Of a stretch of 34,345 nucleotides of DNA, positions 1 to 34,345 are shown piece by piece. Numbering within the stretch: position 1 is the stretch's first letter; the number at the start of each line of letters is the position of its first letter. The translations under genes and the position numbers were made by a program. The notes beneath the pieces were generated by a model. It ran no database searches. It had not been told where the DNA came from and saw only the letters and a program-made list of their open reading frames with translations. This DNA comes from Methanocellales archaeon (GTDB taxonomy: Archaea > Halobacteriota > UBA148 > JAUWXC01), in the NCBI GenBank assembly GCA_030610945.1, contig JAUWQV010000001.1, positions 89,901 to 124,245 on the forward strand, given 5' to 3'.

Positions 1-376
1 CATGAATCATCTGCTCGTGGTCAAATGCCAGTTCTGGCAGTTCAGATGGACCAAAGACTGCAACCTCTTTTGCATCCGCACCTGGAACAGGTTCACCCCT
101 TGCCCTTGCCAGATAACACAGCGATATTACCCTTCCTCTTGGATCCCTCTCTGGCTCAGAGTATACGCCCACCAGCTTTATGATGTCAATGTCCAATCCG
201 GTCTCCTCTTTTACCTCTCTGGCCAGCGCCTGCTCCACAGTTTCACCTTTCTCGACAAAACCGCCGGGAAGCGCATAGCAGTTCTCAAACGGCGGGTTCT
301 TTCGCTTGACCAATACAATCTTGCCATCAAGCAAAATTATCGCGTCGACTGTTAACATTCCATCAATTAGGACCAT
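1..376 (-). CDS. Nudix hydrolase (ADP-ribose pyrophosphatase-like), C-terminus beyond window
   Basis: Reading the minus strand from ATG at 376 gives 125 codons open to the window edge, so the 3' end is missing. The translation shows a complete Nudix box, GFVEKGETVEQALAREV followed by KEETGL, matching G-x5-E-x7-REV-x-EE-x-GL, preceded by ALPGG. Nudix enzymes hydrolyse nucleoside diphosphates linked to another group with Mg or Mn held by the REVKEE glutamates. The short N-terminal strand (VDAIILLDGKIVLVKRKNPPFEN) resembles archaeal ADP-ribose pyrophosphatases, but the substrate cannot be fixed from sequence. ATG at 376 is preferred to the one at 358 because GAAGGTGTC lies just upstream as a ribosome-binding site. 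It is divergent from artA. Confidence 0.88.
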   Translation of the reverse strand, partial: MVLIDGMLTVDAIILLDGKIVLVKRKNPPFENCYALPGGFVEKGETVEQALAREVKEETGLDIDIIKLVGVYSEPERDPRGRVISLCYLARARGEPVPGADAKEVAVFGPSELPELAFDHEQMIH

Positions 377-449
377 GATGACACCTTCAATAAACCTACA
401 ACCATAACTCAATAGCCTTAATAAACTTATAGCCTATAATGGTGTTGCA
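377..449. promoter_or_regulatory. Divergent promoter region, Nudix gene / artA
   Basis: The 73 bases between the two divergent starts are AT-rich, with overlapping TATA-like stretches around 415-432 (TTAATAAACTTATA on plus, its complement on minus). The plus box lies about 25 bases before the artA ATG at 450, so artA would have a very short leader. GGTGTT at 441-446 is also a possible ribosome-binding site. Confidence 0.45.
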
Positions 450-1265
450 ATGCTCGAAAGTTTCCTCTGGACGGCACTTGGATTATTCGTAATCGCATCG
501 CTCGTACCCAGAAACAAGAAGCCTTCATTTCTGGTAGGCGCCCTCGGATGGGCATTTTTTACGGTATACTGGGCCATAGAACCGACGTACTATATTGGAA
601 TCGGTGATTTTTACAACGCTATTCTGACCTTTTTGACCGGCATATTCTGCATATTCATCGCGTTCTTCAATGCCAATGCATATCGCTCAAAGATGTCAAA
701 GAAAGAGTCGGAGACCTTGTACACTATTACATGCGCAGCCGCAATCGGCGGGATATTTTACTTTTCATTCGCCGAGATTTTCATGTTGAACGTAGCTCTG
801 ATAGGCGCTGTGACCAGCCAAACTGTCTGGATTTTGAATGTGTTAGGCATCCCGGCGACGTTTTCGGGTGAGCACATCTTCGTCAACCACTGCGACATTG
901 AGATAATCCTCGCATGTACGGGCATCGAGAGCATGGCACTGTTCGCAGGAGTGGTGGGGGCGGTTGAAGCACCTATTAGGCGTAGAGTCAAAGCATTCAT
1001 GGCCTCAGTACCTGTAATATATGTGCTGAACCTAATCAGAAACGTGTTCGTCGTGATAGCTGCTGGATATCACTGGTTCGGCCCTGTGGATAGAAGCTTC
1101 TACATAGCACATCACATCATCGCAAAGATTGGGTCGACTATAGCGCTGTTTATTATAGCATATGCCGTGTTACGAATCCTGCCTGAACTGGTGGATGTGA
1201 TTGCAGATGTTGCGCGAATGTTCAAAAACCTTGGAGGGGCTGATGTTAGCAAAAGGCTCGATTAA
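450..1265 (+). CDS. artA: Archaeosortase A (transpeptidase-like sorting enzyme, multi-pass membrane)
   Basis: This 271-residue polytopic membrane protein has about seven or eight hydrophobic segments. The exosortase/archaeosortase catalytic signature is present: Cys156 in ACTGIES, Arg197 in NLIRNVF, and His221/His222 in AHHIIAKIG, each at the edge of a membrane helix. In haloarchaea ArtA cleaves PGF-CTERM surface proteins (such as the S-layer glycoprotein) and attaches a lipid to the new C-terminus. It overlaps the following decarboxylase gene by 23 bases, and the synthase gene follows. That is the same gene set that has been tied functionally to ArtA in Haloferax. None of the surface proteins in this window ends in a clear PGF-CTERM tail, so its substrates must lie elsewhere. 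Confidence 0.9.
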   Translation: MLESFLWTALGLFVIASLVPRNKKPSFLVGALGWAFFTVYWAIEPTYYIGIGDFYNAILTFLTGIFCIFIAFFNANAYRSKMSKKESETLYTITCAAAIGGIFYFSFAEIFMLNVALIGAVTSQTVWILNVLGIPATFSGEHIFVNHCDIEIILACTGIESMALFAGVVGAVEAPIRRRVKAFMASVPVIYVLNLIRNVFVVIAAGYHWFGPVDRSFYIAHHIIAKIGSTIALFIIAYAVLRILPELVDVIADVARMFKNLGGADVSKRLD

Positions 1266-1821
1266 TTGGATTTTAACACCGCTGATCGTAGCACTTGGCG
1301 CAGGGCTCCTGAAATTATACCCGATTGCAGTCGTCGGAGTCATCATGGCAGCGTTTTTCACAATCTTCTTCAGGGATCCTGAGAGGGATACGCCAGTAGC
1401 CGATATGGTCTCACCCGCTGACGGTGTGGTGCTTGATACTGACAAAAAAGTGAGCATATTTATGAGGTGTAGGGATGTTCATGTCAACAGGGCACCCCTG
1501 CCAGGAGTTGTGAAGAAAATCGAGTACAGAAAAGGGAGACATACGCCTGCATTTTCAAAGGGCTCAAGCAAAAACGAGCGAAATAAGATTACAATAGAAA
1601 CAGAATATGGAGATGTAATCGTGACCCAGATTGCCGGCATCCTGGCAAGGAGAATCGTTTGTTACGTAGAGGAGGGGGACGTCGTAGAGAGGGGTCAACG
1701 AATCGGCATGATTAGATTTGGCTCAAGGGTAGAGGTGACGATTCCGGATGCGCTCAGGGTTGCTGTTAAAAAAGGCGACAGGGTTAGGGCAGGAGAATCG
1801 ATAATCGCGAGGTTAGAATGA
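1243..1821 (+). CDS. psd: Archaetidylserine decarboxylase (phosphatidylserine decarboxylase-type proenzyme)
   Basis: The 192-residue product is of the short PSD-A type found in archaea. It opens with two hydrophobic segments (residues 8-43), then FRDPERD, VSPADG and HVNRAP, and then the C-terminal IGMIRFGSRVEV. The Gly160-Ser161 bond in FGS is the expected autocatalytic cleavage site that creates the pyruvoyl group. It converts archaetidylserine to archaetidylethanolamine at the membrane. The start at 1243 is chosen because GGAGGGG (1233-1239) sits just ahead of that ATG. An upstream TTG at 1201 would add 14 residues with no binding site. It overlaps artA at its start and pssA at its end by 4 bases, so the three genes are translationally coupled. 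Confidence 0.92.
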   Translation: MLAKGSINWILTPLIVALGAGLLKLYPIAVVGVIMAAFFTIFFRDPERDTPVADMVSPADGVVLDTDKKVSIFMRCRDVHVNRAPLPGVVKKIEYRKGRHTPAFSKGSSKNERNKITIETEYGDVIVTQIAGILARRIVCYVEEGDVVERGQRIGMIRFGSRVEVTIPDALRVAVKKGDRVRAGESIIARLE

Positions 1822-2489
1822 GCGAAAATATACTTAGGAAGATTAAACTGCCGGATTTGGTGACGGTTGTAAATGTGCTTCTGGGCTTCACGGCTATACT
1901 GATGATAGCCTATGGAGATTTATCAAGCGCTGCAGCGTTGATTGTGCTCGCAGCCATGGCGGATGGTGTTGATGGCGTTCTGGCGAGAAAAGTCGAGCAC
2001 AGCGCCTTCGGAATAAACCTGGATTCACTGGCAGATTTGATTTCGTTTGGGGTGGCGCCTGCCATGATGGGGTATCTATTGATGAAGGATGTGTGCCCTT
2101 ATGTGGCATCCGCCCTTTCAGCCGCATATCTGGTCTGCGGCACCTTGAGGTTGGCCAGGTTCAACGTTTTGGCAAAAACGGACGTGTTCATCGGGCTCCC
2201 GATTACAGCATGCGGCATATGGGTTGCACTATTGGTCATGGCCAGGGCCGATGCATGGATTCTGATGGCGTCATTTGTAATTTTGCCGATACTGATGGTC
2301 AGCGACATCAGATACAGCAAGACTGGAGACAGAAGGATTGTAATTCCGGCTGGAGTCGTATTCATCACGGCTGTAGCATCCTACGTGGTGATTAGGGAGC
2401 TGTACTGGTGCATTGCCATGGGACTCATAGCGATGGGGTGCTACATCCTCAGTCCATTGGTGTTGAGGAGGAAACATGGCATCAGATAA
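1818..2489 (+). CDS. pssA: Archaetidylserine synthase (CDP-alcohol phosphatidyltransferase)
   Basis: The 223-residue protein carries the CDP-alcohol phosphatidyltransferase signature at residues 49-73: D49, D52-G53, A56-R57, G65, D69, D73 (D-x2-DG-x2-AR-x7-G-x3-D-x3-D). There are roughly seven membrane helices, ending in a basic tail (LRRKHGIR). The expected reaction is CDP-archaeol plus L-serine giving archaetidylserine, the substrate of the decarboxylase encoded just upstream. The ATG overlaps the psd stop (ATGA-type junction) and its own end overlaps mptD by 14 bases. Placement after artA-psd favours serine as head-group acceptor over glycerol or inositol, although the motif itself does not distinguish these. 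Confidence 0.9.
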   Translation: MSENILRKIKLPDLVTVVNVLLGFTAILMIAYGDLSSAAALIVLAAMADGVDGVLARKVEHSAFGINLDSLADLISFGVAPAMMGYLLMKDVCPYVASALSAAYLVCGTLRLARFNVLAKTDVFIGLPITACGIWVALLVMARADAWILMASFVILPILMVSDIRYSKTGDRRIVIPAGVVFITAVASYVVIRELYWCIAMGLIAMGCYILSPLVLRRKHGIR

Positions 2490-2811
2490 AGAGCAGGCGC
2501 TATTTGAGGTTGGAATTAAATTGGGCGCATTATACCATCAACATATAGGAATGCCCATAAATCCCGATACGTTAGACGAGTTGGAGCATGTGATTGAAAA
2601 AAGCGTTTCGCTGCAGCCGTATGTGCGCTCTGTAAAGGTGTCGATAGACCGGGAGATGGTGCAGAAACGCCTCAACGAGTTTGGCTACTGCGAATTAGAG
2701 GGAAAAATGCTGGATGTCAGGGTCGAGGTGCAATATAAATCTGCAAAGGCAGTGGGGAGGATAAAATACGACGAAGAGCGCGATTACCCGATGATGTCTG
2801 TGGAATGTTGA
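2476..2811 (+). CDS. mptD: Archaeal dihydroneopterin aldolase MptD (DUF372)
   Basis: The 111-residue protein matches the small archaeal MptD family: KEQALFEVGIKLGALYHQ near the N-terminus, SVSLQPYVRSVKVSID in the middle and RDYPMMSVE at the C-terminus. MptD cleaves 7,8-dihydroneopterin to 6-hydroxymethyl-dihydropterin plus glycolaldehyde, a step towards tetrahydromethanopterin. It implies C1 metabolism of the methanogen/ANME/Archaeoglobus type. It is the last gene of the artA operon, with GAGGAGG-like sequence ahead of the ATG. Its final 45 bases recur, with four transitions, at 3915-3959 on the far side of the HEPN/MNT cassette. The present C-terminus may therefore have been replaced on insertion. 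Confidence 0.85.
   Translation: MASDKEQALFEVGIKLGALYHQHIGMPINPDTLDELEHVIEKSVSLQPYVRSVKVSIDREMVQKRLNEFGYCELEGKMLDVRVEVQYKSAKAVGRIKYDEERDYPMMSVEC
2761..2805 (+). repeat. Direct repeat, copy 1: 3' end of mptD
   Basis: The last coding stretch of mptD (ATAAAATACGACGAAG onward) matches 3915-3959 at 41 of 45 positions. All four differences are C/T or G/A transitions. The two copies bracket the HTH-MNT and HEPN genes, with a repeat unit offset of 1154 bases. Confidence 0.9.
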
Positions 2812-2834
2812 AATTCCATAGGAATTACAACTCT

Positions 2835-2853
2835 CGCAGTTCTCCGAACTGCG
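2835..2853. terminator. Perfect 8-bp hairpin after mptD
   Basis: CGCAGTTC-TCC-GAACTGCG forms an uninterrupted 8-bp stem with a 3-base loop, 24 bases after the mptD stop. There is no T-run behind it, so it may be an RNA processing or stabilising element, or a scar of the cassette insertion rather than a terminator. Confidence 0.4.
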
Positions 2854-2885
2854 ACAGAGTGAAAATCTATACGAGAAAGAATATG

Positions 2886-2938
2886 TGAAAACTTTAAGTA
2901 AAATGAAAACAAATTCATTTATGTGAAAACAATTTCAT
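2886..2938 (+). promoter_or_regulatory. Repeated operator overlapping the HTH-MNT start
   Basis: TGAAAAC occurs at 2886, 2904 and 2924. The last two are parts of near-identical 15-mers (TGAAAACAAATTCAT at 2904 and TGAAAACAATTTCAT at 2924), each an inverted repeat TGAA/TTCA, 20 bases apart, about two helical turns. The second overlaps the GTG start codon. The regulated gene itself begins with a winged HTH, so autorepression is the natural reading. Confidence 0.5.
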
Positions 2939-3474
2939 CTAAAAGTGTGATATGGAAAAATAATACCGCATTGAGGCTGTTGTTATTTTTTATAGAGAAT
3001 CCAACCAAGGAGTTATATGAGAAAGAGGTCAGTGAAAAAACAAAAATAAGTCTTGGTGCCACAAATAAATATTTGAAGATTTTAGCAGAAGAGGGATATC
3101 TGCTAAGAGAACAAAAGGGCAAGATGAATTTTTACAGGCTGAACAGGACAAACGTGACGAAGTTTTTAAAAATATCTTATACTCTTTCTAAACCGTTCGT
3201 CTCAGATCTTCAAAAAGTTGGAGATAGATTCGACGTTAAAATGTTTTTGTATGGTTCCGTCGCAAGAGGAGAAGATGATGAAAACAGTGATGTGGATATC
3301 TTAATACTCGGAAAACCTAGAGTAGAACTTCAGAAGGAAATTTTGAAAATAAAAAGGAAATATGACGTGAGATTAAAACTCAATATCTTCAGTCAGAGGG
3401 AATGGTCTAAAATGCATGAGAGCGATCCAGCGTTTTATGAGAGAGTGGAAAAAGATAAGATCGAGCTGGTTTGA
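2923..3474 (+). CDS. Winged-HTH/MNT nucleotidyltransferase fusion (antitoxin of HEPN/MNT module)
   Basis: The 183-residue protein has an N-terminal winged helix-turn-helix (about residues 12-75, with SLGATNKYLKILAEEGYLL as the recognition unit) followed by a minimal nucleotidyltransferase domain with GSVARGEDDENSDVDILI at residues 111-128. G111-S112 and D123/D125 are the nucleotide- and metal-binding residues. In known MNT/HEPN pairs the MNT protein neutralises the HEPN toxin, in at least one case by adding AMP to a tyrosine. The fused HTH provides autoregulation through the repeats at the start codon. GTG at 2923 is the likely start. The downstream HEPN gene overlaps the stop (ATGA). The gene sits within a repeat-flanked cassette and is AT-richer than mptD. 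Confidence 0.85.
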   Translation: MKTISSKSVIWKNNTALRLLLFFIENPTKELYEKEVSEKTKISLGATNKYLKILAEEGYLLREQKGKMNFYRLNRTNVTKFLKISYTLSKPFVSDLQKVGDRFDVKMFLYGSVARGEDDENSDVDILILGKPRVELQKEILKIKRKYDVRLKLNIFSQREWSKMHESDPAFYERVEKDKIELV

Positions 3475-3893
3475 TGGATGTAAAAGAGTGTTTAGAGAAG
3501 GGATTTTTAAGGAAGATCAGACCCGATCCAAAGTTGCTTGAAAAAGAATTTAGAGAGGCCGAGTTCGACCTGAGGAAGGCCAAAGATGCCTTCGATGAGA
3601 AGAATTACAAATGGTCGATCATAATGGCATACTACTCCATGTTTCATGCTGCAAGGTCGACCCTGTTTGCTCTTGGGCTCAAGGAGAAAAGACATTTTGC
3701 TATAGGAGTCGTGCTAGAGGATTTGGTCAGACAGGGAAAACTGGAAGAGATATACGTAAATTATTTTAATTCTGCCATGGAGTCCAGAGAGGGAGCAGAC
3801 TATAGATATGAATACTCCTCGGAGATTGCGAAAGACATCCTAGAGATGGCAGAGAAGTTCATACGAAGAATGAAAGCTTTCAAGCATCCCTGA
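3474..3893 (+). CDS. HEPN-domain protein (toxin of HEPN/MNT module)
   Basis: The 139-residue all-helical protein has the HEPN core: helix 1 with LLEKEFREAEFDLRKAKDAF, then NYKWSIIMAYYSMFHAARSTLFALGLKEKRH, and a C-terminal EYSSEIAKDILEMAEKFI. The expected catalytic R-x4-6-H of HEPN RNases appears as an R-x4-Y variant (SREGADY). That variant is usual in MNT-associated HEPN proteins, in which the Tyr/His region is the modification target. The start is ATG 3474, overlapping the MNT stop. It probably acts as a ribonuclease toxin held inactive in complex with the upstream protein. A defence or stress role is inference. Confidence 0.82.
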   Translation: MDVKECLEKGFLRKIRPDPKLLEKEFREAEFDLRKAKDAFDEKNYKWSIIMAYYSMFHAARSTLFALGLKEKRHFAIGVVLEDLVRQGKLEEIYVNYFNSAMESREGADYRYEYSSEIAKDILEMAEKFIRRMKAFKHP

Positions 3894-3911
3894 CAACGTC
3901 GAATCGTTGAT

Positions 3912-3974
3912 ATGATAAAATATGATGAAAAGCGCGATTACCCGATGATGTTTGTGGAAGAATATCATAAGTAG
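3912..3974 (+). pseudogene. mptD 3'-end remnant
   Basis: An open stretch of 20 codons, reading MIKYDEKRDYPMMFVEEYHK, matches the C-terminus of MptD (IKYDEERDYPMMSVE) and then continues five residues further. It has no upstream remainder of the gene. It is best read as the original 3' end of mptD displaced by the cassette, or as the end copy brought in or made by the insertion event. Confidence 0.7.
3915..3959 (+). repeat. Direct repeat, copy 2: displaced 3' end of mptD
   Basis: It aligns without gaps to 2761-2805, at 41 of 45 identical bases. Together with copy 1 it delimits a unit of about 1.15 kb that contains exactly the HTH-MNT and HEPN genes. Confidence 0.9.
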
Positions 3975-3978
3975 AATA

Positions 3979-3993
3979 GTTTATATATTAAAA
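3979..3993 (+). promoter_or_regulatory. TATA-box promoter of UPF0175/PIN module 1
   Basis: AGTTTATATATTAAAA is a strong archaeal TATA-like element about 37 bases ahead of the GTG at 4022. The expected transcript start is near 4010, just before the AAGGTGAGAG ribosome-binding site at 4010-4019. Confidence 0.55.
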
Positions 3994-4021
3994 TGAATAA
4001 GTTTAATACAAGGTGAGAGAA

Positions 4022-4324
4022 GTGCCTGTTACAATAACAACCAGGGTTGAAGAGCCTCTGGCGAAGGATATAGACGAGATAGCAAAGAAGGAACTGACGG
4101 ATAGGTCTACAGTCATAAGAAGGCTGTTGGCGAAGGGTACAAAAGAGTGGCAGATAGAAATGGCAATGCGGGATTACGAAGATGGAAAAATAACCCTCTG
4201 GCAAGCTGCAAAGAGGTGTGGAATGTCTCTCTGGGAGATGATAGAAGAAGTGAAAAAGAGGAGGGTGCATGTGCCCTACACACTGGATGATCTCAAGGAA
4301 GATGTGGAGGCGTTGAGTGAGTAG
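4022..4324 (+). CDS. UPF0175-family antitoxin with ribbon-helix-helix N-terminus
   Basis: The protein is about 100 residues. The N-terminal TITTRVEEPLAKDIDEIAKKELTD and RSTVIRRLL form a ribbon-helix-helix DNA-binding unit. The C-terminal ITLWQAAKRCGMSLWEMIEEV matches UPF0175 antitoxins. GTG 4022 is preferred over GTG 4013 because AAGGTGAG precedes it at normal distance. It overlaps the PIN toxin gene by 8 bases. It is expected to bind and inhibit the toxin and repress the operon. It is a paralogue of the protein encoded at 5354-5647 on the other strand. Confidence 0.82.
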   Translation: MPVTITTRVEEPLAKDIDEIAKKELTDRSTVIRRLLAKGTKEWQIEMAMRDYEDGKITLWQAAKRCGMSLWEMIEEVKKRRVHVPYTLDDLKEDVEALSE

Positions 4325-4853
4325 AGTTGTCTGCAATGCAACTCCCTTGATATACCTGGCTAAAATTAGAAGGCTGGAATTATTGAGGCTTCTGGGCGAT
4401 GTCATCATCCCAAAAGAAGTAAAAGAGGAAGTTGTAGACAAGGGCAAGGAACTGGGAGAGAATGACGCATATATTGTGGAGAAGGCGATAAAAGAGGGGT
4501 GGATAAAAGTTCTGGATGCAAAGCTGATCGAGGTGCCGATCAAACTCGAGAAAGGGGAAGAGGCCACGATCAGTTTGGCGGTGAATCTCGGAGTGAGAGA
4601 AGTGTTGATAGATGATGCTCCTGCCCGGACTGCTGCAAGATTACTTGAACTTCGCCCCAAGGGCACGATATTCGTGTTGCTCAGGGCATTACAAATGAAA
4701 AAGATCAACTTTGACGATTTTTTAAAAATTATGGATGATTTGCTTGTAGAAGGATTCAGATTAAGGGAGGAAGTCTATATCAAGGCCATAGAAATAGCTA
4801 AAAAGATTGAGAGCTCAGGGCTTGTAGAAAAGGATATTCAATGGGGCTTTTGA
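4317..4853 (+). CDS. PIN-domain toxin, DUF3368 family (VapC-like RNase)
   Basis: The 178-residue protein starts VVCNATPLIYLAKI, the DUF3368 version of the PIN core, in which Asn takes the place of the first Asp. It continues with IIPKEVKEEV, then KGEEATISLAVNLG and EVLIDDAPARTAARLL, where the acidic pair DD and the preceding Glu are the expected metal ligands. The C-terminal FVLLRALQMKKINFDDF is characteristic of this family. It is probably an RNase, kept in check by the UPF0175 protein encoded just before it. The start is GTG at 4317. Its 3' end overlaps the paralogous toxin on the minus strand by 16 bases. Confidence 0.83.
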   Translation: MSRVVCNATPLIYLAKIRRLELLRLLGDVIIPKEVKEEVVDKGKELGENDAYIVEKAIKEGWIKVLDAKLIEVPIKLEKGEEATISLAVNLGVREVLIDDAPARTAARLLELRPKGTIFVLLRALQMKKINFDDFLKIMDDLLVEGFRLREEVYIKAIEIAKKIESSGLVEKDIQWGF

Positions 4854-5353
4854 GATATATCCCTCGCTTTTTCTAAAATCTTCATGTAAAGTTTCGGGGA
4901 GATCCTGTACTTCTGATCCATCAATTCATCGAGAGAGCCCTTGAGATCGGCATAAGAAATGTCCTTCCCTTTAAGCGCCCTCAATAAAATGAAGGGGGTG
5001 CTGATCGGATGTAGTCCAAAATATTTCGCGGCTTTTATCGCTGAATAATCATCCACGATGACGTTTGGTATGTCTTTTTCTTTTGCATATGACAAAACTG
5101 CCAATTCTCCAAGGTGAAGACCCAAGGTTTTGAACTTCTCATTTTGCGTCCGAACTTCTACCTTTTTGATTCTGCCTTTCTCAATCTGATCTTTTATTTG
5201 TAAGGCATCTTTAAATCCCCCTTCCAAGCCCCTCAAAACCTCGTTTAAAACTTGTTCGGGAACATAAACATCTTCAAATAACTTTGAGAGGAGTTGTAGC
5301 CTCCCCCGTTTAGCCAGAAAAATTAAGGGAGAAGCGTTGATTACCGCTTTCAT
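4838..5353 (-). CDS. PIN-domain toxin, DUF3368 family, second copy
   Basis: This 171-residue paralogue of the plus-strand toxin reads AVINASPLIFLAKRGRLQLL at the N-terminus, VYVPEQVLNEVL, HLGELAVLSYAKEKD, VIVDDYSAIKAAKYFG and PFILLRALKGKDISYADL. The core residues (Asn in the first motif, Glu in LGELA, DD in VIVDD) correspond to those of the first toxin. ATG 5353 follows directly on the antitoxin stop, with GGTGAAAT as ribosome-binding site. The two toxins converge and overlap at their 3' ends. The proteins are clearly diverged, so this is an old paralogy or independent acquisition, not a recent inverted duplication. Confidence 0.83.
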   Translation of the reverse strand: MKAVINASPLIFLAKRGRLQLLSKLFEDVYVPEQVLNEVLRGLEGGFKDALQIKDQIEKGRIKKVEVRTQNEKFKTLGLHLGELAVLSYAKEKDIPNVIVDDYSAIKAAKYFGLHPISTPFILLRALKGKDISYADLKGSLDELMDQKYRISPKLYMKILEKARDISQKPH

Positions 5354-5647
5354 TCATATTTCACCGAGCATTTCCTCTAACTCAGGTTCTGCTGTTCTGA
5401 AACCTATGTCTCTTCTCTTGAGAATATCTAAAAATTCCCAGAGAGATATGCCAGCCAATTCGGCAGCCTTCCAAGCACTTATCTTTCCTTTTTGGTACGC
5501 CTTTAGAGCATCCTCAAGTTTTATTTCCCTTAGCCCCATCTCCAGTGCCTTTTTGAGAACAGTACTCCTATCGACGTGTTCCTTTTTTGCAAACGAGTCT
5601 AATTCGTCTATAAGGCTATCATCCAATCTCACGGTGGTAACTCCCAT
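5354..5647 (-). CDS. UPF0175-family antitoxin, second copy
   Basis: The product is about 97 residues: GVTTVRLDDSLIDELDSFAKK and HVDRSTVLKKALEMG form the ribbon-helix-helix part, and GKISAWKAAELAGISLWEFL the UPF0175 signature. A GTG at 5656 is an alternative start, but GTGATTGG then acts better as the ribosome-binding site for ATG 5647. It is the partner of the PIN toxin encoded immediately downstream, with no gap. It is likely autoregulated from the TATA element at 5680-5691. Confidence 0.82.
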   Translation of the reverse strand: MGVTTVRLDDSLIDELDSFAKKEHVDRSTVLKKALEMGLREIKLEDALKAYQKGKISAWKAAELAGISLWEFLDILKRRDIGFRTAEPELEEMLGEI

Positions 5648-5679
5648 TCCAATCACAATACAAAATATTCTATTGTAGT

Positions 5680-5691
5680 CTTATAAATCTT
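5680..5691 (-). promoter_or_regulatory. TATA-box promoter of UPF0175/PIN module 2
   Basis: On the minus strand AGATTTATAAGAC lies about 38 bases ahead of ATG 5647. Confidence 0.5.
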
Positions 5692-5757
5692 TGGGTGTTA
5701 AGAACAACAGGGCATCAGAAAACGTTTAATGCCTTAAAACGACAATGTTACAGTAAG

Positions 5758-7080
5758 ATGATGAGCGAAAGAGCGATTGGACGGATTAAGTTGATTGTCG
5801 GATTGGTGACATTTCTCTTAATTCTACTTCTATTCTCTCCCCATGGAGTTCTTGTGGCACAGGCAGCGGTGAGTGAGTATAACTACACCACTGGAGCAGG
5901 AACTAACAAGTGGGCATACGAAAGTATAGGTGTAAACGATAATCCACCGCCCGACATCACCAGTGGAACGGAATTCACCAGTTATACTGAAATAGACTCA
6001 TCAAACGATGTTAGGTATACGACCACTGGAGGTAGTGCTACCAACAACCCCTTCCACCGCTTTGAATTTGACATTTCTGAAGACCCTGCTACCATTACCG
6101 AGATAGGTTATTATTGGGAAGGATATGGAGATATAAGTAGTAGTACTCTCTACATTTGGAATTTTACTGCATCTGATTGGGAGTCGCTCGGCACCCATGC
6201 TGAAACTACAACAGATGGAATAGTATCTGGTTCCATAACAGATACAACCAAAATCCAACAAGACTACATTAACGCCAGTGGATATCTTGAACTCTGTGCT
6301 GTAGATATAGGCAACAAACCAACCCTCATATCTACTGATTACGTTTATGTGAATGTCACTTATACTGCTCCAGACACCACTCCCCCATCATTCCACAGCC
6401 CGGGACTGAGCGGTACTGAAATACCCCAGGGAGACCCGGTCGAGCTCTGGATCAACATCACAGATGACACAGAGGTTGCCGCAAGCAACTTCACGGTCAT
6501 GTATCCGAATGGAACGTCTTATAATTTTACGGCCTCTTTGAAGAATGGAACGACTCAATCAGGATACTGGAACTACACGTTTGATACTACCGGACAGCCC
6601 CTCGGAACCTATAACTGGACCTTTGCCCATGCCAATGATACTGCGAATAACTGGAACTCGACCTCGGTTGAGTTGAAATTTAATGTGACCGAAGCTGCCT
6701 ACGTTGCCATCACAGTTTCTCCAGCCGACGTTGATTTTGGTATCGTAAATCTGGGAAGCACAAATCAAACCACAGGAGATGCTATTAACGCGACAAACAC
6801 TGGCACAGCAACAGGAGATATGCAGATAAAGGCATTCAATACGACTGATTGGACTCTTACATATGCGAATGCCACGGGAGGTCTCAGTGGAGAACAGTTC
6901 TTCTTGAACCACAACGAGACAGGATGGTGGGAGCCGATAAACTTGACCTATAGTTCCCTTGCTTCCGGCGTTCTAGCAGGAGACAGCAGAACCTTCGACC
7001 TGAGGATAGGAGTGTCGCCAGATACGACCATTACCACAGAACAAACAACAAATGTCACGATAAGGATAGTTGCGGTATAA
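5758..7080 (+). CDS. Secreted multi-domain beta-sandwich surface protein
   Basis: The protein is about 440 residues. After a basic N-terminus a hydrophobic signal sequence (IKLIVGLVTFLLILLLFSP) ends near VLVAQA-AVS. There is no C-terminal membrane helix or sorting tail. The mature part holds an N-terminal domain of about 190 residues, an Ig/fibronectin-like segment (around PQGDPVELWINITDDTEVAA), and a C-terminal module of about 130 residues that is shared almost motif for motif with the next protein (TVSPADVDFG, NQTTGDAIN, AFNTTDWTLTYANATG, GEQFFLN, TTNVTIRIVA). It is rich in N-x-S/T sequons. Start choice is uncertain (5758 or 5761), with no good binding site. It probably forms part of the cell envelope or a filament. 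Its function is unknown. Confidence 0.75.
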   Translation: MMSERAIGRIKLIVGLVTFLLILLLFSPHGVLVAQAAVSEYNYTTGAGTNKWAYESIGVNDNPPPDITSGTEFTSYTEIDSSNDVRYTTTGGSATNNPFHRFEFDISEDPATITEIGYYWEGYGDISSSTLYIWNFTASDWESLGTHAETTTDGIVSGSITDTTKIQQDYINASGYLELCAVDIGNKPTLISTDYVYVNVTYTAPDTTPPSFHSPGLSGTEIPQGDPVELWINITDDTEVAASNFTVMYPNGTSYNFTASLKNGTTQSGYWNYTFDTTGQPLGTYNWTFAHANDTANNWNSTSVELKFNVTEAAYVAITVSPADVDFGIVNLGSTNQTTGDAINATNTGTATGDMQIKAFNTTDWTLTYANATGGLSGEQFFLNHNETGWWEPINLTYSSLASGVLAGDSRTFDLRIGVSPDTTITTEQTTNVTIRIVAV

Positions 7081-7092
7081 CCACATAATGGA

Positions 7093-7108
7093 AGATAAAT
7101 ATAAATAT
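7093..7108 (+). promoter_or_regulatory. TATA-like element ahead of 7173 gene
   Basis: GATAAATATAAATATC lies in the 92-base gap before ATG 7173, and AAGGGTGGGC at 7155-7164 is the ribosome-binding site. The small secreted protein can therefore be expressed apart from the preceding gene. Confidence 0.4.
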
Positions 7109-7172
7109 CAAGAGCAAAAGAACACTACATAAAGCAACAAAAGATATTCGGCAAAAGGGTGGGCAGATAAAA

Positions 7173-7685
7173 ATGGAAATAAAAGAAATAATCCTGACAA
7201 TCGCGACAATCTTGACGATTATAGTAGTAGTACTGGCTCCAGGGCCAGCGAGTGCGGGGTCGGAAGGCACCGTTAACATAACCTGCACACCAGGATATCT
7301 TGCCCTCACAGTTTCTCCTGGCGACATTGCTTTTGGTACTGTAGGTCTGGGAGAGACCAACCAAACCACAGGAGATGCAATCAACGTGACAAACATCGGC
7401 ACTCTAACCGCGAACTTCAATATATGGGCATTTAATACGACTGATTGGACTCTTACTTACGCGAATGCCACTGGAGATCTCGATGGAGAACAGTTCTTCT
7501 TGAATGAAAATGAAACAGGAAATTATGGAATATGGACGCCGATAAATCTGACTAGTAGTGTTCTTGCCACCAGCGTTGCAGTAGACGATAGCGCACTCTT
7601 TGACCTGAAGATAGGGGTGTCAGGTGATACGGTTGCAACAACAGCACAAACAACAAATGTCACACTGCAAATAGTTGCGGCATAA
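7173..7685 (+). CDS. Small secreted beta-sandwich protein (paralogue of preceding C-terminal module)
   Basis: The 170-residue protein consists of a signal peptide (IILTIATILTIIVVVLAP, cleavage near ASAG) and a single module equal to the C-terminal part of the preceding protein: ALTVSPGDIAFGTVGLG, NQTTGDAINVTN, AFNTTDWTLTYANATG, GEQFFLNENETG and a final TTNVTLQIVAA. The whole mature protein is one predicted beta-sandwich with many sequons and no membrane anchor. The pattern FGTV followed by a W-T-L strand recalls WxL or TasA/bundling-pilin type subunits. That resemblance is only by eye. It could be a filament or mat subunit, with the larger protein as a cap or adaptor. Confidence 0.75.
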   Translation: MEIKEIILTIATILTIIVVVLAPGPASAGSEGTVNITCTPGYLALTVSPGDIAFGTVGLGETNQTTGDAINVTNIGTLTANFNIWAFNTTDWTLTYANATGDLDGEQFFLNENETGNYGIWTPINLTSSVLATSVAVDDSALFDLKIGVSGDTVATTAQTTNVTLQIVAA

Positions 7686-7730
7686 AGGTTGAGCTGGCAC
7701 AGGGACATAATGCAATAGAGGGGGGCTCAA

Positions 7731-7742
7731 AGTTTATATACT
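7731..7742 (+). promoter_or_regulatory. TATA-box promoter of the 7766-10921 operon
   Basis: AGTTTATATACT is a near-consensus archaeal TATA box centred about 29 bases before ATG 7766, so the message is probably leaderless or nearly so. No ribosome-binding site is visible before that ATG, which agrees. Confidence 0.65.
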
Positions 7743-7765
7743 CTATTTCCTACATTACTACACGC

Positions 7766-8368
7766 ATGCGAACTAAAAGAGCGGGTATTTGGGTAGTTTT
7801 GTTTTCAATCGCAATTCTATGTTTAATCAGCGTGGCTCAGGCGCAGGTAGGACTCAGGGTAGCCCCTCCCGTGATAACCCTGCGTGATGTCAGTCTTGGT
7901 GAAAATCACCAAGTAGCCACTTTGGCGATTGTAAACGTGGGCGAAGGCACCCATACCTACGCAATATCGATTGACCATCCTGTAACCTATAGGGAAGGCT
8001 ACGACCCTTTGCCTGATGAAGGCTATAATCAAGGCTGGGTTACGTTCGACAAAACCAGCATAACCCTGGGCCCTAATGAGCCAGGAGAAGTAAAGGTATT
8101 TTTAGAGATACCGAACGAGAAACAATATCATGCCCAAAATTGGGAGACCTGGATAAACGTAGAGGGTAGTGGAGGGGTTGGGGTTGCAGTGGCTGTGCGG
8201 TTATTAATATCAACTGCAGGAGAGCCTCCAACGATTTTCGACCGCATGATAATGTTTATCCAAGACGAGGCGGCGATGTTAGCTTTGATAGGAATCATAA
8301 CCGCGTGCATCATCGCAGGCATATACGTCTTCAGAAAGAAGTTTACCTTAACGATTGGAAAGAAGTAA
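7766..8368 (+). CDS. Membrane-anchored Ig-like surface protein
   Basis: The 200-residue protein has a signal peptide (VVLFSIAILCLISVAQAQ), one external Ig-like domain (residues about 27-150: RVAPPVITLRDVSLGENHQV, ATLAIVNVGEG, ITLGPNEPGEVKVFLEIP), and one C-terminal membrane helix (about 173-192) with a short basic tail KKFTLTIGKK. The domain layout resembles DUF916-like chaperone/anchor domains that accompany WxL proteins in Firmicutes. This is by analogy only. Twelve bases separate it from the next large gene, whose GGAGAG binding site lies in the gap, so they form an operon. Confidence 0.75.
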   Translation: MRTKRAGIWVVLFSIAILCLISVAQAQVGLRVAPPVITLRDVSLGENHQVATLAIVNVGEGTHTYAISIDHPVTYREGYDPLPDEGYNQGWVTFDKTSITLGPNEPGEVKVFLEIPNEKQYHAQNWETWINVEGSGGVGVAVAVRLLISTAGEPPTIFDRMIMFIQDEAAMLALIGIITACIIAGIYVFRKKFTLTIGKK

Positions 8369-8380
8369 AGGAGAGATTTA

Positions 8381-10921
8381 ATGTGGAAGAAGATACTCGC
8401 TTTTATCGTTCTTTTGTTTATTCTTCCACTAATCCCGCAATTTTATACGGGTACTCCTGTTAATGCTGCAGACGTTGTCAACGTTACTGTTGCGGTCGAT
8501 ACAGTTTCACCAGAAGCGTCCAACGAAACGCCTGCGAATCTCACATACATAAACTATGCCACGCCAATAATCAGCATTAATATTACCGATGCTCTCACTG
8601 GCGTTAATGTGGACACCATTAATATGACGGTGAACGGAACGGTTGTAACCATCAACACAACAGCAATCATAGATGGGTATCATGTAGAAAACACGACGAC
8701 GACACCGTTTCCAAAGGAACAAGTAGTCAACGTAACGGTAGAGGCATATGATAATGCTCCTGAGCCCAATAAGATGACGTTTAATTGGTCGTTCACCATC
8801 GACACAATTGACCCAATAGTAACGATAGACCCTGTGACGACGCCGACAAACGTGAGCACCCAGACGATCGCTGGCAACTTCACAGAAACCAATATCGACA
8901 AAATAGTGGTTAAATTGGTTTTTCAAGATGCTAGTGTTACTGAAACAGAGGCAACGCTGAATAAAATCGCAGAAACATACGATGCACTGGTTGTTTTTGT
9001 GGAGGATGGCACTTACAACATCACGGCCACGGCGATCGATAACGCAACCAACACTAATACGAGCACTACCATCATCGTCTATGATGCAACATCACCAAGT
9101 GTAGTAAATGAAACGCCTGCAGCTAACACGTACACAGACAATACCACGCCGACGATCAGCGTTGACATTACCGATGCTCTCTCTGGCGTTAATGAAAACA
9201 CCATTAAGATGGTCGTGGAGGAAATAAACGTAACTGCCGAGACGGACATAACACCGATCACAGGCGGATATCATGTAGAATATACGCCAACAACACCATT
9301 TGCAGAAGGACAGGTGGTCAACGTCGCCATCGAAGCATTGGATAACGCCACTAATAGCATGGCATATGATTGGTCATTCATGATAGGCACTCTTGATGCT
9401 GAGATCAAATTCTCGATAAGTACAACGTCTCTCTACCAATATGAGAATATAGAGTTCAGCGTCACCGTAAACAACACAGGAGACTTTTCTATCTCGCCTT
9501 CGGGCTGGGTTAACATATCGGATTCCTCAAACACCATAATAGCCACGCTGGAGCTTGATCCCCCAGGTACAGCCATTCAGCCAGGCAGTGATTACACAAC
9601 CACTGCAGGCTGGAATACCGGCAGCAACGCCATAGGAACCTATACGGCAAATGTAACGATGTATTATGATGGAAAGTCCGTTTCTTCTACAGATACTTTT
9701 TCCATCGTTTCTCCACCGCCGCCTCCGGCAGTAGGAGGGGGAATTTCACCACCGATAATCCCGCCCCTAGAAGTCCTATTGAAATTTATCCAGCTCCCTG
9801 TGCTCCAGGAGGTCAGACCAGGGGAAACAGTTAGGACGAAGATATTTATCCATAATCCCACCGCCGACGATTTCGGCGAACTCATAGCACGGATTTCAAT
9901 TGCAGGCGTCCCAGAAGACTGGGTAACCATACTTCCAGAAATCCTCTCTCTGGGTTCCAAGGAATCCAAGGTCCTGGACATAATACTGACCATTCCCGCA
10001 GATGCACGAGCTGGAGACTACAAAGTGGGAATCGACATCTCCAACAAACGTATCGAGGCCGAGAACTTCTTCATTTTGAGGGTCAATCCGCATCCTCCCG
10101 GATATGATAAGCCCAGTGTAACAAGGATAGTCAATATCGATAAATCGAGAGGCAATACTCTGATTTCGCTGGAGGTGAAGAATGCCGGAAATTTTGTAGA
10201 AGAAGTCGAGATAATAGAGGAAATTCCCAAGGAGCTCGCTCAAACAGCGGATCAGATCGAATTTAGCATTCCTCCCACCGAAATCCTGGAAGCTGACCCT
10301 GTTGTAAAATGGGTCATCGAGGACCTGCAGCCCTATGAGACCAGGACAATTTCGTACAGGGTTCCCGTAATCCTAGATGAATACTCCGCTTATGTATACT
10401 GGCCAGTCAAGCAAACAAGCATCATCTACGAGAAACCGCCTGAACTGATCGAAGTCTCAAGGATAAGCACTCCAGAGCTATTTCCAGGTACAACCGAAGA
10501 GATTTCGATTGGCCTGAGAAATCTGGACACCAAACCCGTGAATCTGACCGCAAAACTTGAATTACCAGCCAACTGGGGGATAACTCCTGATAAGATAGTT
10601 ACGACCATTCCGCCAAGAGATTCCAGCACCCTGTCTTTCCTGGTAACACCTCCATCTCAGGCAGCGGCAGGAACGCATACCATGACACTCAGGATATCCT
10701 ATGACGGCCGGGAATTCACTGTAGACTCCACGGCAATCGTCAAACACCCCTCATGGATTCACCGGTTTTTAACATACCTGCTGGAACTCGTATTGGCATT
10801 GACGATAATTGTGGTCGTTGTCTTTATCATCCTCATCCTGAGGGGGAAATTTATGGAGAGGGGGCGTAGAAGGGGCGGCGTCAGCCTGCTGAAGCTCAAG
10901 CAGGAGATGAAAAAGAGATAA
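8381..10921 (+). CDS. Large membrane-anchored surface protein (Ig-like repeats, CARDB and NEW3 domains)
   Basis: The 846-residue protein reads in order: signal peptide (1-30), two copies of a Ig-like repeat (43-141 and 238-336) with a different Ig-like domain between them, a CARDB-type domain (338-442), a proline/glycine linker (SPPPPPAVGGGISPP), a NEW3-like domain (about 465-567, LPVLQEVRPGETV), a second conserved beta-domain (PPGYDKPS to VYWPVKQ), a third (RISTPELFPGTTEEISIGL to VKHPS), one membrane helix (about 790-818) and a basic cytoplasmic tail RRRGGVSLLKLKQEMKKR. The orientation is mostly outside. From the linker onward it is a paralogue of the 11041-12654 product. Many sequons suggest glycosylation. 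There is no catalytic motif, so a structural, adhesive or ligand-binding role is likely. Confidence 0.8.
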   Translation: MWKKILAFIVLLFILPLIPQFYTGTPVNAADVVNVTVAVDTVSPEASNETPANLTYINYATPIISINITDALTGVNVDTINMTVNGTVVTINTTAIIDGYHVENTTTTPFPKEQVVNVTVEAYDNAPEPNKMTFNWSFTIDTIDPIVTIDPVTTPTNVSTQTIAGNFTETNIDKIVVKLVFQDASVTETEATLNKIAETYDALVVFVEDGTYNITATAIDNATNTNTSTTIIVYDATSPSVVNETPAANTYTDNTTPTISVDITDALSGVNENTIKMVVEEINVTAETDITPITGGYHVEYTPTTPFAEGQVVNVAIEALDNATNSMAYDWSFMIGTLDAEIKFSISTTSLYQYENIEFSVTVNNTGDFSISPSGWVNISDSSNTIIATLELDPPGTAIQPGSDYTTTAGWNTGSNAIGTYTANVTMYYDGKSVSSTDTFSIVSPPPPPAVGGGISPPIIPPLEVLLKFIQLPVLQEVRPGETVRTKIFIHNPTADDFGELIARISIAGVPEDWVTILPEILSLGSKESKVLDIILTIPADARAGDYKVGIDISNKRIEAENFFILRVNPHPPGYDKPSVTRIVNIDKSRGNTLISLEVKNAGNFVEEVEIIEEIPKELAQTADQIEFSIPPTEILEADPVVKWVIEDLQPYETRTISYRVPVILDEYSAYVYWPVKQTSIIYEKPPELIEVSRISTPELFPGTTEEISIGLRNLDTKPVNLTAKLELPANWGITPDKIVTTIPPRDSSTLSFLVTPPSQAAAGTHTMTLRISYDGREFTVDSTAIVKHPSWIHRFLTYLLELVLALTIIVVVVFIILILRGKFMERGRRRGGVSLLKLKQEMKKR
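8507..8803 (+). repeat. Ig-like domain repeat, unit 1
   Basis: It encodes residues 43-141 and is similar at DNA and protein level to 9092-9388 (SNETPANLTY / VNETPAANTY, INITDALTGVN / VDITDALSGVN, GYHVENTTTTPF / GYHVEYTPTTPF). It is an internal tandem-type domain duplication. Confidence 0.85.
9092..9388 (+). repeat. Ig-like domain repeat, unit 2
   Basis: It encodes residues 238-336, the second copy of the domain at 43-141. Short DNA blocks such as ATTACCGATGCTCTC are identical in both. Confidence 0.85.
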
Positions 10922-10962
10922 ATAGGAATGAATTTACATCATTTATATTACAGGATAATCCC

Positions 10963-10974
10963 CTTATATAAACG
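10963..10974 (+). promoter_or_regulatory. TATA-box promoter of 11041 gene
   Basis: CTTATATAAACG lies about 72 bases before ATG 11041, predicting a leader of about 45 bases that contains the strong binding site GAGGGGGGTG (11028-11037). This gene therefore has its own promoter, unlike its leaderless neighbour. Confidence 0.55.
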
Positions 10975-11040
10975 ATGACATTATTATAATGATGATAGAT
11001 AGTAATAACAGATAAAATGACTTTAAAGAGGGGGGTGTAG

Positions 11041-12654
11041 ATGTATAAGAGAGATGTCATTCTTTTTCTCGGTTTTGTATGCATCCTTCTGTTGATATTC
11101 CCCCCGCATATGATTGCATATAATGCCAGTGCTGAAGTCATGGCTGTTCCACACGCCTCTGCTGAAATCGTCGAATTCTCGATAAATCCCACTTCTGCCT
11201 GCCAGTATCAGGATGTGGATTTTATCGTGACCGTAGCAAACAGAGGAAATACTTTGATTCTACCCAGAGTCCAGATTGATATATTTGATCCTTATAACAC
11301 TACCATGGCCACCCTGAACCTCGAGTCCCCGGATACGTATATCATCGAAGGAGAAAGGCAGGATTTCATAGCAAGCTGGAATACCGGAGATTTGTTTTCT
11401 GGAACCTACACAGCAAGGGCCGTCGTGCATTATGAGGATAAATCCACTTCTGAGGAGTTGCGAACCTTTTTCATCATTTCACGTCCAACTCCACCAGCCC
11501 CGTCAACCCCCCCAATAACTCCGCCGAGAGAAGCCTGGATGAGATTCACCAGACTCCCGGTGCTTCAAGAAGTTAGACCCGGGGAGACCGTGGTAACGAG
11601 CGTTCGCGTCGAGATACCTTCCTCTAAGGACGTTAAAATGGAGGTCTCGGGAATTCCCCAACACTGGATAGACGTAATACCCACACCTTTTCTTCCGTAT
11701 CTCCAGAAATCCAAAAGTTGGAGCATGATAATAACAGTTCCTTCGTATGTAGAGCCCGGGGACTACATGGTGACATATACCGTCAGTGGTGAGGGCATCA
11801 AAGGTGAGAACCTCTTTATCCTGAGGGTTAAACCATATTCTCCTGGTTATGACAAGCCCAGCATAGTGAGAACGGTCAACATCGACAAGGATAAGGGCAA
11901 CACCCTGGTTTCGATAAGAGTAAAGAACAGCGGAAATGTTGTGGATAGATTGGAGGTAATAGAAGATGTCCCCAAATCGATTGTCTGGAGTGCAGATCAA
12001 ATCAAATTTGGCACTTCTCCTGCCAAAATCCTGACATCTGACCCGGTTATAAAATGGGTTCTCGATGACTTGGACCCGTATGAGACCAGGACCATTTCCT
12101 ATGAGGTCCCCGTAGTCTTGGGCGAATATTCTCCCTATGTATACTGGCCTGTTAGCCAGATGAACGTCATCTATAAGAAGCCGCCTGAATTAATCAAAAT
12201 CTTGGGGATGAGTACCCCCTATCTAGCCGCTGGTAAAACTGGAGAAGTTTCAGTTACTCTGACGAATCAAGATACAAAGCCAGTAGATATTGCCGCAAAA
12301 CTCGAATTGCCAGCCAACTGGGGGATAACTCCCGATAAGATAGTTACAACCCTTCCCCCAATGGAATCTAACACTTTAATCTTCTTCGTAATGCCTCCTG
12401 TATACACCGCATCCGGGACCTATACTATCACACTTAGAGCGCCTTATGATACTCAGGAACTGGTGAGAGATAACACAGTAGTTGTCTTGGGGCCCTCAAT
12501 ATATAGATTTTTACAGGCATACTCGTTTTTATTATTGGTACCGGCTGTCGTCATAATTGGCATCGTTTTAATGAAGTGGAGACCTGCTAGGGCAGGTCAG
12601 AGAAAAGGGGGCGTCAGTCTGCTGAGACTCAAGCAAGAGATGGAAGAGAAATAG
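11041..12654 (+). CDS. Membrane-anchored surface protein (CARDB, NEW3), paralogue of 8381-10921 product
   Basis: The 537-residue protein has a signal peptide (VILFLGFVCILLLIFPP), a CARDB-like domain (AEIVEFSINPTSACQYQDVDF onward), a proline linker, a NEW3-like domain (LPVLQEVRPGETVVTSVRV), the SPGYDKPS beta-domain, the LPANWGITPDKIVTT domain, one membrane helix (YSFLLLVPAVVIIGIVLM) and a cytoplasmic tail QRKGGVSLLRLKQEMEEK. It lacks the N-terminal Ig repeats of its paralogue but keeps the same domain order and the same unusual tail. One 64-base block (12296-12359) differs from 10551-10614 at only about six sites, suggesting gene conversion or tight constraint. Its role is unknown and probably structural, in the envelope. 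Confidence 0.8.
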   Translation: MYKRDVILFLGFVCILLLIFPPHMIAYNASAEVMAVPHASAEIVEFSINPTSACQYQDVDFIVTVANRGNTLILPRVQIDIFDPYNTTMATLNLESPDTYIIEGERQDFIASWNTGDLFSGTYTARAVVHYEDKSTSEELRTFFIISRPTPPAPSTPPITPPREAWMRFTRLPVLQEVRPGETVVTSVRVEIPSSKDVKMEVSGIPQHWIDVIPTPFLPYLQKSKSWSMIITVPSYVEPGDYMVTYTVSGEGIKGENLFILRVKPYSPGYDKPSIVRTVNIDKDKGNTLVSIRVKNSGNVVDRLEVIEDVPKSIVWSADQIKFGTSPAKILTSDPVIKWVLDDLDPYETRTISYEVPVVLGEYSPYVYWPVSQMNVIYKKPPELIKILGMSTPYLAAGKTGEVSVTLTNQDTKPVDIAAKLELPANWGITPDKIVTTLPPMESNTLIFFVMPPVYTASGTYTITLRAPYDTQELVRDNTVVVLGPSIYRFLQAYSFLLLVPAVVIIGIVLMKWRPARAGQRKGGVSLLRLKQEMEEK

Positions 12655-12663
12655 TCAATATCT

Positions 12664-12684
12664 CTTATTTTAAAATTTTTTATT
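12664..12684 (+). terminator. T-rich terminator after surface cluster
   Basis: TATTTTAAAATTTTTTATTG follows the stop at 12654 by about ten bases. Archaeal terminators are typically such T-runs. No strong hairpin is present. Confidence 0.4.
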
Positions 12685-12728
12685 GATATTGTGCCCATTT
12701 TTAGCATATTTAACGGAATTTTTAAAAA

Positions 12729-12741
12729 GTTATATTTATAG
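12729..12741 (+). promoter_or_regulatory. TATA-box promoter of MinD-like gene
   Basis: GTTATATTTATAG lies about 55 bases ahead of ATG 12789. A weak binding site CGGAGA is at 12775-12780. Confidence 0.5.
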
Positions 12742-12788
12742 GAAGAGGTAAAAGTATAACTAGGTAGTGGTGTTCGGAGAATTTTGAT

Positions 12789-13544
12789 ATGAAGATCATT
12801 GGAGTCGTGTCTGGGAAAGGCGGCGTCGGAAAGACGACGACCGTAGCAAACCTGGGTGCGGCATTATTTTCCGAACTTAACAGAAGAGTTCTTTTAGTAG
12901 ATGGCAACTTTAGCACGCCAGACCTTGGACTGCATCTTGGAATATACTCTTTTTCCAATACACTGGAAGACGTACTAAGAAAAAAGATTCCTGCTGCTGA
13001 AGCAATTTATTCCAATAACTCTGGAATCAATGTGATGTCAACTTCATTATCAACGGATAAACCAAAAAGACCGCCCAGCACTGTAAATTTAAAAAAGGTC
13101 TTACAAGGTCTGAAGAAGTATGAATGGATTTTGGTAGATTCCGCACCAGGAATAGGAAAAGATACCATCTCCATTTTAAAGGTTTGCGACGAGGTTTTGG
13201 TCGTAACAAATCCCGAGTTGCCGGCAATTAATAACACGCTTAAGATGATTAAAACAGCCGAGACGATTGGAGTTCCAGTTAAAGGAGTCATATTGAACAA
13301 GGTAAGAGGGAGAGGGTATGAGCCTTCGATAAGTGAAATCGATGCTGTTTGTAATGCTCCAGTGATAGCTAGTATCCCAGATGATGTCGAAGTCATAAGA
13401 AGCATATCTGACATGAATCCGGTTGTGTTGAACGCTCCTAATTCTCCTGCTGCAATTGAATTCAAGAAACTGGCTGCCCACCTGGTCGGAAAAGAATACA
13501 AGGTTGAATTGTGGGGTAGGGTAAGACAATTCTTTAGGTTCTAG
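12789..13544 (+). CDS. MinD/ParA-family P-loop ATPase
   Basis: The 251-residue protein has the deviant Walker A GKGGVGKTTT (residues 9-18) with the signature Lys, switch I DGNFSTPDLGLHLG and the Walker B region WILVDSAPGIGKD. A C-terminal segment ELWGRVRQFFRF looks like an amphipathic membrane-targeting helix, as in MinD. Such ATPases dimerise on membranes with ATP and position partner complexes. There is no minC, minE or chemotaxis neighbour. The upstream neighbours are membrane-anchored surface proteins with a conserved cytoplasmic tail. The ATPase may place that surface structure, but this rests on gene order only. It has its own TATA box. Confidence 0.88.
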   Translation: MKIIGVVSGKGGVGKTTTVANLGAALFSELNRRVLLVDGNFSTPDLGLHLGIYSFSNTLEDVLRKKIPAAEAIYSNNSGINVMSTSLSTDKPKRPPSTVNLKKVLQGLKKYEWILVDSAPGIGKDTISILKVCDEVLVVTNPELPAINNTLKMIKTAETIGVPVKGVILNKVRGRGYEPSISEIDAVCNAPVIASIPDDVEVIRSISDMNPVVLNAPNSPAAIEFKKLAAHLVGKEYKVELWGRVRQFFRF

Positions 13545-13560
13545 GCATCGTACGTCATTG

Positions 13561-13574
13561 CTATAAGATTTATC
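13561..13574 (+). promoter_or_regulatory. TATA-box promoter of THEP1-trm1 operon
   Basis: CTATAAGATTTATC is centred about 30 bases before ATG 13601, and no ribosome-binding site is seen, consistent with a leaderless message. Confidence 0.5.
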
Positions 13575-13600
13575 TCTTTTGAACGACGAAATAATAAGCG

Positions 13601-14110
13601 ATGTGTAGAATTGCCATAACAGGACCACCGAGAATTGGAAAGACCACGATATGTAGGAAAGTTATAGAGTCTCTGGGCTGCAGAGTCGGAGGAATGAGCA
13701 CATCAGAGATCAGAGACGGCGATAGAATCGGATTTCAGATCACGGATTTGATGACCGGCGCAACCGGCACACTGGCCCATGTTCACGCCTCCGGTCCAAT
13801 GATTGGGAAATATCACGTCAATTTGACAAACTTAGACAACATCGGCGCAAAGGCCATCGAGCGCGCCTTAGACGCAGAGCTAATCGTCATCGATGAGATA
13901 GGACCGATGGAACTGAAGTCAGGGAGATTTATTAAGGCTGTAGAGATGGCACTGAACTCGGATAAGCCCATGTTGGTCACCCTGCATCAGCGGTCAAGAC
14001 ATTCATTGGCTGAACGCATTAGGTCTGGATTTGAAGTCATCGAGATAACCAGGGAGAACAGGGATACTATCACCAACAAAATAATAGAGGAGATATGCAA
14101 ACCGAGATAA
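13601..14110 (+). CDS. Nucleoside-triphosphatase THEP1 family
   Basis: The 169-residue protein has Walker A GPPRIGKTT (residues 8-16), then GGMSTSEIRDGDRIGFQI, Walker B VIDEIGPMELKS and LVTLHQRS, all characteristic of THEP1/cancer-related NTPases that hydrolyse several NTPs in vitro. The cellular role is not established for the family. It overlaps trm1 by 16 bases, with GAGGAGAT inside its 3' end serving as trm1 binding site, so the two are co-transcribed. Confidence 0.9.
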   Translation: MCRIAITGPPRIGKTTICRKVIESLGCRVGGMSTSEIRDGDRIGFQITDLMTGATGTLAHVHASGPMIGKYHVNLTNLDNIGAKAIERALDAELIVIDEIGPMELKSGRFIKAVEMALNSDKPMLVTLHQRSRHSLAERIRSGFEVIEITRENRDTITNKIIEEICKPR

Positions 14111-15219
14111 TCCAGGAAGGCAGCACAAAAATTATTGTGCCCATATTGGAAAAAGGGGCAAATTACCCTCCATCCAGCGCACCGGTATTCTACAATCCAA
14201 GGATGGAGCTGTGTAGAGATATTGGCGTTGCATGTGTAGCAGCATTTGCAGGCAAGCGTGAACTCTCCTATGTGGATGTACTCGGTGCAACCGGCATACG
14301 CGGCGTAAGAATAGCAAATGAAGTGGGGCTGGATGTCACCATCAATGACTGGAATCAAAAAGCGCATGAATTGATCGAGAAAAACATAGAATTGAATCAA
14401 TTAAATGCCAAGGCCATGAGGAAAAATGCGAATGTACTGCTTTCCGAGTCGCACTTTGACATTGTAGATATAGATCCATTTGGTTCGCCTGCGCCGTTCT
14501 TGGATGCGGCATGCAAGTCCGTAAACAGGATGCTCTGTATAACTGCCACGGATACAGCGCCATTATGCGGTGCACACAAGGCATCTGGCATCAGGAAATA
14601 TGGCGCCATCCCCCTAAAAACAGAATACCATCCCGAGATGGGCGTGCGCATCCTTCTTGGCGCAATCGTCAGGAGTCTCGCGCGATATGACAAGTCGGTG
14701 TCGCCTCTACTATCTTATTCCAGGGAGCACTATTTCAGGGTCCACTTGGCAGTAGAAAAAGGCGCCGCAAAGTCAAACAAGATGATGGAGCAAATTGGTT
14801 TCATATGCCACTGTTTTGGCTGTGGCTTTAGAATTTGGAAATATGGTCTGGCCGCGCATATGCCGGAAAAGTGCCCTTCTTGCGCTGGCACTATATCATT
14901 AGCAGGCCCCCTCTGGCTGGGAAGATTGCACGACAAGGAATTTTGCAACCTGGTTTTGCACGAACTTGAGTCCAGAAAATTGGGCACACGAGAGAGAGCG
15001 ATAAAACTCGTGCACCTGTGCACTGAAGAATTGGACAATCCCACGTACTACGACCTGCACGAAATCTGCAAGGAGTTGAAAATCGCGCCACCGCCGATGG
15101 AGGCTGTCATAAAGATAGTACGCAAGGCTGGCTTCAAGTCATCCAGAACCCATTTCTCTGGCACGTCATTCAAGACGGATGCGCCATTAAATGATATCAA
15201 AGAAGCCCTTTGCCGATGA
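14095..15219 (+). CDS. trm1: tRNA (guanine26-N2)-dimethyltransferase Trm1
   Basis: The 374-residue protein is of the usual archaeal length. N-terminal IIQEGSTKIIVP and APVFYNPRMELCRDI are Trm1 hallmarks. The SAM-binding motif is YVDVLGATGIRGVRIA, the catalytic DPFGSPAPF follows, and a zinc site is formed by CHCFGCGF and CPSCAG in the C-terminal domain. The enzyme makes m2,2G26 in tRNAs. It ends with a 23-base tail-to-tail overlap with rlmE. Three tRNA modification or rRNA methylation genes (trm1, rlmE, trm5) and five tRNA genes lie in the central part of the window. Confidence 0.95.
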   Translation: MQTEIIQEGSTKIIVPILEKGANYPPSSAPVFYNPRMELCRDIGVACVAAFAGKRELSYVDVLGATGIRGVRIANEVGLDVTINDWNQKAHELIEKNIELNQLNAKAMRKNANVLLSESHFDIVDIDPFGSPAPFLDAACKSVNRMLCITATDTAPLCGAHKASGIRKYGAIPLKTEYHPEMGVRILLGAIVRSLARYDKSVSPLLSYSREHYFRVHLAVEKGAAKSNKMMEQIGFICHCFGCGFRIWKYGLAAHMPEKCPSCAGTISLAGPLWLGRLHDKEFCNLVLHELESRKLGTRERAIKLVHLCTEELDNPTYYDLHEICKELKIAPPPMEAVIKIVRKAGFKSSRTHFSGTSFKTDAPLNDIKEALCR

Positions 15220-15778
15220 CGTATATCTCTGCACTCTCTTTTCTGGACGCCCGGGGACCGTACACCTTGACCAACCTGAAATGTTTTTTCGCCTCGTTAA
15301 GAAAGTCAGAAAACATATCGCCCTGAAACACCTTCACCACGAAATTTCCACCTGGTTTCAATATCTTCGTGGCGATGCCTAACGCAGACGTGCACAAACC
15401 GATTGACCTCGCATGGTCCAAGTTCCAGTTGCCAGAAAGATTGGAGGATGCATCGCAGATAACCACGTCAGCGCCCCCCGTCTTTTCAATCATGCCCTTG
15501 ATGGATTCGATGGCAGAGGAGTCAGTTATATCCCCCCTAAGCGTTTCTACATCTTCTAACGGAGCGATACGCTGGATATCAACGCCCAAAACAAAACCAC
15601 CCGAGAGTTCTTTCGCGACCTGGAGCCAGCCCCCGGGTGCAGCGCCAAGGTCAACAACTGTATCTCCCCTTTTGATTACATGGTGCCTCTGGTCAATCTG
15701 TAAAAGTTTATAGGATGCCCTGGAGCGATAGCCCTCTTCCTTCGCTTTTCTGTAAAAATGGTCCTTGTGGCGTGGCAT
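15197..15778 (-). CDS. rlmE: 23S rRNA 2'-O-methyltransferase RlmE/FtsJ
   Basis: The 193-residue protein follows the FtsJ pattern: SRASYKLLQID at the N-terminus (catalytic Lys), SAM motif VVDLGAAPGGWLQVA, VICDASSNLSG (catalytic Asp), FVVKVFQGD (Lys) and ESAEIYVIGKG (Glu), i.e. a complete K-D-K-E tetrad. It methylates the ribose of a uridine in the A-loop of 23S rRNA, or possibly tRNA in some archaea. It is convergent with trm1. ATG 15778 lies about 30 bases after a TATA-like TTTAAAG on the minus strand. Confidence 0.93.
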   Translation of the reverse strand: MPRHKDHFYRKAKEEGYRSRASYKLLQIDQRHHVIKRGDTVVDLGAAPGGWLQVAKELSGGFVLGVDIQRIAPLEDVETLRGDITDSSAIESIKGMIEKTGGADVVICDASSNLSGNWNLDHARSIGLCTSALGIATKILKPGGNFVVKVFQGDMFSDFLNEAKKHFRLVKVYGPRASRKESAEIYVIGKGLL

Positions 15779-15802
15779 GTTCTCTGTGAACTAATGTGAT
15801 TG

Positions 15803-15818
15803 AGCGTCTTTAAAGTTT
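15803..15818. promoter_or_regulatory. Shared divergent promoter, rlmE / htpX
   Basis: The palindromic CTTTAAAG at 15808-15815 with flanking A/T tracts is the only TATA-like element between rlmE (minus, start 15778) and htpX (plus, start 15865). It is well spaced for a leaderless rlmE message. For htpX it would give a leader of about 25 bases. Confidence 0.4.
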
Positions 15819-15864
15819 TTCATGACGAAAGTGTTAAGAGAGGATCATGTAATTAAGAGGATAT

Positions 15865-16710
15865 ATGAGTCGAGATTTAGGGCTCTCAGCCAGGATGTTC
15901 CTGACAATGTTTCTGTTGGGAGTAGTATATCTTGCATTTATTACCATACTTTCGTATGCAGGATATGGCATTGTGCCCATCCTCATCTTCGCGGGATTTA
16001 TGCTCGGCATACAGTTTTACTTCTCGGACAAACTCGTGCTGTGGAGCACGGGTGCCAAGATTGTGGATGTGACAGAGGCGCCAAGATTACACGATGCAGT
16101 TGAGCGTCTATGTGCGGCAGCAAATCTGCCCAAGCCGAAAATAGCAATTGTAAACAGCCCGGTCCCAAACGCATTCGCAACAGGCCGGAATAAGAAGAAT
16201 GCCGTGGTAGCGGTAACGAGTTCGTTAATGAACACGCTGACTCAACCAGAATTGGAGGCGGTGTTGGCGCATGAGCTGAGCCATATCAAGCATAGAGACA
16301 TGTTCGTGATGACTCTTGCCGGTTTCTTCTCCACAATCGCATTCTTCCTGATGAGATACCTGATTTTCTTCGGGGATAGAAGGAGGGGCAACCTCATGCT
16401 GATCTGGGCGGCTTCCGTGGCAGTTTGGTTGATCAGTTTCATATTGATAAGGGCGCTATCAAGATACAGGGAATTTGCGGCAGACAAGGGAGCAGCGCTC
16501 ATCACAGGCAACCCGTCAAACCTCGCTTCCGCCCTGTTAAAGATTAGTGGTTCAATTAAGCGGGTTCCGCCACAGGAACTCAGGAAAGCAGAAGGCATGA
16601 ACGCGTTTTTCATCATTCCCGCCCTCTCGAGAGGTTCGATTATGAACCTGTTCTCCACGCACCCTCCGGTCGAGAAACGAATCGAACAACTTGAAAGGCT
16701 GGAACTTTAA
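15865..16710 (+). CDS. htpX: HtpX-type membrane zinc metalloprotease
   Basis: The 281-residue M48 family peptidase has two N-terminal membrane helices (residues 12-53), HELSH at 136-140 as zinc and catalytic motif, two further helices, then YREFAADKGAALITG giving the third zinc ligand Glu, and the C-terminal STHPPVEKRIEQL seen in all HtpX proteins. It degrades misfolded membrane proteins with the active site on the cytoplasmic side. ATG 15865 is preceded by AAGAGGAT. Confidence 0.93.
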   Translation: MSRDLGLSARMFLTMFLLGVVYLAFITILSYAGYGIVPILIFAGFMLGIQFYFSDKLVLWSTGAKIVDVTEAPRLHDAVERLCAAANLPKPKIAIVNSPVPNAFATGRNKKNAVVAVTSSLMNTLTQPELEAVLAHELSHIKHRDMFVMTLAGFFSTIAFFLMRYLIFFGDRRRGNLMLIWAASVAVWLISFILIRALSRYREFAADKGAALITGNPSNLASALLKISGSIKRVPPQELRKAEGMNAFFIIPALSRGSIMNLFSTHPPVEKRIEQLERLEL

Positions 16711-16735
16711 ACGGATGAGTTTTGGCTAAATGAAA

Positions 16736-16748
16736 ATGCTCCGGCCGG
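16736..16748 (+). repeat. Partial copy of tRNA-Glu 3' end
   Basis: ATGCTCCGGCCGG here repeats exactly at 16802-16814, where it is the discriminator, acceptor 3' strand and start of the T-stem of tRNA-Glu. The copies are 66 bases apart in the same orientation, as in an att-like remnant or a small local duplication. Confidence 0.7.
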
Positions 16749-16750
16749 TC

Positions 16751-16767
16751 GAAAATCAAAGATTTTC
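16751..16767. terminator. 7-bp hairpin downstream of tRNA-Glu / htpX
   Basis: GAAAATC-AAA-GATTTTC forms a perfect stem and lies between the convergent htpX and tRNA-Glu genes. The gap 16711-16802 holds this hairpin and the tRNA-end repeat and otherwise nothing recognisable. Confidence 0.4.
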
Positions 16768-16802
16768 CTAGCCGAGCACCACATTCCTCACTTTGTTCGT
16801 CA

Positions 16803-16912
16803 TGCTCCGGCCGGGATTCGAACCCGGGTCTTCGGCTTTCTTCCCACCTTTTTTAAAAAGGTTGAAGGTTGTTGAAAGGCCGGAATGATTGGCCGGACTA
16901 CACTACCGGAGC
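16803..16912 (-). tRNA. tRNA-Glu(TTC) with 35-base intron
   Basis: The acceptor GCTCCGG (16912-16906) pairs with CCGGAGC (16810-16804), with discriminator A at 16803. The T-arm is CCGGG-TTCGAAT-CCCGG. The anticodon loop is C-T-TTC-A with anticodon TTC. An intron at 16838-16872 interrupts positions 37/38. The last intron bases GAAG pair with loop bases CTTT to form the 4-bp central helix of a canonical bulge-helix-bulge. One oddity is a C-A pair at 27-43 of the anticodon stem. It starts only two bases after the tRNA-Met 3' end, so both come from one precursor. Confidence 0.92.
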
Positions 16913-16914
16913 AA

Positions 16915-17090
16915 TGGGCCCGATGCGATTTGAACGCATGACCGCTCGGTGTCCCACTTTTTTTCCGTTAACGCTTTTGCGAGTAGAGTGCCTGCTTCGC
17001 AGGCACCTGACCACTTACGCAGTAAGTGGCGCAGCGAGGAAAAGGGTTAGTTATGAGCCGAGCGCTCTAACCAGACTAAGCTACGGGCCC
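16915..17090 (-). tRNA. tRNA-Met(CAT), elongator type, with 101-base intron
   Basis: Acceptor GGGCCCG (17090-17084) pairs fully with CGGGCCC (16922-16916), with discriminator A at 16915. The D-arm reads GCTTAGTCTGGTTAGAGC, the anticodon stem CTCGG/CCGAG, the loop C-T-CAT-A-A, and the T-arm ATGCG-TTCAAAT-CGCAT. The G1-C72 pair excludes the archaeal initiator. A tRNA-Ile with modified CAT cannot be wholly excluded. Exon 1 is 17052-17090, exon 2 16915-16950, and the intron 16951-17051 sits at 37/38. The intron bases TGGG pair with CTCA of the loop (one G-T) for the bulge-helix-bulge. Ninety of the 101 intron bases are identical to the tRNA-Leu intron. Confidence 0.93.
16960..17049 (-). repeat. 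Structured 90-base intron core, copy in tRNA-Met
   Basis: It is identical at all 90 positions to 19742-19831. It folds as a closing stem (TTTTCC/GGAAAA) enclosing two perfect 8-bp hairpins (16988-17006, GTGCCTGC-TTC-GCAGGCAC on plus; 17011-17029, CCACTTAC-GCA-GTAAGTGG on plus) and a small CGC-TTTT-GCG hairpin. In this host it is followed on the minus strand by nine intron bases that complete the splice motif. Confidence 0.95.
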
Positions 17091-17117
17091 TGTGACATCA
17101 AATATACTATCTCGTTA

Positions 17118-17123
17118 CTTAAA
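17118..17123 (-). promoter_or_regulatory. TATA element of the tRNA-Met/tRNA-Glu transcript
   Basis: TTTAAG on the minus strand is centred about 31 bases before the tRNA-Met 5' end, giving a short leader. It is the best TATA-like element in the gap. Confidence 0.45.
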
Positions 17124-17185
17124 CCTAATTAATGGCATGCACAGAACAACAATAAATAAAGGCAGCACCATACAAAAAGATAACC

Positions 17186-17635
17186 ATGGTCATAGAGGTC
17201 ATTCATGCATTTGGACACGAGAACATCACAGCCAAGCACAGAACCACGTTTGAGATCACCAAGGACTCCGAAATTATGAAGAGAGCAGACTGCATCATCG
17301 CTGTATCGGCTGATAAAGGAGCAAACGACCTCTCCCGGCAGTTCAAAAAAGTAGCGAGTCGACCGGATGCCATAATTATAGTGGACCTCTGGGCAGGTGG
17401 AGCACATGAACAAATAATTGGACGCGGTCACCCTAGTCTAAAGTTTGAGCATCTCACTGACCTGGTCGGACGAACAAGTTCACATACATGCCCCAGAACG
17501 TTGATGATTCACGCGGATAAGGCAGCGTTTCACCTCAACCAAGAATTTGTAAAAAGGATTCAACACAGGGATGCGCGAATAAAGGTCACGCTAACTGCGA
17601 GGTCTGGAGCGAATGGGCAGCTCGTGTATCATTAA
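17186..17635 (+). CDS. DUF371 conserved archaeal protein
   Basis: The 149-residue protein matches the archaeal DUF371 family by IHAFGHENITAKHRTTFEIT, RADCIIAVSADKG and HPSLKFEHLTDLV. No function is known for the family. His and Cys residues (HAFGH, C36, HTC) could hold a metal but there is no recognised motif. ATG 17186 lies about 30 bases after AATAAATAAA, so the message may be leaderless. It overlaps the minus-strand membrane protein gene by 45 bases at its 3' end. Confidence 0.85.
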   Translation: MVIEVIHAFGHENITAKHRTTFEITKDSEIMKRADCIIAVSADKGANDLSRQFKKVASRPDAIIIVDLWAGGAHEQIIGRGHPSLKFEHLTDLVGRTSSHTCPRTLMIHADKAAFHLNQEFVKRIQHRDARIKVTLTARSGANGQLVYH

Positions 17636-17947
17636 TTGTATGATGACGGCGCTTGCAACCATGCAAACTGCAAGCGAAGAGACCATTATCTCCCACCCAG
17701 GCAATTTGCCCCCTATGCAGTACTTGATGCTACCTATAATCGCTGTGATGACGAATGCTGATGAAACTGCAAGGACCGCCCCGCCAATCAACGACCGAAG
17801 TTGAGATGCGCCTTTTGCATCAAAGAACACAGAGCCGATTATGAAGGAGAGAGCGCCTATCATCAATATTAATGCAGGATGAATTGGAAGCCCAGATTCG
17901 AATAGATACAGCACCCCAAATGCAATTCCAAGCATTACCAGCGCCAT
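17591..17947 (-). CDS. Small four-helix membrane protein, unknown
   Basis: The 118-residue protein has four hydrophobic helices: the N-terminal VMLGIAFGVLYLF, ALILMIGALSFIIGSVFF, a third around AVLAVSSAFVITAIIG, and IMVSSLAVCMVASAVII, with a basic C-terminus. I do not recognise the family. The frame is open further upstream to 18001 and reads REIKPNYFVEALAISIAMALV, which looks like real protein, but it contains no ATG, GTG or TTG start. An ATT at 18001 lies six bases after a run AAAGGGGGGGAAA that could serve as binding site. The real start may thus be ATT, or the ATG at 17947 used without a binding site. Confidence 0.6.
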   Translation of the reverse strand: MALVMLGIAFGVLYLFESGLPIHPALILMIGALSFIIGSVFFDAKGASQLRSLIGGAVLAVSSAFVITAIIGSIKYCIGGKLPGWEIMVSSLAVCMVASAVIIQLMIHELPIRSRPRS

Positions 17948-18103
17948 AGCGATGGAAATTGCCAGCGCCTCGACAAAATAGTTGGGCTTAATTTCCCTAA
18001 TCTATTTCCCCCCCTTTATCGTAGATATTATCTTTATAGTTTATAAGTTAACTCAATGGATAAATCTATATCTATTAAACATAAGTTGCCTATTGGATGC
18101 AAA

Positions 18104-18442
18104 ATGGCAGAAAAGAACAGAGCAAAGCAGAGATTTAAAGACATGGTCAGCCATTTTGCCAAGTATCACCCATTGGAATGTCCATATAAAGTGGTATGCA
18201 TAGCCCCTGCTGAAGCGTGTCCAAAAGACCCGGAGAGAATCCCACGAACTATCACAGCAGTTCGCCCGCCCGACTGCTTTATCAGAAGACCGAGGAAATG
18301 GTACGAAGAGGAGTGGGTAGACCTCAGGACCACATCCTGGGTAGAGGTTTTATCCCTCCAGAAGCCATTGCTGTTCGTTCTATTCATAATAGCCACAGTC
18401 GTGTTCTTCTTCCTCGTCACCGTCCTGACGGTCATAACATAG
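18104..18442 (+). CDS. Unknown cysteine-containing protein with C-terminal membrane helix
   Basis: The protein is about 112 residues. A basic N-terminal region (MAEKNRAKQRFKDMVSHF) is followed by four cysteines (LECPYKVVC, EACPKD, PDCFI) that could bind a metal, then a short acidic stretch, and one hydrophobic helix at the C-terminus (LLFVLFIIATVVFFFLVTVL), as in a tail-anchored protein. An in-frame ATG at 18056 would add 16 residues that are less typical of coding sequence. TATA-like elements exist for either start. I know no family for it. It is convergent with the class II aldolase gene, overlapping by 11 bases. Confidence 0.6.
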   Translation: MAEKNRAKQRFKDMVSHFAKYHPLECPYKVVCIAPAEACPKDPERIPRTITAVRPPDCFIRRPRKWYEEEWVDLRTTSWVEVLSLQKPLLFVLFIIATVVFFFLVTVLTVIT

Positions 18443-18986
18443 TTCTCGCCTGAATTATCCTGTTCAACGCTTCTCCTATGTTTTCTCCAATTGAGAGGAT
18501 GCCGTGCCTTTCCATTGCCACAAGACTTCCTCGTTCAAGCGCGGTCAGCACGTTCTGTGCCAGTTCCAGGGTGCCGTAGGGCGCGTATTTAGCCATGGGA
18601 ATGTTCAGTTCATTATAATGTGCTAATAGCAAATCGTCATGCACATGTATAACTGCCTTGCAACCAAGTTTTGTATAAATCAAGCAGTGTAAAGGCGTTT
18701 CAGAACTGGGCTCTTTAGAGCCAACGACCTTGACGATGTTTTGTTCTTGGTCGTATTCCTTGAGTAGAACTACGTCTTCCTCTTTCAAACCGCCTAGCCG
18801 GGCTCCGCCTGCCGTTATCAAAATTCCATCGTCAACCCTTATGCTCAGATTGCCAAAAAAGTTAGGCGTCATACCCAGCAACTTGAGTTTTTTGCCCGTT
18901 TCAATCATCTCGCGCATCTCGCGCTCGTGAGCTATATTATCTTTGACGAAAATGGTCCTGAACTTGCGCCCCATATAATGTTCCAT
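18432..18986 (-). CDS. Class II aldolase/adducin-family protein
   Basis: The protein is about 184 residues. It matches the fuculose-phosphate aldolase/adducin fold: TPNFFGNLSIRVDDGILITAGG, SSETPLHCLIY (Glu), VIHVHDDLLL (two zinc His), MAKYAPYGTLELAQNV and MERHGILSIG (third His). All zinc ligands are present, so it is probably an active aldolase or epimerase. The substrate is unknown. ATG 18986 (preceded by GAGGAATC) is preferred over the longer start at 19001, which lies inside deoC. It follows deoC directly, so both may act in one sugar-phosphate pathway. Confidence 0.85.
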   Translation of the reverse strand: MEHYMGRKFRTIFVKDNIAHEREMREMIETGKKLKLLGMTPNFFGNLSIRVDDGILITAGGARLGGLKEEDVVLLKEYDQEQNIVKVVGSKEPSSETPLHCLIYTKLGCKAVIHVHDDLLLAHYNELNIPMAKYAPYGTLELAQNVLTALERGSLVAMERHGILSIGENIGEALNRIIQARTML

Positions 18987-18997
18987 AATAAGATTCC

Positions 18998-19651
18998 TCA
19001 ACCAGAGCCCTCAATTATCTGCACCCCTGCGCTTGTTCCAATTCGGGTGGCTCCAGCCTTAATAAGAGCGACTGCGTCCCTCCACGTGCGAATGCCGCCA
19101 GATGCCTTGACGCCTTTGCCAAACGCCTTTCGCATCAATGTAACATCATGAACAGTTGCCTTGCCACAAAGACCAGTGGAGGTTTTCACGAAATCCACGC
19201 CGGCTTCCTTGGCAAGATGGCATGCTTTTACCTTTTCTTTATCTGTCAAAAGTCCAGTTTCTATGATGACTTTTACAACCTTGCCACCAGCGGCATCAAC
19301 CACTGCTTGTATATCTCGTTTTACTACACCATAATCGCCTGACTTAAAGGCGCCTATATTCATCACCATGTCTATTTCATGCACGCTGTTGCAAATGGCA
19401 TTCTTTGCTTCAAATACCTTAACCTCGGATGTATTAGCCCCAAAAGGAAAACCCACAACTGTGCATACCTTGATATCAGTATCGGCAAGGTATTTCGATG
19501 CAAATTGGACATAGGTCGGGAAGACGCATACCGCGTAAAAACCATGGGTTTTCGCCTCGTCACAGAGTTTCCTGATGTCTTCAAGTGTTGCATCTGGCTT
19601 TAGCAGGGTATGGTCAATCATCTTTGCCAATTTCTCTTTGGAGACACACAT
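18998..19651 (-). CDS. deoC: Deoxyribose-phosphate aldolase DeoC
   Basis: The 217-residue protein is a class I TIM-barrel aldolase: [73 protein letters not shown] with the Schiff-base Lys, and KASGGIRTW with the second Lys, ending RIGTSAG. It cleaves 2-deoxyribose-5-phosphate to glyceraldehyde-3-phosphate and acetaldehyde. It starts 20 bases after the tRNA-Leu 3' end and is probably transcribed with it. The aldolase gene follows. Confidence 0.95.
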
Positions 19652-19670
19652 CCCAGATCCTCGGGTTAAA

Positions 19671-19855
19671 TGCGGGGGGCCGGATTCGAACCGACGAACT
19701 CCTGCGAGAGTAGATCTTGAGTCTACCGCCTTTGGTCAACCTTTTTCCGTTAACGCTTTTGCGAGTAGAGTGCCTGCTTCGCAGGCACCTGACCACTTAC
19801 GCAGTAAGTGGCGCAGCGAGGAAAAGGGTTATTGACCGGACTTGGCTACCCCCGC
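19671..19855 (-). tRNA. tRNA-Leu(CAA) with intron in the D-loop
   Basis: Acceptor GCGGGGG (19855-19849) pairs with CCCCCGC (19678-19672), discriminator A. The anticodon arm is GTAGA-CTCAAGA-TCTAC with anticodon CAA (19719-19717) and is not interrupted. The variable arm is CTC-GCAG-GAG and the T-arm GTCGG-TTCGAAT-CCGGC. The intron, 19732-19831 (100 bases), splits the D-loop: GGTC-AAT-AACC on the 5' side and GGTT-GACC-AAA-GG on the 3' side form a canonical bulge-helix-bulge (GGTC/GACC central helix). Cutting after the second bulge base gives mature GGTCAAAGGC, as expected for tRNA-Leu. The joined exons total 85 bases. Confidence 0.93.
19742..19831 (-). repeat. Structured 90-base intron core, copy in tRNA-Leu
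   Basis: It is identical to 16960-17049. Here the core begins at the first intron base and is followed by ten host-specific bases (GGTTGACCAA) that provide the complement of the D-loop exon for splicing. Confidence 0.95.
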
Positions 19856-19879
19856 AACCTTTTAAAAGTTGACCTTGGT

Positions 19880-19887
19880 CTTAAATG
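19880..19887 (-). promoter_or_regulatory. TATA element of the tRNA-Leu transcript
   Basis: CATTTAAG on the minus strand is centred 28-29 bases before the tRNA-Leu 5' end. Confidence 0.5.
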
Positions 19888-19914
19888 TATTTGTTGGTCA
19901 CGCTCAGGATTGGT

Positions 19915-20304
19915 TTAACGTACACTCACGTGAACGGTCCTATTTCTGGGGCCATCCAGCTCCACGAGAAATACACTTTGCCATGTTCCAAGCGCAAGAG
20001 AGCCACTTTTGATTGGTATTGTTGCGCTGGACCCCAAGAGGATTGCCTTGAGATGTGAATGCGCATTATGGTCGATTTGGTCGTGCTGATAGCCCGCCCC
20101 TTTGGGGACGATTTTATCCAGCATGGATAATATGTCTTCTTTTAATCTTGCCTCGTTTTCATTAACGATTATGCCCGTCGTCGTGTGATGTGTGCAAATA
20201 ACGCAGAGGCCGTCCTCTACCCCTGCACCACTCACGACTTCTTTTACTGACCCCGTGATGTCGACCAGTTCGGTTTCCTGAGATGTCTTAACCTCGATGT
20301 TCAT
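19915..20304 (-). CDS. YjbQ/UPF0047 family protein (secondary thiamine-phosphate synthase-like)
   Basis: The protein is about 129 residues: VDITGSVKEVV, CVICTHHTTTGIIVNENE, YQHDQIDHNAHSHLKAILLGSS, GTWQSVFLVELDGPRNRTVHV. This is the complete UPF0047 pattern with the clustered histidines THHTTTG and D-x2-DHNAHSH that bind metal. The family complements thiamine-phosphate synthase mutants in E. coli, but its natural reaction is uncertain. ATG 20304 is chosen for GTGATGGG just before it. It follows the zinc-ribbon gene by 12 bases. Confidence 0.88.
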   Translation of the reverse strand: MNIEVKTSQETELVDITGSVKEVVSGAGVEDGLCVICTHHTTTGIIVNENEARLKEDILSMLDKIVPKGAGYQHDQIDHNAHSHLKAILLGSSATIPIKSGSLALGTWQSVFLVELDGPRNRTVHVSVR

Positions 20305-20316
20305 ACCCATCACGCA

Positions 20317-20481
20317 TCAGTAGTGTTTGTAGTCCTCATACTCGCACTTGGGGCAATATCTGTATGGATTGCCCGTATCTGGGTCTATCTTTTTGGGGTC
20401 TACTCTCAGTCTTGCGCCACAGTTTGGGCACAATTTTTCGCTCTTCCATTCATCGGGGCCTATCAGTCTTTCTTCAGCCAT
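20317..20481 (-). CDS. Small zinc-ribbon protein
   Basis: The 54-residue protein starts MAEERLIGPDEW and holds one zinc ribbon made of CPNC and CPKC, 23 residues apart, ending KCEYEDYKHY. It is too small for an enzyme and probably a protein- or RNA-binding accessory factor. An upstream start at 20550 would run through tRNA-Thr and is rejected. ATG 20481 lies 12 bases past the tRNA 3' end with GGTGG as binding site, so the mRNA leader is formed by tRNA 3' processing. Confidence 0.78.
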   Translation of the reverse strand: MAEERLIGPDEWKSEKLCPNCGARLRVDPKKIDPDTGNPYRYCPKCEYEDYKHY

Positions 20482-20492
20482 AATGCCACCAG

Positions 20493-20564
20493 AGCCGTCG
20501 GAGGGAGTTGAACCCTCGACCTGTCGCTTACGAGGCGACCGCTCTACCACTGAGCCACGACGGC
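20493..20564 (-). tRNA. tRNA-Thr(CGT), no intron
   Basis: Acceptor GCCGTCG (20564-20558) pairs with CGACGGC (20500-20494) and the discriminator is T (20493), the archaeal tRNA-Thr identity base. The D-arm is GCTCAGTGGTAGAGC, the anticodon arm GTCGC-CTCGTAA-GCGAC with anticodon CGT, and the T-arm GAGGG-TTCAACT-CCCTC. It is the only tRNA gene here without an intron. It lies 31 bases after the trm5 stop on the same strand, with no strong TATA box of its own, so read-through from trm5 is possible. Confidence 0.95.
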
Positions 20565-20595
20565 ATAAAATATCGGTCTCGTAATGACTTAAGAG

Positions 20596-21564
20596 TTATG
20601 ATGTGACCTGACAATCAACGCAGACGATGTATTTGTGAGGTGCGTATGAATGCACTTTCCTGGTATTGAAAACTTTGATGCTAACGCCACGGCGTGCTGC
20701 AATCCCACAGAGGTTGACGGCTGCGCCTTCAAAATCGTCTTCGTGCCTGATGTCGTAGTAATGCATGATTCCATCTGGCCTTAGCATCTCAATCGCTTCA
20801 TCCAAGAACTCGCTCGCCTTATGCGGAAGATTCATGATAATCCTATCGGCGCGCCCTTTAAAGCGGGCAGCCACCCCGCGAACGTCTCCCTGGATTATCT
20901 CGATGTTGGTTATAGAGTTCAACTCCACGTTCTTGCGCAGAAACAGGATTGCATCCGAATTCTTGTCAATCGCTATTACGTGTTTTGCGCGCTTGGCAAT
21001 TAAAATCGAGAAGGGGCCCACGCCAGCAAACATGTCGATAACAGTTTCACCTGGCTTGACCTGCGCAGATACGCGTGCCCTCTCTGTGGAGAGATGAGGA
21101 TTAAAATAGGCGCGCTGAATGTCCACTATATATCGGCAACCGTGCTCTTTGTGGGTAGTTTCCGTCCTGGGCTCGCCTGCAACTACCTTGAAGTCGCGAA
21201 CCCTAAATTCGCCGGTTGTGGGAGAGACAGGGTATAACACCGTCCTCACATTCTTGTGTATCTTGAGAATTGCCCTGGCTACGTTCACATCTTCCTCGGA
21301 GAGGATTGCAATGTCGCCGATAATTTCGTAAGACGGGATAAAACCCAGGAGGTCCTCAATTGTCTCGTGTTTCTTCGCCTCTTCGAATTCGCCAGTCGCA
21401 ATTTCCATGTCTGGCGGGATATTTTTTCTGGTTGATATTGGCACGTACAAAAACTGGTTATCTGACCGAATCTTGAAGGATTTATTCAAGATGCCTGATT
21501 CAGCCAGCTTTTTACGTGTTGATTCGCCTTTTGTTATTGGGACCTTCACATACAGGGATTTCAC
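20596..21564 (-). CDS. trm5: tRNA (guanine37-N1)-methyltransferase Trm5
   Basis: The 322-residue protein has the archaeal Trm5 layout: N-terminal substrate domain, then RAYFNPHLSTERARVS, SAM motif VIDMFAGVGPFSILIA, IAIDKNSDAILFLRKNVELN, and the catalytic IMNLPHKASEFLDEA (NLPH motif), ending HSYAPHKYIVCVDCQV. It makes m1G37 in tRNAs reading CNN and other codons, and in some archaea takes part in wyosine synthesis. The start is GTG 21564 with TTGAGG upstream. A TATA-like CTATAATTAA occupies 21592-21601. Confidence 0.93.
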   Translation of the reverse strand: MKSLYVKVPITKGESTRKKLAESGILNKSFKIRSDNQFLYVPISTRKNIPPDMEIATGEFEEAKKHETIEDLLGFIPSYEIIGDIAILSEEDVNVARAILKIHKNVRTVLYPVSPTTGEFRVRDFKVVAGEPRTETTHKEHGCRYIVDIQRAYFNPHLSTERARVSAQVKPGETVIDMFAGVGPFSILIAKRAKHVIAIDKNSDAILFLRKNVELNSITNIEIIQGDVRGVAARFKGRADRIIMNLPHKASEFLDEAIEMLRPDGIMHYYDIRHEDDFEGAAVNLCGIAARRGVSIKVFNTRKVHSYAPHKYIVCVDCQVTS

Positions 21565-21591
21565 AATAAAGCCTCAAGAAAAGATGGCCCC

Positions 21592-21601
21592 CTATAATTA
21601 A
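21592..21601 (-). promoter_or_regulatory. TATA element of trm5
   Basis: TTAATTATAG on the minus strand is centred about 32 bases before GTG 21564. Confidence 0.45.
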
Positions 21602-21609
21602 CTTCTTGT

Positions 21610-22059
21610 TTATAGGTGAAGAGGTATGCCTTGTACCGCCTTTTGTTCCTCGGGCACCTTGGAAACGTACCTGTATTCTCGTTGCACCCTGCTACCCCGC
21701 CGCTCTAAGATGCCGGCCCTGTACATCCTGCCCAGGTAAGTAGAAACAGTGCTCAGTGGTATGCGTTTAAAAGTGCGCTCGTAGTGCGCCTTAGCTTCTT
21801 TTGATGTGAACCAAACGCCTGAAGATTCATACCTCAATAATAGCTTCAACCGCTCCTTAACCGTCAGCGTTTCATCGCTTAGTTGTGCTATGTCCTGCAC
21901 AAAGTCCTGGGAGGTGAGACGTGATGAAGTTTCAGCGGGTGTAGGCTGGAAATCCAGAGCTTCAATCATCTGAAGGACTCTTTTCTTAGTGAGAGCGCCC
22001 TCAAACGACACGGTAGTTTTCGTGCCGTCGTCGTAGACGATCTCCATATTTATCTTCAT
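21610..22059 (-). CDS. Winged-helix DNA-binding regulator, unknown target
   Basis: The 149-residue protein has an N-terminal beta-rich piece (MEIVYDDGTKTTVSFEGALT), a linker rich in Ser/Thr/Gln, and a C-terminal winged helix (about residues 65-135: TVKERLKLLLRYESSGVWFTSKEAKAHYERTF, LSTVSTYLGRMYRAGILERRG, YRYVSKVP). I do not recognise a named family. ATG 22059 is chosen because the frame further upstream (TTG 22110) reads through the leader. Its promoter region holds four TGTGAA repeats on plus (TTCACA on the coding strand), so autoregulation is likely. A long leader of about 110 bases is implied. Confidence 0.7.
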   Translation of the reverse strand: MKINMEIVYDDGTKTTVSFEGALTKKRVLQMIEALDFQPTPAETSSRLTSQDFVQDIAQLSDETLTVKERLKLLLRYESSGVWFTSKEAKAHYERTFKRIPLSTVSTYLGRMYRAGILERRGSRVQREYRYVSKVPEEQKAVQGIPLHL

Positions 22060-22120
22060 CACGCTCGCTCCCTGTTTGGCGTCCCATCCCCTCCAGAATG
22101 GTGCATTCAAGTTTCATATA

Positions 22121-22200
22121 TTCACACTCTATTACGGTGTGAATGTGAAACGTTCTTGTGAACGACATGTGAATAGTAGTAAACACCCCATATATATACT
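22121..22200 (-). promoter_or_regulatory. Promoter with TTCACA operator array for the winged-helix gene
   Basis: On the minus strand a strong TATA box AGTATATATATGGGG (about 22187-22200) is followed by TTCACA at 22173, 22162, 22149 and 22143 (reading down) and an inverted TGTGAA at 22126-22121. The pair at 22121-22127 and 22137-22143 forms the inverted repeat TTCACAC-N9-GTGTGAA. The array covers the expected transcript start and early leader, as for a repressor. Confidence 0.55.
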
Positions 22201-22493
22201 TTTCAGTCGAAATAAGGGTGCAGAGTTGTAGATGACTGATTCTGGCAGTATACTGCACGTTTTAGGCATTAAAAGACGCTATAATGGCGTATTTTGTGTT
22301 TCACGCTGTCACAAGCTGTGAATTGTCATAAAAATTTCTCTACGCTCTTATCTTCTTTTTCCACAGGAAATGAAGGGGTTGCCTATTTTGCCCTTAACAC
22401 TCTTTTTCACAGAGTTTAAGCGACAATAAGCCTGTTAACAGCATAAAAATTAAGACATAGCATGCCCATCCACAGACTTGGTGAATTGGTGAA
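22201..22493. other. Non-coding gap upstream of dphB
   Basis: About 290 bases without a convincing gene. Visible items are a quasi-palindrome TTCAC...GTGAA at 22300-22322 related to the operator repeats, an inverted repeat CTTAACACTCT...AGAGTTTAAG at 22393-22420, and ATAAAAATTAAG at 22443-22454 as a TATA-like element 40-50 bases before dphB, with TGGTGAA at 22484-22490 as binding site. No small RNA could be identified. Confidence 0.5.
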
Positions 22494-23273
22494 ATGCTTA
22501 CATTTGTTGGCGCTGGATTATATGATGAGAGCGATATAACGCTAAAGGGTTTGAATGCCATTAAGGATGCGGACCATGTTTTTGCAGAGTTCTACACCTC
22601 TAAGTTAATGGGAACAACGCTGGACAAAATGGAGCAGTTGTATGGGAAAAAGATTCACCTATTGGCACGAGAAGACGTCGAACAGAGCCCAGAGAAGGTG
22701 CTCACTCTGGCAAAAGACGAAAATGTCGTTTTTCTGACAGGCGGCGATGTCATGGTTTCCACAACCCATGTTGATCTCAGGCTCAGGGCAATGGACATGG
22801 GCATCAAAACGAGAATAATTCACGGATTGTCAGTACAATCCGCAGTATGTGGATTGACGGGGCTGCAAAACTATAGATTTGGTAAATCTGCATCCATTGC
22901 ATTTCCATATAAAGGGCGGGTGTCAGAGATGCCATACGATACGATTAAGACCAACAAAGAGCATAATCTGCATACGTTATTGTTCCTTGATATCGCAGAA
23001 AAATGTATGACAATAAACGAGGCTATCGACATCCTCTTAAGAATCGAAAAGAATAGAAAAGAGGATGTAGTCAAGGGGATAGGAGTTGGAATCGCACGTG
23101 CTGGCTCAGAAAATCCAGTAGTGAGGGCGGATTATGTAGATGGGCTGCGAGAGTATGACTTTGGAGCACCGCTTCATGTCCTGGTAATCCCGGGGCGCCT
23201 GCATTTCCTGGAGGCGGAAGCGCTCATCAAGCTTGCTGGCGCGCCCCCGGAGATAGAAAGTGAAATAATTTAA
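22494..23273 (+). CDS. dphB: Diphthine synthase DphB
   Basis: The 259-residue SAM-dependent methyltransferase is of the tetrapyrrole-methylase fold: LTFVGAGLYDESDITLKGL at the N-terminus, VFLTGGDVMVSTTHVDLR, IIHGLSVQSAVCGLTGLQNYRFGKSASI, and the C-terminal LHVLVIPGRLHFLEAEAL. It trimethylates the modified histidine of elongation factor 2. The last step, amidation by Dph6, is encoded about 3 kb downstream on the same strand. herA follows after 9 bases. Confidence 0.95.
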   Translation: MLTFVGAGLYDESDITLKGLNAIKDADHVFAEFYTSKLMGTTLDKMEQLYGKKIHLLAREDVEQSPEKVLTLAKDENVVFLTGGDVMVSTTHVDLRLRAMDMGIKTRIIHGLSVQSAVCGLTGLQNYRFGKSASIAFPYKGRVSEMPYDTIKTNKEHNLHTLLFLDIAEKCMTINEAIDILLRIEKNRKEDVVKGIGVGIARAGSENPVVRADYVDGLREYDFGAPLHVLVIPGRLHFLEAEALIKLAGAPPEIESEII

Positions 23274-23282
23274 GAGGTAAAA

Positions 23283-24767
23283 ATGGCCAGAAAATCAATC
23301 GGCGTGATATTTGGGGAGACTACCCCACTGGAGTTCAAATTTGCTGTTGCAGATAGCAGAGCTACCAAAAAGGGGGGCTATGTGAAGGTATGGCATGAGT
23401 CAAATGGCTGGGTGCTGGGGCACGTCGTTTCCATGACCAAATCGAGCGATGCCTACTCGTTGAATGCTGCGCTCAGCGTTGCAAGTGGGGCAAAAATTGC
23501 TGAATCCGGGGGGAAAGTGGTAGCAAAGGTAGGCATTATAGGTTCGAGAGATGAGCAGGGGCTGCTGCGTCCCCCAAAAACGCCTTTTAACCCTGGAGAT
23601 AACGTGTATGAGGCCGATAGAGAATTGATCAGAACAGTGCTCGGTCTCGGTGGGGGGGATGTATACCTGGGCCTATTGGAGGGGCAGGACGTGCCTGTCT
23701 ATCTTGACGTAAACAAGTTGGTACAAAAACACTGCAGCATTTTAGCTAGGAGCGGGAGCGGAAAGTCATACACTGCAGGCGTTTTGATTGAAGAGCTCCT
23801 AGAACAAGAGGTGCCGCTCTTGGTCATAGACCCGCACGGCGAATACATCTCCTTGAAGCATGAGAATAACGATACAGCACAGCAAAACCTAATGAAGAAA
23901 TTTGGCATAGAGGCGAAAGGATATGCATCACAGGTAGTCGTGTATACGCCCGCTAATTTAACGCTCAATCCCGAAGCAGATAAGGTCTTTCGCTTAGATG
24001 GCATCAATCTAAGCGCCAGAAACATAGCCTTGATGCTACCAACCGATCTCAGTGACACCCAGATGGGCATCCTGTATCATGCCACAAAGATGGTAGAAGA
24101 GGAAAAGGGACTCTACACAATCGATGATATTATCCTTGTAGTAGGCGAAAGCAGGAGCAGGGCAAAATGGAGCGTAATCAATTCACTTGAGATGCTTAAA
24201 GAAACAGGCATATTGTCCAGTACTCCGACAACGATAGATGAGCTGGTGCAACCGGGAGCGGCATCGATCATCGATATGAAGGGGATGCCCCCTGACCTAC
24301 AAAGCGTCATCGTTGCACGACTGTGTGAGAATTTATTCGCTGCCAGGAAGACAGGGAAGATTCCACCAGCAATGCTCGTAGTAGAAGAAGGGCATAACTT
24401 CTGCCCTGAAAGGGGATATGGCAAGGCAGCATCAAGCGACATACTAAGAACAATCGCATCAGAAGGGCGGAAATTTGGACTGGGGCTCATGATAATATCC
24501 CAGCGACCTGCACGCATCGATAAGAACGTCCTGTCCCAGTGCAACACTCAGATCATCATGAAGGTGACGAATCCCAATGATATACAGGCGATTGGCAAGA
24601 GCATAGAAGGATTTAGCTCAGAACTTGAGGGAGATATAAAGAGGCTTCCGCCAGGGGTTGCGTTACTGGTCAGCAACGACATAGAACATCCCGTTCTCGT
24701 TGACGTACGAATTAGAAAAAGTTTACATGGAGGACGGTCAATCAGAATCGTCGGCAGAGGTAGTTGA
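23283..24767 (+). CDS. herA: HerA-type bipolar DNA helicase/translocase
   Basis: The 494-residue protein has an N-terminal HAS-barrel (GVIFGETTPLEFKFAV), a FtsK-HerA ATPase with Walker A ARSGSGKSYT (K161), LVIDPHGEYISL, Walker B MLVVEEGHNF, and the arginine-finger region ISQRPARIDKNVLSQCNTQI. HerA forms hexamers that work with NurA nuclease and Mre11-Rad50 in DNA end resection. No nurA, mre11 or rad50 lies next to it here, so its partners are elsewhere. It overlaps the DUF357 start region. Confidence 0.92.
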   Translation: MARKSIGVIFGETTPLEFKFAVADSRATKKGGYVKVWHESNGWVLGHVVSMTKSSDAYSLNAALSVASGAKIAESGGKVVAKVGIIGSRDEQGLLRPPKTPFNPGDNVYEADRELIRTVLGLGGGDVYLGLLEGQDVPVYLDVNKLVQKHCSILARSGSGKSYTAGVLIEELLEQEVPLLVIDPHGEYISLKHENNDTAQQNLMKKFGIEAKGYASQVVVYTPANLTLNPEADKVFRLDGINLSARNIALMLPTDLSDTQMGILYHATKMVEEEKGLYTIDDIILVVGESRSRAKWSVINSLEMLKETGILSSTPTTIDELVQPGAASIIDMKGMPPDLQSVIVARLCENLFAARKTGKIPPAMLVVEEGHNFCPERGYGKAASSDILRTIASEGRKFGLGLMIISQRPARIDKNVLSQCNTQIIMKVTNPNDIQAIGKSIEGFSSELEGDIKRLPPGVALLVSNDIEHPVLVDVRIRKSLHGGRSIRIVGRGS

Positions 24768-24769
24768 GG

Positions 24770-25048
24770 GTGCCTATACACGTGCTCGAGGAGAAGACGA
24801 GTCGCTACAGAGAGTTTCTTGAAAGGGCGATTAAAGATGTGAAGATTGTAGCACCACATCCACTGCAGGACGTTGCCAATGATTACTTGATAATGGCCAA
24901 GTCCTATTACCAAGACGGTGTTCACTTTCAAGAAAAAGGAGATATGGTCAATGCACTGGCTTGCTTTAGTTATGGGCATGCATGGTTGGATGCTGGAGCG
25001 AGGCTTGGTGTGTTCGATGTTAAAGATAAAACGCTATTTGCAATTTGA
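24770..25048 (+). CDS. DUF357 archaeal helical protein
   Basis: The protein is about 92 residues and all helical: LEEKTSRYREFLERAIKDVK, HPLQDVANDYLIMAKSYYQDGVHF, DMVNALACFSYGHAWLDAGARLGVF. It matches DUF357, a TPR-like hairpin of unknown function common in Euryarchaeota. GTG 24770 is preferred since GAGGT (24757-24761) lies eight bases upstream. TTG 24764 is an alternative. It sits between herA and the DUF555 gene. Confidence 0.85.
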   Translation: MPIHVLEEKTSRYREFLERAIKDVKIVAPHPLQDVANDYLIMAKSYYQDGVHFQEKGDMVNALACFSYGHAWLDAGARLGVFDVKDKTLFAI

Positions 25049-25057
25049 GGGATAGAA

Positions 25058-25405
25058 ATGGATTACAAAGTAGTATTAGAGGCGGCATGGCCCGTCAAAG
25101 ATGTAAAAACTGTGGATGATGCGATGAGCATTGCCATTGCAGAGGCGGGGAAAAAATTGAACCCAAAACTGAGCTATGTCGATATTGAGGTTGGAACAAC
25201 AATGTGCCCTGCATGTGAGGAGGCGTTAAAAAGTGTGTTCATGGCAGCTAACACAGCGCTGGTGGGATTGAAGCTGGAGATGAAGGTGTTCAATGCCGAG
25301 AACGAGGAGCATGCATCCAGAATTACAAAATCCGTAATTGGAAAGGTGCTGAAAAACGTGCCGCTGAAAGTAGTAGAGATTATAGGGATTAAAAAGCGTG
25401 AGTGA
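25058..25405 (+). CDS. DUF555/UPF0212 archaeal protein
   Basis: The 115-residue protein carries [65 protein letters not shown] and [17 protein letters not shown], the full UPF0212 pattern. A single CPAC pair could bind a metal or act in redox. No function is known. The next gene starts at its stop. Confidence 0.88.
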
Positions 25406-25407
25406 AT

Positions 25408-26289
25408 ATGAAAACCATCTCAGTTGTCGGACATGTCGCCTTTGACAACATCTTCCGCGTTCCCAAGCTGCCGGAAGCCAACACATCGATTCACATCAAG
25501 GAGTGCGAACGATTTTATGGGGGAGGGGCAGCAAATACTGCTGCTGCCATCGCACGCCTGGGAGGAAACTGCGAGCTCATATCCCCCGTGGGGGCAGATT
25601 TCGCCAATTCAGAGTATGAATCCCATCTCCTGAAATTAGGCGTGAAACTGAACAAGCTCATACGCTTGAATGGTGAAGAGACTGCTAAAGCATACATCTT
25701 CACCGATGAGAAGCATAATCAAGTCACATATTTCTTTTGGGGCGCGTCCAGACATTTTCCAGAATTAAAAACACCTAAGGTGGAAATGGCGCATCTCGTC
25801 ACTGCCAGCCCGAAATTCAACGTCAGGATGGCGCAATCAGCAGACTTCATCTCCTTCGACCCTGGACAGGACCTGGCAATGTACTCGAAAAAAGATTTGC
25901 TATCAATACTCAGCAAAACAAACATACTATTCGCGAATAGGCACGAAATCCAGCGTATATGCAAGATAATCGGTAAATCGTTTCCCGATCTCAAGGAAGA
26001 GGTGGAGACGGTGGTGATTACCTATGATGCAGAGGGGAGCAAGATTTACGCAGGCGATGTAATCGAGATACCATCCCTAAAAGTGCACTCTATCGACCCA
26101 ACTGGCGCTGGTGACGGATACAGGGCGGGATTTTTAGTGGGACTGACAAAGAATTACGACATGGAAATGTGCGGGAAGATTGGCACCACAGTAGCGTCTT
26201 TCATCGTTGAGCAAAAGGGCTGCCAGACAAAACTGCCAGATTGGAAACAGATGAAAGAACGATATGAGAGAGTGTTCGGAGAATTATGA
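25408..26289 (+). CDS. PfkB-family sugar/nucleoside kinase
   Basis: The protein is about 293 residues: N-terminal ISVVGHVAFDNIFRV, FYGGGAANTAAAIARLGG (PfkB signature 1), and C-terminal DPTGAGDGYRAGFLVGL (signature 2 with the catalytic Asp of GAGD). It phosphorylates a sugar or nucleoside with ATP. The substrate is not readable from sequence, though archaeal relatives include ribose, nucleoside and ADP-dependent enzymes. ATG 25408 is preferred to GTG 25402. It overlaps dph6 by 4 bases. Confidence 0.9.
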   Translation: MKTISVVGHVAFDNIFRVPKLPEANTSIHIKECERFYGGGAANTAAAIARLGGNCELISPVGADFANSEYESHLLKLGVKLNKLIRLNGEETAKAYIFTDEKHNQVTYFFWGASRHFPELKTPKVEMAHLVTASPKFNVRMAQSADFISFDPGQDLAMYSKKDLLSILSKTNILFANRHEIQRICKIIGKSFPDLKEEVETVVITYDAEGSKIYAGDVIEIPSLKVHSIDPTGAGDGYRAGFLVGLTKNYDMEMCGKIGTTVASFIVEQKGCQTKLPDWKQMKERYERVFGEL

Positions 26290-26954
26290 AACTGGCGGCG
26301 CTCATTTCAGGCGGAAAGGATTCTTCATTTGCCATGTACAAGGCACTTCAGGCAGGCCATGAGATAACCAATTTGATTGTGATTAAGTCCCAAAATCCAG
26401 ATTCATACATGTACCACACGCCAAACATCCATTTAACCGAATTATTCGCAGAGGCAACAGGGATTCCCCTCATCTCCAAGCTCTCATCTGGCGAAAAAGA
26501 GCGAGAAGTGGACGATTTAAAGATGGTGCTGCAACAGATAGAAGTGGATGGCGTCGTGATGGGAGCAATAGAGTCAGAGTACCAGGCATCACGTATAAGG
26601 CAAGTTTGTGAGTCCCTTGAATTAGAGATGTATGCTCCGCTCTGGCATCAAGACCCGGAGGCGCTTCTTAGAGAGATGATAGAGATTTTAGATGTAAGAA
26701 TCGTTCACGTGTCAGCCTTTGGCCTTGAGGAAGATTGGTTGGGGCGCAAGATAGACAAGCGAACGATAGAAGAGTTAAAGGCACTAAAAGAACGATATGG
26801 GATACATATTGCAGGCGAGGGAGGGGAGTACGAGTCCCTGGTGGTGGATGCGCCATTCTTCACAAAGAGGATTGAACTGATTAAAACCAAAAGAGTTTGG
26901 CACGGCGACTGTGGCACGCTGAATGTTCTGGAGGCGGCGCTGGCGGAGAAGTGA
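26286..26954 (+). CDS. dph6: Diphthine-ammonia ligase Dph6
   Basis: The 222-residue protein has the ATP-pyrophosphatase loop SGGKDSSFAM at residues 8-17, TGIPLISKLSSGEKEREVDDL, GVVMGAIESEYQASRIRQVCESL, PLWHQDPEALLREM and the family-specific IAGEGGEYESLVVDAPFF. It amidates diphthine on elongation factor 2 with ATP and ammonium. Its presence in one operon-like run with dphB (dphB-herA-DUF357-DUF555-pfkB-dph6) suggests co-expression. Confidence 0.9.
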   Translation: MKLAALISGGKDSSFAMYKALQAGHEITNLIVIKSQNPDSYMYHTPNIHLTELFAEATGIPLISKLSSGEKEREVDDLKMVLQQIEVDGVVMGAIESEYQASRIRQVCESLELEMYAPLWHQDPEALLREMIEILDVRIVHVSAFGLEEDWLGRKIDKRTIEELKALKERYGIHIAGEGGEYESLVVDAPFFTKRIELIKTKRVWHGDCGTLNVLEAALAEK

Positions 26955-26956
26955 AT

Positions 26957-28726
26957 ATGGGAGAAATAGAAGAGCGCACTGTAGAGTTGACCAAATATAT
27001 CTTTACGGCGCCGAAGTGGTCATATTCTCTTCCATTTTTGCTAATATTCTCGATTGTAATAGGGATTGGCGCGCTCAAGTTCGGCCATGGCTGGCTGTGG
27101 GGTGCCAAAGCCGGGTTGATACTGATTGGTGTGCCGTCGGTCATTTCAGCACTGCTAACGGCCCCAGTTGCCTCAAAATTCGGCGGCACCACAACGCTCA
27201 ACAGGTCATCACTGCTTGCATTAGCGTGCACGGTTATCATAGGGGTGTTTTGCGGTGCCAGTGCATTTTTTTCAATATTGCTTGGCGCTTCGCTGACGTT
27301 TGACGCGTATATAATTGACGCGTATATAATGGCACTGAGCGTCGTCTTCGCGATGAGAATGTTGGTGTTGCTCGGCACATCAAACAAGAGCATTTGGAGA
27401 ACGGCGCCTCCAGCATCACTCCAGACGCTGTTTAGCGGAATCTTTTTTCTGTTCTACACTCACAACGTAGTCTACTATGTAAACCTGGTGATAGAGTGCG
27501 CCATATTCACTCTCGCATGCTACTTGTTCATAAGGTACGTCGATGCACCTATGAAAAAGTCATTTGGCGTGAGCGGACTCGATTTCATCAAGAGTTTCGT
27601 CGCCCAGACCGCTGACGGACGTTCTGAGATGGAGGACTTCTTTAGGAAGATGGGGGAGCCAGTGGATGTCCCGGTTACCGTCCTGAATTTCGCAACGAAT
27701 GGCAAAAGCAAAGCGATGTTCGTAACGACCATGCTCCATCCAGGACCGATGGGGGAGATTGGCGGAGGAAATTTGCCGGCAAGGATTGCGAACAGTTTAG
27801 ATGGGACAGTCTTTGTTCCGCACAGCACAGCGTATCATGACTTTAATCTGGTTTCAGCAACTGAAATTCAAAAGGTTATTTCGGCCGCAAAGAAGGCGCT
27901 AGCAGGGATTAGGCATACAGGCAAAGGAACCAGACCTATCAGGGTTAAAAAGGGAGATGTTACGGTCTTGGGCCAGCGGTTTGGCGATTCTGTGACACTT
28001 GTAGCAACGCAGTCCCCTCTGTCCACAGAGGATATAGAATTCGCGGTGGGGCTGGCGGCCATATCGGAGGCGAGGGTCAAGGGAGCCAAGCACGCCGCAC
28101 TTATAGATGCGCATAACTGCGCCACCGGAAAGAGCAAGATAGTAACGCCTGGAAGCAGGACCTCATACGACATTATAAGAGCTGCATCAGATGCAACAGA
28201 GCAGTTACTGGCTATGCCAGATGGTGAAGTTAAAATTGGAGTATCCAAACGGGATGCAATGTATTCCATAGAAGAGGGCATGGGCAGTCTTGGTGTTAGG
28301 GTTGCTGTAATCGAAGTGTTAGAGCAAAGGACCGCCTATGTGTTGATTGATGGAAATAATATGGTGGCAGGTCTGAGAGAGAAGATTATAAGCGCGCTTC
28401 CCGTCGACATGGCAGAGGTCATGACCACTGACACGCATGTAGTGAATACGGCATCCGGAAAGAACTATGTTGGGATGAAAATAGACCATGGTGAATTAAT
28501 CAATACGATTAAAGAAATGACCGAAGAGGCAATTGCAGACTTGGAACCTGTGCAGGTTGGGATGAACAGTGAATTTGCCGAGGACGTCATAATCTTTGGC
28601 TCGCACAGAACAGCGCAACTCGCGAGCACAGTCAATGCAATCATGGCGATGAGCGGTGCTCTCGCAATTGCGATAGTGACCGTAGCTCTTGTGCTTGCCA
28701 TCCTAGCGTTTGCGATGACATCGTGA
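26957..28726 (+). CDS. DUF2070 archaeal membrane protein
   Basis: The 589-residue protein has an N-terminal membrane domain with about six or seven helices (residues 25-220) and a large soluble domain of about 330 residues (HPGPMGEIGGGNLPARI, DAHNCATGK, FGSHRTAQLAS) with one or two helices at the very C-terminus. It matches DUF2070, found across Archaea. His and Asp motifs in HPGP and DAHNC look like a metal site, but no activity is known to me. ATG 26957 is preferred to GTG 26897, which lies within dph6. It has a 5-codon in-frame tandem duplication at 27302-27331. Confidence 0.85.
   Translation: MGEIEERTVELTKYIFTAPKWSYSLPFLLIFSIVIGIGALKFGHGWLWGAKAGLILIGVPSVISALLTAPVASKFGGTTTLNRSSLLALACTVIIGVFCGASAFFSILLGASLTFDAYIIDAYIMALSVVFAMRMLVLLGTSNKSIWRTAPPASLQTLFSGIFFLFYTHNVVYYVNLVIECAIFTLACYLFIRYVDAPMKKSFGVSGLDFIKSFVAQTADGRSEMEDFFRKMGEPVDVPVTVLNFATNGKSKAMFVTTMLHPGPMGEIGGGNLPARIANSLDGTVFVPHSTAYHDFNLVSATEIQKVISAAKKALAGIRHTGKGTRPIRVKKGDVTVLGQRFGDSVTLVATQSPLSTEDIEFAVGLAAISEARVKGAKHAALIDAHNCATGKSKIVTPGSRTSYDIIRAASDATEQLLAMPDGEVKIGVSKRDAMYSIEEGMGSLGVRVAVIEVLEQRTAYVLIDGNNMVAGLREKIISALPVDMAEVMTTDTHVVNTASGKNYVGMKIDHGELINTIKEMTEEAIADLEPVQVGMNSEFAEDVIIFGSHRTAQLASTVNAIMAMSGALAIAIVTVALVLAILAFAMTS
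27302..27331 (+). repeat. 15-base in-frame tandem duplication in DUF2070 gene
   Basis: GACGCGTATATAATT is followed at once by GACGCGTATATAATG, encoding DAYII-DAYIM at the start of a membrane helix. Fourteen of fifteen bases agree, so the event is recent. Confidence 0.9.
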
Positions 28727-28733
28727 GGGCAGG

Positions 28734-29933
28734 ATGAGGGATAAGATTCTGAATGGAATAAGCACCAACGTCATTCTGCTGGGCATGGTTAGCTTTCTCA
28801 CCGATGCGAGCAGCGAGATGATATTACCCCTTCTCCCGATGTTCATAGCCGCCCTCGGAGGCACGGGACTTATAATTGGCATAATAGGCGGCTTAAGCGA
28901 CAGTGTGGCCAGCATCCTCAAGGTGTTTTCAGGATACTGGTCCGACAAGGTTGGGAAGCGGCTTCCATTCATCTCTGTCGGTTACGTGGTGTCAGCAGTA
29001 TCAAAAACACTTCTTGCGCTTTCCGCCACATGGCAGCATGTGCTTGTACTCAAACCATTAGAGCGAGTTGGCAAGGGGCTGAGGACAGCGCCAAGAGATG
29101 CAATTATAGCAGACTCTGGCGCTAAAAGGGGCAAGGCGTTCGGCATTCATAGAGCCATGGACACAGGTGGAGCGATCCTCGGTTCCGTGCTTGCTTTGGT
29201 CCTCTTCCTGCTCTTTAGCCAAACTAACATACCGCTCGATGCCATGAGAAACATCTTCATCATCGCCGGGATTGTTGCGTTTACCGCCATTGTCCCGCTG
29301 AGATTTGTAAAGGAAAAAAAGAGAGAAGGTCATGTGCAATCCCTAAAGATTGGATTAAGGGCTTTGCCTAAATCGTTCCATTTATACGTAATCATAGCCA
29401 CGGTTTTTGCATTTGGAAACTTCACATACATGTTCTTTATACTCCGCGCCCAAGAGTGCATAGCGATAGAGCCGGCAAAGTCGATTGCCCTGGTTCTCAT
29501 ATTATACATATGGTTCAACATTGTCTATACGATATTCTCGGTGCCAAGCGGTGTGCTTTCAGATAGGATTGGAAGAAGTAACGTCTTAGTTTTGGGCTAT
29601 TCGCTCTTTGGCCTGACCTGCGTCGGATTCGCCGTTTTCTCCTCAATGTATTTGTTCGTCCTTATGTTCGCGCTGTATGGATTGGTCAATGCACTGGTAG
29701 ATGCGACGCAGCGGGCATTTGCATCGGATTTCGTAGCCGAGAGACTAAGGGGCACCGCTTTAGGGACATTTCACACTGCCATTGGCCTGGCAACCCTGCC
29801 GGCAAGTGTGATTGCAGGAGCGCTGTGGCAGTATGTCAGCCCCAGCACAACGTTCCTTTATGGCGCAGCAATGGGGTTTTTGGCTGCCGGTCTGCTCGTA
29901 GTCACGCGCATAGATGTCGATGTTCAAAATTAG
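28734..29933 (+). CDS. Major facilitator superfamily transporter
   Basis: The 399-residue protein has twelve predicted helices in two halves. MFS signatures are GYWSDKVGKRLPFI (loop 2-3, motif A, DKVGKR), ERVGKGLRTAPRDAII in helix 4-5 and GVLSDRIGRSNVLV (loop 8-9, the motif A repeat). The ERxGKGLRTxPRDA motif is typical of a prokaryotic group of uncharacterised drug or metabolite exporters. It starts seven bases after the DUF2070 stop. Its stop is only two bases from the 3' end of the opposing tRNA-Arg gene. Confidence 0.9.
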   Translation: MRDKILNGISTNVILLGMVSFLTDASSEMILPLLPMFIAALGGTGLIIGIIGGLSDSVASILKVFSGYWSDKVGKRLPFISVGYVVSAVSKTLLALSATWQHVLVLKPLERVGKGLRTAPRDAIIADSGAKRGKAFGIHRAMDTGGAILGSVLALVLFLLFSQTNIPLDAMRNIFIIAGIVAFTAIVPLRFVKEKKREGHVQSLKIGLRALPKSFHLYVIIATVFAFGNFTYMFFILRAQECIAIEPAKSIALVLILYIWFNIVYTIFSVPSGVLSDRIGRSNVLVLGYSLFGLTCVGFAVFSSMYLFVLMFALYGLVNALVDATQRAFASDFVAERLRGTALGTFHTAIGLATLPASVIAGALWQYVSPSTTFLYGAAMGFLAAGLLVVTRIDVDVQN

Positions 29934-29935
29934 AG

Positions 29936-30062
29936 CGGACACGGGGGGATTTGAACACCCGACATTCGGCTCTCCTCCCGCATCAAAAGAGGTTTTTGAT
30001 CAAACTTTTATTAAAAGTTTGGTTAGAAGGCCGACGCTCTATCCGGGCTAAGCCACGGGCCC
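29936..30062 (-). tRNA. tRNA-Arg(TCT) with 52-base intron and mismatched 3' half
   Basis: The 5' half is regular: GGGCCCG, D-arm GCTTAGCCCGGATAGAGC, anticodon stem TCGGC/GCCGA, loop C-T-TCT-A-A (anticodon TCT). The intron 29972-30023 lies at 37/38; its GAGG pairs with CTTC of the loop for the bulge-helix-bulge. The 3' half deviates: the acceptor reads CGTGTCC instead of CGGGCCC (one G-T wobble, one C-T mismatch at 5-68), and the T-stem GGGTG/CCCCC has a T-C mismatch at 52-62. It may be functional with weak stems, decaying, or affected by sequence errors. Confidence 0.8.
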
Positions 30063-30106
30063 ATGAGAGATAGTTTCTCTTAAATAATAAATCTTTTTAA
30101 CTCCAC

Positions 30107-30901
30107 CTACCCATACAAGGGCATCCCCCGTTCCCCAACTTCTCGCTTCTCTGCCTTTCCGACCTGTTCTGCCAATTTTCTAAATCCCAACTCGATGTGT
30201 TCTACTTGCTTGAATAATTTTTCGGTGTCGACGTTCATGCCATACAACGAGTTTAACACCTTGATAACTTCAATAGCAGCCCTAGGATCTGGGGCTGCAC
30301 CGTAGGCCTCACTTAATAAGCCGATTGCCGGAAAATTGCGCAAACTGCACTCTGTCATAATGCTTCCGGCTATCCCGGCTACAGTACCCATGCCAAAGAT
30401 AGGTGCCTTGTTCTTGAGTTTTTTTAGGGCAGAGGGCGTCGTTGCAACACCAAATACCCTGTGCTTTTGCTTGGTCCGTTCTCGGACAATTTTTGCTATG
30501 TCCTCATCCGATGCAACACCATACATAGAAGTATCAGACATGGTAGCGACGCCCGTAATCGACACAATCTCTCGCGCATTAATCTGATGCGCCCAATTAA
30601 CAAGCGCCTTACTAACATCATACGAAATCACCGGAGAAATTGGCACATCAGAGACTACGACGATTAATTCGTCACCTTCATAAATTCTGGTGGGCACATT
30701 TACGAGTCCGGCAAATAAGACAGCTATTGGTGGAAAAAGTTTAGAGTCGACCGACCCTATGTGCCTCAACTTTAACTGGTCTATGAGATACTGGCTTACA
30801 ATATTGCCAACCAGCCCAGTACTAGGAAACCCAACCAGCAGGACAGGGTTTTTCGATTTGATATTTTTTACGATGAAATTTACCTTCTCGGATTCGTCCA
30901 T
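30107..30901 (-). CDS. PAC2-family protein (proteasome-assembly chaperone homologue)
   Basis: The 264-residue protein reads NPVLLVGFPSTGLVGNIVSQYLID, LFPPIAVLFAGLVNVPTRIY, ELIVVVSDVPISPVISYDVSKALVNWA, IVSITGVATMSD, GMGTVAGIAGSIMTECSLRNFPAIGLLSEAYGAAPDPRAA, and a helical C-terminus. This is the archaeal PAC2 pattern. Relatives (PbaA/PbaB) help assemble the 20S proteasome or have lost that binding. ATG 30901 has GGTGG upstream. It ends 44 bases before tRNA-Arg on the same strand. Confidence 0.88.
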   Translation of the reverse strand: MDESEKVNFIVKNIKSKNPVLLVGFPSTGLVGNIVSQYLIDQLKLRHIGSVDSKLFPPIAVLFAGLVNVPTRIYEGDELIVVVSDVPISPVISYDVSKALVNWAHQINAREIVSITGVATMSDTSMYGVASDEDIAKIVRERTKQKHRVFGVATTPSALKKLKNKAPIFGMGTVAGIAGSIMTECSLRNFPAIGLLSEAYGAAPDPRAAIEVIKVLNSLYGMNVDTEKLFKQVEHIELGFRKLAEQVGKAEKREVGERGMPLYG

Positions 30902-30996
30902 CGTACCACCACCCGTTTAAACGAAGTATAAGAACATAAGTTCATCGATTTAATGAAGATTTATTAAGCGGGATGTAATTCAAAGAGGGGATTAAC

Positions 30997-31301
30997 ATGC
31001 AGGAGTATAGATTTAAAAAAGGTCACAGCACTGAAAAGGAGCGCATATTGGCAGTTCTGAAAGAGTGCTTTCCATGTGAAATTAAGGAAGATGAAGACAA
31101 ACTCAGATTGAGTTATGGCGCGATAAAAGAGATGATCGTGTTTGTTAACGGAAAACTGCACGTCGATACCAAGCCGGATTTAAGCGCAAGCGATGATGTT
31201 ATTATAGATACCAACAGGCGTTTTCGTGTTTTTTAGAAAAAGCGACAGGGTATACCGCAAAGCAAAGGCTTAGCATGGCGAAAAAGGAAGTGCAAAAATG
31301 A
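30997..31301 (+). pseudogene. DUF5611 protein gene split by a one-base frameshift
   Basis: The first frame (30997-31236) gives 79 residues starting MQEYRFKKGHSTEKERI and ends NRRFRVF-stop. From 31233 the -1 frame continues at once with LEKATGYTAK and ends KKEVQK at a TGA at 31299-31301. That continuation is what I would expect for the C-terminus of DUF5611 proteins of about 100 residues. The break lies in a run of six T (31229-31234). One extra T would restore a single frame of about 101 residues. It is either an indel mutation, a sequencing error, or frameshifting on the T-run ahead of the TAG. The family is of unknown function. Confidence 0.7.
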
Positions 31302-31434
31302 TGTGTTGTTAGCTGCGTCTTATGCGGTATATAGTACAACGTGTTATAGGCTATTAGATACAATAGCGTGGTGCTCCTCACAATACAAGGGATGATTAGA
31401 GGATTTTTGCAATGAGAAAATGGAGAAGGATGAC
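31302..31434 (+). other. Gap before the glycosyltransferase gene
   Basis: The stretch is AT-rich with TATA-like pieces (GCGGTATATAGTAC near 31325-31338). I see no RNA gene or clear repeat. Confidence 0.35.
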
Positions 31435-33618
31435 ATGGTATCGATCTTATATGTTGGAACCTTCCCTCCTAGAGCGTGTGGGATAGCTACATTCACAAAA
31501 GATTTAACAGATACCATGGATGAAAAATTTAGACCATTGCTAAAGTCCGAGGTTTTAGCCATAAATGATAATGAAGCATGTTACAACTACAATGACAAAG
31601 TCAAGTTTCAGTTAGATGAAACAGATATAGATGCATACATACAGCTTGCCAGGGAAATAAATAACTCAAATGCAATTAAAATAATTAATATTCAACACGA
31701 ATTTGGCATTTTTGGTGGAGAGAATGGCAGCCATATACTACATTTTTTAGATACGATTGAGAAACCAGTTGTAATTACTTTGCATACTGTCGAGGCAAAT
31801 CCCGATGAACACAAAAAGGGGCTTGTCCAGTCCATTGCTAGTTGCTGCAGCGCAGTTGTCGTGATGGCAAAAGAGGGCGTCCGCATCCTCCAAGAGGACT
31901 ATGAGATTAAGAATGCGAAAATATTTTTCATCCCCCATGGAGTTCCATCGGTTCCGTTCAATTCCAATTCCAAATATTTAAAAGAAAAAATCGGTTTGAA
32001 AGATAGAAGAATCATATCTACATTTGGTTTACTCAACCGGGACAAGGGGGTGGAATATGTATTAAAGGCTTTACCTTCTGTTGTTGAAAAATTCCCCGAT
32101 ATCGTGTACATCATAATAGGAGAAACTCATCCCATAGTCAGAAAAAAAGAAGGAGAATCCTACAGGAATGAATTAGAAGAGATGGTCAAGGAGTTGGGAT
32201 TAGAAAAACATGTCATATTCTATAACAAATACCTGGCATCAAACGAAGTTATCGAGTATTTGCGCGCCACTGATGCGTACATTGCCCCGGTACTTAATGA
32301 AAAACAAATAGTAAGCGGAACACTATCATATGCCATGGGTTGCGGAAAAGCGATTATAGCTACACCAACAATTTACGCCAAAGAGGTACTATCTCAGAAA
32401 AGAGGGATACTAGTTGAGTTTAAAAATCCAGATTCAATTGCTAAAGCACTGATCGGTGTTCTATCTGATGGGCAGTTAAAGGAAACACTGGAAAAAAATG
32501 CCTATGAATATGGAAGTAGAATGGTCTGGTCCAATGTTGCCTCAAGTTATTTGAAGATATTCAACGAGGTAGCAAATTTAACACCACAATATCCTCCTAT
32601 CAAATTAGATTACTTAACACTCCTTACAGATGATGCGGGCATTATGCAGCACGCAAAATATTCAATAGCAGCCAGAAAAGAGGGGTATACAACAGATGAT
32701 AACGCAAGGGCACTGATTGTAACAACAAAACATTATGAGCTTTTTAGGCCTAAAATAAGCCTGAAACTAATTAGTAAGTTTTTGAGTTTCCTGTATTTTG
32801 CCCAAAGAGAGGATGGAAAGTTTCATAATTTTATGAGTTACCATAAAAAATTTTTAGATGAAGAAGGGAGTGAGGATTCCTTCGGACGAGCCTTAGAGTC
32901 TTGTGGCTATGTCATCTCCAGTGAAATTCAGGAAAATATTAAGGCAGCGGCTAAGTACATTTTTGATAATGCATCAAAGTGGGTGACTCATCTAAATTCC
33001 CCTAGAGCAAAAGCATTCGCGATAATCGGGCTTTGCCATTATTTTAAAAAATACAAACACGAAGACATCATAGATAAAATAGAGATATTAGCTGATTCTC
33101 TGGTCGAGTCGTATAAAACAAACGCGTCACAAGATTGGAGATGGTTTGAGCCTTATTTGACTTATTCAAACAGTAGCTTGCCCGAATCCTTGTTTTTAGC
33201 ATACTCCATAACAAAAAACGAATCATACCTAAAGATCGCACAAGAGAGTTTAGATTTCTTGTCAGAAGTGGTAATAGTTGATGGAAAATTAATGCCAATT
33301 GGCAATAAAGGATGGTACAATAAAGATGGTAAAAGAGCGTTTTATGATCAACAGCCCATTGATGCTGGTGCAATGGTACAAACTTACTTGGTAGCGTATG
33401 AGATTACAAAAGAAGATAGATATTATGAAAATGCCATCCTTGCTTTCGAGTGGTTTTTAGGGAAAAACTCCTTGAACCAATGGGCATATGATAAGATAAC
33501 CGGCGGATGCTTTGATGGCATAACCCCACATGGCATAAATCTTAATCAAGGAGCCGAGTCTACACTTGCATATTTGCTTGCGAGATTATGCCTTGAAGAG
33601 GTAATATTTTTCAAATGA
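31435..33618 (+). CDS. GT4-type glycosyltransferase fused to a helical (alpha/alpha)6 glycosidase-like domain
   Basis: The protein is about 727 residues. The first 385 are a GT-B glycosyltransferase of family 4: LYVGTFPPRACGIATFTKDL, INIQHEFGIFGGENG, VITLHTVEAN, FIPHGV, STFGLLNRDKGVEYVLKALP, and the C-terminal nucleotide-sugar site KQIVSGTLSYAMGCGKAIIATP. Residues about 410-727 form a helical repeat domain (YTTDDNARALIVTTKHYEL, REDGKFHNFMSY, EDSFGRALESCGY, WRWFEPYLTYSNSSLPESL, FDGITPHGINLNQGAESTLAYLLA). It probably handles mannosides, given the adjacent GH130 gene. ATG 31435 is preferred (GGAG at 31423); ATG 31420 is possible. It is clearly AT-richer than the genes to its left. Confidence 0.85.
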   Translation: MVSILYVGTFPPRACGIATFTKDLTDTMDEKFRPLLKSEVLAINDNEACYNYNDKVKFQLDETDIDAYIQLAREINNSNAIKIINIQHEFGIFGGENGSHILHFLDTIEKPVVITLHTVEANPDEHKKGLVQSIASCCSAVVVMAKEGVRILQEDYEIKNAKIFFIPHGVPSVPFNSNSKYLKEKIGLKDRRIISTFGLLNRDKGVEYVLKALPSVVEKFPDIVYIIIGETHPIVRKKEGESYRNELEEMVKELGLEKHVIFYNKYLASNEVIEYLRATDAYIAPVLNEKQIVSGTLSYAMGCGKAIIATPTIYAKEVLSQKRGILVEFKNPDSIAKALIGVLSDGQLKETLEKNAYEYGSRMVWSNVASSYLKIFNEVANLTPQYPPIKLDYLTLLTDDAGIMQHAKYSIAARKEGYTTDDNARALIVTTKHYELFRPKISLKLISKFLSFLYFAQREDGKFHNFMSYHKKFLDEEGSEDSFGRALESCGYVISSEIQENIKAAAKYIFDNASKWVTHLNSPRAKAFAIIGLCHYFKKYKHEDIIDKIEILADSLVESYKTNASQDWRWFEPYLTYSNSSLPESLFLAYSITKNESYLKIAQESLDFLSEVVIVDGKLMPIGNKGWYNKDGKRAFYDQQPIDAGAMVQTYLVAYEITKEDRYYENAILAFEWFLGKNSLNQWAYDKITGGCFDGITPHGINLNQGAESTLAYLLARLCLEEVIFFK

Positions 33619-33623
33619 GATCA

Positions 33624-34345
33624 CTACTTTTTCGTTAACTCGTCAAGCAATTCATTTATATCGAGGGAGATTACTCCAATTCTCATATCAGCTGCGCCAT
33701 AGTAAATATAAAGTCTTTTACCAAAAATAACGGTCCCAGAAGGAAATACAACATTGTTTACATTGCCCTTTTTCTCCCATTCTGTTTCTGGAGAAAAAAG
33801 CGGTTCTTTGGGGTGGCTGATTACTTTTGTGGGATCGTTTTTATCCAGTAATGCTACTCCTGCTCTATAGATTCTTCCTACATTCAGGTCATCTACGCCA
33901 TGATAAATCAAAAGCCATCCTTTATCAGTTTCGATCGGTGGACATCCCCCTCCGACATTTCTCACCTCATACCAGTACCTTGACTCAAGAACCACAAAAC
34001 TAGGTAAGATTTTTAAATAATCCCTCCAGAAATCCGGCGTCAGATCTTTGAAGTCATCAAAGTAAATGACTTGAATGTCTGGAAGAATCCTGTGGATTAA
34101 CGCGAACTTTCCATTGATCTTCTTTGGAAATAAAAACGTATTTTTATTCCACAACAGCACATCTTTTGCAACTATATCCTTAAAATACGATTCAAAAAGG
34201 AAGTATCTCTCCTTTATTGCCGGGCATGTGCGAAGTATATCTTCTGCTTCATCATATGTTATGTCAGGCAAGATAGGTCCCATTTTTTCAAAGTTTTTAA
34301 GATCCTTGCTTGTGGCATAAGCCAAGCGTGTATTCTTACCGTCAT
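33624..34345 (-). CDS. GH130-family glycoside phosphorylase, N-terminus beyond window
   Basis: The frame is open to the window edge, with the sequence before the apparent TTG at 34325 reading DGKNTRLAYATSKDL, a normal GH130 segment. The true start is therefore outside. Visible motifs include FEKMGPILP, VRNVGGGCPPIETDKGWLLIYHGVD, IYRAGVALLDKNDPTKVISH, PLFSPETEWEKKGNVNNVVFPSG and IYYGAADMRIGVISL. GH130 enzymes phosphorolyse beta-mannosides. Such genes often lie beside glycosyltransferase genes. It converges with the glycosyltransferase gene, five bases apart, so the two are not one operon, though they likely share a pathway. Confidence 0.88.
   Translation of the reverse strand, partial: DGKNTRLAYATSKDLKNFEKMGPILPDITYDEAEDILRTCPAIKERYFLFESYFKDIVAKDVLLWNKNTFLFPKKINGKFALIHRILPDIQVIYFDDFKDLTPDFWRDYLKILPSFVVLESRYWYEVRNVGGGCPPIETDKGWLLIYHGVDDLNVGRIYRAGVALLDKNDPTKVISHPKEPLFSPETEWEKKGNVNNVVFPSGTVIFGKRLYIYYGAADMRIGVISLDINELLDELTKK

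Follow-up and report, generated by a model that had tools for sequence, protein, structure and literature searches.

How do two unrelated tRNA genes come to carry the same 90-nt sequence in introns that lie at different tRNA positions? This question belongs to an older open one, the origin and spread of introns in archaeal tRNA and rRNA genes; to our knowledge, transposition of archaeal tRNA introns has been inferred in one crenarchaeal order, and we know of no unit or mechanism behind it. The stretch of DNA analysed here (the window, 34,345 nt) comes from a Methanocellales archaeon whose 992-kb assembly consists of 7 contigs and is 82% complete. A preliminary description of the window had noted a 90-base identity between the anticodon-loop intron of tRNA-Met and the D-loop intron of tRNA-Leu, with the core starting at intron base 3 in tRNA-Met (AC-TAACCC) and at base 1 in tRNA-Leu (TAACCC), followed by host-specific tails of 9 and 10 nt. 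All of this is exact: a repeat search of the window gave 100% identity over the 90 nt, the identity is confined to the core, and the exon-pairing tails differ. The full core occurs in only two copies in the assembly, both in the window, and chance origin of the identity is excluded. Table 1 shows the features of the genes and their introns.

Table 1. Coordinates in the window of the intron-bearing tRNA genes, their cores, tails and inner hairpins.
Feature	Position	Strand	Evidence
tRNA-Met(CAU) gene, canonical 37/38 intron	16915..17090	-	Rfam tRNA match 50.1 bits; ARAGORN 125.4 after excision
tRNA-Met(CAU) parts	exon 1 17090-17052, intron 17051-16951, exon 2 16950-16915	-	
90-nt core copy 1 (TAACCC...GGAAAAA) in tRNA-Met intron	16960..17049	-	repeat comparison; compact core at orthologous site of G003
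Exon-pairing tail AAGTGGGAC of tRNA-Met intron, 9 nt	16951..16959	-	ortholog comparison, fold
tRNA-Leu(CAA) gene, D-loop intron	19671..19855	-	ARAGORN 123.1 after excision; order-wide intron at site
tRNA-Leu(CAA) parts	exon 1 19855-19832, intron 19831-19732, exon 2 19731-19671	-	
90-nt core copy 2 in tRNA-Leu intron, same as copy 1	19742..19831	-	repeat comparison
Exon-pairing tail GGTTGACCAA of tRNA-Leu intron, 10 nt, pairs with exon GGTCA	19732..19741	-	fold
Inner hairpin CCACTTACTGCGTAAGTGG of expanded core; none in compact core	19793..19811; Met copy 17011-17029	-	sequence, fold, G003 comparison
Inner hairpin GTGCCTGCGAAGCAGGCAC of expanded core; none in compact core	19770..19788; Met copy 16988-17006	-	sequence, fold, G003 comparison
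Further tRNA gene, intron with sister-family core N'AAACTTTT..AAAAGTTTN-ATCAAAA at 29994-30020	29936..30062	-	Rfam; pattern match

On raw DNA the D-loop intron hides the tRNA-Leu(CAA) gene from both Rfam and ARAGORN, but ARAGORN recovers the tRNA after removal of the insert. In both window genes a tRNA is restored by exact excision (ARAGORN 123-125; random control 1/87), and the window cores match Rfam only inside tRNA models. The predicted junction fold of tRNA-Leu is a bulge-helix-bulge in which exon GGUCA pairs with intron UGACC, with a 3-nt bulge on each side. In the predicted fold of tRNA-Met, CUCAU pairs with GUGGG, with a 3-nt 3' bulge and a larger loop on the 5' side, and this junction is modelled as a relaxed bulge-helix-bulge motif. 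The proposal that the tails complete a bulge-helix-bulge holds in full for the tRNA-Leu fold and, for the tRNA-Met fold, in the helix and the 3' bulge.

Relatives of the core were found across archaeal phyla. As read from the sequences, the family core is N'AACCCTTTT-hairpin-AAAAGCGTTN-ACGGAAAA, with conserved ends and a variable predicted hairpin; part of the arm conservation is imposed by the search patterns, which fix neither the AAAA preceding GCGTT nor the N'/N pairing described below. There are about 100 distinct family copies in DPANN, Altiarchaeota, Thermoplasmata and Methanocellales-type genomes, most of them metagenome assemblies with the taxonomic labels of their records. When 84,980 species genomes were scanned with a 20-mer from the 3' part of the core, 67 stretches matched: 54 belong to archaeal records (Methanocellales, Aenigmatarchaeota, Micrarchaeota, Diapherotrites, Woesearchaeota, Altiarchaeota, Thermoplasmata and others) and 13 to bacterial ones. 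The 5' half AACCCTTTT is absent from all 13 bacterial matches, as expected of chance. The two-part pattern was present in 30 of the 32 archaeal genomes with 20-mer matches, and in the phyla of an Aenigmatarchaeota and a Micrarchaeota genome it was found patchily, in 18/156 and 15/245 species, respectively; the reversed control pattern gave 0 throughout in the same genome sets. A chance match of the family was rejected on the basis of this control and of the bacterial matches that lack the other half. Members of the family are about 30-110 nt long, and no homing-endonuclease reading frame was found in the cores (30-108 nt). None of 4227 Rfam models describes the core; at 36 further loci the matches are to host RNAs only, except in L107, where group II intron matches lie away from the core. 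Of 42 genomes tested, 21 contain the sister family, to which the third tRNA intron in Table 1 belongs (N'/N is C/G there; G000:C5:119894-119920); Aenigmatarchaeota genome G085 has about 40 copies of it. Viral contigs contained one two-part copy of the first family, 18 stretches with the sister pattern (N'/N complementary in 15/18) and a further 15 single-motif matches.

About half of 103 distinct copies restore a tRNA on excision (ARAGORN; random sites in the same loci, 1/87), several further copies were placed by inspection in multi-intron tRNAs, and the tRNA-borne copies occupy many tRNA positions. Other copies lie in 16S rRNA at several places, for example exactly at GCCAGCC^GCCGCGG, in 23S rRNA (L196), antisense in RNase P RNA (L137, L067) and, by inspection, antisense in tRNA genes (L178, L105). 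In three Woesearchaeota loci (L095, L098, L171) the core is located in a leader and abuts the start codon, and its complement supplies a GGAGG-like motif. A glycosyltransferase gene of G004 carries an in-frame core insert that is absent from 5 orthologs, and intergenic copies are also present. Within the order of the window genome, G005 and G007 have a simple CAACC-GAA-GGTTG hairpin as their RNase P P3 loop, and different inserts occupy this loop in G001, G004, G009 and Yes46-13. The occurrence of related units in many RNA genes, outside Thermoproteales, supports this part of the preliminary interpretation.

The copies follow a pairing rule at their ends. N', the base that immediately precedes the core on its 5' side, and N of GCGTTNACGGAAAA form a Watson-Crick pair in 96/100 copies, with all four pair types, compared with a mean of 28 and a maximum of 45 in the shuffle control. 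Complementarity was similar outside and inside tRNA (56/58 and 40/42, plus 2 G.U), and in the deduplicated alignment it reached 47/47, one U.G included, again with four Watson-Crick types. The sister family shows it in 75/77 copies (shuffle maximum 43). Apart from N'/N, 38-nt cores in Aenigmatarchaeota, Altiarchaeota and Yes46-13 are identical, and those of the first two groups lie at unrelated sites. At one orthologous tRNA-Leu site within the genus, N'/N is C-G, U-A or U.G (L034, L081, L063), therefore RNA-level compensation also acts. The simple explanation that N' is the host base is true at the 16S site GCCAGCC^GCCGCGG, but it fails at canonical tRNA introns, where N' is intronic, and at several duplicated targets (L146 and L356), where N' is not the host base; thus N' is mostly part of the insert.

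Next, the orthologous sites were compared in relatives of the window genome (G000), with G001-G003 from the same genus and G004-G010 from the same order. The nearest named relatives (Met33H CP061209.1, Yes46-10, CSMAG_2674 and MAG-838) are metagenome genomes of about 1 Mb each, labelled in their records as Methanocellales or Methanosarcinales archaeon. G000 and G003 share 96.1% identity over their flanks (2585/2691). At the tRNA-Met site, G003 has a compact core of about 45 nt (TAACCCTTTTCCTCGCTAACGCTCGCAAAAGCGTTATACGGAAAAA) where the window has the 90-nt form, and G001, G002, G004 and G006 have an intron with a different core. No sign of an empty tRNA-Met site before the gain was found among the nearest relatives, which hold another intron; only the outgroups G007 and G009 are intron-less. 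The tRNA-Leu D-loop site contains an intron in every order member that could be read (the 5' exon of G009 was unrecovered and G006 was left out): the AACCC core is restricted to G000, G002 and G003, compact in the latter two, and other introns occupy the site in G001, G004, G005, G007, G008 and G010. The single-contig genome G003 has both tRNA genes with compact core relatives at both sites, and its Met and Leu cores have 2 differences. The expansion of about 45 nt with two extra hairpins is common to the two window copies only. Because both sites are occupied in G003, and the Leu site also in G002, they were filled before the 90-nt form arose. Fresh transposition of the core into both sites, as first proposed, is rejected by these orthologs. 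The recent movement seen in the preliminary description is kept as a recent copying of the expanded core between occupied introns, not as insertion into unoccupied sites. The same core at orthologous sites, named there as evidence against recent transposition, is found within the genus in compact form, and the 90-nt form is limited to the window.

The tails behave differently from the cores. The tRNA-Met introns of G004 and G006, with their unrelated core, end in ..GGTGGGAGAC, similar to the window tail, and the tails of the tRNA-Leu ortholog introns (GACCAA/GGCTAA/GACCAT) are kept, with pairing to the exon retained throughout. By this comparison the exon-pairing tail is the older part of the intron and the core the younger. 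The notion of a mobile body with a host-adapted 3' end is right in that the body is a unit separate from the tail; the tail predates the core, and the 3' end looks host-adapted because the core was replaced inside older introns.

How did the two cores become identical? Independent double gain of the same expansion is not credible, which argues that one core was copied onto the other. Two copies equal at the G000/G003 split would be expected to show about 3.6 differences in 90 nt if neutral (about 2% divergence per lineage), and the estimated Poisson probability of zero differences since then is about 0.03; the copying between the window sites is therefore probably later than this split. We consider it likely that the 90-nt unit represents an expanded form within the hairpin-core family, in which a compact core grew and was then copied between occupied introns. 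The small, protein-less cores of this family would be mobile within archaeal genomes and between them, most of them becoming the body of a bulge-helix-bulge intron. Both window tRNAs would originally have held compact cores, one of which would have gained the two extra hairpins (about 45 nt) after the split from G003. The other site, 2.8 kb away, would then have received a copy of the expanded core, leaving the two introns identical over exactly the core. Gene conversion or core replacement acting on DNA, via about 45 nt of shared core, would account for the copying, with the core replaced inside the existing intron and the exon-pairing tail kept. With two copies, conversion and core replacement fit equally. 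The precursor RNAs would be spliced by the tRNA splicing endonuclease at the bulge-helix-bulge, and the core would thus be nearly harmless in tRNA and rRNA; both splicing and mobility of the cores are predicted from the sequence.

Recent de novo transposition, in which the 90-nt intron was inserted into both tRNA genes independently or in turn, would explain identical cores at different tRNA positions and has a precedent in Thermoproteales (Fujishima 2010, cited in PMC4090602), but both insertions would have had to hit the occupied points exactly and leave the old tails in place, and same-family compact cores were already in place in G003 (both sites) and G002 (Leu); we regard it as improbable. 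The assignment of copying to the DNA level comes from the antisense, 5' leader and coding-frame copies, because RNA reverse splicing would not place copies in such positions. These copies (the antisense ones in RNase P RNA and tRNA genes) speak against RNA-mediated movement, in which an excised intron RNA, perhaps as a circle, would reverse-splice into a structured RNA and return to DNA as a copy; a whole intron moving in this way would also bring its own tail, whereas the tails are host-specific. About half of the copies are sense in tRNA genes, others are in rRNA, at bulge-helix-bulge-compatible sites, and circular tRNA introns exist in archaea (PMC12558985), so that this route is given some weight and is rated as unlikely.

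Vertical inheritance under strong RNA-level constraint would make the core an ancient conserved motif and its identity a matter of function, in agreement with the stem pairing, the compensatory changes at one orthologous site (L034/L081/L063) and the strongly conserved flanks of the variable loop. The patchy distribution, the different cores that one genus has at orthologous sites, the presence/absence variation seen between orthologs, the identical 38-mers at unrelated sites in Aenigmatarchaeota and Altiarchaeota, the intergenic and in-frame coding copies, and an expansion common to only two sites of one genome all argue against it, and it has little probability. An assembly or binning artefact, in which short-repeat assembly equalised the two cores, could be imagined for a 90-nt repeat shorter than a sequencing read in a 7-contig, 82% complete genome. 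Unique exons flank both cores, single-contig G003 has both loci with cores, and about 100 related copies exist elsewhere; this explanation, including the assembly duplication considered in the preliminary description, is very unlikely. The growth of a compact core followed by copying between occupied introns is thus preferred.

Insertion traces were sparse. Repeats of at least 12 nt flank only 3/96 and 6/77 copies outside tandem arrays, and conventional target-site duplication was rejected as a general feature. Nine copies have a 12-21-nt repeat of the 5' flank lying beyond a tail, and insertion itself may have left these repeats behind. As a general source of the tail, snap-back copying from the 5' flank was rejected, since complementarity between tail and flank is clear only in tRNA hosts and weak elsewhere. 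The viral contig L146 shows one striking 9-bp complementarity between tail and 5' flank.

A literature search on the motif strings and on similar reports found no earlier description; the family appears to be undescribed, and its trans-phylum reach beyond tRNA and the N'/N rule appear to be new. The family extends over phylum boundaries, among them that between DPANN symbionts and other archaea, and provides a unit for intron spread that can be named, counted and searched. Core turnover is separable from the exon-pairing tail, and every mechanism put forward will have to account for the N'/N rule as a molecular signature. In DPANN, these inserts distort the annotation of tRNA, 16S and RNase P. 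We tentatively suggest, as a possibility still short of the favoured one, a new class of mobile element, the "archaeal introner", a DNA-level hairpin of 30-110 nt that crosses phyla, has its N'/N pair rewritten at each insertion and invades introns and hairpins already in place; the pairing rule is common to both arm families. If so, the RNase P P3 loop would be among the invaded hairpins, and the element would be spliceable wherever a bulge-helix-bulge can form.

Eukaryotic introners and MITE-/REP-like repeats are short palindromic elements that are introns when in genes, or are intergenic. The archaeal family differs in that the tRNA splicing endonuclease, not the spliceosome, would remove it and in having no consistent target-site duplication. 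Intron gain in Caldiarchaeum tRNA-Thr was a plasmid-type integration of a 1.9-kb segment with a recombinase-like gene (PMC3293823); intron gain by a DNA-level mechanism is the likeness, and the partial tRNA duplication beside that insert resembles L146, L277 and L293, whereas the units here are <110 nt and most are without duplication. Thermoproteales 16S rRNA introns (PMC4496867) are likewise bulge-helix-bulge-type introns in archaeal rRNA genes, but the copies here are about 30-60 nt long, lack a reading frame and carry a core that recurs in tRNA introns elsewhere, in other genes and other phyla. A further parallel is tRNA-intron transposition as known in Thermoproteales (Fujishima 2010, via PMC4090602), where introns are likewise found in a bulge-helix-bulge context; near-identical introns in unrelated tRNAs and positions, as in transposed introns of that type, are seen here too. 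The present family, in contrast, spans several archaeal phyla, its core alone would be mobile while the tails stay, its copies extend to 16S/23S rRNA, 5' leaders, a coding frame and, in antisense, RNase P RNA, and it has a variable but complementary closing pair.

The P3 loop of RNase P RNA is a hotspot for insertion in the host's order, and four different inserts occupy it among eight genomes (L254-L260, L067). Because an inner hairpin (TTCCAGATGGAACATCTGGAA..) is common to two otherwise different elements, one in a tRNA-Leu intron of a genome of the same genus (L246 in G001) and one in the RNase P RNA of a genome of the same order (L259 in G004), the sequences suggest that the apical part of the elements is exchanged as a module.

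Two further tRNA introns of the window hold hairpins (Table), and the AACCTTTTT..AAAAAAGGT hairpin is an additional related type. The other belongs to the sister family, of which approximately 40 hairpins (L104 and L329-L362) were found in the ~1-Mb genome of an Aenigmatarchaeota member (G085); they are split 33 vs 7 between the strands and are frequently intergenic.

At five loci (L146 on an IMG/VR contig, L277, L293, L356, and L212), 16-21 nt of the target on the 5' side of the copy, often a tRNA end, recur as a direct repeat beyond a short tail. The L146 tail also shows 9-bp complementarity to the flank. Cores were observed in tandem arrays as well (L086, G081:C123:18644-18834, and L363), with periods of 40, 50, and ~39 nt. 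In one Woesearchaeota genome, three antisense copies (L095, L098, and L171) each lie immediately 5' of an ATG start codon and carry GGAGG-like motifs; from their sequence they look as if they were ribosome-binding leaders.

Table. Intron hairpins and direct repeats in the window
Feature	Positions	Strand	Detail
Sister-family core (AAACTTTT..AAAAGTTTGATCAAAA)	29994-30020	-	in intron of tRNA at 29936-30062
Intron-bearing tRNA gene	16803-16912	-	3 nt from tRNA-Met; own AACCTTTTT..AAAAAAGGT hairpin in intron
Direct repeat pair	10247-10546 / 11992-12291		71% identity
Direct repeat pair	6704-6924 / 7300-7520		80% identity
Direct repeat pair	2760-2805 / 3914-3959		91% identity

Follow-up and report, generated by a model that had tools for sequence, protein, structure and literature searches.

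A predicted D-loop intron with a bulge-helix-bulge core in tRNA-Leu(CAA) of a Methanocellales-related archaeon, its distribution in the order and its hairpin element

The closest described case of tRNA intron spread is the Thermoproteales-type intron transposition, in which a large share of tRNA genes contain introns with bulge-helix-bulge (BHB) junctions and the splicing endonuclease is of the (alpha-beta)2 type (PMC4090602, PMC4033280). The mechanism that mobilises these introns is described as unknown in the literature (PMC4090602). Small non-coding BHB introns are also located in the 16S rRNA genes of Thermoproteales (PMC4496867). Intron richness and unusual intron positions are considered to have co-evolved with broad-specificity enzymes; the broad specificity is linked to specific loops, CSL or ASL, in (alpha-beta)2 and epsilon2 endonucleases, which are required for the efficient removal of relaxed motifs, whereas alpha2 enzymes are called narrow (PMC6379350). 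For A. fulgidus EndA, the removal of bulge-helix-loop introns from position 37/38 of full-length precursors has been noted (PMC6379350). In euryarchaeal genomes with alpha2 or alpha4 enzymes, fewer than 10% of tRNA genes bear introns, with one intron per gene at the canonical position 37/38 (PMC4090602); for the Euryarchaeota, about 8% of tRNA genes have been reported to contain introns.

The DNA analyzed here is a stretch of 34,345 nt (the window) from the genome G000 (992 kb, 7 contigs, 82% complete), which belongs to the same genus as G003. The order was represented by 11 genomes, namely MAGs of mixed quality labelled Methanocellales, including UBA148 and Met33H. A search of open-licence papers for introns of this lineage found nothing. 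Using Rfam, ARAGORN and hand reading, with the counts completed by eye, introns were found in 24 of the 40 tRNA genes of G000, and its intron-bearing leucine genes have the anticodons CAA, CAG and GAG. On the minus strand of the window, the tRNA-Met(CAT) gene (16915-17090) was detected as an Rfam hit, and ARAGORN called a 101-nt intron in it at 37/38 (16951..17051). Next to it is a tRNA-Glu(TTC) gene with an anticodon-loop intron (16803..16912, minus strand; Rfam hit and sequence), the anticodon of which was read by hand because ARAGORN mislabels the gene as SeC. The tRNA-Arg(TCT) gene (29936..30062, minus strand), found with both Rfam and ARAGORN, contains a 52-nt intron in the anticodon loop.

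Hand reading elsewhere in the genome indicated a probable 17-nt D-arm intron (GTTG-GAA / CAAT-ATG) in tRNA-Ile(GAT) (L027, G000:C4:156784-156875) and probably two introns, at 37/38 and in the variable loop, in tRNA-Ala(GGC) (L038, G000:C4:156548-156675). In addition, an orphan sequence resembling a tRNA 3' end, GAGGGTTCAAATCCCGCTCGCCCGCA, is located 3' of Leu(CAG) (L044) and is missing at that place in G003. It was considered as half of a split tRNA and rejected, as its stems mispair; it resembles the 3' end of the adjacent Leu gene and is likely a degenerate copy of it.

The tRNA-Leu(CAA) gene and its splice motif

The tRNA-Leu(CAA) gene occupies positions 19671-19855, as the first-pass annotation had placed it, and lies on the minus strand, with its D-loop split by 100 nt. 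Exon 1 (19832..19855) runs from the acceptor strand to the D-loop GGTCAA and matches exon 1 of intron-free orthologues in layout. The predicted intron (19732..19831), delimited by the BHB core and the comparison with orthologues, is followed by exon 2 (19671..19731), which contains the remaining part of the D-arm, the anticodon CAA, the variable arm, the T-arm, the acceptor strand and A73. The joined exons form an 85-nt tRNA-Leu(CAA) that is predicted to fold as a clean cloverleaf; it has A73 and a long variable arm. Its sequence layout agrees with that of the intron-free orthologues, so the predicted excision restores a normal tRNA.

Standard tools did not recover this gene correctly: the Rfam tRNA model gave 14.4 bits, which is under the cut-off, and ARAGORN failed as well. 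Since standard finders miss or misread such tRNA genes, these genomes look poorer in tRNAs than they really are. The failure of general finders is also what would be expected if the insertion had broken the gene, leaving a pseudogene, with UUG read by tRNA-Leu(TAA). We regard this as highly improbable, given that exon 2 is intact and 95-98% conserved in four relatives, that all isoacceptors carry the same insertion and that the core helix at the junction is kept. A second intact tRNA-Leu(CAA) gene, proposed earlier as a sign, together with the lack of a spliced product, that this locus is non-functional, was not found; a DNA search of the genome gave a single Leu(CAA) locus in the 82% complete assembly, so a dead gene would be costly.

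The junctions had been described in the first-pass annotation as GGTC-AAT-AACC opposite GGTT-GACC-AAA, with a 4-bp core and two 3-base bulges, and the folded precursor agrees with this description. All parts of the motif are on the minus strand. The exonic strand of the core helix, GGTC (19834..19837), pairs with the intronic strand GACC (19734..19737), identified by order-wide comparison and folding, with a probability of at least 0.99. This 4-bp helix is flanked by the 5' bulge AAT (19831..19833), with a predicted cut between 19832 and 19831, and by the 3' bulge AAA (19731..19733), with a predicted cut between 19732 and 19731; both cuts follow the BHB rule, and the former restores the sequence of intron-free orthologues. 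A core of this kind between 3-nt bulges is that of a BHB intron. Cutting after the second base of each bulge had been expected to yield a normal leucine D-loop, and the spliced sequence does match the intron-free orthologues.

On the intron side, AACC (19827..19830) pairs with GGTT (19738..19741) in the folded precursor, three of the four pairs having probabilities of 0.67-0.81. On the exon side, the CC:GG helix has 1-2 bp at most and, in competition with the D-stem and other pairings, reaches a pair probability of only 0.02. The strict form hBHBh', with a flanking helix on both sides, was therefore not found in the tRNA-Leu(CAA) precursor, which has an intron-side helix only, and the element is best described as a BHB intron whose exon side is relaxed. 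Thus, the earlier description of the motif as fully canonical holds for the core and the intron side of the predicted fold, but not for the weak exon side. A remnant of a group I or group II ribozyme intron was also considered. It is refuted by size and structure, namely by the length of only 100 nt and the BHB junctions, and there is no Rfam match to such introns in the window; its probability is negligible. The comparison of sequences and folds argues that the interruption really is an archaeal-type intron, the excision of which in the cell we infer.

Leucine D-loop introns across the order

The 60-nt exon 2 of tRNA-Leu(CAA) was searched for in 40 relatives, and the sequence upstream of each match was read. 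An insertion at the identical junction was found in nine relatives of the order (G001-G005 and G007-G010). Outside the order, the tRNA-Leu(CAA) genes read in the same phylum (e.g., in G018) lack an intron, and the D-loop runs straight on as predicted for the spliced form. The exception is G037, a distant genome of the phylum, in which the D-loop of tRNA-Leu(CAA) (L073) carries an unrelated insertion.

A search with a model of leucine exon 2 revealed leucine genes in all 11 genomes of the order. A D-loop intron at one shared junction is present in 43 of the 46 genes with a readable 5' end, which span five anticodons (CAA, CAG, GAG, TAA and TAG), and the intron length varies from 28 to 253 nt. 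The intron-free genes are Leu(TAG) of G001 and G004 and the second Leu(TAG) of G007; the sequences of the first two are exactly those of the spliced product. The core helix has all four pairs in 40 of the 43 introns, and a C-A mismatch was found in three Leu(TAA) genes (G005, G007 and G008). Exon position 20 is either T or C and the opposing intron base either A or G; in many genes the two vary together, and the pair is mostly preserved. In a shuffle control, the observed pairing was reached in 159 of 5000 shuffles, which makes this covariation only moderately strong, because the exon side varies little (GG is invariant and there are few exon types). The placement of a BHB-type intron in the D-loop of tRNA-Leu(CAA), proposed in the first-pass annotation, is upheld by the sequence, the fold and the same junction across the order. 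The position of the intron appears to be old within the order and common to nearly all leucine tRNA genes.

The predicted structure includes a long stem on the D-loop, and such a stem could also belong to an expansion segment that is retained in the mature tRNA and never excised. The wide range of lengths, the contrast between a conserved junction and interiors that are unrelated from genome to genome, and the intron-free genes with exactly the spliced sequence all contradict this, and we judge a retained segment to be very unlikely. Among the leucine introns, those of L263 and L267 (both in G004) and L259 (G009) are 216 to 253 nt long and contain several stacked hairpins.

A single alpha2-type splicing endonuclease

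The first-pass annotation expected a crenarchaeal (alpha-beta)2 or epsilon-type enzyme and recommended that the endonuclease be classified. The genome contains one PF01974 locus, adjoining an apparent tryptophanyl-tRNA synthetase gene, and it encodes a 348-aa protein with two fused PF01974 domains, i.e., an alpha2 enzyme of the Archaeoglobus kind. Its closest PDB relatives are the A. fulgidus endonucleases (EndA). Tyr, His and Lys residues aligned with the catalytic triad of M. jannaschii are complete only in the C-terminal half, and the N-terminal half lacks the catalytic histidine. The best PDB match, 3p1y, appears to be an A. fulgidus enzyme bearing a crenarchaeal loop. Comparison of the loops by sequence alone indicated that the segment FFGKPLDEE-RLQLSLVES has about one extra residue relative to the wild-type A. 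fulgidus enzyme and lacks the 3p1y insert. Thus, the protein resembles the A. fulgidus alpha'2 endonuclease (1r0v, 2gjw) in being a two-domain single chain with Tyr, His and Lys in its C-terminal half and no crenarchaeal-specific loop. It differs in its presumed substrates: the A. fulgidus enzyme is described as narrow, whereas here the substrates would include the D-loop introns of all leucine isoacceptors.

A second endonuclease subunit or a broad-specificity loop (CSL, ASL) was not found in the genome, in which there is one locus and the loops were judged by sequence. Since the assembly is 82% complete, its gaps could hide a second subunit or another Leu(CAA) gene. In the relatives with 94-97% completeness, no second endonuclease locus was found either. 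A search of 13 relatives, among them the more distant G016, G018 and G037, gave a single two-domain endonuclease locus in each. At the level of sequence, therefore, the enzyme of the order is a lone alpha2 (alpha'2, Archaeoglobus-type) endonuclease without known broad-specificity loops that coexists with the D-loop intron. With only alpha2 in these genomes, the expectation of a crenarchaeal or epsilon-type enzyme fails, and the alternative idea, also raised in the annotation, that a strict enzyme might accept the motif is favoured.

It is highly probable, in our view, that the D-loop sequence of tRNA-Leu(CAA) is a functional archaeal tRNA intron, cut by the alpha2 enzyme, with an old position and a fast-changing interior. 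The BHB core would fold in the precursor at the junctions of D-loop and intron, the single alpha2 endonuclease would cut behind the second base of each 3-nt bulge, and an RNA ligase (assumed to be RtcB) would join GGTCAA to AGGC. The intron position shared by the leucine genes would come either from the descent of the isoacceptors from one intron-bearing gene or from conversion between isoacceptors. The interior, filled with hairpin repeats that occur in further tRNA introns and an intron of 16S rRNA as well, would turn over quickly; in G000, a 90-nt stretch would recently have become common to the Leu and the Met intron. Counting against this explanation are the exon-side helix, which has no more than 2 bp and is predicted to form rarely, in a genome that lacks the usual enzymes for relaxed motifs, the C-A mismatch in the core of the three Leu(TAA) genes, the only moderate result of the shuffle control and the incomplete assembly.

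The order departs from both rules of the reviews, narrow alpha2 specificity and few introns at the canonical position, and is a counter-example to the rule of few introns at 37/38 (PMC4090602) and to that of enzyme co-evolution (PMC6379350). A single enzyme together with a series of natural substrates suffices to test this counter-example.

The hairpin core of the introns and its dispersal

The segment 19742..19831 (minus strand) of the Leu intron, which carries the core AACCCTTTTCC...GCAAAAGCGTTAACGGAAAAA, matches model R1 (see below) and is identical over 90 consecutive nt to positions 16960-17049 in the tRNA-Met gene 2.7 kb away, within its 37/38 intron. Both introns of G000 contain an extra hairpin insert of about 44 nt, found in neither intron of G003, so that, most simply, the change was copied between the introns after the split from G003; we infer the direction and mechanism of the copying from these sequences. 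The identity is likely to reflect simple gene conversion, the element having been present in both introns beforehand, and no recent transposition is needed. The two G003 introns, which differ slightly from each other, both already carry a related core, and the Leu and Met genes are on the same strand at a distance of about 2.7 kb. Gene conversion does not explain the first arrival of the element at the D-loop, at 37/38, in 16S rRNA and in RNase P RNA. It concerns one step of the functional-intron explanation given above and is compatible with it.

A shared core, AACCCTTTTCC...GCAAAAGCGTTRACGGAAAA, was found in introns of the tRNA genes for Gln(CTG), Ser(TGA), Gly(TCC), Arg(GCG), Pro(TGG), His(GTG), Met and Leu, and the motif GCAAAAGCGTTRACGGAAAA within it is strikingly conserved. 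The core is also present in the 16S rRNA genes L086 (G004) and L094 (G001), where the junctions CTGT-TAA / GCAG-AAA form a strict BHB and predicted splicing would restore CTGTTAAGTCAG. The site is apparently the archaeal intron locus 1093 known from the Thermoproteales (PMC4496867); here the host is a MAG of a methanogen lineage, and the core is common to its tRNA introns. In the RNase P RNA of G004 (L091/L140, G004:C1:607408-607808), the P3 loop contains an antisense copy of the core. Hairpin repeats were also seen in the P3 loops of the RNase P RNA at L138, L139 and L141, and the P3 hairpin of G003 and G009 is like the D-loop intron of Leu(CAG) in G000.

A covariance model of the core (R1) was built from 16 training sequences, so only the remaining matches are independent. 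In the order, it gave 30 matches with E < 1e-6, of which 28 are in RNA genes (25 tRNA genes, 2 16S rRNA genes and 1 RNase P RNA gene). Of the other two, one is within a reading frame of G004 that resembles a glycosyltransferase gene, and one is in G009, outside the recognised RNA genes. Weak matches in coding or intergenic DNA of relatives (E from about 0.0003 to 0.01) were treated as chance. When 197 genomes sampled from the phylum were searched, the matches listed outside the order with E < 1e-5 all came from the family f8 and one genome of f28. The f8 genomes (e.g., L226, L217 and L234) contain many hairpin copies between genes and in reading frames, and some copies are inside IS200-like transposase genes, one of them in frame. 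A copy in G141, outside recognised RNA genes, has an exact 45-nt match with the tRNA-Gly(TCC) intron of G002.

As in Thermoproteales-type transposition, near-identical introns occur in different tRNAs and positions (the 90 nt shared by Leu and Met; R1 in the tRNAs of eight amino acids). The systems differ in the enzyme, which is alpha2 without broad-specificity loops in the Methanocellales-related lineage, and in that the core is here also found in 16S rRNA and RNase P RNA and, in another family, between genes. In general, REP-, PATE- or MITE-like repeats are also short imperfect palindromes dispersed in either orientation. The hairpin of the order, in contrast, is nearly confined to RNA genes, where it is mostly intronic, and no transposase was tied to it. 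The Y1 (IS200/IS605) transposase was examined as a candidate mover and rejected; an intact copy is present in G000 and none in G001-G004, so there is no consistent link with the hairpin.

Less firmly than the intron itself, the interior may be regarded as populated by a mobile hairpin. Tentatively, and with the odds somewhat against it, an element that is intergenic in one family may land in spliceable tRNA and rRNA introns of this small-genome order, colonising or even creating introns while the strict-type alpha2 enzyme is kept. The 45-nt identity between G141 and G002 and the concentration of the strong matches in RNA genes support such landing places. The conservation of GCAAAAGCGTTRACGGAAAA could instead mean that the interior is kept for a function, for example as a stable or circular RNA from the excised intron, and the box C/D RNA of tRNA-Trp introns is a precedent for archaeal tRNA introns that hold functional RNAs (PMC4090602). 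This seems rather unlikely, because the same motif is found between genes and in coding frames of another family and is often missing from the orthologous Leu introns of close relatives.

The AACCC arm of the hairpin element pairs with a GGTT or GGGT at the junction. This suggests a tight fit to the splice motif, for which several orders of events are possible. The order offers a second, independent system for studying the spread of tRNA introns, in which close relatives differ by single events. At L173 (G004:C1:562939), a 39-nt element-like sequence lies in frame within a glycosyltransferase-like gene (NPFRKSVYGK).
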